A stretch of DNA of 64,000 bases from Pempheris klunzingeri (taxonomy: Eukaryota; Chordata; Actinopteri; Acropomatiformes; Pempheridae). The notes under the pieces were generated by a model. That model was not told where the DNA came from, searched no databases, and saw nothing but the letters and a program-made list of their open reading frames with translations. Shown here piece by piece: positions 1 to 64,000 of the stretch; position 1 is the first letter of the stretch, and every line of letters begins with the position of its first letter. The translations under genes were made by a program, and so were the position numbers. The stretch covers positions 13,781,535 through 13,845,534 of the forward strand of contig NC_092015.1 in assembly GCF_042242105.1 (NCBI RefSeq), written 5' to 3'.

Positions 1-11
1 TTTATTACCAC

Positions 12-130
12 AATCTGTCTCTTGTTGTTGTAGGGGAGTGTGGTTAAGTTTGTTCGATACGCCACAGGATGTGAAAATGCTTGACAGAGTCAACAACATG
101 CTGACTGGGTGGTGCAACAGGAAAGGTAAT
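12..130 (+). other. Short degenerate coding-like fragment, possibly transposon-derived
   Basis: Just inside the left edge one plus-strand frame is open for about 30 codons up to a stop at about 130. It includes the stretch DRVNNMLTGWCNRKGN, which resembles lines I associate with fish transposon-encoded SGNH/GDSL-type domains. A pyrimidine/GT tract ending in TAG precedes it, and it is cut by the window edge or by decay. I cannot name a family. It could equally be a chance open frame. Confidence 0.2.
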
Positions 131-1678
131 TAAAATGTTTTCTCCCTTTAGGAGTGTCAATAGTCTTAAATTAGACTAGATTGAGAAACGTCTTTTTGAC
201 TTGAGGAGGGGCGACAGGAAAGTGATGACATTTCATCCTCTGGGGAACAATATACTGAATAATTATCACGACAATCTGTTGACTACATTTTTTTTGTGTA
301 AAAGTTGAAAATACAGCCTGGTGGTGGTGCTAGAGGAAAAGTCAGAAGGTCAGCAAAATCTGTGAATATCCGTTCCATTTCAGGTCAGTTTGGCTGCAAT
401 CTGTCAAAGATATATTCTATATGGACCGACAGACTGACATTGAGACCCTGCTACCTGTTGAGAAAAAGCATGAAGAAGGCACTTCCTCAAAAAACTCAGA
501 TCAAAGCAGCACGAGTGACTGACAGGATGATCGCTGAGTTCAAGGGTAAACAGACACACACACACAGACAGACACACACACTCAGGCTCTTAACTGTCCT
601 GAACTTGAGACCCCAGTGCTGCAAACATTATTACACGGTTTGCAAATGTCTCAGAGCACAGCTACCACATGACAAACATCCCACTACGCTACGTCTCATT
701 CACTAGTTTCCAACCTCTTATTTCAGTGATTCAACTACAGCCTCTCTGCTCTCTGAAAGGATCTATGTAGTCCAGAATGCATTACTCAGAGAGAACAGAG
801 AGAGCTCACAGTTTTGTTTGCATTTCAGAGTCTTTATATAACCTGTTTCTTCTATCGTGAGGTTACATTTTTAGGTACAATATTAATATTTACATACCAA
901 GGATTCTCCCTTGCTCAGACTCTAATTCATGTTTAATTTACTTCTGGCACGTTCTTCAAGGAAAAGCCTGAGGCCCCAACTGACTGAGGACATGAAAAGA
1001 CAAGAATGAATATTAGGGAGGACAGATATCAAAAGAGTAGAGCTCCCTAGTGTGTGTGTGTTTGGTCATGAACCTAGTTGTAATTGCTTGCCATCGCCCA
1101 CTAGCTTATCCTGTCAGGTGACAGCACTGCTGAGAACAGAATGAAGATAAAGGCAGCAAAAAACAGACAACACGTGCGGAGTATAAAATAATTCAATTAA
1201 AAAAATGTATTACATCTAATTATAATTCTATCTTAAATTCCCTTCCGGCCAGTTTGTATTGAAACACAGCATGAATGCCACAGTGGATTTCGCTAAATAT
1301 TTTCCCTCAAACACGGCGGTAAAATTAAGTGACAGTTCGGGGACAGTTTTCCAGCCCTGTCACATCTAAGAATAACAATGGCCTATCAAGCTTGTTTGCT
1401 TACATGATACAGCAGAATTGCAGTGCACTGACCCGACTGGCACCAGAAATAGCAGCCCTACTTCAGGGCAGGGTGAGACAGAGAGAGGGAGCATGGGAAA
1501 ACAGTGCCTCAGTCAGACTGCTCTTTGTATGGATGTAAATAGGTCTGAGAAGAGTGAATAGAGAGTGGAGTCAACGTGAAAAAATAGATAAAAGACGAAT
1601 GGGGAGGGGATAGAAAAGGAAAAGACAGTAGGTGGGGCAGGAGGAGAAATCAAGGTGGCAGACTAAGATGTGTGGAGA
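131..1678. other. Non-coding spacer, no gene recognised
   Basis: The stretch is AT-rich with short CA-type runs (about 555-582) and no open frame with recognisable domains. If the exon at 21.9 kb is exon 1 of a minus-strand gene whose other exons lie beyond the left edge, this is intron sequence. I saw no splice-bounded exon on either strand. Confidence 0.4.
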
Positions 1679-2064
1679 AGTGGGTGTTTGGTTCTCGGCG
1701 AGTTGCTGTGGCCTCTGACATTTATCACACCGATCTCTCGATGGCACACTTAATGGTATCTAGCAGAGAGAGGGAAACATTATCAAGCTGGAGATAAACT
1801 ACTCTCACTCAGTGTGGTGAGAGGAGAAATACAGAGTCGGGTTCAAAATGCCGACAAACACGTCCTCCTTGAACCTCCACTTTCATTTCTCCTGACAAGC
1901 TGCAGGATGTGTAGTTTATTTAAGCCGCGTCACACAAAGACACCTTTTACTTCAAGGGTGCAATCATTCCTCTCAGCAGCTCTCTGATTCATGCCCAAGA
2001 TATGTGGAGCAGTTATTAAAAATCTGGTATTGAGTGGCATTGCAGCAGTTATGGCTTTGCAAAT
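1679..2064. repeat. 386-bp duplicated sequence, copy 1
   Basis: This block matches 7280-7665 in the same orientation over the same length, with only about six substitutions (about 98 percent identity by eye). Examples are a T/C at the AATGG/AACGG site and GGATGTG versus GAATGCG near the middle. Sequence outside the block does not match. Copy 1 has no flanking direct repeat that I can see, unlike copy 2, so it is probably the donor or the older copy. It carries no open frame with known domains and no poly-A tail. Confidence 0.85.
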
Positions 2065-4537
2065 TATTGAATTGTTATCTCTTAAATTTTCCTCCATCAA
2101 GCTACAGTAGTCAATGTTTTTCCCTCCATGTTTCACCAAAAACATTAGTGTCTACAAAACAGATCTGTATACAAGATATGCAAATCCATAATGCTTGACA
2201 CATTACATAAAGCATGCACGTTTGCTTAGTCAAGAGCATGTTGGTCCGCATATTCAATGAAACATATTTCCCTCTTTCACAATATCAGTAAACAGGTAAG
2301 TTAACTGGAGGACTGTAGAGGTTGGTTGCATGTATTTGTCAATTTATCTTCATCTCCCTTTTCGTCTCTTCTTCTTCCAAAACCTGCTTTTAGAGGCTGA
2401 AACAACTAACCAGTCTCATGTGTAGCTAAAAGAGAAAAAACCTTTCCATGTCACAAACTGTAGGTTAATTAATGTAGCACATCACTGATATCTGGTATCT
2501 GTCTATGAATATGGGACTAAATGTATAGTTTTGTCTTGAAGTGCACATACAGCCGAGGAATTTTCATTTGATGTAAAGCTGCAAGTTTGGATATTTGGAG
2601 AATTACAGAGCTACAGGAGGCCCTACGATTTCACACATCAACGATCACTTCACAGTCGTACACTTATGTGATGTCTTCAGTGGCAACTGGAGAGCTCTGA
2701 GAAAATGACCCTGATGATGTCATCGGGGTTATCTCATCTCGTGGAGAGTCTGTGTTACAAACTGTGGGGAAAGGAGGATCTGACAAAAGATGCTATTGAG
2801 TTGCACTGGGGGAATTACATTTGGAGCCCAACAGAAACTGAGGACAAAAAGTCAGGATATCTCAATCTTTGCTGAATCAGCTTTCACCATTATTTTTTAT
2901 TCTTTGCTGTTCTTAAATGCAGGTCCCTAAACTAAAATACTAAACTCTCTTTAGTAATCACTGCACTTGTCTGTATCTGGAAGCAGGCACAGAATAACTC
3001 TGTGCTGTTGCCATGAGGGGAAAATTAATAGCTCAAGTTAATGCGTGCTGCTCAGGTAGTGAAAATCTTGAATTGAAACACAGAAAATTCAGTCTCGCAG
3101 CCAGATTGCTGTCCCCTTCTTCACAGATCCATTAACAGAACAGTAGCCCCACTTAGTTTGGGTCGACTCAGCTTGGCTTAATGGTGCAAAGGAATGTTGT
3201 GAGAGACTCTTGAAAACAGACACACTACAGGCCTTGTCACACGTTCATCAATCACATCCGTCCTGTGACGCACCACAAGGCATTTTAAAACACATCAAAC
3301 GGGGCTCTGGGCTTTAATCAGGCAAAAGGACTCTCACTGACTCATGAATCCCTCACGGAGCTCCTTGCACAACAGACACATTTCTCCATAAACTCTACGC
3401 GCAGCAGGGTTAATAATGCCATGAATGAGCCACATAAATAGAAGACATGCAGTAGAAAAATCTGTTAGAGACCAATAAACACACGTGATAAGTGTAGCTA
3501 TGTTTGCAATAATATTAATAATGCAAAATATTCTTTTACCATTTTTAACATCCAGCTAACAATCCTGTGAGCCACAACTCTGCAGAGAATTCATTACTTC
3601 TTTGATCCACTATGAAAGATGGTGCTCATTAGGGATCTTGCCAAAAAAGAAAAAAAAAAAAACTACCCCCCAACAGTAGACTATCTGACCCCAGTGTGTT
3701 TTACTCATCTTCATAAATATGCATGCCTCTTTTTATCCTGTTTGCTCGCATTAGTTTTTACCAGTCATCAAGGCACTCATCCATTAATTATGACTGTGGT
3801 GACCTTATTAAGGTTACATCTAAAACTAGTCTTGTTATTGCGACCTTGGGCTGGCGGTGGGGGCGGGACACAGCTCTTTTCCCGCTGTGTTGGCTGAACA
3901 CAGTGACTCTCCTGAAGAAGAGAGGACTGGCCAACAGCACCAAGCAGAAATAGCAGCTAGAAACTCAAGAGACTCTGGAGGAATTAAAGGGAGTTTTAGG
4001 TGTGAGTGGATCAAGAAAGGAAAAGGGCAGATTAGTGAACCAGATGAAGTTGATCAGTACCAAAAAATGTGTGTTAGTGTTTGATGTACGTGGTAAACAA
4101 ATCTGAGCAAACACACCTTTCAGATATTTTGTTAGTGATCAATTGGTTAGTCAATTAATTGATCAGTCGACTCAACTGACGGAGGAATAATTGCTAACAA
4201 TTTTTATATTCATTTAAATCCATTATTAAAGCCAACATCAAACAGACACTCAAATTCAAGTCCCCTGTTGAATGTTTGACCACTGGTCGCGCTGTGGAGC
4301 AAAGTTTTTACAAGTGGGTCTCTCTCTCTTTTTGTCTGTTATAATATTTGTTTACAAGGAAACTCAACTAGATGGATTTTCTTTGTCTATACCTTTTCTT
4401 TGGATGTCTATACCTACTGCAGGAAATCTCATATCAGACATAGCAACTCCTCGGCAACTTTGGTACCTAAGAAGCATTTAAGAGAAGAAAACCAGGACAG
4501 ACAGAGTCAACTGCAGAGAGGGAAAAACACGAAATAA
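2065..4537. other. Non-coding spacer, no gene recognised
   Basis: This AT-rich sequence has short open frames that lack domains or codon structure. A poly-A run lies near 3650-3661. It ends at the downstream (3') side of the gypsy relic. I found no LTR, polypurine tract or target duplication here that would mark the end of that element. Confidence 0.4.
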
Positions 4538-4710
4538 CTAAACGGTCATGGCTCTGGACATGGCATCAGCCACTACATTTTCAGCACCTTTAATATATCG
4601 AACATCTAAATGAAATGGCTGGAGGAACAGACACCAACGCATGAGCCGCTGATTTGGATTTTGAAGTGAGTTAAGAAACGTTAGGGGATTGTGATCTGTG
4701 TAGACCACCA
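4538..4710 (-). pseudogene. Ty3/gypsy RNase H C-terminal remnant
   Basis: The minus-strand frame from about 4710 to the stop at 4538 encodes the end of a Ty3/gypsy RNase H domain. Diagnostic motifs are VVYTDHNPLTFL, NPNQRLMRW, FLQPFHLDVRYIKG and the terminal VVADAMSRA. It is about 57 residues long. The N-terminal part of RNase H, with the first catalytic carboxylates, and the whole reverse transcriptase are missing. Immediately upstream on this strand is SCAPER-derived sequence in another frame, so this remnant is not translated as part of the upstream reading frame. It belongs to the chimeric relic at 4538-6421 and is non-functional. Confidence 0.85.
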
Positions 4711-5318
4711 AAGTTGAGGGTGCGACGTGCACCTGGAGAAGGAACCATTCTATCTGCTGAGGGGCTTGGCATCACATGACGTCCTAGAGACATCTTATGC
4801 ACCTCCCAGGCTAAAGACGTGGGCCTGTTCTGTGCATCTGTTTTCTCCAACTTCTCCTGAAGCTGGATCCAGTCTATGAGAGCTTTGAAATCCCGTATAT
4901 AGTTGTCCAGCATCATCAGCACCTCCCCGCATTCTACGACGCTCTGATCAGATTCACAGGTGACGTAAATCTCGTCCACAGTTCGACGGAGATTGTCGAA
5001 GAGGAAAGCCCAGTAGCGTGCTCGCAGGTCCACCTTGCGGGGCTGCCTGGCTTTGATAGGGCTCTTCTCCACCCCCTTGTCCAACAAGGCGCCAGCTGTG
5101 CCTTTACTTTCCACGCCAGCATTCTGTTTCTTATTTCTTTGCTGTCCAGGATTGATCCTCTGGGCCCTGGGATTGCCGCTGGAGTTACTTTTGGACTTTG
5201 CTTCCTCCTCTTTGTTTTCTAGAGGTACACTCCAGGCAATGAGGTTTCGAGCAGCACGGCCCTCTTCAGCAACTATCTTCCTAACCTTGTCATGGCTGTT
5301 GGAGCGCTGGAAAGATGG
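4705..5318 (-). pseudogene. scaper: SCAPER N-terminal cDNA fragment captured inside a gypsy relic
   Basis: About 204 codons on the minus strand match the N-terminus of vertebrate SCAPER, the S-phase cyclin A-associated protein of the endoplasmic reticulum. The match starts at SFQRSNSHDKVRKIVAEEG, passes RNLIAWSVP, DLRARYWAFLFDNLRR, EIYVTCESDQSVVEC, DNYIRDFKALIDWIQ and RPTSLAWEV, and ends at ARRTLNFGG. There are no introns or stop codons, although as I recall this part of SCAPER spans several coding exons, so the source was a spliced mRNA. It begins at about SCAPER codon 2 and covers roughly 200 of about 1,400 residues. Retroelement sequence abuts both ends without a poly-A tract. The frame is shared with the upstream gypsy sequence: the open frame runs 5624-4671. 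It is a captured fragment; an expressed product is not shown. Confidence 0.88.
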
Positions 5319-5850
5319 CAACACGCCATCTTGGAGAAAATAACCACTGGCTGCACTTTCCACCTCATCATCTGAGAGAACCTGGCTGTACAGAACCTGA
5401 AGGGTGGGGTCATCTTTTTGTTCTTTCACCAGATCACTGCAAGACACAGGCAAAGGAAATGCAGGCACAGGAAACACAGATTTTGTTTTTTTGTCTAGAT
5501 TTTCAGGACTGGAACCACCACTGGTGTGGCTCATGGCACGTGTCACTGCACAGGTGGGAACAACCACAGAAGAAGATTTTGGAAACTCAGAACCCTCCAT
5601 TGGGATCTGAACATCCATCTGCATGGGTACTTCAGGCCAAACCCAACCCCAGCCAAGTCATTACCTAAGATTACCTGTATTCCCCTCATAGGTAACGAAG
5701 GACGCACTCCCATGACCACATCTCCTTGCACCAGATCTGAAATTAAAGTCAGTTTATGCTGTGGAGCAGAAAGGACAGTCAGTCCCATCCCTTGGACATC
5801 AACTCTAGACCCTGTGTCAGTCACAGGAGAGAAAGGCAACACTGAACCCA
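5319..5850 (-). pseudogene. Ty3/gypsy (Gmr1-like) protease and integrase-start remnant
   Basis: Two minus-strand frames together cover the end of a retropepsin and the region after it. The first (about 5850-5640) contains LTLISDLVQGDVVMGVRPSL and VILGNDLAG, typical of fish gypsy proteases. A one-base frameshift near 5640 leads to the second (5624-5319), with VVVPTCAVTRAMS, DLVKEQKDDPTLQVLYSQV and GYFLQDGVL. The latter resembles the start of gypsy integrase (H2C2 region). Integrase following protease directly, with RNase H at the far end, fits the Gmr1 pol order (PR-IN-RT-RH). The expected protease active-site triad appears to be deleted near 5860. The second frame runs straight into the SCAPER segment. 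Confidence 0.72.
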
Positions 5851-5918
5851 CAATAAATTAATCTTAATATTTTAACAGGAACTTTCTTCTCACTCCCCAC
5901 CAGTGAAACGTAACCATT

Positions 5919-6421
5919 TCACACAAACGCAGCATAGCCAGGATCTATCCTGTTTGAGGAATTTATTTGCACTTTCTCCACAACAGGAAGCTCAAACACT
6001 TGCTCTGAAAAGGATTTTGTGTGCGCCTGCACAGCAGCAATGACACGGTCTCTTTCCTCTGCACGCAAAGATGCCGCAGCCCCAGACGGTTTTGCTCCTA
6101 TATTACCAGGCTTAAACTTGTTTTTCCACTCTGGACACTCATTTCTCCAGTGACCCTTACCAAAACAACAACTACAGATGCGATTTGGGTCCAACTTTCC
6201 CCGTAGTCCACGATCTGCTTTAACTGAAATCCTCTCCATTCCATCAGAAAGATATTTACTAGAGTGAGCCCCCACGCAGCCATCTCCGCAAACACGATTC
6301 TCACCAGAAAAAAACATATGAGTCAAAACAAACTCATCTGCCAACTTGGCAGCATCTGAAACTTTACTTACTTTCTGTTCATTAATGTAAGTAACAACAC
6401 GTTCAGGCAGAGTATTATGGT
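5919..6421 (-). pseudogene. Ty3/gypsy gag C-terminal remnant with CCHC zinc knuckle
   Basis: A minus-strand open frame of about 165 codons runs from about 6421 to a stop near 5919. It contains a capsid-like segment (LPERVVTYINEQKV, then AAKLADEFVLTH) and a zinc knuckle CSCCFGKGHWRNEC, which fits C-x2-C-x4-H-x4-C exactly. It would bind element RNA during particle assembly. The N-terminal gag is missing and homology fades beyond about 6421, so it is a truncated relic. It sits directly upstream of the protease remnant on the same strand, which is the normal gag-pol order. Confidence 0.8.
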
Positions 6422-7262
6422 ATGTAGAGTAGGATGGTAATTAATGTGTTTACGGGCTTTTAACACAAATCGTAAATAATCTACCAGTAACTCACACTGA
6501 GCAAACAAAATCAGCTTAAATTATTTTATTTTGACCTTTTTTCGATTTTACTAGACAGCTGGTAGTTTGTAGAGAGACAGCGGGAACGTTACAGTAATAC
6601 ATTATACATCTTAACCACTTGTGACTGTTTTTTTCCCTTAAATCTGTTGAGTAATTGTCAGTTTAACTGATGATAAAAAAAAAATCATTAGATGCAGCCA
6701 TAATACAGTGTCCAGAGTCCTCCGTCTGGAGCCTGTCTGGGGTTCAGGTGATGCTTTAATTGCTGTGTGCAGAGACAATGAGATGGACGGTGGCAGCTGC
6801 AGCAACCAAACTGCACATTCCCACGATGCCTGAGAAAAAACAAGGTCAACTTGTCACACTGACCTGCCAGACACTTTCACACACACACGCACGCAGAGTG
6901 CTGGAGCCGAATGCCAGCAGTATCCACTCAACATGCCATAAGAATTAACGATTTCCAAAAGGCAGAGGGGACGAAGCACACAAAGAATGTAAATACAGTG
7001 GAGAGGATCAGAGTGGACCACACAACAGGGGAGAGAAGAGGAGGAGGGAGTCACATCGCTCTCTGATTTCTCCTGGTGATCGGACGCTATATTCCATTTC
7101 AACAGACCACCTGCTGCACAGATCAGTCCGGGCCAGACCTGGCTCCGTTCTCAGCATGCCAGACCCCAGTGCATCTTTCAGGGGGGCTCTGCTGACTCAC
7201 AACTGTTACAACAGCACGGTAATACAGTTTTGGAAGGGTGTCTTATGAGCTCACTTCTAACA
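6422..7262. other. Spacer, possibly decayed gypsy 5' sequence
   Basis: Minus-strand sequence near 6425-6500 could be decayed gag, but I see no firm motif. The remainder has poly-A and CA-rich patches and no supported gene. No LTR or primer-binding site was found. Confidence 0.3.
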
Positions 7263-7281
7263 GTGGTGGTTATGGTCTGAG
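7263..7281. repeat. 19-bp direct repeat, left flank of the 386-bp insert
   Basis: GTGGTGGTTATGGTCTGAG is identical to 7670-7688. The two copies bracket duplicated copy 2 exactly, as a target-site duplication would. Confidence 0.85.
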
Positions 7282-7665
7282 TGGGTGTTTGGTTCTCGGC
7301 GAGTTGCTGTGGCCTCTGACATTTATCACACCGATCTCTCGATGGCACACTTAACGGTATCTAGCAGAGAGAGGGAAACATTATCAAGCTGGAGATAAAC
7401 AACTCTCACTCAGTGTGGTGAGAGGAGAAATACAGAGTCGGGTTCAAAATGCCGACAAACACGTCCTCCTTGAACCTTCACTTTCATTTCTCCTGACAAG
7501 CTGCAGAATGCGTAGTTTATTTAAGCTGCGTCACACAAAGACACCTTTTACTTCAAGGGTGCAATCATTCCTCTCAGCAGCTCTCTGATTCATGCCCAAG
7601 ATATGTGGAGCAGTTATTAAAAATCTGGTATTGAGTGGCATTGCAGCAGTTATGGCTTTGCAAAT
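7280..7665. repeat. 386-bp duplicated sequence, copy 2 (inserted copy)
   Basis: It is nearly identical and collinear to 1679-2064, about 5.6 kb away. A perfect 19-bp direct repeat flanks it (7263-7281 and 7670-7688), so this copy looks inserted into a pre-existing site. There is no poly-A tail and no terminal inverted repeat. The duplication length suits LINE-type target-primed insertion or repair of a staggered break templated from copy 1. It might be one member of a dispersed family not visible in this window. Confidence 0.85.
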
Positions 7666-7669
7666 GTTG

Positions 7670-7688
7670 GTGGTGGTTATGGTCTGAG
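7670..7688. repeat. 19-bp direct repeat, right flank of the 386-bp insert
   Basis: This is identical to 7263-7281. The bases between it and copy 2 (about 7666-7669) are not found beside copy 1. Confidence 0.85.
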
Positions 7689-8633
7689 GTGGGATTGTCA
7701 CAAAGCAACTACAATGAAGGTGTCATTGAGCAAAGCAGTTAATGTCCAATAGGTCCTGCACAGCAACTTCAGAAGAATTCAAGCTTGTTAAAGAGTTCAA
7801 AGGGTCAGTTTACCAAAACATCCGCTATCTGCCTCTGGGTTTTCTGTCACCACCGCAATACAATAAAAGTGAATACAATTTTGCTTGTGTTCTCACCGAA
7901 AATCCAGAAATTGTCCTTGGGACTATCCCCTCAGTATTCCACTTATAACTCTTCACAACCTCTATTGTATGTGGATGACAGATCAATTTCAAGAAACGAA
8001 TGAGCCAAAACTGTCTGAATGGCTAGAAGTTAAAGCTAATTCATTGCTTTACATGATTTATGTGCAGGACTATTACAGAATAAATCTCTCAAACATGTAT
8101 CTTGATAACGGCATTAGAACTCACATGTCCCTGTATTGTTTTCACATCCATAAGTCCAAAGTTTTGACTCATCATAACAAGGAAAAGCACAGGTGGAACT
8201 AACATTAACATGGCTCTGTTACAGCAATAAAAATAGTGTTAATTAGGGACACCTGTCATTACCAAGACAGATGTGTGCAAGTTGCAATATATGTCACTCC
8301 GAATTCTGTGCTGTGACTGTGCACTTTTCAATAAAGACACATAATAAAGAGGACTTTGGGGCTGCTGGGAGAGAGCTGGACAAGCATCAAATCGTTTCTC
8401 AACAGTCTCAGACTACAGCTGTGAAGATCCAGCCACAGACCTTTAGCTGTGAGGAGCAGCACTGGCTCACTGACCTGAGGCTAATCCCTCTTTAGTAAGC
8501 AGCTCTTTGGTCTTCCCTCAGCAGTTACACTCCAAAGAGAGTTCACTCTGTTCCCCAACCTTTGATAACTACTTGGCAACAAGACCTACTACCCTGTGCC
8601 CAAAGTTTCCACACTCAGCTATTTTGATATGCC

Positions 8634-8657
8634 CACACACACACACACACACACACA
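8634..8657. repeat. (CA)n microsatellite
   Basis: Twelve CA units read directly, followed by a short TA-rich run. Confidence 0.95.
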
Positions 8658-8800
8658 TATATACATAAAATGTGTTGAATCTATGGCTTCTGACTTCATG
8701 TGGGATGCTGTCATGTTCCCATGTCTAAACCAACGACTCCCATAATATTAAAAAAAACATGTTAAATTACTCTCACAGTCTATGCCTACTTCAATTTGTA

Positions 8801-8806
<6 letters not shown>

Positions 8807-8854
<48 letters not shown>
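8807..8854. repeat. (TG)n microsatellite, 24 units
   Basis: An uninterrupted TG run of 48 bases, probably length-polymorphic. Confidence 0.97.
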
Positions 8855-8855
<1 letters not shown>

Positions 8856-9069
8856 CTGAATCTCAGTGGCCCCTTTCCTCATGCCTGCTCCCATGGCGGC
8901 ACAAACGCCCCCTCCATCCTCTTTCCCACGTCCCCGACCACAAAATGGTCTCCATATCAGCCAGTCTGTGAGCAGGCAGTAATAAAATAACACAAGCTGC
9001 TTGGAAGTATGGGAAAGGCCAACAGGGACAGTATTTTTATACGATGCTGATTGTGACAGTACAGAAACT

Positions 9070-9121
9070 GAGAGAGAGAAAGAGAGAGAGCAAGAGAGAG
9101 AGAGAGAGAGAGAGAGAGAGG
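9070..9121. repeat. (GA)n-rich purine tract
   Basis: A GA-repeat tract with a few interruptions (AA, CAA). It is a homopurine strand that lies about 220 bp from the TG tract. Confidence 0.93.
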
Positions 9122-9200
9122 TCCCATGACATGGCTTCACAAGTATGAGATGTGCGTTGCTTGCTGCTGGCATGTTATGGCTAAAGATAGATTGTAGATA

Positions 9201-9220
9201 CACACACACACACACACATA
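9201..9220. repeat. (CA)n microsatellite
   Basis: A short CA run read directly. A (GT)n run also lies at about 9375-9395. Confidence 0.9.
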
Positions 9221-10987
9221 AACACACTGTAAGCTTTTCACCCATTGACTCACAGGATAAGGTACTCAGCAGCAGCTCTCTCCTTTTTTGGTGGATGCTG
9301 CAAGTGGCAATAATGATTCGCAAAATCGTTTACTGCTCTAGAGATGAGAAGACATCCATTTGCTACCTTATAGGTGTGTGTGTGTGTGTGTGTGTATTAT
9401 GTGACATGAAGGTACTTACCCCAAAATCTTAAATCAAACTAAAATCACAAATGTTAAAGCTCCATTGTTTCCGGGCCAAATTGTTTGAAATGGCTTTGAA
9501 TATCAAATTCATTCTTATGTAGCTTTCATGTCATAAGTTAGAGACTTAAGCATCATATGAAATGGGCACTTTAACATAATGGAAAAATACTTCCTGGGAA
9601 ACTGTGAATCTTCAATAGTGACTTAATGCAGCATTTATACCATTATTTATGAATTGCAAGCATTTGCTGAATATTTCAACTCAACACCGTTGTGTGATTG
9701 CACATTTATTAAATTTGGGTTTAATCACCTTGAACAATAGACGTTGGCTGATGTGAGGCATCCATATCTGCTTGATTTTCAGACATGAGAAAAAATAAAG
9801 TGCTGCGAAAGCATAATAGCAAAATCTTGATATCAACTCATGGAACTTGAAAAGGCCTCATGAAACTGGTGCATCATCTTCAAGGGCAACTGTAACTTCC
9901 TGTTTATCTATAGGTCACCTCAAGCTCCACTAGATCATCACACTTTTTTGGATGTGTACCTCGTCTCCGCACTACCATACCCTCTCTCGCTGAAATCCCA
10001 CTGCTTTATATTTGAATGAAAGAATTTTCCATTTGTGAAATCTACCCATAGAACGTCATCTCAAGTTCTTGCATAAAAAACAGCGTCAGTGCTGATGTGA
10101 ACTCATCTCTTGCTCACATGCTTTTCTTGCCAAAAGGTTTGGCCAGTTATCACAGCGCAGTTGAAAAGATCGATTTAAAATATCTCACATGTTGCGATCT
10201 GAGGTCCTGGGTGTTTGTGCAGCATGATGAAGTAACAGAGCGATGAAAACAATGATCTCTTTTGACTGCATCAGCTGTTTCTACTTGGGGAAGGCTGATT
10301 AAAATGAAATGAATGAAAGTGAATCAAATCATATCGGACTGAATGCCTGAGCCTACAGAATCACTGATGTGACCCAGATCTGAAAAATATTTCTGTAATC
10401 GCAGTTTTGTTAGAAAAGACACAACTTTCCCTAAAGCAGCTTTAAGTTTTACTCCAAGAAGACAGGAAATACTATAAATCTAGGCCTTTATAACCTCATA
10501 GACAAACACTAGAACCAGAAAGAAGAGCAAACCATAAAAGTTAACTACGAGCAGGGATCTACTGTAACTAAACGCAGTGAAGCCACAGCAAACACAACAG
10601 TCTGCTCTGTGGAGTCAGCGGCAGTGTCATGGCTGAAGGCTGACAGGTTGCATTAGGTTAAAAGGATCCTAATGTGCATTAGATCAGCACAGAGCATTAT
10701 TTCAGGAAAACAACATCCATTATTAAGCAGGGCGTTGAACGATCAGAGTACAGACAGAGATCCCAACAGGACTCCAGTCTTCATGTGTGCCGGTGCAGCT
10801 CCCAGAGGACAGCTTCAGAACTTCAAGAGCTAAAATCTCCACTGGTTCCCTTTCCAGTCTTTCTAGCAATTATCTACCGTGGCACCGAGAGCTCAACACT
10901 CTGCAGCTTAAGAAAACACAAGCAAATGAAAAGAACATCTTCAAACAGCAAAGAAATAAAACACAGACATCCACTAATTTAACAACA

Positions 10988-11376
10988 ACGGGGGGAGTGG
11001 TGGCCGAGTGGTTCGAGAGACGAGTTCGTGAACGGGAGGTCGCTGATTCGTACCCCTAGACCGGCATGGACTGAGAGAACCCCCAAAGGAAAGAAGACTT
11101 GGTGTGGTGACCAAGAGGTCGACAGGTGTAGCACCGCCATCACATCAGCGTCGCTGGCGCCACTTTGGCCCTTGAGCAAGGCCCTTGAACCCCCCCCCCC
11201 CCCCCAAGATCGCTGCCCTCTGTTCATATGCATGTGCATGAGTGTGGGGAATGTGTGTGTACATATGATGGGTTAAATACAGAGATCAAATTTCAATTTG
11301 TAAAGTGTGCTGTGAAGTATGCTGTACAAAAATTGACCATTAAAGGATTATATTATATTATATTATATTATATTAT
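10988..11376 (+). mobile_element. tRNA-derived SINE with (TATTA)n tail
   Basis: The 5' head resembles a Ser/Leu-type tRNA. A box A-like TGGCCGAGTGG lies at 11001-11011 and a box B-like GATTCGTACCC at 11045-11055, which together form an internal Pol III promoter. The body includes a CTTGAGCAAGGCCCTTGAACC segment around 11173-11192 followed by a C-run, then a GGGTTAAATACAGAGA segment common in fish SINEs. The 3' end is a (TATTA)n repeat (11349-11376). The family is not assigned and no clear target duplication was found. Confidence 0.8.
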
Positions 11377-11793
11377 AAGTGCAAAATGAAACCTGCTACA
11401 AACACAACCAAACACAGAAATGCACTTTAGATGACTACTCGTCAATTATGTTGGAAAATTAGCCAATAATTGTTTCAGTTTTAAAGATCTGACAACCAAA
11501 CTTCTCAATCAGCTTCTCTCCTTGAAAGATGGGGTCCAACATGAGCAAACAAAGTTAGGCCAATTTTGGATGTTAGTAATCAATCAGGTTTTAGTAACAT
11601 TAAAAATGTAAATCTGATGACAGTTGTGGGGTTGTTTGCATATGTTGCCAGCCACTGTTAATCAAACCACACCAGCTCAGTCATGATGAAACAGATTGGC
11701 TGAATTTTAACTGTTCAACTCTGAATAAATGATACCTGAGGATGTTTTATAACTTTCATTTATGTCTAGTAATGAATATTCTATGTTACAGAG

Positions 11794-11986
11794 CAGTGTT
11801 TCCTGGTCCTGGAGGCCCACTGGCCTGCATGCTTTAGATGTTTCCCTGCCCCAACACACCTGATTCAAATGAATGGGTTATCAGGCTTCTGCAGAGCTGG
11901 ATGACAAGTTGATCATTTGAATCAGGTGTGTGGAGCAGGGAAACATCTAAAGCATGCAGGGCAGCGGGCCTCCAGGACCGCGACTG
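11794..11986. mobile_element. Palindromic hAT-like MITE
   Basis: This is an imperfect inverted repeat of about 190 bp. The left arm (CAGTGTTTCCTGGTCCTGGAG, then CATGCTTTAGATGTTTCCCTG and ACACCTGATTCAAATGA) is mirrored on the right by TCATTTGAATCAGGTGTGTGGAG, then CAGGGAAACATCTAAAGCATG and CCTCCAGGACC. This layout matches a very common fish non-autonomous hAT family. It has no coding capacity, and the 8-bp target duplication is no longer evident. Confidence 0.8.
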
Positions 11987-12229
11987 TGCATCATGTCATG
12001 TCATCATGATTCATCATTTTTTTGTGTCTCCTGGAATCTCCATTTTCTTCTATGCAGCGTTTCCCTATTTGGTTGTTTGTCCTACTTTTCAGTGAATTTT
12101 GTTACGCTTGATTTATGTAGTGTTTTATTTCTTTATTTTCTAAATGCTGCTCATATATTGCTGATTGAGTTGTGTTTCCTTAAGTTTGGAGCTAAAGCTG
12201 CTTATATCCTCATTGATCAATGGGTCTGT

Positions 12230-12400
12230 CCATTACTCAGTTACATTTTTTTTTAATTCTCTTACTTAAGTAAAATATATGTACTTCTGCTCTATTAAAT
12301 TGGGCTACACACTTCTCACTACAGATACTGATACACGCTGTATGTGTGTGTGAATATATGAGAGAGTGAGCAGCAGAAAAAGTGACAGTACTTGAGTCAA
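12230..12400. repeat. Possible fragment of the 'ACTTAAGTA' fish repeat
   Basis: TTACTTAAGTAAAATATATGTACTTCTGCTC followed by an AGTACTTGAGT-like piece resembles a common palindromic teleost MITE, also seen near 42.8 and 48.7 kb. It is decayed, so boundaries are approximate. Confidence 0.35.
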
Positions 12401-15400
12401 TATAATTAGAAAATAACAATACTAGACTACCACTTTTGTTTACATTACCCACAAATTATACTGACCAAATGAAGTCTAAACCTTCAAGGCCGTCAACCAA
12501 CCACAGCTAAATCATCCTGCCTTAACTAGACCCCTCAAGCCACATTTTTTTGGTCACTTCCCACAAAAGGAGGCACAGGAGGACAGATGATGCAACTTTC
12601 ACTTGAAAACAGGCCAGCAGCTAGCCTTCGCAGTAATTAACCACAGCTCCTGGTAAATAAGCAGCACTGGAGTCTCATCTCTATCACACTAAAAAACCAG
12701 ACCAAAGGGCAAAAGGTGAGGCCCCTCGCCCCGGCAGTAAGAGTTTTCTCACATTGGTAATATTCAGCTGAAGGACACAGAGGGCTCTGTGTGTGTCTGA
12801 CCTCAGGGCACAGAGTAGAGGTGAAGCACATAAGTCACAGTGTTAGATTGAAAAAGAGACGACTTCTTCAGCAGAAAGCAGCAGTGCAGCAGTCATTTGG
12901 GGTAGATGTCTGTGGATGAGACAATTCTGCATTCCTCTGCTGCCACTGCTGCAAATCAATGATCTCTACTCACACCAACCACAAAATAAGACTTCAGAGT
13001 ACTTCATTATATAATAATTCTTATAACAATATCTAACATAATTTGTATTTATGAGTTTTGAGTGAAGAAAAGTTGCCCTCTCTGCTCTGGTTTCAAATCA
13101 ACCCTCAGTTTCACATCTAAAGCACATGCCTGGTTTTTCTCCGGCGTGCTCTACATTGCTCTCATGAACGCACTCGACTGTACATCATGCTGGATAAAAT
13201 CAGTCACACTGCAGGGTTTTCTTTTCACTGCTTTACTCCATGTGTGCTGTAACGGCTCTGCAGGTGTGCCTCATGTCAAAATCTGGAAACCAGATCTAGA
13301 AAATTCAGGCCCGTCTGCATCGCCGCATCTTGATCCATCTTATCGGTATCAGAGAGCGTTTCCTCAGGTGCTGCCTTCGCTTGAACATCTTGCATTCAGC
13401 TGCATTAATGTCTTATTGATGCTTTCCAGGATCACAGATTTGCTGGCTGGATGTCCTGCAGCACTCATGTTAAAAGCTTCTCTACTTTGAAGAAAATTTC
13501 GGAGATAAAAATCTGAGAGACTTCTTAGTTTCTTTTAAGCCAATTTAGTGGTCTTAGTGTCACATAGATTACCTCAGCCTCAGTCTTTGGAGTCTCTCTT
13601 GTTGTACATACATCTACGTCTTCTTGTACCTTTTATCAAATAATAAAAGGCCAAAATTCTGTTAAAAAAATGACAGATCATCATTCAACACATGGTATAA
13701 GAGTGACTGGAGTTAATATGCTTTAAATCATTGTAGGCATCCTGGTATAAAGCAACACTATCAACATTACCAGAGCCAAACTGAATTTGGCTCATAAAAT
13801 CGCACCATCTTTTATTCCAAAAGTAGTCTGAAGCGAACAATGTCACTTTTCATCATCCTCACCTATGCAAACCGATCTGGGGGAAGAGCAGGAGTGGAAA
13901 CACTGTCAGTACAACTAAGATTTTTGCAGCCGTTTTCAGGATGATGCACAACTTTAAACGATTTCCTTCTCAGGTTTCTGGTAATTCACAGAGGACTCGT
14001 AACAGAAGACAGAAACACTAGTCACAAACTCTCCAGTGGTCAAACTTGTTAATTGGAATGTAAATATGAGTAGTTGTTACTTACAAACAAGCTTATTATG
14101 GCTGCATTGGTCAGATAGACAACTAGCATCAACACAGTGGTAATTGTCTGAGAGTTTTGTGGTTTCGATGGACATAAATTACTTGATTTTCTTTCAAATT
14201 AAGCAAACTGGGAGTTTTGAAATGTCAGTCAAGTTAATGAACTTTTGCCTGGATGTATTTTATAACAAACATATTGCCCATATTTCACACTTATCCAATT
14301 TGACAGTGTGAATGGTGTCGATTTCAACATTTTGGTAAAACTCCACACCCCTGCAACGCCTAAGAATGATCACTATTTCTTTAAGCCAGTCCACTGAGTA
14401 GAAACCATCAGTTTGACACCGGAGTCTGTGTGACTGACAAGAAGGAACAGCTGGCTTGACTGGGGGCCATTAAACCTTTGAACCAGTGTGAAGAAAAAAA
14501 AAGTTAATTGGAGCATTTCCAAGACAAAAATGCCAGAACTCAAACGTTTGCCCCTTTTAAACAGAAACTGGAAAAGAACTGCTCATATAAAAATATCAAA
14601 ACGTTTACTAAAAGAAATGTTCTCTTGTAATATTGAGTGAATTGTAACTGTACATAGATTCATGCACTGTAGAAATCCACTTGTGGTATTGTGATTTGAC
14701 ATGCAGACAAAAAAAATGGCACTCATATGGTTTGTACTCTTGGTTGCAGCGGTAAACACACAACCAGCATCCTTGTCCATAATTGCAGTCTTTAGTACTT
14801 TTTGACACCCACATCTTCACAGTATGGGATGTCTGCCTTACTGTGAGTCTCTGTACAAAGCAAAACTGTACGTTTCTGTATGCTAGACTGTTCAACTTCA
14901 GCGGTCCATTCTGCACCCCACGATTTACATCTAATGCCGACGTTCAGTGCAGATGCAGTAAATCATGCGCTCCTAATGTGACAAGGCGAAGAATAAGTGT
15001 GTGGAGGTTGGCGTGGTGGATAGGCGTGTCTGACTTTCATGCAGCAGACTGTAGCCATTATCACAACGTTTTTACAATCCATTTCCAAGAGCTGCAGTTG
15101 CCTAACTTGGACAGTTTTTTCGCCCTAACCACAACCTTTACGATCCTTCCCTACGATTAACTCTACTATAGCTGCCTTACGCAGATATTGCAGAATCGCA
15201 ATATTGGGTGGAAAGACACATTGTTGTTGAACATAATCTGGGTTTTGCACAATCATCCAGCACTGATGACTCTTAGAGTTGAATTTAAATGCAGTGCACA
15301 ACAAAGAAAAGTCTTTGTTAGGACTGAATATAACTTTGGAATGAAACTTAATCTAAACTATACAGAAAGACAAGCCACATCACAGATACAATAAACGCCA

Positions 15401-18400
15401 CTAAACAATGAGGAGACATTTTAGGAGTGATTTGAATTACAACATAATTCTGTGATACATTTTCTTATTATATTCCTATAAAGAATGGTTACACTTTCTT
15501 TGTAACTACAGAGTTGCAACAAAAAGTTGCTCAGTGTTTGTAAAGCTGATTCCCTCCAGTGGGCCGGTCCATTGACACCAGTAACAGCTGTCTGGACCCT
15601 TAATTCATAACTTACTCATCTTCAGGCTTCATGATTGATGGAATAAATACAATAAATAAAAGTGAATAGAATAATCACTGCTCTTCCTCCTCCTGTTATC
15701 AAAACTGCAACTTCATCTTCATCACATCAGTTCTTGGACACAGCAGCTGATCTGTCCACATTCAGAGGCTATAAAAAGTTATGCAAACCTCTGTGGCCAA
15801 ACAGAAACCGCATTTATTACTTTTGTGAGCCAGAAAAACATACCAGAAGTCCAAACGGCATACTTGTGGGGAAGAAAAACACAAAGTTGCAAGCACATAT
15901 GCACTGCTGTTAGAAATTACTTCAGTAAAGAATTTACATAAAGTGTTATTAACACAAACTAACACTAGCACACCGATTCCCTCATCACTTCTTAAATCAC
16001 AGAAGACCTCCTAAGTACTGTTGATGTTTTTAGCTGCTGAGTGTTTTCTCCATTCACCTACACAACGAGCTTATTTCAGGGCCGATAGAGCATCGTAAAG
16101 TCTGGCTTGGTTTGCTGTTCAAGGCATGACCCAAGTTTAACTTCGCAAGCCGTCCCACAGAGCAGAGGTACATTTATTACAGCAACCTCACAGTCTAGCA
16201 GAAAAGTGAAAAAGGATAAAAGGACGATTATTCATACTAATTATTCAACAGGACCAGTTTGATAAAGCTACGTATAAGACAAACCATCATTGCATTGCTG
16301 CAGGTATCCGCTCTCCGTTTCATATTCAATAGTGTGCAGTTTGGGCTTTGGTGCCTTGTTCAAGCAGGACCTGACACTTTGATGGGGGCTGCATATCAAC
16401 TTTCTTCCACTTACCAGCTTCATAAAAACAGCTCTCTGCAATTTTTAAATGACTTCTAAATGGGGGGATGACATAAACAGTCCTGCAATTGTTGTCTAGT
16501 GATTTGTGTTTCGAGAGGTAACAGGCTCACATCCTGCTTTCCTACAACCAAACCTGCAAAACACTTCATCCCCTTTGTATGTCCATTGTTTTTTACCCAA
16601 GTGGAAGCACCACATTGACCTCTTAACCTCTCACACACCAATAAAAAAAAAGGTCCGAGGTCATTCAAAAAAATTATTGGGATAGGCAATTTTACAATTT
16701 TCCTGCTTTTTTCCTGGTTTTAATATGTTTTATGTCCTAGTTTTCACATAGGTTTATGGTGAGCTTGCCCTCCTTTGGCTTAGGATCAGGTTTCAGCTCC
16801 TGTCAAAGCCAAATACCTTCCTCAGCGCTGAGGTGTTTACACTTTGCGTTTCAGAAGCAGAGTGCTCACCAGGCTGATTAGTTGACTTCAGATTTTGATC
16901 ATTTAGTCATTTTTGACTGGGTGTGATCAGCTCTGGCTGCAACACGATGCAGACGCTCCTGGTGGGATTTAGCCTTAATCAATGTATGGTCAGGAGAGGG
17001 ATCCTGCTAAATCTTGAAAACAGAGGTCTTGAAGCTTTTTCACAACCAGTTTGAGGGCAGCTGAATTAGGGGGTCTGTAAGCTGGGTTGGTGTTATGTTT
17101 ATAACGCAACAGAAGGTGAGGCCTGTGCTACCACGATAATGGCAGAAAAGAAATGCAGACAGCATCTCACAAAGAAACACCTCCAAAATCATATGCTTTC
17201 AAAGTGCACAAATCTAAATGGATATAAATATATGTAAATTGGGTTCTTCAGTCTGTCAATGTCACCAGCAGTGAAACAGTAACCCCGCTTTAACAAACAT
17301 AACACATGACAACAGGCCATTAAGTAGCAGGGAGCAGACCTAAGTGGGCATGTGTGTTGTCTGTTTGTGTGTCTGTGTCTTTGAGGCTGGGGGTCTCTGG
17401 CAGTCTGTAGTCAGCACTGTGAGGGCTCCAGGTGTACGCAGCTGTCTGTCTGATCGAATAACTTCAAAGGCCGTTGAAGCAGCGGTAAGCGATAACAGGC
17501 CGAGGAGAGTTGGCTCTTCAGATGCTGTGCAAGCTAAAGGTGAGCTCTAACCTGCCTGATATGAATGGATTTCCCCTGCAGCTAAATATACAGTATATCA
17601 GAGTACACTAAAGCTGTCCAGTGCGTGTTGATCCATTCAATATGACTTTGCACATCTGCAGACAAGGCTGGTATTGTGTAAAAGCTTTCTGTTGTGCTTC
17701 ACTGATGGTCTGTTTCTTATAAAAACCAAAAATGTCACAAGTGTTGAAACTGGACAAATTAGGATCTGTATTTTCTGAAAGCAGTCATTTAGTGGCGAAA
17801 TCACTTTCACTGCATGTTTGCCCATTTCAAACGAACATTAACACAACAAAAACTCTTTGGGAGAAAAACGTGGACAAAAGTATATTTTCTGATTGTTCTG
17901 ATAAGAAAAAGACTGAACTTTAACTTCCTTCCTTCCTTTTACACAGTAAACAAGCGTAAGACCGCTCGCTTCTACAACAAAATGTGTTGATATTAAGATA
18001 TCATTCAACATGGCTTGGCTGCACATTGTTTCTTCAGTTGAGCTACATTATGCAAACAATCATTTGCTGCTATTCAGTGAACACACACAAAAAGGCTCCT
18101 CGATGACAACAACACAAAGTCCTGGGAGCTTTCTTCACCAGCCCACACACGCTCCATCCCTCGTTCGCTGTATTGACCCAGGTAATGGTGATAATGGATG
18201 TTATTCACATCAACAGGAAGATCAAACAGTAAAAGGAAACCTTGTGCTTCTACAACTCATGCTCCCAAGTGCAAAGCTTCAACCCATTATATGTCTCAGC
18301 AGGGAGTCGTCTTATCAAAATGCTTCTTTTTCCATAAAAAAAAGCACCTCAAACCTAATACAACTTCTCTTCTGCTTTCATGGTCTAACACCCAGAAATC

Positions 18401-21400
18401 CATCGACTAATTAGGAATGTGTTTTAATTTTCCTCACATTACACCTAAAACCTTCCAGTGCCAGCAAACTGGTATTCAGGATTTATTCAGGCCCAAGAAA
18501 TCTTATTGGGCAATGACTGGAAATTTGCACTGACAACGAAAGAAAGAGACGGACCATATCGTCCTCAGCCTGACAGTTTAGACGCAGCAGAAAGGCAGGC
18601 TGCAGTCAAAGAAGTATGACCATACAAATCAGACTGCTGGCGATAGTAAATAACTTGTAGAAAACTTTTCTTTCCACTTCAAAGCGTTACACTAAGCCTT
18701 TGTTTCCTTTTACACTTGGTGTTTTACGTTGAATGGTTCAGACAATAAGATTTGTTCTCATTATTTGGTCAGACAGTCAAAAAAGCCTTATCATTTTTAA
18801 ATGTTTTTGGACTGGAAACCTTTTCTGATTCAACTTCTGAGGGCTTGACATTGCTGTCAATATCTGATTTAAGGTTACGACATTACCACAGAATTACAGT
18901 AATAATCACGAAGTAATCTTTTAAAGCCGGTCTGTGTACGTTTTGCTGAGCAGCAACAGCTGTGGCCACAGGTGGTAATTACTGTATGGATTACTGGATA
19001 ATGGGACACTAAATTTCCACGGTCTCTGAAGATTGTCATTTGATGTCGTCATTGGCAAATGTGATTGAGAGCAGGTCAAACCAGACCACGAGCGGGCAAC
19101 AGCCATTTCTTTCAGCGAAGCATAAAACCACTGAAATGTGATGTGTTAAATAACAGTACAGCTAGGGCGAAAAGAGAAGCCTCCAAACTTATTGCACACG
19201 ACTCAGTAAGAATTAAACAAAATTCTTCTTTTTTTAAATCAGACATTACAGAGGCTCCATTTACATAATCACACTGTACACATACTGTAAATCTACGAGT
19301 AAATGTAAAGATATGTGCACAGGATTTCCTGTTGTTTTCAGACCTATTGTCCTTTGCCTTTCTGTTAAAGTCCGTTGTACATGACTCTCTGCAGCACAAA
19401 TGACTGATATTCTCTGGCCTTTTCCACTGTTTCCTTTCCAGGTTTCACTGGGGATCTGGATTATGTTTCACTAATCCTAACAACCGTTAATTCACCAAAA
19501 CAATTTTAGACATCTCCAGATTGATGCTGCACTGTCACAGCCCAGATCAAAAACAGAGGTGGACAGCTCCTTTTCTGTGTGGTGTCTGGGGAGTCTGTTG
19601 CATGGGAACACATAAACAGAGTGCCTGAACAGTTCAAGTCTTTATATCTGGGCAAAGATAAGACACCATGTGCCTGTGACTACATTTCTCCACACAGGGT
19701 TTTGGGGCATAGTGAATATTACCATCAGCTGGTTACTAAGACACAAATGTGTATAATTTATGCCAAAATAAATCAATGTATCCTTCAATAGTCTGCTTCC
19801 TATGAATAAGACTGAAAGTGAGAAGCAAAATTGTTTTCCACAATTGAAGAACTAATATGTCCGCACATCAAAAAAAGCTCCAACCTGCTCCACAACCAGC
19901 TGCTCATATACATGGAAATTAAACAGTCACAGTCCTCGCTATCCACCAGAAATGAGGGCCAAATTTAGAGGCCGTCATTTCAAACCAGCTCTGCTGTGCT
20001 GATCCTCTGCCCGATTACTGATTTCTGTGCTGTGGTCGAGATGCAAACAAGGACGTTTATTGTCCGTGACCAGCTCAATTCTTCTGAAGAGCAGCAGTTG
20101 TTTTGAGGACATGAAATTGAAGCGCAGAGCCTCAGCCGCGGCAGAAAGCTATGACCTTTCAATGAGCGGGGTCTACTGTGACTGCTCTTTGGCCAGTCTT
20201 GATTAGCAGATGTCACAGGAAGTGAATAGTATCCTTATCGAGGGTCACCACTACAGCCTGACGGCATGTACGCCTTTCCTCTGATGTCATCAGGGGCTGG
20301 AGATGGAGGCCTGGCACAGACACAATCGCACTCATTCGTCCTACATGTGCACATATTCAAACAACAGCTCAATAGAGAAGCTCTAATGCCAAATTTCTGA
20401 CTGGGAAATATCATCAATGAATGGCAGGGTAGATGTGGATTAGAGGTGAAGGGCACCAGCACAGCCATGAAGAAAGCCAGAGAAGGATAACGACAGGAAG
20501 TGGACTTGATAAGAGCAGAGAGGGTTGGAAGTGATCGCGGACAATGGTCTGGCTGAACTCAAACGGGAGAAGAGCACAACACAGGGTGAGGAAAAATTCA
20601 TATGCTCAAGGACAAACAGGAACAAGAAAAGGTGAAGAAGTAGGGAGAGTGGGAGGACAAGAGAGGAGGGAAGTCAGCCTCACAAAGAGGAAGGGTTGTG
20701 GGGGGTCACACATCGACCTGTTCTGTTTAAACAAACAAGCAAAAGGCACCAACACCAAATAAAAAAGTCCTGAAATGAAGCTGTGGCCGAGGCAGCGTGA
20801 CCTTCTCTCCCACAGAACACCACATATAAATCTACACTCACGCTCTCGTCTAAAAATAAACATTCATCTGCACCTCACAAGTTGCCATCCAACTTTTTTT
20901 TGTTACAGTCTCACTCAGGCTGCACAGGTGAACATTTTTCTTTCCTTTGGCTTCACACGGAAAATAGATCTTAAGCGCGTGCAGTGAGCGTTATATCTCA
21001 CTCTGGGGATGTGTTGTGTGTGACTGTGTGTTTCTGTGTGACAGAGACGTAGTTGAGCTGGGCAGCACTGAGCCACTTGATCACTGCTGGGAACAGATAG
21101 GAGCTGACAGAAAGCAGACGAAGGGCTCCCTGACTACAGCCGGACCTCTATGGATGTCAGAGGCTAAAAATACAAGCAGCAAACTACTCAAGCAAACCAT
21201 AACTAACTTCATATGCCATGGAAATTAGCAAAGTATGACATGTCATCACAGTCCTTATGTACAGTACGGGTGCCCAACAATCCTGACTTGTGTATTCACG
21301 ACATACACAAGAAAGCAGATGTCTGTTTGCCACACGTGTCTGTCTTTTACATGTTAAAAGTTCAAATTCCTCCATTTACATGCAACCTGTAAACAACACA

Positions 21401-21878
21401 CTCACTGTGCGAAGAAATCGCAGTCAAATTAAGAAAGAGGGCATGAAAATTGCACGTCTAACACGACTTTCAAAAGATCAGGGACTTGAGAAATCCTTCT
21501 AGCACATACAGACAGCAAGGTTACAACAGCACAGGGTAGCAGGGACTGGGTGGTTTACTATCATGAGTAGATTCTTTTTCTGGAAAGTAATGTAAGCAAG
21601 AGGGGGCTGTGCAGGATCACATACAGTGTACACAGGAGCTGCACCTACAGGACTGCAGGGAGGTGAAGTTTCTGTACAGGCAACAGTTGACCTGGAGCCT
21701 CTTTGGTTGCCAAAAAGTCTCATGGAGGACTCCTGTCCCACACACACACACATGATGAAAACTTTCATTTATGCACATCTATCTGTGACCTAAAAGTAGC
21801 CTGAAACACCTACATCCCACAGTCACCACGGCCCAGAGCCTCGTGTTGCACAGCACCTAATGTTTGTCGGACACTCAC

Positions 21879-21942
21879 CTCCCCAGGTGTGGAAGAGGAG
21901 CAGCAGTCCGAAGAGCAGAGAGGCAAAGTCCCGTGCAGCCAT
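21879..21942 (-). CDS. mcam: Signal-peptide coding exon 1, probably mcam (CD146)
   Basis: On the minus strand an ATG at 21942 in good Kozak context (ACCATGG) opens a 64-bp coding segment, MAARDFASLLFGLLLLFHTWG plus one base. It ends at a consensus donor GAG|GTGAGT. The peptide has a short charged N-terminus and a hydrophobic core of about 12 residues, so it is a secretory signal. The phase-1 intron is usual before an immunoglobulin domain. The name is inferred mainly from synteny: in human 11q23.3, MCAM (minus) is divergently paired with RNF26 (plus), followed by C1QTNF5. MCAM is a single-pass Ig-family adhesion receptor of endothelium. No later exon was found in the window, so another surface protein is possible. 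Confidence 0.5.
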
Positions 21943-22004
21943 GGTTGTTAGTCGGTGCTGCAGCTGTCCGTGCTGAGGTGTGTAGGTGTGTGAGTGTGTG
22001 TGTG

Positions 22005-22165
22005 TGTGTATATATGGAGGGAGTCTGACACAGAGTGGTCCTCCTGGAAAAACTGTGAGGGAGAGACACACAGACAGAGAGGGAGAGGAGCGGCCGTGCA
22101 GCGTGGGGAGGCAGATGGATGCAGGAGGGGCAGAGAGAGGAGGTCCTGCGCTGTAAAAAAAAAAA
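22005..22165 (-). promoter_or_regulatory. Candidate promoter / 5' leader of the mcam-like exon
   Basis: Upstream of the minus-strand ATG lies a TATATA element (about 22009-22015, about 68 bp before the ATG) beside a CA repeat, then a C/T-rich stretch to about 22165. This is compatible with a short leader, but a repeat-derived TATA-like string cannot be excluded. Confidence 0.3.
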
Positions 22166-25100
22166 AATGTCTGCGCGACTCAATCAGGCGCACGATGAAC
22201 TCTTTAATGCTTCATGCTCCCTCGACACACATTTGCTTGCAACAGCTCGGCGTGCGCTCTTTTGTGGCTCATTCGTGTAGATGAACGGACTCGCAGGAGT
22301 TCAGAGGTCGAGTTCAAATGGCTCATTGAGGTGGATATTTTTTGCAGTGTTCAAAAAAAAAAAAAAAAAAAGGAGGAACTTGAGTGAGAGCAGCGGGAGG
22401 GCGGTGGTCTGGGGCGAAATACGGCTTATGCTTTATCAATAGGAAACCGTTGATGGGTGAAAACTAGTTCAGCATGACTTGTTCAAGTGGGTGTGGCTCC
22501 TGTTTCGCATCCTCCAACATTTAGCAGTCAACATAAGGTGTGTATCAACTGTGTGCGCCTGTGCTTGATGGTCTCTGTCTAATGATTAAATGATGAGGAG
22601 GACTGTTGTTTGCACTGATGTATTGAGGAGGCAGGATCAAGATATGTGGTGGAGTTTAGCCTGGAGGATGAGGAGATGATTCACTACATTTTGGACAAAA
22701 CTTCCACCTGCTTCAAGTGGAGGACTGATGCAGCTGCAGAGCATCTTTAATGTGATACACCAGTTCCACCCACAAACATGTTCTGACCACATGAATCAAA
22801 TAGTGAATAAATATCTGGATGGTGTAGACTTTAGTTGGTAGTTGGTACAAAATCTAACACTGCCATAAGTTATTCTGTTTTAAAGGTCCAGTCCTTAAAA
22901 CATCAGTTTCTTGATATGAGTGCATGAGTCCTAAAAAAGACCCTTATCATTTTCAAGTGAAGTTATTTCACATCTTTTTTTTGTTGTTGTTGTTTTTCCA
23001 AAATTGTAATTCTGATCGGTGCTTATTTAGTTTTGAATACGTCATTTTATAGAGAAACACTATCAAAGTTTTCAGGGACTTTAACACAATTTAAGAACAA
23101 ATTAGCTCACTCACATTGCAAAACGTATAACACATCGGTACTAATTCAGCTGAATATGTTCTCCATTAATGACCGTTACAAAGATAATCTTTCCATCCAG
23201 CTCCTCACAAATACTGTGAATATGAGTCCCAGTCTGCGCTAGATGCCAAGCTTAATATGGACATAATATGGGAGATGAATCAGACTGACTCCCTAAACAA
23301 ACCATGTAAAAACGTGGTGCCTGCCAGAGGACATCATATCATTTACATAACGCTGACCTCCTGCACTTTGGTTGCAGGTCTCGAGTCGCTGACATCAGTT
23401 GAGCTGCAGACATGGTTTTGACAGACAGGATTTGGATAACTGCAATGTTTTCCAAACTGTAAAAAAGCACCCGTGTATTACTGGGATGAAGGCAAAGAAA
23501 ACAAATTCTCAGAGTATCAGAGGGATGGAAAATGACACAAAATACTGTTCTGTTGACACTCTGGTCAGATGTTGTGGCTTGCTTGATCCAAGTTAACAGA
23601 ATTTAAATATTTAGTCTGTCCAGACTGGATATTAGCACAATACATAAACACAGGAGCTTTAGCTCTCAGTAAATAAATTGGAGAGGAATAAAAGTTTCTC
23701 AGTTGGGGACTAATAGGTGAATGGTAGCTACAGTTAAACTTGATGATACAATATCAGTATTTGAGAGTAACAGAATCACATGACGGTAATATATATCAAG
23801 CATATTCTTTGAGGGCAGTTCCTCTGTCTAGAGCTTCAGTTGTAAAAATACTCTCCAGCTCGACCCTGGTGTTTGGCACAGCCATGATTGTCTGATCTGA
23901 TGACCTGAGGGACTAATGTGTGTTACAAATAATACAGTACTTCCCTAAACTTTGCACTGGTGGTGATAAAACCACAAACTGTCTGAGCAGTTACAACAAC
24001 CGTTTAATCTTCGTATTATTTGATCCCATGTGAACTATCACTGTCTGTGCAGTTGGAGACAGATCAAAGAATGCAGGGACGTGTTATGTATACTGATCTC
24101 GGTAACCTTTACTGCTGGAAAACACTGCTGTGTCTGCCATCTGTTCCTGCCAAGTGGACTGCATCTGAGAGCAGGTCAGAGCCACAAAGGAAGGAGCAGA
24201 CAATCATACCAAACTCACTGCTGCCAAAGAGTCCACAGTGGAGACGAGGTCCACCATCAAGGCTGTGTTTATTAGATATGTTAATTTATTTATTTGTATT
24301 TGGTGGCAGCCAAATAAAGAGTCCATGAGAAAACTTATAAGGAGCTTTTGTCTGGGGTGTGACTTGTTGAAATAATTTCTTTCGATCTTGTATCACCACC
24401 AGTATAGTTTTGAGTGATCCAGCAACTTAATAACGGCCATGTGCCAAACTCACGGAAAGAAGGAAGTCAAAGTCAAAGTCACCATGAACTCAGGTTGAAC
24501 TCTGGGGTTGTTCTAACAAATGTTTATATTGGTGGTAGGAGATCTGTAGCAGTTGGCAAACCACCAGAGGTACAGTTTGGTATGTGATATAGTGGTGGGA
24601 CATGCCCAAATGTGTCAATAGACCAATGCCACAGAAAGGATTCATGGAGCAAGCCCACAGTTTACCTTGTATTTGCACTCAATACTCATTAAATGTATAT
24701 ACCCTGAACTCTTGAATCAGTGTGTTATTTTAATTATTAAGTAAAGTTAAGTGTTATGGACGACCAGCAGACATCTTGGCTTTTCCACAACACCGCCCCC
24801 TATCTAAAATAAATCATGGTCCAATTCATAGCCTGCCAGAGGCCTTTGAGGACGTGCACCGAGATGACTTGTTTGTTCAGCTTTCTTGTAATCGTGACAA
24901 GGTGCATCGTGATAGGTGCAACTGAGCGTGTACAAACCCCTCTCCCAACCACCAACTGTCTAATCATACCACAGCAAACGATACCAGGCACAGAAGGTCT
25001 GTCAAACCACGTTTAAACAGCGTGTATGGAGCTTAAGGAGGTTGGAGTGTGTTTTTTTTTTATCATGAGAACAAAACTGCAAGAAATGGATTAAACTGTA

Positions 25101-26603
25101 TTTGATTATTTCTATATTCTGCTAATGTGCTCTATCATAATCTACAAATCATACCATATTCAGCAGACCAGCTTAATACCTAAAGTACTAAGTAGTGATG
25201 CTGGCGTAGTGGTTGTAGACATGTAGGCTCAACAAACAGCTGTAAATTAAATTAACAAAACACATCAAGATCCCACGTGATCCTTTTACTTTTTTATTAC
25301 TTGAACATGTTTTTTGGGAAAACAAACACATAAAAATCTAACACGCTATATCTAATTTAGACTGAATCCCTGAATACAGACCAATAGTTTCAATGACCGA
25401 CTGTTTTCATATTATGACAAAACTCTGTGGTTCTTTATTTTTGCGTACCTGCTGTTTCTAAATGTTCAAAGCAGGTAAAAAGCAGAAATGCAGGGAGAAG
25501 GTTTGTCTGCTTCAATGTGTGCTTTTAGGTGAAACATCCTCTAGTGCTCAGCAGATAGTACTGGTGTTCTGTTTTTCCCTCCATCCTAAAGATATCAGGG
25601 GGCATCTGTTGGTGGAGATACGAGCAGCATTGGTCTGTTTTGATGGAAATGTGACGCCAATACTGATAACACATCGTAACATCTATCTTCCCCTGCTGTG
25701 ATGTGTTGTTAATTGAGTCTTGTGTTGTAGGAAAATCAACACAACATCCTCTCTGGGTGGCTGTATCGCTGCCGCAGAGAGGGTAACAACTGCAATTGTC
25801 TGATCTTCACAATGTGCTTTACACACAAGAAGTTTCAACAAAGTTCCTGTAAAATATGCATTGTAAGTTTTCTCTCTAGATTACAGTAGTATCAGAAAAC
25901 CACTGTGCGAGTTACAGAAAACAACAGATATCCAATCAGTGTATGCTGGATTTCTCAATGTTTGTGGTAGAAATCATATATGAACGTACATGAGGGTGTA
26001 AACCACCATGTTGGTGTTTTCATTTCCTTTGTGATTTAAAAACAATCCACATGGTTTGCAACGATAGCAGAGTATCGGCTGCTCTCAAAACAACTACATT
26101 GTTCAGGCACTCAAGGTCAGTAAATTATAATCAATTCCTCAAGGCTGCCATGTGAATTGGGCGTGGCACAAGATTTATGGGTCTGTGATTTAACATATAA
26201 GATTTGGAGAAACCATTTTTTTCAAGAGCCCTCTTAAAATTCCTTGCAGACAAATTGCAAGAATGTCCCCTTTTGACCCTTTATTTAATATGATACATCC
26301 TGGACAGGGCGTTTGGGAATATCGGGGAGCAATGGTTTTGGGAATGAGACTGAAAAAGGAAAACAGAAGCAGGAAAAGCACCATCCCCTCCCCCACAAAG
26401 TTCCCAGGGACTGTAAAGCTCTGGAACATGCTATGAGAGCAAGTTTCACAACCTGCTGACAAGAGAAAAATCTCCAGCTATCAACTACAAAGCAAATCAA
26501 TTAATCCCTAACAAAATCTCAGATTTTTCTCTTAATGGTTACATTGGATTACAGTAGCACACATAAACAAGTGTTTCCTTTATCTCTACTGGGAATATTC
26601 ACA

Positions 26604-26760
26604 GTTAAAATAAGATAAGATAAGATATTCCTTTATTAGTCCCACGACAGGGAAATTTACAATGTCCCAGCAGACACGAGCAGATATAAAAGAATACGTA
26701 CAGCTACGGTAGAGGAGGTATAAAAAATAGATAACAATATAGTGTACAAGTGGGAGGTAT
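26604..26760 (-). mobile_element. 3'-end fragment of a CR1/L2/Rex-type LINE
   Basis: Read on the minus strand this ends in AATTTCCCTGTCGTGGGACTAATAAAGGAATATCTTATCTTATCTTAT. This is the classic fish LINE 3' end with a short-unit tail, similar to the tail of the LINE at 38.3 kb. No coding sequence remains. Confidence 0.6.
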
Positions 26761-29700
26761 TCATCTTCTCATCTAACTGTCAGCAAGAATGTGAATAAGC
26801 ATAATAACTATTTCTTTAAATAAAATGAACACTTGCATACAAACTATCTAATTTCTGAACAATTAAGTATATTGTATAACTATATCAGGCCCGTCAGATT
26901 TATTTCTACAGGGAGCATTCAGTCTCATATCTTTTAACTCGGTTCCTTTAAGATTTCCACTCCTGATACATTGACTTGAGTGTCCTTACCATGCACCCCT
27001 GTGTGTGCCATTCCTTTGTGATTGATGATTGCATACAACTTCTGTTTATCTCACCAGGGTTCACAGTGCTGTGCTCATGGGCTAAGGAAAGCCTGAAGGA
27101 AGGAAAGAGAGGAAAAGAAGTCATTCTTTCCGAGCCACTGAGGCCAGACCCGAGAGCTAGTTGTTTTGGGGGGTAGTCTGCCCGGCATGAGAGACGGCTA
27201 TTGTCCGAGTTGCTCCAGAGGATGGGGGGCTTTTGAGCGTTCACTGGTATGGTGAGGGGGCTTGGGGGAAGAGTGGGAGAGAAATTTGAATTTCTGCTAA
27301 ACTACGTCACAACACTGGGATTGTTACAAAGAGACACTTTGATAACTACATGGGCCAAGAATTGAACATCGCTTCTCCATGGTGATTATACGTAACAAGG
27401 GGCATTAATCATAATAAATCCACCCACTGGCATGTTTCTTCAGTGTTTTCAGTCTGGAAAGATTTTGGTATTAGGAAGAAGACAAAAGAAAGATGAATTA
27501 AAAAAGGTTAATGACTCCAGTTTAGTGACACAAGCATGTTAATTCTGCTTGGGGGTATTTTAACAAGGAACAAGAGGATTAAAGATCCACTTCCACTGCA
27601 ACAAATCTTATTATCAAACTATTTACTGATAGGAAATTATTTGCATTCATATATTATTAACATATTAGAGCTGAAACAATCAGCCAATTCATTGATTTGT
27701 TGAAGAAGACTGGAAAATTAACCTATTTTCAATAACTAATTCTGTTCATTTCACTCATTTATCAAGCTAAAATGGAAAATTGATTAATTAAGAGAGTAGA
27801 TGTATTGATAGTAACAATAATCATTAGTTGCAGCCCTGTCTTACATCTTCAGTAACTACAATTTTGGATTTTTGTGGTTGATGGATAAACTAAGTTAGCA
27901 ATTTTAGACATCAATATAAGCTTTGGTAATTCAAAAACCTCTATGATTAACACCGTCTTTTTTTCTTTTTTTTTTGACGGATGCAAAATAGTGAGTCATG
28001 AAGCAGGAAGCTGCTACTACTGCCTATAAACTCATGAACATCCTGCAGATGCACAGACAAGGTCCTGAGAAGACAACTCAAAGAGCAGGAATGTCACACT
28101 GAGGGACCTCCACAGTCTGAGTCATCCCATTCATTTCTCTCAGCGTTACATCACTAAAATCATCAGTCTCTTTGTCTGAAAACAATCTTTTATCCCGCTT
28201 CTCACTTCCTCACCTTTTTTCTCAGTTTTTCCATCACTCAATCTGTCGCCTGCTCAGCGTGTAGTGGAGGCAGCAGGCTTGATGCAGAGGGTTTCTGTGG
28301 TATGCAGGGTCCTGCTCGGGGTCTCGACCAGTCTGCACTCCAGTGATTTCTACTGTTTGGAGTTTATGTTTTCCCAGAGAAGCTTCTGTTCTGCCGCTCA
28401 CCCCCTGTCCTCTTTCTGAAAACACACACACACACACACGTATTCTTAATATAAATGTATGTGAGTACAGTGTACTGGCTGGCAGCCAAAGTCAACACTG
28501 AATTAGAGGATCTAAACTCTTAAGTACTAAAATAAACCACAAAATCTGGGAACACAACGCAAAACTTTAAGTCACAGATTTTCAAGATTGTGGGGAGACT
28601 GGTCTGTGCACAAATGGTGAGGTCACTGCGGACAGGACACGAACAATATTGTAGTGTGTAAGACGTCCTATTCTATAAAACATTATTCTTTTGTATAACT
28701 GTATACATTTTCCATTTTAAAGGGGCTTATGTGCTATTGATTAGCACATGATTATGATTATGTGCTATATGTGCTATGACTATTCCATGGCTGAGACCAA
28801 TAACTTGATACCAGGCAAAAAAAAGTTTTTTAACACAATCCAGGGATTTGCAGAGTATCAGCGCTCTTGTCTGACAATAGCTTTTTATTTCTGCAAAAGT
28901 TATTCTTTATAAAAGTCTTTCAGTGTAAAATAAAACAATAATCTGATATTTCTGAACGCAAGTGAGTCACGATAAGAGCTTGAAACTGTACAGGTGGTGA
29001 TTACTCTCAATTTTCATGACTTATAGTTAATATTTAACTCTAAATTGGGGATATTCAACAACACAAGTGGCTGTGATACACTGCTAATTAATATTAGCTA
29101 CCCACAGGGCTGGCAAAGAGAGTTCTTTCTGTGGAGGGGAAGAACAGACAAAGAAGTGGAAGGGCGGGTCAGATGCTCACGTTTCTTTAAAGGGCGGAAA
29201 TGACCCAGCGGGTAAGAAGCCCTATTGCTGCAAGTAAGTCATGCTTGGGCCCCCGGCTCCTTGTAGGAAGAACGTCAAAGAGTTAGTTTATCCTCCCGTC
29301 TCTGTTTCATCCTGTGCAAGCTTCTCTTGTTTCCCATGTTGGTGCCCCTGAATTATTTATATACTCTCTACCCTTTATTTTTGAGATTGTTTGCTAATTT
29401 TAGTTGAACAGCTCTGAGGAGGCAGCTTCCAGCTCTAAGTTCAAGATGGATTGCCGGACTCTTCATCATTGTCGAATCCAATCTTTGCCTCAGTTGGAAC
29501 CGCGGCTCTCAGGTTGGGTACTTCTGCTGACTGTGAAGCAAGAAACATCAAGAGTGCTGATCAATCTGGAAGCTGTGCACTTTGAGGCAGCCATGGGTGT
29601 TGTGTGTCAACAAAAAGTTAAAAGGAAAGCGTTATATGCTTCTACTAAATGGCCTCCATCCTCTTTGCGAGAGGCCACAATCATAGAAATGGATGCCAAT

Positions 29701-30334
29701 GGGGTTGGACACCTCTGAGGTGATTTCTCCTAAACTCTTGACATAATTGTGTAGAATCCATTAAGGACACTTAAAGAAAAGCTGCAGGAGGTGATGAAAG
29801 CAGATGAAAGGAGGAAGGATTGGGTTGACCAGCAAACAAACAAAGGAAGCTGACTGCTGGCCTGCTAAAGGACCACAGGGAAGGTTAGCTACCATAAAAG
29901 GAGCAGGTCTACAAGCTCTCTGTCAGAGACAAAGTAATGCACAAGACCTTTTATAGCTTCTTGCACTGCTCCTACGTATCCCCGTTGTATCATTAAATGC
30001 TTGAACAAATGCTGTTTGTCAAGTGTCCAAAGGTTCGGAACAGGATTTCCCATGATCGTATCAGACAGAGTTTCCCTTTGCAGAAAAAAAAAAAAGCACG
30101 GTGCAGAGCAGCTCAGATGGGGAGGATGAGACACAAGGCAAGGAAGGAAATACTGTTGATATTGTTCAGGATTGCAAAGCTTTTGTGTTACTTGTCTCAT
30201 AAGTAGCTGAGGTAATGGGAGAGTATGGCTCAACATGTGAGATGGTGTTTATGTAAATGGAAGAAGTTTGGGAAATTGGAAAACCCTGGTGATGCATGAA
30301 AGGTCACAATGCTGATAATGAACTGCCACCGAAA

Positions 30335-30359
30335 ACACACACACACACACACACACACA
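30335..30359. repeat. (CA)n microsatellite
   Basis: About twelve CA units read directly. Confidence 0.93.
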
Positions 30360-30847
30360 TACAGACAGCTTCTAAGGACAATGAAAAGTTTTTAAGTTTT
30401 TCCTTTTCATTAAAATAATAATAACTTTATTTATAGTACTGAACTGACCTAAACTGGTCGACAGGAGAGAACAATAAGTAATTAATAACAGCAGACAAAA
30501 GGGTTTGTCATAAACATATATATAATTATTTTATCCCATTTCAATAGTTTTACAGCTCTTTTATGATTGTGTCAATGTACCATCTGATTTCATTAATGAT
30601 TTATATTAATAAAAATAACGTTTTCAATTCGTATATCTAGATTAGTGGATAAATTATTAAACTAATAGATACATTTCTGCTTATTTTTCACCAAAATTGT
30701 AGAAACTGTATTTTTATTATCAAATATTACTGTAAAGGTCATAGCTTTTGTTTAACTTATATTATAGTATGATTGTATTATATTTAGATGTATTTCATTT
30801 TATTCTATAATCACATTTTGTTTTATTTTAATCATTAATCGTTACCG

Positions 30848-30937
30848 GCTGTGTGACGTAGCGCTGTGTGACGTAGGGCAGACTTACCGGAAGGAAGTAT
30901 AGAGGTCAGCTGACACGACCAAAACAAATATGGCGGC
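30848..30937 (+). promoter_or_regulatory. rnf26 promoter motifs: tandem TGACGTAG, ETS site, YY1 site
   Basis: GCTGTGTGACGTAG occurs twice, 15 bp apart (30848-30861 and 30863-30876), each with a CRE/ATF half-site-like TGACGTA. An ETS-type ACCGGAAG follows at 30886-30893 and a YY1-type AAATATGGCGGC at 30926-30937. ETS plus YY1 near the start is typical of TATA-less housekeeping promoters. Transcription probably starts around here, giving a leader of about 440 bp unless spliced. Confidence 0.6.
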
Positions 30938-31376
30938 TACAGGAACAGCGATAAACATGTCAGGGTTGTTTTTCTTTGTCTCTCTTGATTTCGCCGTTCT
31001 GTTTTACAAATTGCACATGTTGTGAAGTGACCGCTTATGTACTGCAATATTTTTGGGCCATTTTGCGAAGGGAGAGCGAAAACGACACCCGGAATACAAA
31101 CGGAAGTGTCTGCCTGTCGTTTGAAACTAAACATCCGCCTCTGAAGCGCGTGTGTTTACTAACGTTGTGTTAGCAGGTGGATATATGAGGAAAATATGAA
31201 AAGTAACTTCGCCGTAACGGAGGATGTAGCAGTGTTTTGCCTGAGATTGAAAGGACAAGCTAGCGGTCTGAGCAGTATGTAGCTAACACCTGGAAATATC
31301 CCCTTGAACAAGTAAACAAGACATGGACTTTGCCTTGGAGATAACCTGAGCATCGGCAGGCAGTAGATACTTTACC

Positions 31377-32726
31377 ATGGGTCTGGTGAACTTTGTAATC
31401 TCCACTGTGGGAAAATGCCTGGACGCCGTCTGCTTTCTGCTGGACCTGAACTTCCTCATCGTCCACACGGTGGTGCGGACCATCCTGGCGGTTTTCACCT
31501 TCATAACCAGCCTGCCCGCACTCCTCCTCAGCTCGCTGCTGGAGCTGGGGAACTTCATCCTGTTTGGCTTGATGTCCGCGGCCGAGGCGACGTCACACGT
31601 GGCTCAGGGGACCGTCACCATGCTGGGCAGCTTGGTGCTGGCTCTGGAGGGGCTGCTGGAGAGCCTGAAAATGGTGGGCTACCTGTCCATGCACGTCCTG
31701 CTTCGTGGGAAGGAGCACCTGTATCGAGGTCTGCTGTCCGTGCTGGAGGGCTGTGGCATCGCCGTCAGCCTGGTGGTGTATTTCATTAACACCGTGGTCA
31801 ACTTTGCACTCATTGCCACCCAGAACATTTACTTGGCGGTTGTCAGCGTGTGGCAGACAGTCTCCAGCCCGCTGCAGAAAGTGCTGGAGCTCACGCTGAC
31901 CTCCTTCACCTTCCTGTACAGCAGCCTGGTTGGGACTTCGGCGTTCCTGTGGTCTCCCTGCAAGCTGGTGTTGGACTTTCTGGTCTCACTGGTTCATATG
32001 TTTATCAGCATCTTCATACTGAACATCTATGGCCTCCTGCTCACTGTCACTATTGCTCTAACTACCACGGCCTACCTGAACCCAGAGCTGACCCGACAGG
32101 CCGCTGTGCGAATCGTGGATTACATTAACTCTTTTCCTGCCCTGCACAGACTTTATTTGGCTCTCCACCGCCTGGCTTCAGTCTTGCGGAGCGTCCCGCA
32201 TTTTGTTCGCAGTGCCGCGCAGCGCCTGCCGAGGATCCTCCATCACCTCTGCCTGTTAGAGAGAGGACTTTGGCAGCAGCTGTCTCGACTCAGCAGCCAA
32301 CTAGGTCTGGCTCTGAGGACGCAGCTCCACAGGGACAACACTAACAGAGTACGCGGCGATGGCGACCCTGGAGAGGAGAGACGGGACCCACCAGATGGAA
32401 GAGCAGGAGACGGAGCCCACCAGGAGCTGCTGGATTTAGTTTTCCCCTCATCGAGCACAGACAGACCGCTGAAGAAGCAGTCGTCCTCAGGCAAAGACTG
32501 TACACCTCTGCCTGCTGAGAATCTGCTGACTCTCCTGAAGGAGCAGGAGGACAGGAAGAAGTGTGTGATCTGTCAGGACTGTACCAAGACAGTGGTGCTG
32601 CTGCCATGCAGGCATCTCTGTTTGTGTAGAGACTGTACAAACATCCTGCTGAGGCAGCCCATCTACCAACAGAACTGCCCGCTGTGTCGGCACATGATCC
32701 TCAACACAATGGACGTGTATCTATGA
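31377..32726 (+). CDS. rnf26: RNF26, ER membrane RING-finger E3 ubiquitin ligase
   Basis: This complete 449-residue frame in one exon is close to the human length of about 433. The ATG at 31377 has a Kozak-type context (TACCATGG). The N-terminal half is strongly hydrophobic with several predicted membrane segments (for example VISTVGKCLDAVCFLLDLNF and LVVYFINTVVNFALIATQNI). A polar acidic/basic linker follows (about residues 325-390), then a C-terminal RING with CVIC (396-399), CRHLCLC, and CPLC (434-437). It ends in MDVYL as the mammalian protein does. In the family, RNF26 sits in the ER membrane with the RING in the cytosol, recruits SQSTM1 to keep endosomes near the nucleus, and modifies STING. 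All zinc ligands look intact. It is divergent from the mcam-like exon. Confidence 0.95.
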   Translation: MGLVNFVISTVGKCLDAVCFLLDLNFLIVHTVVRTILAVFTFITSLPALLLSSLLELGNFILFGLMSAAEATSHVAQGTVTMLGSLVLALEGLLESLKMVGYLSMHVLLRGKEHLYRGLLSVLEGCGIAVSLVVYFINTVVNFALIATQNIYLAVVSVWQTVSSPLQKVLELTLTSFTFLYSSLVGTSAFLWSPCKLVLDFLVSLVHMFISIFILNIYGLLLTVTIALTTTAYLNPELTRQAAVRIVDYINSFPALHRLYLALHRLASVLRSVPHFVRSAAQRLPRILHHLCLLERGLWQQLSRLSSQLGLALRTQLHRDNTNRVRGDGDPGEERRDPPDGRAGDGAHQELLDLVFPSSSTDRPLKKQSSSGKDCTPLPAENLLTLLKEQEDRKKCVICQDCTKTVVLLPCRHLCLCRDCTNILLRQPIYQQNCPLCRHMILNTMDVYL

Positions 32727-33728
32727 GGGCCCAACAGAAGTGTGTCTGTGGCCATCAAACCACGTGGAACAGCAGCTTTTAAGTTTTATGAGCACTGAAA
32801 TAACGTTGTATGCTTTTACTGTAAGTCTGGTAATATTCTACATGTTTCTTGCTCTTTTTGCCAAATGTTTCTCAAATGGTGGAAACACATTTAAATGGGC
32901 TTTAACAACACAGACAGTGGATGTTAGTAAGTTCAGGTCATTGTTAGTTTTGGGGTTTTTTTTGGATTTATTGACTACTCACAATTGAGAATATCACCAG
33001 ACTTATCTTATAGAAATTGTTTACTTTTTGATAACAGTTTAGACAGAGGGAAATACTAAGGAGAGCACATCCTGTGTCCCAATTTCATACTACACAATAA
33101 CTGTATGCAGTATGTACTATATACTAATCTGTATAGTATATACTGTATTTGGAGTTCGTATACAACAAATCAACATGTTAACTGTTTCCACAAAGAGGAA
33201 ATAATAATAATAATAATAATATATAATAATATAAATAATAATATGATACTTACAAAGTCAATTCAAACTGTAAAGCCTCCACCAGATCAGGAGACAGCAC
33301 AGTGTTCTTCCAGAAATGTAACTGTACTGTTGCACCTCCACATGGTTTAGTTTAGTTTTTCCATGAGCATTCCCTCTGTGTTCTTTGTGCATTGCATTGT
33401 GGGGGAATCAACAGTACAGTACAAATTCAGGTTTTTTTGTATTTGGCATATTGACCACTCTGAATTCCCTTTTTTCCTGCTTAGAATTAGCCTGTACTGT
33501 GGATTTGGGACACAGCTGCAGTCTTGGCATTATGACGTACCTGTTTAAATATTCCGGTATTGCCACGTTGAGTCTCAGGTCTCGTAGCCATGGTAACCCG
33601 TCAGTGCCCTCCCCGATGCTGAAATGTTTATCACCGCTTATGTCTTAAAAATTGTTGTGCTTTCAGTGGGCCAAGCTGTGAAGAAATGAATCTTACACTG
33701 TGCTTTGATGCATGAGTACACAAATAAA
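32727..33728 (+). other. Likely 3' UTR of rnf26
   Basis: The sequence is AT-rich and non-coding after the stop, with an ATA repeat (about 33201-33241) and a candidate AATAAA at 33723-33728. Further AATAAA motifs near 34048 and 34648 would allow a longer form. Confidence 0.45.
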
Positions 33729-35040
33729 TCCACACTTGCTGTATGTGTAGCAGTAACGGCAGCACCATGACCTTTTGTTCTGTTGTAAATGCTTTTACCA
33801 TTTAAATCTACTTCTGTAAATGATGACCACTTTTCAGAGCCATGTAAACTGTTTTAAAAAAAAAAAAAGGTTTTTTTTGTATTTAAGGAAAGCGGTTTAT
33901 AATATTCCAGTCAGGTGTGATAAAATACAGCTTTATTCCATTTATTTGTTCTATTTTTAGGGCTTATTCCAGTCTTCCATCAGAGACATATTACAGTCAC
34001 CGCCAACACATAATCCATAAATGGTTTTCCCTTTCCTTTGTCATTGTAATAAAACACATATAGCTGTTATATAAAAGGCCCATAAACTAATAAGGCTTCA
34101 CAATTTCATTTGCTTTTTTTCTCATTTGTTGCTGTCGAAGCTGAAGTGTTGATATTGATCTGTGTTTAAGATTTACAGGGCATCATTGTGACACCACTTA
34201 GTGTATTATTATAGATGGTGAGTGGTGTGGACTCAGATCAGTCATGTGCCCTCATTTGCTTTATATAAAGTTTGGGTTTTTTTCCTCAAAGTCATTTGTA
34301 TGATTTGAAGAAAACAGAGTTATACATTGTTTTGCGACAGAAACTATGTAACACCAGTTGCTGACATTATTATGTTCCCAAGTACACGAGGGAGATATCA
34401 TTAATGAAAGTGGTCTGATTGTCTGTTTTTGATAAGGTTGTAATTGATTCCTAGAGACCAGACCGTAGTCATCACTACTCCTCTAAGGTAAAGATTGCAG
34501 TGGACTGAAAACGGCTCACACAGCCGTCATCTGTTTCTGTGCAGTTTGTATGTTGACACAGTGTGGGACATTGTGGTTTTGAAGACGTGAATGTAAGTTT
34601 TTTTAAAATGCTACGGCTGCCACATGACCGGCAAGTCCTCTGTTCATAATAAAACAACAATCACTGAAACTGTCTGTTGTGTTCCTCATCAGTCCAACAC
34701 ATGATCCTCGCACATGTTGTCACAGACTGTGAGACAGCGACTAACACAGGAGACACATGGGCATAAACTCCTAAAAGTCCATGGTGACATCTTAAAATGT
34801 CCTGTTTTGTCCCATCAACAGTACAAAATACAAAGTGTACCATCATACATGAGGAAGAAAACATATATATATGTATATATATATGTATAGGCTATACATA
34901 GTGTGCTTGTGCTGAGTATATGCTGCCTGTTACGATTGCTCCTGCTAGTTTTCTTATTTTTTCTTACTTTTAACTATATTTTTAAAATATTTGTTTTACT
35001 TTTTGTTGGTAATATTTTTTTAAGACGTTCTCTCTCCAAT
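33729..35040. other. Spacer, no gene recognised
   Basis: AT-rich sequence with poly-A/T runs (33855-33868) and a TATATG-type repeat at 34862-34890. No domain-bearing frame on either strand. Confidence 0.4.
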
Positions 35041-35118
35041 ACATGCTGGTTGGAGAGTGATCTTGTCATCTTTTTGCTGTAAAAGAACTACTTTAACTCT
35101 GCAGTAAACATATGGCCG

Positions 35119-36435
35119 TTGGTAGCCGTTGGTAGCCGTTTTGGCTACACGAGTGATCAGCTGATCGCTCTGAAACCTGCTGGCATCCTGACCACAAGAT
35201 CTTCACAAATTCCAGAAGAATTGAGGAGGAAAACACACCGAGGTTGCAGAGGAAAGAAGAACCAGCGGAGGAGAGAAACCAGAAGGAGACGACGGAGGCG
35301 TATGGAGGAAAAGAAACACAAACCCTGTCTCCTCATCGTTACTATGGGCAACGTGAGATCGCTGGTAAACAAGATGGAGGAGCTAACAGCGTTAGCCAGG
35401 AGTCAGATGGAGCACCGGGAGTGTAGTCTAATGTGCTTTACGGAGACATGGCTGCATCAGGACATTCCCGACGACAATGTTTCCATTGACGGCTTCCAAA
35501 CTGTTCGGGCCGACAGGGACTGCACCAGGAGCGTTAAGCGGGAAGGGGGGGGGGGCGTTCTGGTGAACAACAGGTGGTGCAGTCCTGCTCACATTACTAT
35601 CAAGGAGCGCATCTGCAGCCCGGACATTGAACTGTTTGCTGTTGGTCTTCGTCCATATTATCTGCCACGGGAGTTTTCAAATGTTGCCATGGTGACTGTT
35701 TACATTCCTCCTTCTGCCAACCCGACTTCGGCGTGTGACATCATCCACTCCGCCATAGCTCGGTTACAGACTCTACACCAGAGTGCAGTCCCATTCATTG
35801 CTATCTCGGGTGACTTCAACCATGTCACCATGTCAAAAGCACTGCCCACCTTCACACAGTACGTGAACTGTTTCACCAGAGAAGAGAGGATCCTGGACTT
35901 AATGTATGCTAATGTGAAGGGTGCATACAGCTCCTCCCCCCTCTGGGCAGGTCTGACCACAATCTCATACACCTCAGTCCCACTTATTTGCCTCTGGTTA
36001 AAAGACAGCCTGTGACCATAAAGACAGTGAGGAGATGGTCGGAAGAGGTGTATGTGGAACTGCAGGGATGTTTTGAGGTCACAGACTGGCAGGCACTCTG
36101 TGAGCCAAAAGGAGAAGACATCGACGGGCTCACAGAGTGCATCACGGACTATATCAACTTCTGTGTAGACTCCATTGTTCCAGTAGAGACTGTTCACTGT
36201 TACCCAAACAACAAGCCGTGGGTAACAAAGGACATTAAGGCCCTCCTGAATGATAAGAAGAGGGCTTTCAGGGCTGGCAACAAGGAAGAGATGAGAAACA
36301 CAGAGACACCTGAAGCACAAGATCAGAGAGGCTAAGGAGAAATATAGGAAGAAGTTGGAGCGGAAACTCCAGCAAAATAACAACAGAGAGGTCTGGAGAG
36401 GGATGAGAACAGGCTGGCAACAGTGGAGTTGAAGG
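35119..36435 (+). pseudogene. LINE ORF2 5' part: APE-type endonuclease, frameshifted
   Basis: The first frame (35119-about 35935) has endonuclease landmarks: FTETWLHQDIPDDNVSIDGF, VYIPPSANPT and ISGDFNHV. A one-base shift in the C-run near 35934-35941 moves the rest to a second frame, including the catalytic SDH triad at 35952-35960 (SDHNLIHL) and a linker with PWVTKDIKALLNDKKRAF (to about 36290). A third frame (KIREAKEKYRKKLERKLQQ) runs to about 36420, and another shift leads into the RT frame. With three breaks the endonuclease cannot be translated as one protein. It is the same element as 36440-38044. Confidence 0.85.
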
Positions 36436-36439
36436 CAGT

Positions 36440-38044
36440 GTGGAATGGGCCAATGAACTTAATCTGTTCTTCAACAGATTTGATGCCCAGGCCCCTGCAC
36501 TCCCCACAGACACTACCATCAACACCTCGATTGTTCTGCCCCCAACAACACCTACTCCACTCTCTCCCCCTCACCCTCCTTGCAGCCTCTCATCTTCAAG
36601 GGAAGGCCACTCTCTCACCTCTATCCCCACCCCCTCACCCCCATCTTCAGTAACTATCACAGCTGAAGATGTTAGAAGACAGCTGGGGAAACTTCACTCT
36701 GGCAAGGCTGCAGGCCCTGATGGTGTCAGCCCCAGGGTGCTCAAAACCTGTGCCATCCAGCTCTGTGGAGTTCTTCAGCATGTCTTCAACATGAGCTTGA
36801 GTCTGCAGAGGGTCCCGGTGATGTGGAAGACGTCCTGCCTAGTTCCTGTGCCGAAGAAGCCGCACCCTGGTGACTCTGGGGACTACAGACCTGTGGCGCT
36901 GACCTCCCACATCATGAAGACCCTGGAGAGACTCATCTTGGAGCAGCTCCGGTCCATGGTCAAATCGTTTCTGGACCCCCTACAGTTCGCCTACCAGCCC
37001 CAACTTGGAGTTGAGGATGCCATCATCTACCTGCTTGACCGCATCTACACTCACCTGGACAAGACGGCGAGCACTGTGAGAGTCATGTGCTTTGACTTCT
37101 CCAGTGCTTTCAACAGCATCAGCCCAGGTCTACTGGGTGAGAAGATGTCAGCGATGCAGGTGGACCCCGCCATCGTGTCCTGGGTTGTGGACTATCTGAC
37201 TGGCAGACCACAGTATGTGCGCCTGAAACACTGTGTGTCAGACAGAGTGGTCAGCAACACCGGGGCCCCACAGGGGACTGTCCTCTCTCCTTTCCTCTTC
37301 ACCCTCTACACCACGGACTTCAATTACTGCACGGAGACCTGTCATCTCCAGAAGTTTTCTGATGACTCAGCGGTGGTTGGATGTATCAGCAAGGGAGATG
37401 AGGTCGAGTACAGGGCTGTTGTGGACAACTTTGTCACATGGTGTGAGCAGAACCATCTACAGCTCAATGTGACAAAGACAAAGGAACTGGTGGTGGATCT
37501 GAGGAGGACCAAGGTGCCGGTGTCCCCTGTTTTCATTCAGGGGGTCAGTGTGGACATTGTTGAGGATTGTAAGTACTTGGGAGTACACATTGATAACAAA
37601 CTGGACTGGGGGAGGAACACTGATGCCCTTTATAGGAAGGGCCAGAGCCGCCTCTATTTTCTGAGGCGGTTGAGGTCCTTCAACATCTGCAGGACTATGC
37701 TGAGGATGTTCTATGAGTCTGTGGTAGCCAGTGTTATCTTCTATGCTGTGGTATGCTGGGGCAGTAGGCTGAGGGTAGAGGATGTCAATAGACTGAACAG
37801 ACTGATCCGCAGGGCCAGTGACGTTGTAGGAGTGAAGCTCGACTCTCTGACGGTGGTGTCAGAGAGGAGAATGCTTCACAAAGTGGGAGCTATTTTGGAC
37901 AATGTGTCCAACCCACTCCATGAAGTGCTGGTTAGATACAGGAGTTCTTTCAGTGCCAGACTAATTGTACCACGATGCACTACAGAGCGCCACAGGAAAT
38001 CATTCCTGCCTGTGGCCATTAATCTATACAACTCCTCACTCTGA
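36440..38044 (+). pseudogene. LINE reverse transcriptase (CR1/L2/Rex1 group)
   Basis: This open frame of about 534 codons holds an RT domain in order. GKAAGPDGVSPRVLK is followed by WKTSCLVPVPKKPHPGDSGD, DYRPVALTS, CFDFSSAFNSI, NTGAPQGTVLSPFLFTLYT and the catalytic FSDDSA (DD at 37361-37366). After it come LNVTKTKELVVD, YLGVHIDNKLDW and a C-terminal region ending KSFLPVAINLYN. This is the jockey/CR1/L2/Rex1-type non-LTR family of fish. The RT frame is uninterrupted, so the copy is young, but its endonuclease is frameshifted upstream. The host-type ATG is missing because the frame simply continues from the broken upstream part. Confidence 0.9.
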
Positions 38045-38336
38045 GTGTACATGTTGTTATATATTTTTATTAGTAGTATTATTATTAGTATTATTAGTAG
38101 TGGTATTATTGTTATTATTATTATTATTATAAGACTCTGGACTCACCTGGTGCAGTAATTTACCTCTGTGTCATAATTTGTAATAATAATTTTTAATATA
38201 TCTTTTTTTATTCATACGTTTATATATTTATATTTTACTTTGTGTTTGAAGTTTATTCTTATTCTTATTCTTTTGGAGCTGTGTGTAACAAAAAGCAATT
38301 TCCCCCTGGGGATTATTAAAGTAATTCTGATTCTGA
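38045..38336 (+). mobile_element. 3' UTR and tail of the LINE
   Basis: A TTA/ATT-rich stretch (about 38060-38131) is followed by GCAATTTCCCCCTGGGGATTATTAAAGTAATTCTGATTCTGAT. This conserved fish LINE 3' end carries an ATTCTG short-unit tail, and the element ends here. Confidence 0.75.
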
Positions 38337-41300
38337 TGTACTTCAAGCCCTGATAAAGAAAATGTACAATTTAGCTTTTAAATTAGACAAACAAGACAAA
38401 TAACAGTACAGAATCACATCATCTTACAGTCCTGCCAACAACTCAAATATTTCAAGCTCTGGGTTCTGTGTCTTTTACTAAATTTGGTTTTAATGATTTT
38501 ACCATCGGTTCGTGGCGTCCACACAGCCTGCAGTGTGCGTTTGAGGCCTTCATGTGTACGGAGAATACAGTGGAGAGTATTTCCACAGGGGGCCGAATAC
38601 ACAAGATTCACAGATTCCTTTTTTCGTGGCGGCACTTTATCTGAAGGCAGAGATACTGCAACAGTTGAGTGCAGAGATAGTTCATCTTTTATGTGCTGCA
38701 TCTGTGAAGATGAAGGGAGTGTTTGTGGGCTGCAGAGGGGCTACAGGCTTCGAGGAGTGGGCCCCTAACGGTCATATGGGAATACTTCCGCCACCATTTA
38801 ACAATTCACCAGAGCCTTGTGGTTTACATTTTCATCCCCATTCCCAGTGTTCTCTCTAAAAATATCTTCATCTCCTCAAGACATCTGCTAAGAAAAAAAA
38901 ATGCACTCAGTGACATTTATGTGCAGTAATAGTGAAGTTTAAGTTCAATGCTATTGATGAATTTTGGCATCTTTGACTATAAATTGATCCTTTCTTTTAG
39001 TTACAGTCACCTGTGACTCAACATAGACATGAAGTCATTTTATCTTTATAACTGAGAGGTGTGTGCAGGTTTCTCCTGGATGACCACAAACTAAACACTC
39101 TGTTACAGATCAGAGGACAAATCCAGAGGTTGTTTATTGTCTCCTGACCTGCGAGCCCAGCCTCAGCGGTGTTTATGTGTTAGTTGTAAATGAGGATGGC
39201 GTTAACAGAGGAGAGGAAGTCTGATGTCAGGGGAGCAGCAGGGAGGAGTAAACCGAGGAGAGCTTTATACTCCGGGGATTCGACCTCTTCCTTTTGACCC
39301 CGGTGGTCCTGGCCTGGGAGCAGTGTGGGAAAATGTCAAGCTGTATATCGCGCTCTTCTCCGCCTCATTCAGGCCCTATTTTCATGTTTACGGTTACTGT
39401 CTGTGTCTCTTACTCCGCTGCTTCATTTCTCCTTCATCTATTAATTGCGTGTTTTAAATCTTGGTGTCTTAATGAGTGGGAAAACCTCTTCAAAACCAGA
39501 AGGGTTCAAGCCAGCTGAAAAACAGTACTGATCTGGAGTCGACCCTGACCTCTGGCCTCTGACTTCTGACCTCCCTATGGGGGCTTGAGAACAATGCAAC
39601 AACGTCCCTGCATAAACGAGCTATAGGAGGTTGCTGTTTCTATTTCTGACATTTGCCCGCTTGACATGACACAGCCCTTAATGCAAAGACAAACACAACA
39701 GTTAAAAAGAGACCAGCATTTCACAGTTAAAGGCCAAATGTGGAAATGCACAAAAGGTAAGACAAGAGAGAGGGAAAACACTGAATCAAACTACAGTTTG
39801 ACAGTAATGTGAGGAAATAACGAGGAGACAGGCAGCTCATTAGCCCTGGCCCTCACCCAACCCCGACTCAACTGTAATTAAGAGGTTTGTTGTAATGAAT
39901 CCAGACAATACTGATAATCCTGATTAAACGCAGCGAGGAATGTGTAGGACCCGCAGAGATTAAAGGTGCTTCCTGAAGTAGGAAGCTGGATGATCTCCAC
40001 AAAGTGATCTCAGTCAATTACAAATACAACACATCACAAAATATGTGTTTGCACAAGTACTCACCGCCTTTAATGTTACAAACTTAATGTCAACACTGGT
40101 GCAGCCAACTGGTTTTAGAAATCACGTCATTAGTTCAACAGGGATCACCTGTGTGTGCTGAAAGGGTTTAAGTTAACTGTGGTGTAAATACGTCCATATA
40201 TGGAACTTTTGGTGAGTTGATAATGTGGAAAAACTTATACCATGAAATCAATACAGACAAGAAGAACAAAAAAGAAAGCTACAGAAATTACAAGCAGCTC
40301 TTCTGATAGCTGGTTTAAGTAAGTTTGAATTTGCTTAGTCACTATGTGCAGTAAAAAAAGAAAGGCAAAAATAGCATCCTGACCGTCACCATTTCATTAT
40401 GGGAACACCCTGAATATCTGATTCAATAATACTGTCCAAAGACTGAATGGCACATCTTTTCTTTTTAGAAAGCTTCTCAGACACTACCATACAAGGGAAA
40501 CAAGGCTTAAAGTAAACGTCAGAGGAATTTCCTCCTGATTGTGCCATAACAGCATAACTGGAGTTTACTCTTTGTTCAGTACAATATCTAATCAAATACA
40601 ATCCCAAATATGACACACAAAAGTCCTCAGTCCTGGTAGAGGTTACATACATTACTTGATTCTTGTACTTTTTTTATTCAGTACATCCTGAGGAATGAGG
40701 GAAACTAGACTATAGAGGCCCATAAAGGGACAAAATGGGAATATGTTTAATTTTAAGTGCATATAAAATGGTCCTCGACTTGTAATCCAAAGTCGTAGTT
40801 GATATCAGTGGAGAATAAAAACCTCTCTCATTCCTCGGTGGCTATCTGAAGTTATTCATAAAACATGCTGCAGACAATTTAAAACTCCATTTATTATTCT
40901 AATGTTGCGTCTAAATGTTGCACCAGCTTTCATACATTAATAATGACCAGAGAAGGGCACAGGGTCTGTCTGTCTGCGGCACGTCTGAGGTGCTTCACTA
41001 AAGGTAAAAATCCCTACTTGTTAATAATCTCTTCAGTGTCCTTTCCTAGCTTTTGTATAATTGTACATTCTGTTAAGGGAAGGATGTGATCAATAAATAT
41101 TGGTCATATTGTGACATAATGGGAAGTTGGAGCAGATGTTGGGCTGATAAAATCCTAACGTATCGCACATTGTTGCACACATCGTAAGGGCACCTCAGGA
41201 CTCAGAGACTGTTGCTCCAGCTGGCTGAAATGATGATCAGGCCCACTCAGATAATGTGGAGCTCAAAGTGATGACACTTTCCTACATATGCAGATGTTCC

Positions 41301-42791
41301 CTCCCTGCAGACAGTGTTTTAGCTGCCGAACGGTGATACAACACTGCCCCCTGCTGGAAGAAGACGTACCCTCAACTACAGCTGAACCATCTCTGATGAA
41401 GGTGATGCCAAAAGACTGAAACTATTACAGCTGGTAAATTTCACATTTTCACTTGATTCTGGCCGTGTGAGAAGAAGTTCATCTTCTAGGATTTCACAAT
41501 TGTTTTCATTCTGGATAACATCTTATATTTTTAGACTTTTTAGACTTATAAAAACATCATATATACATCATATATATATATATAAATATATGTATATGTA
41601 TAAACACACACACACATTTATACCTTTTGCTGCTGTCATAACTCATCACCTCATATCCTGTTTTCTATACTTATTTGCTTATCTTATCATTTTACATATA
41701 CATCATACAGAAGACTAATGACATTTAGTCATTCTAATTGGGAGGCATCTTTAAGACCATTTCCTCCCATAAGTCTAGCAAAAAACATGTAAAATCATGC
41801 ATTCATTTTTCAAATGATCATTTCCAGGAAAGGTGGGGGGGTGATGTCCCAGAGTACTTCTTGCCTGGAGCTTAGATTAATTTATCCAATGAGAAAATGT
41901 TGAGTTTTACAGATATTTTTGGGGTCGAGTCAAACATAACTTACAGTTGTTAGGTTGAACTGGAGGAACTTAACCTCTAAAATCCTTCTCTTCTTTACAG
42001 TGTAGGCATATGTACACTTCTGCCTATCATATTGTCTCACTACCTTCACTACATCGTATCAGTATCAACTCTTTAGTCCATATGACAAACTCTTGCCCTC
42101 ACTCTCCTTCGCCCAAACAGACATCCGTCCACCAATGAGAGCTCTGGATTTCAGGGTGATGTCACCGTCTGCTTGGCCATCGGCTTCGTTTACAGGCCGT
42201 GAACTAATGGAAATAACTGATTGGTGCCAGAGGAAGGTTGATTAATTCTCTGCTTCTCTCATTCTACCCTGGAGGGAGAAGTTATGAGGATATATTTAAA
42301 GCTTAATTATGTGTAGGAGTCTCAGGGAGTGAAGGGAAAATAGCATTTCCTCATGTGTGAGGCTGGTGTATTTGACAGGCACAGAAAGCCGTTCCTGGGT
42401 TCTGGTCTTGTCAGAGTTTCCTAAATAAACAACCCTGCCTCAAAAAATGTGAAGAGACAATGGGAGAGACTCAACCCAGCAAAGTGGGAAAAATAATACA
42501 AGTTGTTATTGTTTTAAACTCTCTTCAGTGAAGGTGAGAAGGTGATAACTTGCACCAACTGGTTCACAGTGATGAAATGTAGCTGGAGAGTCTGTCTGGG
42601 TACTTAAAACATTTGGTGAAATCATTAGGCAGACGTAAACAGAAAAAATCCAGTGGAAAATGAATATTTTCCAGCCTTTTTTCATGAAGGTGTTTACTTT
42701 GGTAGCGCTTTGCCTTTGAGGATGAAAACCAGAGACTTGGGTGTTGAATTTTATTGACAAAAATGCCAAGTTAATGGCAATTAATCATGCA

Positions 42792-42960
42792 GTGGTGGAG
42801 AGTAACCAGTTACATTTACTCAAGTACTGCACTTTGCGGCACTTATGCATTTCCATTTTATAATATGTTATATTGTTATGTTATAGTTCTACTCTACGAC
42901 ATAGAATTCAATCATTCATTCAACTCCAGGACGCCCACAATTTAAATAATTATACATTTT
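42792..42960. repeat. Fragment of the common 'ACTCAAGTACT' teleost repeat
   Basis: GAGTAACCAGTTACATTTACTCAAGTACTGCACTT followed by CATTTCCATTTTATAATATG and TTCTACTCTACGACAT resembles a widespread palindromic fish MITE. It is diverged; boundaries are approximate. Confidence 0.5.
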
Positions 42961-43791
42961 AAAATCTTACCATCCAGATATTCTGTTCTCGTCTAATGCA
43001 GCTGAGCTCTGCTGTCCCATTCACCAACCTACAACAACCACTACAAAGAAAAACTATAATGATATGAATGTACTTTGCAAACTGAACTTTTTTGCGTCCG
43101 TCTATTGTTTATATGAAGTCTTTCATCGTTTGCCACACAAACAAAAGCACATGTCTAATTATGCAGAATGACGCCATCTGACCTGTACCAAGGAGGAAGA
43201 CGGGCTGTCAGACTTTGGGTCAGATATTTAATCTAAATATCCTTCCTCGCTGGTTGGAACAGTAGTTGGTTCATGTAGGAGTGGCATTAAGATGGCAGAG
43301 AGGGATTAACCCCTCAGGAAGAGAAAGCTACTTGTTTTCAAATCATACGTCCATAAGTGAGGCACTCTAGTCCTGAGACGTGCAGCAAAATTAGATAAGG
43401 TGTTTCTGGGTATTGTTGGTCCATCTACATTCACAATGTGCATTGTCGGTGTTGGTTTGTTATTTAAAATATCCAGTCATGATGATTATCACTAAATCCA
43501 CAACCCCTCTTGCCAGTGTGTATGTGTGCTGATATTCCTAAAATGATCAGAAAAATAAGACCTAAGCTAGTAAGTTATTTTCTATATATGAGCACAAACG
43601 ATGCTGTCCGTGGTGCTGAAAATGCGTGCGGTCATATGTCAAGATAGGTGGGTACGTGGCATCTTTCCCTGTCCCAAGCTAAATGAAAAAAATCCAGTGT
43701 GAATGCATTGCTGACCTGATCATTTCTTTTAAAATAGGTGGGACTACAATTTAAAGTCAGAGTTGATTTCCATTCTGTATGTACATTACGT

Positions 43792-43793
<2 letters not shown>

Positions 43794-43830
<37 letters not shown>
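43794..43830. repeat. (GT)n microsatellite
   Basis: An uninterrupted GT run of about 37 bases. Confidence 0.95.
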
Positions 43831-43832
<2 letters not shown>

Positions 43833-45398
43833 CTTGTATTACTTACTTGGTGGGGCCCATCCATTTTGCTGGACCCCACTAGGAGAACAACGTTTTCTAA
43901 ACTATGTTGTTATCAACCTTTTGGATGAGTAGAAGAACTCAGAACATTAATTAATATTAGATGCTGTTGATCCTGTTGGCATGACTGAAGATTTAAATAA
44001 TTGATCAAGTTACGCTGCCGTGCGTAGCATAAACACACCCTGCATCAAACCCATCAACCTTCCATAATTAATTAGAATGCTAACTTTTATGACCCAACCA
44101 GCCCGATTAGGTGCCCGCGGATATAACGACAATCTGCGTGTCAATAACGTTCACGTTCAGCTATGTCTCATGTTAACAGTTGTCAACACATTAGTCAACT
44201 ATAACTGACCACAAACTCTAGACTTACTATAAAGTTTTAGTATAAAGAGAGTTTTATCATGTTGAGAATATTATGCAGCAGTCTGGCAAACATCTAGCCA
44301 AGTGGTATTAGGTTGTAATTAGCATGGCATTAAGTTATATAGGCATCTGAACACAAGAAGTTTCATTGACTTAATTAACTTGCTTGTTTTGTGCACTCAA
44401 AATATCAGCTCTGAGGAGAAGTTTTAGTGCTTGCAGAGGTCTTTATCAATGTTTCACCACATCAGCATAAACTTTTACATTTTCAACCGGTTCCAAAAGA
44501 TAAAAGGATATTTTGCTGCCTTTCTCTTCTGTTCTTGCATGTTACTCAATGCAGGAATTGACGCCATGAATCAACACATCTTAAATGTCAATATTACAAT
44601 TTTAACCAATCAGTTTGTTTTATTGACTCTCTTGTGTGACATACGCTTTGATAATGATTGGATCTTTTAAAAAGTACATGAATTTCAACCACATTATGCA
44701 AACTGCACATTTTCTATTCTGGGGAAAAAGAGGTGGACCATCTTTCTGGTGGCCACACTGACAGTGAGGTGAAATAAAAAGAAACCTTTCTGCCACATTA
44801 ATCATCTCAGTCTCTGGTGACATACAGTATATCACTCAAAGAGGCAGTTTTTGTGCTGACCGAGTACTTGTTTTGCTGATAATTAGAAGTGAAGTTAAAA
44901 GTGTAGTACTGATCTCTTCACATTTGTTGAATAACTAAATAACTATTTATGGTCAAAAGTATGTCTGACATGTGTGTCTTACAAACTACAATGATTTATT
45001 GTGTGTGCGCTGTGTAGAAATTAGTGGGAAACAATAGTGCAATGATAGCATGAAAGCTGTCTAAGTTCGTGGCCTGGAGTTTCTTCGAGGCCATAGTCTC
45101 AACATCTGCAACAAGAATTGAGCGTCACAGCAGTTTGGAGGCTGCAAGTGAAGAACAGACACTGAATAAACATCACTGCTCGTGTGAATGTAACTCACAC
45201 TTCACCAGTACGGTATGTGCCATTCAACTGATATTGTCTGGTGTGTTTTAACTTCTTACACAAATACAGATGTACCATGTCACAGCCTATTCACTTGTCT
45301 CTATCCTGAACTTCTCAATTGAAATAGGCCAAAAGTAGAACAGGTTGTGGTTCATTCCCCAGAGTGGAATATGACTTTGTTGTGTTCATGAGCACATG

Positions 45399-46243
45399 TC
45401 ATGCAAACACTGCAGAGTTTTTCCAGTCTGAGTACACCAGGAAGCCGGTGAACGTGCTGTCTGTCTTGGTGCTGGAGTAAAATCCGTTATACTCTGACAG
45501 CGCCATCTGGACCCACACCTGGTCACCAGGGACGAGGTGGAGCAGGGAGCCACCTGACAGAGACGCCGGTTTGGGCCAGTTGCCATAAAATTGGAAATAA
45601 GAAGCCACCGTGTGTGCGTTTTTCATCAGGTCAAACTGGAGGCTGGCGCGGTAGACTGTGGCGTGGACGGCAAAGTAGTAAACTCCAGGGACTTTGCAGG
45701 TGAAGCGTCCCGTCTCTGCGTTGAAGTCGCCCTGCTCATTGAGCATGACCTTGTCGAAGCGGACTACGTCGCCGACCATGAGGGGTAAAGCATGGCCCTC
45801 CGATAGTTTGGCACTGAAGGCTGATTTGGGGGCCACTGCACACTCTCCTGCCTGCCCCCTCTCCCCCTTTTCTCCTCGGTCACCACTGTCCCCAGTCAGG
45901 CCTCGCAGGCCTGTCTCACCTGGAGAGGAAGAGGAGCACAGACATGAGCATCCACTGTTGGCATTCATCATATACTCACACATTAACAGATACATAAATA
46001 AAACAGAGCACCTGGGCTTCCCCTGTCCCCCTTCTCTCCCTTCTCCCCCGGAGCAGCATCTCTCCCGTCCCTCCCGTCTCTCCCCGGCTGACCAGGACTG
46101 CCATTAGCTCCAGGAGAGCCCGGGATACCAGGGTGACCCGTGCACAGACTTGGAGGGATCTTGTTGTCTTCTAACTGGTTGGAAAGATGGACTTGGAGGA
46201 CGAGGAGGGAGTTTAACAAGGGTAAAAGCCTGAGCAAGGTCAT
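45399..46243 (-). CDS. c1qtnf5: C1QTNF5 (CTRP5), secreted collagen/C1q-domain protein
   Basis: There are two coding exons, 46243-46012 and 45919-45399, split by a 92-bp phase-1 intron (donor CCCAG|GTGCTC, acceptor CTCTCCAG|GTGAGAC). The product is 250 residues, against 243 in human. It has a signal peptide ([20 protein letters not shown]), the family stretch [16 protein letters not shown], and a collagen Gly-X-Y region with [20 protein letters not shown]. The C1q head runs from AFSAKLSEG through [20 protein letters not shown] and [12 protein letters not shown] to [18 protein letters not shown]. The protein trimerises and is secreted; in mammals it is expressed with MFRP in retinal pigment epithelium. 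The ATG exon is preceded 13 bp upstream by a good acceptor (TCCTCTCTCAG, boundary 46256), so at least one leader exon lies further right. Confidence 0.95.
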
Positions 46244-46256
46244 TGCAGTGCCACGG

Positions 46257-49220
46257 CTGAGAGAGGAGAAATAAGAGAAAACATGAATTTTAAACATACA
46301 AAATACAAAATATGAAGGAAACATTATAGTTTACAAACATGCCTGTGTGGGAGTAACACCAGAGTTTGGACTGGACTGTATACAAAGGGATAACAGGGAT
46401 CTGATTGAGCAAAGCAGCACCACAAATGCTGCTGTAAACATCGCTTCAAATCAAACATTATCAGATTACAGAAGTAGGGAGCAGAAAATGTAAACACACT
46501 GAAATAAATGTTTTACAACTTAATTTAAGGAATTACAGTATAATTTTCAGTTGACCGTCTCTTATCAAACATACCAGAGGGCAGGATTACAAAAGTTGCA
46601 GTTAAAGGGAACCTATCAAATGAATTTAAAGGTTATTGTGCTCTCAGGCAGACTTGTTACAACGTTAGGCCATAAATTAAAATAACATGACACCTGCAGG
46701 ATGATGACCAGTTGGAACTGTTGCAACATTTCTGAGCCATGAGCCAAGCACGCCGACATTAAACCTGCCAGTAAAAATGGGCTGATTCACAATAAACACA
46801 CAGTATTAAAAACATACCCAATCATGCACTTTAAGTCTTTTAACAGAGAAAATGTGAATTATATTATAAGAATTAGTCTTTTTTTTTTTCCAGCAAATTC
46901 CTCACTTGGTTTGAGTTGAAAGTAAAGCTAAAATAACAATATAACATTACCGAGTTGACATTATTCATTAGATGCCTGTGCTGCCAAAACTGTGAGGAAA
47001 TAACCAGTAATTTAGAACAGATGTCATCTTCTCCGCTCACGTCTTTATAAACTCTAATAGTTTTAAAACATACTTAAAGGTGCTTAAGTGGAGATTTGAC
47101 TGTAATAACACCCGGGTGTTTATTAACACAGGTGCAGTTTTTGATTCCAACCAATGATTCAGCTTCCTTAAATCATGGGTCGAGACTCATGGCGCTAAGA
47201 ACAGCACGCTCCGTTTCATGGAGGGCACGTGGTGAGACGTGGTGGGGGGAAAAACAATGTCCAGAAATGAAAGACAATTCCATAATGTGAAGAACCTGAA
47301 CAGGGGAAGAGTTTAGCTCATCGTCCATCATCCCGAACCCAACACCCTTTCTTTTAAATAACCTTCAGTTGTTTCACATTACTTAACTTACTTACTTTTT
47401 TTTATATGATGGAAGTTTCTGTGAGGGGAATGCAGACAAAATAATAACAGATTTCTGAGCTAATGATGAATCACATCTTCAGAACAAAACTTGGCACTCT
47501 TGGTTTCTAAACACACGTGTCTAATGATCGTTTTTTGAGATGCTGAATACCAGACGGCCTACTCAGAAACTATTCACAGTCACATCTAAAAGTTAGAAAG
47601 TTCATCCTTCATCCTTCTCTCTTCTTTCCGTCTGCCTCTGTTTCCTGTTTGTGTGTTAACGTCAATCCTCTGCTTGGAACATGGCAGAGATATCAAATTT
47701 ACATTTCTGCTAACTGACCTGCGTAAAATCAAGTTCGTGTGTATTACAGCACCCCGGATCATGTTTTTTTTTCCTGCAGGGTTTTTGGCCAAGAGACACC
47801 AGCGCGTCTCCACTGCCGCCTTGTTTGGCCGTCTGTCTGAGAGCAGGACGGGCGTCACAGGACCATAAACTGAGCTGATGAGCTGAGCAGGAGGACTCAC
47901 AGCTGTCTAACATCGAGTCCGGCTTCTTGTGGACTCCAGCTTGATGGTTTATTAATGAGAACTTGCTGTTTGTGGTGTGTAACAATGATGAGTTAAGAGA
48001 GTTTTTGTCATCTATCTGCAGGTCTCCTAATTGGAAGGGAGAGCTTACATCCACAGAAAAAGAGAGAGAGAGAGAGACGGAGGAGGAGAAAGAAAGAAAT
48101 AGTGTGTCAGCATTCCTGGCAGAGGAGCAGAGCAGACGAGAGGACAAATATTGGAGAGTCTGAACAGCTGTCTGCCAGCACTCCTCAGTAGCCCTCAGAT
48201 GATTAGAAACATGAGCGCTGTCAGCGACCGCGCAAAAGATCAATCAATCCACTGTTAGACCACTAAAATGTGAACTACAGTGTTTACTGTAAAACTACAC
48301 ACACTTCTGACTTTTGACATTTTAGTTCAGTCCTTCAGAACAGCTCACTGACTTGAATTTCCTTTTTGATTACTGTAATAAATCTCACGAGGCGGTGGCC
48401 ATTGTTCACAGTTTCAAAGCAGAGAAAACTGAATCCAGTCACTGGACCGGAGGTTTGGATTCAGCTGGATGGTTGAGATGAACTTTCACAGGCAGTTCAA
48501 ATATTTCTGATTTCTCTGTAAGATAGAAATCCTCCAGGAGCCACTTGGAAAAGTTTGGCATGTTGACCTAAAACCAGCTGGAGTGTGCTTATTATCCACA
48601 TTCACTGTAACCCAACAGCAGGCTGTTAAAGGTGAAGCTGCCTCCTTATTTTAACTCAGTATTGCTGAGTAATGTCCTCACCTGGAGGTGGACGGTACTG
48701 TAGCGTAGTACATTACTCAAGTGATTTTAAGGTACATGCACTTTATTTACATATTCCTATGTACTTTATACTTTGACAACTCTGCATTTCAGAGATGGTT
48801 ATTGTACTTTTTTTTTACTCCTCTCCAGCTTTAGTTACTACTTACTTCACAGATTAAGACTTTCTATGTAGAATATAAGAAGGGCTTCTGAATATACAGC
48901 TAGTTATAGTTCAAATCAGCTTCACTTTGACCAGCTACCACAAAACTATATACATAATGGATTCATCTAATATATAAAAAATGTAACATTGACACCAGTC
49001 ATCCTGTTGCATAATTGTTACTTCTGATACTTTAAGTATATTTTGCTGATAGTATTTCTATGCTTAAATAAGATTTTGAATTCAGGACCTTTAGTTTTGT
49101 GGCATACCTCAGCCCTGTACCCTGAAATGTGCATATTTGTCACCTGTGTGCCTTCAAATTCAAACAATGAAGAGCAACTTTCCTTCAATTTAGGAAAAAA
49201 AAAATGAAAACCTAACTTAC
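46257..49220. other. Likely 5' intron of c1qtnf5; no mfrp exons recognised
   Basis: In mammals C1QTNF5 shares a transcript with MFRP, which lies just upstream. On the minus strand here I see no CUB, LDLa or frizzled cysteine patterns. The open frame at 47710-48243 (-) has no family features. Poly-T/A runs occur at about 46879-46890. Confidence 0.4.
48690..48870. repeat. Fragment of the 'ACTCAAGTGATTTT...GTACTTT' teleost repeat
   Basis: TACATTACTCAAGTGATTTTAAGGTACATGCACTTTA followed by GTACTTTATACTTTGACAACTCTGCATTTCAGAG resembles the same palindromic repeat type as at 42.8 kb. It is diverged. Confidence 0.45.
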
Positions 49221-49323
49221 CAGATGATGTAGTGAAGTCTTTGAGAGTTGCTGCTGCTTCTGTTGATGTTCGTGAGTGTGGATGAGTCCAGTGAAAGCTG
49301 TCCCTCCCAACCACAGAGCCTGG
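49221..49323 (-). other. Candidate upstream exon of c1qtnf5 (or mfrp remnant)
   Basis: A minus-strand segment of 99-103 bp is bounded by an acceptor (CAGTTTTTCCCAG, exon from 49323 or 49319) and a strong donor CATCTG|GTAAGT. It reads open as a Ser/Thr-rich peptide (for example HSRTSTEAAATLKDFTTSSG). It lies about 3 kb upstream of the c1qtnf5 ATG exon, which itself starts with a splice acceptor. It could be a 5' UTR exon, or a Thr-rich exon of an mfrp-like gene. The evidence is splice motifs only. Confidence 0.3.
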
Positions 49324-50079
49324 CTGGGAAAAACTGAGAGGAAATGGTAATGAAATCCAATTAGAAACTGGGGTGGGTGGGAGAGGAGGAACTTTGGGTG
49401 GAGGAGAGAGAACAGGGAGGATACAGAGGAAAATATTTGATGTTAATCCAGCACAAACAAGACCAAAATGCCCAGAAACTATTAAACCAAACTCTGACAA
49501 AATCAAAATGAAAATGGGGATTTGGTGGGGATGAGAAACGGAGGAATGTTTGGGAGATTGCATAACAGTGTTTGGGAAACTCTCCAAGACACAACCACAG
49601 AGAGTTCAGAGGGCTGTGGTCAGAAAAAAGAAAAAAGCAAATGTCAGCACAATGAATTGCAGCTGAAGATGCATGCTTTATTACACGAAATCGCCTCTGC
49701 TTAAAAAGACAGATAAAGATTAAGAGAGACAGATAAGACATCAGCACACACATTCTTCTCTCTTCTCTGTGAGTTTCACTATCTGCCTCAAAGATGAGGC
49801 AATTTGCTCTATCCAGATAGCGGCGTCCTTCTAATATAATATCAATCTTCCACTTAAACAAGGCTCAGACAGAAATACTCTTTTCCCTGTAATCCCTCAG
49901 AGGCGGTGTTAAGTTGATAAAGAAAAAGGTCTTAATATCCTTCTGGCTAGGAAACTAAACTTAAGCTGGTTAAATTTCGCAGCTCCCTTGAATTCAGGCC
50001 AGTGAAAACATGCTTTCACTGTTATCAGGCAGCAGCAACCCCAAATGAGCCAGAGCCGTGCCAAAAGTGGAGATGGTGG
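49324..50079. other. Spacer, no gene recognised
   Basis: Nothing here beyond short open frames. The frame at 49018-49587 (-) merely spans the candidate exon. Confidence 0.35.
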
Positions 50080-50169
50080 AGGAGTGTGAGCTCACAGCCC
50101 ACTGAGTCCAATCTGTGGGAAAAAAGAAAACAGAAAATAAGCAGGACGAAGCCTTGTAGCAGGACTGTG

Positions 50170-50640
50170 TTTAGTATCATGGGAGTCAGCTGTACCGCAC
50201 AAACATGGGCCAGGTTGGTCAGTCTGTCGCCCCCCACTTTGGTCCAGACTGAAATATCTATATTGTGGAGATTCATGGTTCCCAGAGGATGAACCCTTCT
50301 GACTTTGGTGATCACCTGATTTTTCCACTAGCGCCATCATGGAGGTGACTCATGGTTTTGCCTGAAATATCTGAACAACTATTGGATGGATTTGGACATT
50401 CTTGTTCCCCTGAGGATGAATTATAGTGCTGATTGTGGTCCTCTAATTTATGTCTTTTAATTAGTGCTTTGTAGGAAACGTTAGCATGCTAACATACCAC
50501 ATTAGGATGGTGAGCATGGCAAACATTATCTCTATTAACACTAGCATCTTAGCAATGGCATTGTGAGCATGTTAACATGATGATGTTAGCATTTAGCTCA
50601 AAGCCTCTCAGAGATACAGTGAGCTCCTGTGTCCAGTAGG
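50170..50640. repeat. Percomorph interspersed repeat (family not named)
   Basis: Strings such as CCACTAGCGCCATCATGGAGG, CTGAACAACTATTGGATGGATT, TTCCCCTGAGGATGAATTATA and AACGTTAGCATGCTAACA, with TGTTAGCATTTAGCTCAAAG at the end, are those of a repeat I know to be abundant in percomorph fish. Class and boundaries are uncertain. Confidence 0.65.
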
Positions 50641-52160
50641 AAGCTGATCAAGTTGATTCTGTCTGTACTCATTTGGCCAAAAAATGACTTATATTATGCA
50701 AATATACAAGATCAGAGTTGTAACTGATCATTTAACCACTCATGAACAGTGGCCTGATTCACTTCTGGCTGAATAAAAGCGCTGCTGTTGTTGTCTCAAA
50801 AAGATGTCATCAGCATATACTATCAGTCAGACTGCCACCTATTTGTGCTTGTGGCTTGTGAGGCACAAATCTGTCAGAGTAAGTGGGCCAAAGCAATGAG
50901 ATTACAACTGGGTTTTAATTTAAGGTATACACGTTCTGTTTTATTCTGTTTTCTTTACTAATCTGGTATGTTTTTTGTACATCGAATAGCTTGTTTCAGA
51001 CCAGTAACACTACAGCACCATAGCCATGGTTCACGTCTCTCTATTCAACTCTTAGAGCGAAGAGTTAGACTGCTCTGACTGGACACATGGACCTGCTTAG
51101 TGTTTTAACACTAAAACACTGGTTTTATGGGGATATGATGACTGGGAGGGGAGGGGAGGGTGTCAGCAGCAGCTCTTTGAAACAAGAGCAGACTTTCCTT
51201 TGAATCCAAGTCATCAGGCTGTTATGAGGAGGGGCTTCAGCAGGCTCCCATGGAGGCAGTGAGCTATAACTGAAATGAGACGCAGCAAAGTTAAGACATG
51301 TTTTTAATTAGCAGCATTAGGATCAGCACATTCTGAGTCTGCAGCACCAATTTCCTGTAAGAATCCAGAGACTGCTGCTTAGAGGATTTACTGGTAATTT
51401 GGACCACTTGGCACACTAACAATTTGAATTCATTTCTAGTGGGAGGTGGAGGTGAAGTTGGAGCTTGAATATGATTGGATTAGTTGAACTTAGACTGTTT
51501 TTCACAGTGAAAAACTGGCTTGAACTCACAATGCTGTGCACACAGATGTTTTGCCTCCTAAAAAAAGACTGAAGGGCTATGATGCACTTATTTCCAAAAA
51601 CATCTGTTCTTGGAGGGAAAAAAAGCTCAGCTTTAAACTCAGTATTGCACCAAGAGAAAACTGACAGAAATACATTTCTATGTACGTTCACTAAAAGTCT
51701 ATACATAATATAAGATGCGACCAAAGGTGCATACAGTATATGACTAGATGTAAGTCTGTCATTATGAAGTTCCTCTCGTCTGCTGCTAAAACCATTCATC
51801 CACAAACTCACAGTGATAAACTGAAAACAGTCAAATAGACTAAACATAAGAGGGTTTATTCTTGACCTTAGAAAGAAAACTATGCCTCCACAAGGTCCAT
51901 TAAGTGGCTGCTTTCAATCACATCTCATTATCTTCCTCAGTAGATACAGATGCATTTTTTTCTAAATAATCTTCTCGTCCATTTTAGCTTGAAAGGCTCC
52001 GCTGATGAAGATCATGTGATGCGAGTGAAACCTCCAGAGGAGCTATTCAATACATCTTGTAGTGAGATTGTTTAATTAACCATCGTGTTCCTTTAACTGA
52101 CAATACGTTTACATGAATTCAGCAGCTGAACAACCAACAACAGTGAACGAGTCAAGAGAC
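50641..52160. other. Spacer, no gene recognised
   Basis: AT-rich sequence. The frame at 51416-51847 (-) has no recognisable domain or splice context. Confidence 0.35.
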
Positions 52161-52164
52161 AGAA

Positions 52165-55100
52165 AAGAGTAAAGGAGACATGTTTATTATTTAAACTATC
52201 ACTTAAATAAAAAAGTGCATAGAAAATAAACATGATTAGAAACTTTTCTTTTTACACTTATGTACAACTTTGTTTCCTAATTATACATTCAACCAAGTAG
52301 TTTGTGGTTCATTTTCACTGTGGTGGTTTTCCTTCATATCGTTGATGTGTATTGAAAGAACACTGTTACAAAGGGAGAAAATATGACTGTTGAACTCATG
52401 AATACCGTTATTACAGAGAGCAGGAGGAATATTGATAAGACAAAGGTATATTCAAGGCATAAGAAACAAGCCTGTTCATGATCCATGACCCCCCTTTTTG
52501 CACGTCCTACCGTCCGCTCCCTCTATAACACCACATCTCGTCCTAGGCTGATAACTTCTATACACAAGAAACAATTAGAAAATTACAAATACATGTTACG
52601 TACTCGTCCGACCTCTCCCAAACCTTGACTTGTAAAAGAACAATTCAGGGTGGATGTTGCACAAAATAAATAAATTAAATGTTTTCAACATCAGCATTAT
52701 GACTTTCTATAAAAACAGTACATGATAAGTACAACCAAAGCTTCAGAGGAGAGAGAGGTGGTCATGGAGACAAAAGAGGTTTCCAAAATGAAAAAAAAAA
52801 CAAACAAAAAAAAAAAAAAACGCCATTTTGGTGGGATCTTTGAAACTCCTGGTCAGTCTCCACAAACCAAACTCTTAATTTATACCACATCAAGTAAGCC
52901 GTCTAAAAAGTCCCTGTTAAAACGTACAAAGAAAAAACAGAAAGACATTCACTACAACAACCAGGGAAAAATAAAACAAAATGGCTGACCTCAAGAAGTT
53001 CACAACCACATTAATACAGTTACATTTCTCATCACATAAAAACCGTTCCTTTCCAGAAAGAAAATAAAAAGAAAAACTGCAATGCTCCTTGCTGATGAAG
53101 GAACACTCACAGGCACAGCAAAATTGGTACTGGATATCAATATACAAAAGAATGATGCACGTTAGTTTCATCTGATAGTACTGTAACACAAAACCATTAT
53201 AGAGTACATTGAAACATTGCTATTAACCATTATAAATCTGCTGTTTTGCTACTGTAACTAAGTTTGTCTGTCCATTCCATATATTGTATAGATACTAAAG
53301 TACAAGAAATTACTATGCATGTTTCCGTATAATATTGTTATGTATTTATACTATAATTACAGATAATGACGGAGAAGGGCCACTGGTGTGGCGTGGTAAA
53401 ATGAAGTCCAAAGAAACAACAGAGACCATTTCCTTATTGTATATATGCTGTTAAACAGTATTGTTCACTGAAAATTTCGATCTCGAGAAGTGAGAGTCGT
53501 AGACAGAGCCCTTGGCATCGGTAAACGTGTTATCACCAATGCTAGCGTGAAGTGTTGAGCTAACCCAGTAAGAACCTGTTGTCGCACAGACAGAAATGCC
53601 ACTGCTGTTCACACTTCAGTATTATTCCCAGTGCTGAAACAAAACTGCTGCTGCTGCTGCCGCCCAGTTTGAGGTCACATCTACATGTCTTCCATATCTA
53701 CCAGGGTGGTTGACACAAGAACTGAAAACAAATGTAGCTGACAAAGTATCAACATCACCACAAAGTCGGATGATGTGGAGGAGGAATATACATTCATTGT
53801 TGACCTTAGCAGCAGAACCCAGCGAGCCCAACGTAGGCACAGCTGTGCAGCCACGGGGCTGGCCTGTCAGTCTGGGGTTAACAAAGGGGGGTCCTCAAGA
53901 TCCGATCTTGGGCCCCATATGGAAAAGCACAGCCAAGGTTTGCACACGCTGCACCTTCAGGAAGGAAAGGGCTGCTGGTGTGGTCCCTGCCTTCGCTTTG
54001 TTGCAGAAAAAGAGTCAAGTGCACTTTGCTAGAGCCTCAAACACACCTCTCAGGGGTCATCAACACCAATCCAAGATGACCAAACTCAAGTTTTTAAATC
54101 AGGGCCTGAAGCAAAAACTCACAGAATTGTTCTCAGTGACTGTGTGTGCTTGTGGTTTCAGCATTGGAGTTGCATTGTCTGTCTGGAGAAAGAGCTGAGT
54201 TTTCCTATGTCTATTCAGTGCCTGCGTCACAGCTAAAGTGCAAACCATATTTTTTGTTTCAGTTCACAACAACAAAGAGCAGCGTGGGAGTAACTGCTAA
54301 CGGCCTTTAGGTGATAACGAGTCAGCATGAATGGGGAGGGGAGGGGGCAACAATAAATTAACTAAAAGGGACATTGACTTCAGCACATCGCGGAACCAGT
54401 CGGTCTCTCAACAGTCGAATGAAAATACTCGGTCCAGGATATGAAGGCTTGTAAGAGAGAAGAGGCATGCTCATTTACAACCAAGACAAACCACAAGGAG
54501 ACTGAATGAAAGAATAACAAAGTGATTTCCAAATGCTGGTGAGCACTCATGGGTGATCACCAGGATGAAGTGGTTTGGCTCAACGGGGGTTTGATGTATG
54601 CTGCGGGTAGCATCAAAATAAAGGCACCTCTTTATTATAGACCAAGTCTGCAGAGGGACAAAACTGTTAAAACTGACAGGACCTCTTGTATTTAACACAA
54701 GTGCCAATTGGCTGTACGCCTGTCGACTCATGAGAGATTAGTGACGCGACTGCCTGGTAGCAGCCTGTAAGCGGACTTGATTCCCGGTGTGATGTGGTGT
54801 GGAGACGATAAGGCTGGAGAGAGGAGATATCTGCTATGGATCAACAATCTAAACTCTCTCAAGTGCATAATAATAGTTCAGATGACTGCCACACTGCCAG
54901 CTAACACTGGAACAACGAAAAAACCTGTCAGCTCTGACCAGATGGCCCGGGATGAATAAAAGAGCTACTGGTGGACTGAACTAAAAGGGGACCAAGCCAC
55001 AGACCAGTGTCAGTCTTTGGAATCAACGAAAACATTCAGGCTACAAATTAAAAAAGGAAAAAAAACAAAATTACAACAAAAAACAACTTTGAAAAGGCAG

Positions 55101-56731
55101 CGGAATACAAAACATAGAGACCAAGCATTAGTGTTTGTAAACCTCTATTTCCTACAAAAATGGCAATAAAATAAATACGATTTTTTAAAAATATAAATAC
55201 CATCATTAAGTGCTATTCACTAGTGAGTGCTTTTTTAAGTCTTTTTTGTAGAAAAATATACATTATTTACATTTGTTTTTTTAAAAGCAAGCATGATATT
55301 TCCCTGTCCATAATAAAAAACAGATAACACACAAGACTTTAAAAGACTCGATACAAATAAAAAAAAAACATTTTCCATATTAATGGTTATCACAACAGGC
55401 CAAGAAGAAAACAAGCTGTGTGAAAATTCAATTCAAGGGCGTGATGTTTGGTTCTCTTTGCTGCTGTAATTTGGAACGTGGCTCAGAAGTCCGAGCTTAT
55501 ATAATTACCAAAAACAAGTCTGATAATAACAACAGCATGCACAAACTTGCAACACATCTGTCTGTGTGTTTCTGTAGGATCCATGGCTGTTTCTGGATCA
55601 CAGCTCCAAAAATCAATTATAAATATGTCTACTAAAGCACATCAGTAGGGTTCTCCAGTCCCTTGGCTGTCAGTCCACCAGAATCTCTAGCTGCCTCGCT
55701 TCTCAGGCCAGAGGCGTAATCCCATCAATAACATGTCTACGTAGCTACCAAGCTGTCAGACTACAAGTCAATTTAAGTACAACGGATGGTATCGGCCTCA
55801 GATATCACCCTTTACATGAACGGCCAAAAATAACCTTTTGTTGTTGTTTTTTTTTTTAACAAATCTACATTTCTACCCCCCTTGTCTCTTTCTCTCTCTT
55901 CCTCTCTGTGGCCACTGCTCCCCCTAGTGTTTCCACCTGCACAGCTCTTATCAGGCTGCTGTAGATGAGCAGCTCATATTTTCAGGCCTTTAAAAAAAAA
56001 AAAGGCCCTGTTAGGGGAAGGTTCCACTAAATCACAATGGCTCTGAAGGCATCAGGGCACATTCAGACAGGGAGATGTGCATCAATAACAGCTGACACTG
56101 AGATTAAACAAAAAAAAAAAAAGAAGAAATTCTGACAAGGTTCTAATTTTCCTTTCTAGTAAAATTACTCTTCCAAGTCCCTTCAACAAATTGCACTTTG
56201 GTGTAAAATGGAACCAAGTTCTTTGATTTTTTTTTTTTCGATGTTCACAACTCAGCATTAGTGGACCATAACATATTTCTAGAAAATTAAGGAGGATGGG
56301 CCAATGTAAAAAATTATGAAGGGGTAACTTTAACATCGAAATGTAAATTAAAGTTAATATTGCAATGTTGTGAAGGCTCGAACCGTTTCATAACTCACCT
56401 CTGAAGGTGAAACATCCCATGCCAAATGTAAATGACACAAAAGGAGGCACAATATGTTGGATTTTTTACAAAAGGCCCCTCCTCCAAAATGGCCCTACCT
56501 GTACGTATATACAGTACGACCCATGACCGTCTCTGCTGTGCTCTGCCAACACCAGCAGCAGACACACTGACAGAACTCAAGTCCTGTTGGCAGCTGTGGT
56601 CCTACGTGGACCGGACCCAGAATATGGGCATAAAGCCAGCGCCGCGACAAACCCCTGGGCAGGGGTGTCCTCAGAAAATCATGGCACTGCTGCCCAATTG
56701 TCCTTTTTTTAAAATGGTTGGACACGGGGTT
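52165..56731 (-). other. Probable long 3' UTR of kmt2a
   Basis: After the kmt2a stop there is about 4.5 kb with no supported gene on either strand. It contains A/T homopolymers (52792-52820 and several between 55060 and 56260). A minus-strand AATAAA at 52183-52188 (TTTATT on plus) is a plausible distal polyadenylation signal. Mammalian KMT2A also has a multi-kilobase 3' UTR. The extent is inference; nearer signals could be used. Confidence 0.4.
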
Positions 56732-57007
56732 TCAGTTGAGGAACTTGCGACACTTCTTTGCACCGCAGTTGCAGGGCAGCTTGTTGCTGGCATCCTCAAT
56801 AGGGAACTTGTAGTCGTAGGTGAGCTCCTCTCCACAGTAGATGCGCCGAGAGGCAAAGATGACGATGTGCTTCTGGCCGTCCACAGTGATGACCCGAGAG
56901 TAGCAGTTGGGCTCACAGGAGTGGTTAATGAAGCGGGCAGCGTTGCCATGCACCGTCGCATCTACCACCTCATAGTCATCGATGCGAAACATGTAACAGC
57001 CAATCCC
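56732..57007 (-). CDS. kmt2a: kmt2a last exon: catalytic SET core and post-SET
   Basis: The acceptor is CCCTCAAAG|GGGATTGGC, and the frame is 91 residues plus stop. It contains [11 protein letters not shown], the AdoMet-binding [10 protein letters not shown], the catalytic-tyrosine motif GEELTYDY, and the post-SET zinc cysteines CNC and AKKC, ending CRKFLN. The sequence is nearly identical to the mammalian C-terminus. Confidence 0.96.
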
Positions 57008-60000
57008 CTTTGAGGGCAGAAAACACAGTGAAAACATATGTTTGATGCTTCCTCTACTTTTTGAGTCTAGCAAACAATGAATACATTTTAAACCCTTTCC
57101 CAAGACCTCACCTTTCCATCATAATATTTCTCCCGTTTGTCAGTGAGCACAGACCGAATGACATTTCCAGAGTATTCGATGACCATCTCTCCGGCCTCAA
57201 TTGTTTTCTTGCAGAACAGGCCGCGGCCATGAATGGGAGACCTACAGAGGGACACAGTTGTTGGAAGTGATTCACAGTAATGTTATTTAAGTTATGTGTA
57301 TGTAGATGTCGTTTTAAACCCTTTTGTTACGGCCAACTGCCTTTTTTAAACTTAAAGTTTAACCACAAGAGTTGACAGATCAACATTACAAAAATGACCA
57401 AAGTAATTAGGACTCGTCTCGGTGAGCAGAGAAATCCAATGGCTAATGTTACGTTATATAGATCTTGTGTAACGTTTCTTCGGCCTCGGTGATTATTTGC
57501 AGTTAAAGCAGAAATGATCTAACCTGTAGACTCCAACAGTTTCCTTAGAGGTGGCCTTGAGCTGTTTGAATCTCACAACCAGTGGTAGCTCCATGGAGGT
57601 GCGTCTGCAAAAACAGCATGAAAAAGAAATGTTATGGTTCTCTGCAAACCCACAAGACTGTCTTGATAACATTATATAAGAACTCTAAACCTGAGATTTT
57701 AATGAAGAGTACCCAAACATATGCCGGTTAACTGGTGACTAAGTTTTCCGTAGGTGTGAATGTGTGTGTAAAGAGTTATCTATCTCTGTGTGTCGGCCCT
57801 GTAATTGACTGGCAGCCAGTTCAGGGTGTACCCAGTTAACTCCAGCCCCCACATGATCCTTTAAGGATAACCAGTACAGGCACTAGATGGACGGATGGAA
57901 GGTAAGATCATCCTTTATTGATTTATCCATCCATCCATTTTCTTCTATTTATCCAGAGTCAGGTCACGGCGACATCAGGCTAAGCAGGGCACTCCAGACG
58001 TCCTTCTCCCAAGCAACACTTTCCAGAAACCAAAGTTTTCCCACGCCAGATGAGACATAAAATCCCTCGAGTGAGTTCTGCGTCTGCCCTGGTAACTCTT
58101 CCCAGTTGGACATGCCCAAACACATCCAAGGGAAGGTGCCTGTGAGGCATCGTAACCAGATACTCCAACCACCTCAAATGACTCTTTTTGATGCAAAGGA
58201 GCTCCTACATGATGTCTGAGCCCCTCACCCTTATCTGTAATGCTGAGCCTAGCTGCCCTCCAGCAGAAAATCAATCTCGTTCTACCAGTCTGCCCAAAGC
58301 ACATGATCAACGGTCAAGGGGGGATATTTGGGTGTTGCAGCAGCTCAAAGATAGATCATGTTTGCTGTGAAACATTAACAGGTATTTTTGAGCGAGCTGT
58401 AACTAACCTGGCAGTCCTGAGCTGCCCTTCATCATCATCATCTTCTTGCGATCTGTACTCAGGAGGCTGGCGATGTTTTGAGGCCAAGAAATTAAACATG
58501 TCAAATACAGACCTCCTGGAATGCAAACAGATGGAACAGACAGCAGTCAGAAACACAAACACACGAGACCCACGGCAGGTTACAAGTTCAACTAAATCCA
58601 ATTTACCTGCAAGTAAAATTAGGGCGAGATAGAAGGTCCTTGGCTATCCTTTTGTTCAAAGAATCATTTTTCAAACGCATTATACCATATACAATATAAA
58701 GAATAAACAGGCGTTAGTGCAGTGGGGCAATAATAGTAATAGTAATGGTTGTGTGCATTCATTCTATTATTAAGCGACCTATCTTCACCTGTGATCACCG
58801 AGTGTATAATACCGTCATGTGGCAAAAAAGTGTTACTGTTTGAGATACAGACATTTATTAATGGTGAGCTCTACCTGCATCCAGACCCTGCCACGGTACG
58901 CACTCCACAACATAACCTCCTATGGAAGTGTGTATATGTGCATGTGATTCTAACCTGTGGTTGATCTCTGCACGAGCCGATCCGTGGGGGTTGATGGGAG
59001 GCTCGTCTGTTTCTTCTGGTTTGTGGAAGCGGAAACGGTAGCTCCGACAGTGTCTGGAGCCGTACAGCTGCTCGAGCAGGAAGACCACTGCCTCATGGAC
59101 GACTCCCAGCATCTTAAGTCCATTCACACCTAGCAAACAAACGATGAATCATTTGCATTTTCCATTCAAAAGTCAAACTTAATATTAGTCAACAGTGGAC
59201 ACTATAAAAGGCATTTTAAAAATGCAGCAGCATATCCATTCTTCTTTCTTAACGTAGTCTGTGAATAACCAGGCTCACCTTCAAAAGAGAGCTCTTTGAG
59301 CCGTGCGTTGGAGCGAGCTTCTTGCACCTTATCAGTCAGGGATTTCCAAGCCTCTGTAAAGGGACAGGCAGTGACATCGGGACAGTTCAGTATTTCATAC
59401 ACACTGTATGTTCGATGTTTCAAACACATCAACAGCATTTATTCTTTTGTAATCACCTTTACATGACTGCATGTATAGTACATGTGTGTAAAGTAGTGCA
59501 AGTAACCGTTTGTGTGCACAAGTCGTAATTATACTGATTTATTTGTTCTGTCAAAGAACATAAAATGCTGTCAAGCTATCTGGTGCATTTTGATTTGTGC
59601 TACAGCGTCGTGTAAACACTCAGCAATTAAGAGGACATTGTGTCTTTCTGACAGTTAAAAGCCCCGTGCCAATATGAGCTTTTGCAAAAGACATTTTGGC
59701 ACAAAAACATAAATATAACAAATGCAGTAACAGTGATGTCATTTTCTCTCACCTTCGATACTCTCACTGCGGATGTGGAAGCCGTCCTCACTGCAGATTT
59801 CAAAGATGATGCCCTTCTTGGGTTTGCTATCCAAGCCCGTATCCCGGCTGTTGCCGTCCTGGTCGGGTGGTGAAGCGACAGGAAGAGACCCTGTCCCCCC
59901 AGCTGCAGATGGTTTGTCTTTCCCCACCATTTTACCTGGTAAAACTGGACCATCAGATGTCTTCTTTTTCCCAAGCACACTGGAAAAGATTTGAGGAAGA

Positions 60001-63000
60001 ATTAGAAGTCTTTTATATGGTCGGTATGAAAATGGCTACCTAGCATGGATGACTTCATACCTCTTGCTGGTTGCCTTGTCTGCCGGCTTGCCTGTGTCCA
60101 TGGGTTCAGGGGGCTCTTTGGAACTGCTTGCAAAGAAGATAAAAGAGGTTCAAAATGGGAATATATATTTTATGCAAAGTACTTTAGTGAACAATTGGTG
60201 GTTATAAATTCACATAATGAGGTATTTCAATTCTCTGTACCTGAACCAAACTATAATATGATGCACAGCAAATGAAAACATAATTGTGTACAAATACCCC
60301 GTCTGTTATAGAGAAGCATCTAAAGAAAAAAAAAAAGCATAATCCTTCTATACTTAAAATGATAGTAGAGGATCACAGCAAGGACATTTTATCTCTTCTT
60401 TCAATTGAATGTTAAGACATTAAAAAAAAGAATCTTTACTTTTATCTTTAGTATCTTTACTATGCGGAGCACATTTAAGAGAATTTTTGCTAATTTTTCC
60501 ATGCATTCACATAACTATGAATAATAAACTGAAAACATCACATTGTTAACATGTCAAGCAGCCAAAATAACAATTATCTCACTTTGGGTTTGAGTGAAGT
60601 CGTCCTGCAGGGTTACTGTGATGCTCCTCTGCCTGAGAGGTCTTGAGCTTCTTCCCGCTGATTATGTCTAGACTCTGCCTGCTCCTCTTTGTCTTCTGTT
60701 TGCCTTTTTCTGGTCTTGAAACTGCAACTGCTGTATTGGAGTTTGGCTGCCTTTGCTCTGATGATCTAGAGATGGGAGTTGTTCGACTGCTCTGGGAGAG
60801 TGCGGAGGTTGGGGTGAACACGCCGACAACACGTCCCTTAGCAGGGCTGGGGGCTAAAGTGACAGTAGCAGTTGGACTGGAGTCCACAGGCTGGGCTCTG
60901 TGAATAGACTGGTGCTGTAAGTGGACATTACTGCCTTCTGTCTCTCCTTGCTGGTTGACAGCCATGCTAATCTGAGTCTGTTGGGAGGGCAGGACGCAGA
61001 TGCTGCTGGCTATAGATGTCTGCACAGAGGAGCTGAGCTGTGACATCAGAGGAGCTCCTCCTGCTGACTGGAGGACCATTGGCTGATCTGTCAGGCCCAA
61101 GCCATGTGGACCTGCTTTAAACAGGAGGTTGCTAATTGGTCCAGTGATCTCAGTAGTGCTGAGGACAGGGGTGGAGAGGGAGACTGATCCTGGTGCAAGA
61201 AGCCCAGTAGCACCACTAGGGGGCATAGACACAACATTCAACACTGACTGACTGGGGTTGAGACTAGAGACTGTGCAAGGTAGAAGGTGAGTGGAATCGT
61301 GACCCAGGATACCAGGCTGGGCGGAACCAGGAATCCTCTGATGAAGAAGAGTAGTGGGATCCAAGTACATCACGCCACCTGATTTTGGTCTCTTGATAAT
61401 ATTTGGGACCTTGCGCTGAGAAGTGGAGAGGGTGCTCAACTCAACCAGGCCACCAGGTTGGCCAGGGATGCTGGCTGTAATCTGAGGGGTCGACAGGTTG
61501 ATGAGGGTCATGTTGGGAGGGCCCACTTCAGATGGGGCCAGAGTAGGCTGGCTACGGGAGCGGGCCAACTTTTTGCCCTTTCTAGGCTGAAGACGAGAGA
61601 TAGGCCTCTTCTTGCCATGAGCAGAGGCGAGTACAGTAGGGGAAGAAGTGAGAGACGAGGGACTGGACACTATGGCAACACTGGGACCCAACTCGTGCGG
61701 TCGACCAGCTTCTGAGACCAGAATCTGGGGCTGGTCGTGGGACTGGGAGGGTAACCCAATAAGAAGTCCTGATGTGGTGCTGGGGATTCCCGTCTGGAAG
61801 CCTGCCTGTGTTGCTCCTGCAAAGGTGTGAATCTGGGAGGGATGCGGCATGGTGCCCAGGACTTTACCACCAGCAGGAAATATTTGCTGGGCCGTGGATA
61901 AACCAGTATTCAGCCCTGTGGTAAGAGTCATAGAGCTCAACACTGTTGAAGAGGTTGTGTCCATCACTCCCGTGGCACTAATTTTTTGGGTGACACCATT
62001 AGGGACGGTCTGAAGAACATAGAGAGGCTGGAACTGCTGATTGACCACAATGAGCTTGTCAGGGCCAGGTTTGATGACTGCTGGGCTGGACACCTGAGCC
62101 TGGGATGGTCCTGGGCCAGGAATTGGACTGGGACTACCTGTAGCTGCAGCTGATGCTGGGAGGTACTTCTGACCCTGAAGAGGCAGGGAGGGAGAACTTG
62201 GCAAACCAGGGGTGCCAGAACTCCTGGGAACATCCTGGTTACCTGGAGGTTCAACCACCTGACCAATGGCAGGACTGGGAATAAATTGCTCAGGAGTCAT
62301 GTGACCTTCAGTGACCTGCGTGTCTCTGTTCCCCAAAGTTGTAGCATCGTGCTGATTCTCTGACGGTGACACGACTGGCCCTGTCCTTTTCTTGTTCCCA
62401 CTCTTTTCTCCACTGATCGTCTCTGGGTCAGAGGTCAAACCCAGCATGGTGCGGTCAGAGGTGTCTGAGATAAGACTCCCAGCAGTGTGGTTCTGACTGG
62501 TGCTGACAGTGGGGCTGCGTGTAGTCAGGACAGAGAGGTCAGAAGGCAGCTCCAAAGGAAGATATGGCTCCTCTACAGATATGGAGCTATTAACGCTACT
62601 CTCCACTACACCTCCACTCTCAGCACTGGGCAGCGGCTGGGAAAAGTCATCGAACAGAATGTCTTTGCGGCGGTTGACATCCACTCCAACATAGCCCTCA
62701 TCCAGAAGCAGTTCGGAGGAAGACGACTCAGGCTGCTGACCCAGAGCCTGCATTGACATGGAAGGTGTGTTGAGGACAAACTCCATGATGTCAGATGGCA
62801 AAATGTTACCGCAGTCGTCACTGTTGTTGTTGTCAGAGTCTGATTTAAGCAGGTCTGTGCTGAGGGACAGCTGGGCCTCCAGAGGATCCTGACCCTGACC
62901 CTGGCTCTGCGGCTGGGACTTAACCCCGCCTCCAAGAGGAAGACAGTTTTCTTTCTGGTTCTTCCTGCTTTCTCGCGTGTTGCCGCTTACTGCTCCACCA

Positions 63001-64000
63001 CTGCTGTCAGCCTCCTTGCTTGAGTCATGGGAGTCAGGTTTCTCAATGTGCCTCTCTCTTCCCCTTCGCTTAGGAGTGTTCTTATGTGGGGTGGAAGAGG
63101 AGGTGGCTGTTGTGGTAGTGGTGCTGGTGGTGCAGATGCTGGTATCACTCTCTGAGCCATCATCAACGCCATCGAGCTGGCCAATATGCTGCTTGCCTAT
63201 GGTCCTGTTAAACACAGCAAAGACAAAAAGTTGGATTATTAGAGAGAGCAGGAAATAACCACAATTACATTTTAGTCGTGTTTTTAATCAAAATAATTGT
63301 GTGCACTTACAAAGCACTGAGCATGTCCTCATCGGCTTTTCCTTGAGCCCTTTGTTGTTGCTGCTCCTCGTCTTTTAGAAAGCGCTGAAGCTGGGATCCC
63401 CTTCCCAGACACTGGTCTATTCCCTCTATAGATGGTAGGCCCTCACCAGGGTTAATTATTGTCCGGGTGAAGTTGTAGTAGTAAGGGTCTTTGCCCCTCT
63501 GTTTCAGCGCGCTGTCTTCATCCTCTCCACTATCCCCTGACGAAGAGGTGGTGCTCATATCATCTGCTCCATCCACCTGCCCCTCAGCTGACTTCTTGCG
63601 CCCGCCACTCCTTCTCTTAACCACGGCCCCGGCTCCATCTCCGCTGCCGTAGAAGGGGAGGTCCTCCTCACCATACGAGCGAACCCCATAGAAAGGTGTG
63701 AGGCCAAAAAACATGTTGGAGCGGGCACGGGCGCTGCGTCGTGGGTAACGGCGCTTGGCTGACCCCGATCCGTCACTGTCATCCTCGTGATGTTTATCAT
63801 CCATCCCTCTGTCGTGGTCATCCTCTGGGCCGTCGCCCTCGTCCTCAGTGCCTTGAGTGAGGAGGCTGCGGTGGTCTCGGAACTCACTGCGTGAGTGCTC
63901 CTTCCGCAAATCCTCTTCCTCAGTCTGAGTCTGGGTGTCAGATTCAGAGCTGTCACTGCTGCTGGCAGACGGCGAGGAGAACAGAGCAGAGCGGGCAGAG
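56732..64000 (-). CDS. kmt2a: KMT2A (MLL) histone H3K4 methyltransferase, C-terminal part
   Basis: Ten exons join in frame to encode the last 1,482 residues of a protein of about 4,000: 64000-63311, 63204-60583, 60126-60061, 59979-59753, 59353-59279, 59129-58955, 58515-58408, 57604-57524, 57241-57112 and 57007-56732. In order they carry Taspase1 site 1 (QVDGADD), Taspase1 site 2 (QLDGVDD), the CBP KIX-binding segment (SDIMEFVL), a long Ser/Thr/Pro region, FYRC, the Win motif (GSARAE), SET ([18 protein letters not shown]) and post-SET ([13 protein letters not shown]). The enzyme methylates H3K4 with WDR5, RBBP5, ASH2L and DPY30 at developmental genes such as Hox. The N-terminal half (AT-hooks, CXXC, PHD, FYRN) lies beyond the right edge. 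All key residues look intact. Confidence 0.96.
57112..57241 (-). CDS. kmt2a: kmt2a exon: N-terminal SET
   Basis: The exon is 130 bp, acceptor CTGTAG|G and donor GGAAAG|GTGAGG. It encodes [20 protein letters not shown], then VIEYSGN and [10 protein letters not shown]. The HGRGLF motif is the AdoMet-binding start of SET. Confidence 0.94.
57524..57604 (-). CDS. kmt2a: kmt2a exon: SET N-flank
   Basis: The exon is 81 bp, acceptor TTTTTGCAG|ACGCACC and donor CTACAG|GTTAG. It encodes [20 protein letters not shown] and ETVGVYR, the segment leading into SET. Confidence 0.93.
57715..57920. repeat. Fish interspersed repeat in a kmt2a intron (GGATGGA-type end)
   Basis: GGTTAACTGGTGACTAAGTTTTCCGTAGGTGTGAATGTG, TCGGCCCTGTAATTGACTGGC, CAGGGTGTACC and the terminal GATGGACGGATGGA match a widespread fish repeat. 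It is diverged and lies directly beside a second repeat. Confidence 0.6.
57921..58335. repeat. Second fish interspersed repeat in the same kmt2a intron
   Basis: It begins ATCCATCCATCCATTTTCTTCTATTTATCC and includes CTAAGCAGGGCACTCCAGACGTCCTTCTCC, CATCGTAACCAGATACTCCAACC and CTCACCCTTATCTGTAATGCTGAGCCTAGCTGCCCTCC. This is the familiar fish repeat that I take to be the 3' region of an RTE/Rex-type LINE. It is degenerate. Confidence 0.6.
58408..58515 (-). CDS. kmt2a: kmt2a exon: end of FYRC
   Basis: The exon is 108 bp, acceptor ATTCCAG|GAGG and donor GCCAG|GTTAG. It encodes [20 protein letters not shown] followed by an acidic [14 protein letters not shown] linker, matching KMT2A between FYRC and SET. 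Confidence 0.94.
58955..59129 (-). CDS. kmt2a: kmt2a exon: FYRC core and Win motif
   Basis: The exon is 175 bp, acceptor TTTGCTAG|GTGTG and donor CACAG|GTTAG. It encodes [20 protein letters not shown], then [10 protein letters not shown] and [13 protein letters not shown]. The arginine in GSARAE is the one that inserts into WDR5. Confidence 0.95.
59279..59353 (-). CDS. kmt2a: kmt2a exon: FYRC N-flank
   Basis: The exon is 75 bp, acceptor TTTACAG|AGGC and donor TTGAAG|GTGAG. It encodes [20 protein letters not shown] followed by ELSFEG. Confidence 0.93.
59753..59979 (-). CDS. kmt2a: kmt2a exon upstream of FYRC
   Basis: The exon is 227 bp, acceptor TTTTCCAG|TGTGC and donor TCGAAG|GTGAG. It encodes [10 protein letters not shown], a polar Gly/Ser/Pro segment, then [20 protein letters not shown], a conserved KMT2A/B stretch before FYRC. 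Confidence 0.92.
60061..60126 (-). CDS. kmt2a: kmt2a small linker exon
   Basis: The exon is 66 or 63 bp; the acceptor is ambiguous between CAAG| and CAAGCAG|, and both keep frame. The donor is AAGAG|GTATGA. It encodes [21 protein letters not shown] tandem acceptor (NAGNAG-like) could give two isoforms differing by one residue. Confidence 0.8.
60583..63204 (-). CDS. kmt2a: kmt2a large exon: Taspase1 site 2, transactivation region, S/T/P-rich region
   Basis: This is the 2,622-bp exon typical of MLL (acceptor TTTAACAG|GACC, donor CCCAAA|GTGAGA). It opens with [20 protein letters not shown], the second Taspase1 site. CBP/p300 KIX-binding sequence follows ([16 protein letters not shown], then [18 protein letters not shown]). 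About 600 low-complexity residues rich in Ser, Thr, Pro and Gln come next, and it closes with [22 protein letters not shown] basic sequence ([15 protein letters not shown]). Cleavage at the Taspase1 sites makes the N320 and C180 halves in mammals. Confidence 0.95.
63311..64000 (-). CDS. kmt2a: kmt2a exon with Taspase1 site 1 (runs off the window)
   Basis: The frame is open to the right edge; donor GCTTT|GTAAGT. It encodes an acidic/Ser-rich segment, then [20 protein letters not shown], the site QVDGADD followed by [16 protein letters not shown], and [17 protein letters not shown]. The last is strongly conserved in MLL. The exon start lies beyond 64000. Confidence 0.94.

Follow-up and report, generated by a model that had tools for sequence, protein, structure and literature searches.

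Oncogene capture by retroviruses proceeds through a read-through RNA, followed by one template switch. LTR-mediated retroposition has reportedly been described in metazoans by Tan et al. in 2016, a study cited in PMC5408686 and PMC8232201. Proviral-host read-through with splicing is documented for ALV/c-erbB and M-MuLV/c-myb in PMC3186009. Template switching in animals is treated in PMC5408686 and PMC8232201. Both of these papers describe how LTR elements of animals capture host sequence through template switching, and PMC5408686 gives joins of mRNA to LTR elements at microsimilarity in zebrafish, chicken, mosquito and Drosophila. In maize, the LTR element Bs1 holds pieces of host genes and a hybrid frame, according to extracts of PMC5408686 and PMC13317346, the latter of which files it under transduction. 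Elements of the Gmr1 type have integrase before RT, with RNase H last (extracts of PMC8220671 and PMC2774666).

The locus described here lies in a window of 64,000 nucleotides from Pempheris klunzingeri (C4:13,781,535-13,845,534; assembly of 646 Mb in 439 contigs). Judged by its sequence, the element in this window is a truncated Gmr1-type Ty3/gypsy retrotransposon with a SCAPER cDNA inside. The chimera is like acute transforming retroviruses in its intron-free host exons within an LTR element, its loss of element genes, its need for a helper and its Gag-type fusion, but it differs in being a gypsy retrotransposon in the germ line, with SCAPER as cargo and no sign of benefit or harm. It shares with LTR-mediated retroposition the joining of a piece of mRNA to an LTR element by a template switch at microsimilarity, and it differs in having multiplied into a family of several copies and in a 5' junction that looks like a splice. 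Bs1, from what its extracts give, differs from the SCAPER chimera in being a plant element with three captured genes. Host gene transduction by LTR elements is thus known, and what is new is a Gmr1/SCAPER family found together with its parent gene, the SCAPER-free element and the offspring. A single capture of spliced SCAPER exons by a Gmr1-type LTR retrotransposon, followed by spread, very probably explains the observations as a whole, with splicing and then a template switch as the most likely route. No title on SCAPER within a retroelement came up in searches of the open-licence literature; the one paper that contains both SCAPER and 'processed pseudogene' gives no more than an entry for an HERV in a SCAPER intron.

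Structure of the chimera in the window

The frame at 5657-4671 (minus strand) matches Pfam SCAPER_N with an E value of 5.9e-45, and its residues 112-319 match one PDB chain, SCAPER 8bpo_s2 (E 5.7e-92), which we take to be human SCAPER. The match is collinear from just past the start Met through LNFGG, and 146 of the 202 ungapped positions are identical. An earlier note, made from the letters alone, had proposed a gypsy element with SCAPER inside, and both halves of that proposal held in the searches, the SCAPER part through these two matches and the element parts (Table 1) through two relatives, L001 and L002, and two SCAPER-free host copies, C9 and C1.

Table 1. Parts of the chimeric element in the window, in window positions, and the other chimera loci in the host genome
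Feature	Position	Strand	Evidence
Chimera copy in the window (C4), whole	4397..6416	minus	blastn against C7 (95.8%) and C13b (95.6%), 2,038 columns
Gag C-terminal part (SCAN-like end, zinc knuckle) into protease	5862..6416	minus	L001 residues 382-583 on 6398-5862
Protease (PR) C-terminal part	5648..5842	minus	L001/L002 alignment
PR-integrase linker and integrase start, ending ...GATGGCGTGTTG	5319..5564	minus	L001/L002 alignment, host copies
Captured SCAPER exons, 118+77+198+101+117 = 611 nt	4708..5318	minus	Pfam, PDB chain, parent exons
CTTTGGTGGTC, 11-nt identity of spliced SCAPER mRNA (exon 6 / exon 7) and element at the 3' junction	4703..4713	minus	
RNase H C-terminal end and natural pol stop	4538..4713	minus	Pfam RT_RNaseH 1.3e-7, A1 alignment
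328-codon open frame: PR end, linker, integrase start, SCAPER, 10 out-of-frame codons over RNase H	4671..5657	minus	
Chimera C13a	C13:8,114,440		
Chimera C7	C7:974,978		
Chimera C13b	C13:17,103,780		
Chimera C17	C17:6,252,543		

The relatives L001 (a 1718-codon frame) and L002 (a frame open at the contig edge) carry H2C2/rve ahead of RVT_1, with RNase H last, and L001 also carries a SCAN-like gag domain. The parts found in the window align to both collinearly, from gag and PR to an RNase H that begins at about 4713, with 858 residues absent between L001 806 and 1665. Several of the L001/L002 HSPs are weak taken singly (31-35 bits; the integrase start by L001 has an E value of 0.015), and the linker scores of 68 and 84 are above the maxima of 50 and 53 reached in 200 shuffles each. 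The gene order of L001 and L002 is that of the Gmr1 lineage of Ty3/gypsy, namely integrase, RT and RNase H (extract of PMC8220671), and the LTRs of tetraodontiform Gmr elements measure 337-518 bp in the excerpted text of PMC11117352, against 391 bp here. Unlike the Gmr1 lineage, the chimera is without the integrase core, RT and most of RNase H. The order PR, integrase start, RNase H and stop is kept relative to L001/L002, and 611-616 bp of SCAPER cDNA stand in for 2,536 bp that cover integrase, RT and RNase H sequence.

L001 and L002 came, with L003 and L004, from an RNase H search of genome contigs, and the last two were set aside as short or weak. The contigs of L001 and L002, NJBF01000089.1 and NJBF01000101.1, are assigned to a Candidatus Heimdallarchaeota MAG, in which they are most likely eukaryotic contamination. 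Nothing in the genome contigs matched the chimera, and no acceptable relative of the element was found among the viral contigs, where L005 (1,773 of its 7,602 bases compared) is a likely chance match.

The earlier note had drawn the chimera from 6421 to 4538. The chimera itself stands, and its limits have moved, as the alignments to C7 and to C13b both stop exactly at 6416 and 4397. The window copy is cut off within gag at the first of these points and ahead of the 3' LTR at the second; it is truncated, without LTRs and dead. Its gag/protease stretch contains one in-frame stop, and the catalytic DTG segment present in the L001/L002 protease is missing. The SCAPER and RNase H parts have no stops, which is not significant (P 0.11). 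RNase H, which had been placed after SCAPER, is indeed present; it is read in a different frame from SCAPER, with which its ORF (4771-4538) overlaps.

The window flanks beyond 6416-4397 gave no match to the other chimera copies. A search for a target duplication, comparing 6400-6520 with 3600-4560 around provisional limits of the copy, gave one common 11-base word. A 9-mer is common to 44% of random pairs, and the result carries little weight. A 386-bp direct duplication (1679-2064 and 7280-7665, 98.4%) was considered as the LTRs of the window copy and rejected, given that its ends are not TG...CA, that one repeat copy is flanked by its own 18-bp repeats and that the family's real LTRs have a different sequence. 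The second copy of this duplication lies between those 18-bp repeats (at 7263 and 7670), has no poly-A and resembles an insertion that duplicated its target site.

The window holds several further features. A palindromic stretch at 11805-11979, with inverted arms of 49 nt at 94% and a self-match of 180 columns at 84%, is possibly a small foldback or a DNA-transposon remnant. A LINE-like element occupies 35083-38044, with a frame at 36407-38044 that matches RVT_1 (4.4e-28) and ALKBH8_N. Part of a KMT2A/B-type gene extends over 56732-63999 on the minus strand, with a SET exon at 56732-57118 (best match KMT2A, E 3.1e-58); the frames at 60579-63287 and 63307-63999 are probably further exons of it, by position only and with no Pfam match. 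A C1q gene and a RING-finger frame are also present.

The parent gene

In the host's own SCAPER gene, on C5, the captured part is divided among five exons, numbered 2 to 6 in this analysis, whose 118, 77, 198, 101 and 117 nt add up to the length of the window segment. The introns between them measure 1555, 420, 2340 and 449 bp, are all GT...AG, and are missing from all five chimera copies, so that the absence of introns stated in the earlier note is now a direct observation. This comparison replaces an argument from human data, by which the probability of no intron was 0.002-0.006. The window segment differs from the spliced parent exons at 14 of 611 sites, with neither stops nor indels relative to the parent.

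The next parent exon, exon 7, was placed by reading frame and acceptor, and it presumably corresponds to that of human SCAPER. It begins TGGTCCTCC, and the mRNA there reads CTTTGG/TGGTCC (here and below a slash marks a boundary). Exon counts for human SCAPER vary, as PMC11203295 assigns the acceptor at c.2023 to intron 18, and PMC6772143 places c.2236 in exon 18, by a numbering that runs about two lower. Exon 1 was not located in the C5 stretch examined. No element was found in C5:13,045,600-13,114,900, which reaches up to 52 kb upstream of the captured exon start.

Copies of the chimera in the host genome

A protein search of the host genome gave 25 matches down to an E value of 2e-4: five chimeras, five matches on the SCAPER gene and 15 to the element only. 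The five loci, on four contigs, are a lower bound. Of the 19 places outside the window and SCAPER, six were examined over 9.9 kb, namely the remaining four chimeras and the best two of the element-only copies (C9 and C1). C7 and C13b are 97.5% identical over 4,483 columns, LTR to LTR; C9 and C1, both without SCAPER, are 93.3% identical over 4,268 columns. The window matches C9 and C1 at 94% over 1.0-1.1 kb, and in C9 the match stops at window 5319.

The C7 copy is a complete insertion of 4,439 bp. Its two 391-bp LTRs run TGTGACG...GGTAACA (TG...CA), are 99.0% identical, with 4 of 391 sites different, and are flanked on either side by GACTA, a target duplication of 5 bp. Sequences like a PBS and a PPT, as we take them to be, stand in the expected place. 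LTRs also bound C13b (98.7% over 398 bp) and C13a (5 of 375 compared sites different, with 29 gap columns), and in all three copies element sequence lies on both sides of SCAPER in the same sense. No clear target duplication was found at C13a or C13b, and the C17 copy is truncated. SCAPER was captured and the chimera has moved, in agreement with the mobility that the earlier note had made conditional on further copies, given five loci, identical junctions, LTRs and the C7 target duplication.

LTR divergence (K2P) is 0.010 for C7, 0.014 for C13a and 0.023 for C13b, the last falling to about 0.013 without seven unmatched starting bases; if a rate of 1e-8 per site and year is assumed, the corresponding age is about 0.5 to 1.1 million years. 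The C13a copy (L014 5422-8233) also contains, within RNase H, a nested 2.8-kb insert with a 901-codon frame on the opposite strand and CCCCTAACGTTTCTT on both sides by a T-run, which is probably a later LINE insertion. Beside C13b (L016 6843-9901) shifted self-matches reveal a long tandem array whose repeat unit measures about 177 bp.

The junctions and the route of capture

The 3' junction, ...CTCAACTTTGGTGGTC/TACACAGATC, is the same in five of five copies. At this point C9 reads ...AACTCCTTTGGTGGTC/TACACAG and carries, between the two junction points, 2,536 bp of element sequence missing from the chimeras; the site was searched for in C1 and not found. The 11-nt CTTTGGTGGTC at the junction is identical in all five copies and crosses the exon 6/7 boundary of the mRNA, and therefore the RNA at the switch was spliced. 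An overlap of at least 11 nt at a random join has a chance of 2e-6. Since a 4.2-kb mRNA and 2.6 kb of element should have about 2.6 11-mers in common by chance alone, the identity is notable only through its place at the junction. The 3' junction marks a template switch.

The 5' junction, ...CTCCAAGATGGCGTGTTG/CCATCTTTCC, is identical in C4, C13a, C7 and C13b, the four copies that retain it. The SCAPER-free C9 and C1 read GTGTTG/GTGAGAAAATGG there, so that a donor-like GTGTTG/GTGAGA is found in both of the SCAPER-free copies examined. The host has ctgcag/GCATC and the chimera GTGTTG/CCATC; the captured segment thus begins at the exon start, one base off the exact splice product. That first base is C in all four copies and G in the parent. 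It must be a mutation in the founder or else an untemplated base, and the second possibility would fit a template switch better. The GTGAGA site is one of only 8 GTRAG sites in the 4,735 bp of C9, and the joint chance of the exon start coinciding with a GTRAG donor is 1.4e-5, if the two are independent. Because of this coincidence the 5' junction is read as a splice, which seems the more likely of two readings. The template switching put forward in the earlier note therefore applies at the 3' end, and the 5' end looks spliced rather than like a second switch.

By this route, a transcript would start in an element upstream of or within SCAPER, and the read-through RNA would be spliced from the donor-like site in integrase to the SCAPER exon. 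The hybrid RNA, with the element's 5' end, would be packaged alongside normal element RNA. Reverse transcription would start at the 3' end of the normal RNA and move to the hybrid at CTTTGGTGGTC, and through this switch the cDNA would have both LTRs again. The resulting non-autonomous chimera, with Gag, protease, integrase start and SCAPER in one frame, would have reached at least five loci with RT and integrase supplied in trans. Read-through with splicing at the 5' junction, co-packaging and this supply in trans are inferred. A sense element at or upstream of SCAPER is absent from the C5 stretch searched and may be farther off, lost or polymorphic.

The splice step, and no other, is contested by a reading in which both junctions are switches between element RNA and normal SCAPER mRNA, the 5' one falling at an exon start by chance, perhaps at 2-3 common bases; capture and mobility are common to both readings. 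This is a tenable if less probable account, given that the 3' junction is itself a template switch, that double switches are the published model (PMC5408686), that the odd junction C could be untemplated and that SCAPER has no donor insertion in the C5 stretch. Against it stands the coincidence of the exact exon start with GTGAGA, which would be less striking if the end of exon 1 offered microsimilarity. With splicing at the 5' junction as the preferred reading, the full retroviral pathway in a non-viral LTR retrotransposon (read-through, splicing from a cryptic donor, co-packaging, a single switch and a mobile Gag-protease-SCAPER family) is moderately probable. The data suggest a likeness to retroviral-type transduction that reaches as far as the junctions, and class membership is not claimed.

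Reading frames, drift and history

The C13b copy reads gag-PR and SCAPER in one 816-codon frame with a single stop, and in C7 SCAPER continues the frame upstream of it (588 codons). The window frame ends after ten codons of out-of-frame RNase H. No intact helper was found in the C9 and C1 sequence examined, in which no frame exceeds 402 codons. Nine differences from the parent, five of them synonymous and four not, are common to all copies, and a 21-nt in-frame deletion in SCAPER is common to C7 and C13b. Given the identical junctions, these common differences and the C7/C13b deletion, the family derives from one capture and a single founder, and then split into subfamilies. The common deletion and the LTR divergence of 1-2% indicate repeated recent copying.

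The captured SCAPER drifts neutrally, with no sign of constraint. Changes within the family number 27, comprising 10 synonymous, 16 nonsynonymous and 1 stop, and the 17 of 27 that are nonsynonymous or stop compare with a neutral expectation of 69.5% (P 0.29). Selection for the sake of element or host could be suspected from the four of five copies in which SCAPER is stop-free and from a dN/dS of 0.17-0.32 against the parent, but that figure also includes the parent's own constraint and the within-family changes fit neutrality, making retention by selection improbable.

Other origins of the chimera

End joining of a SCAPER cDNA into one element copy at a break, with later spread of that copy, would likewise yield one founder junction, but it leaves the 11-nt identity, the coincidence of exon start and donor, the sense and the frame unexplained, and is very improbable. 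LINE sequences in the window and the nested insert of C13a might bring to mind a LINE-made processed pseudogene within the element, or an assembly artefact, a notion that has next to no probability and is refuted by the recurrence of the junctions at five loci, spread over four contigs; nor do the SCAPER edges have the poly-A or duplication by which the earlier note would have known an independent pseudogene.

Significance

One genome holds the intron-bearing SCAPER gene, SCAPER-free copies of the element and chimeric offspring at no fewer than five loci, with LTR pairs 1-2% apart in three of the chimeras. The classical model of gene transduction thereby becomes legible base by base outside the retroviruses. 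An animal LTR retrotransposon is able to capture a host mRNA and multiply with it as a family, and its SCAPER cargo could yield small RNAs against the parent gene.
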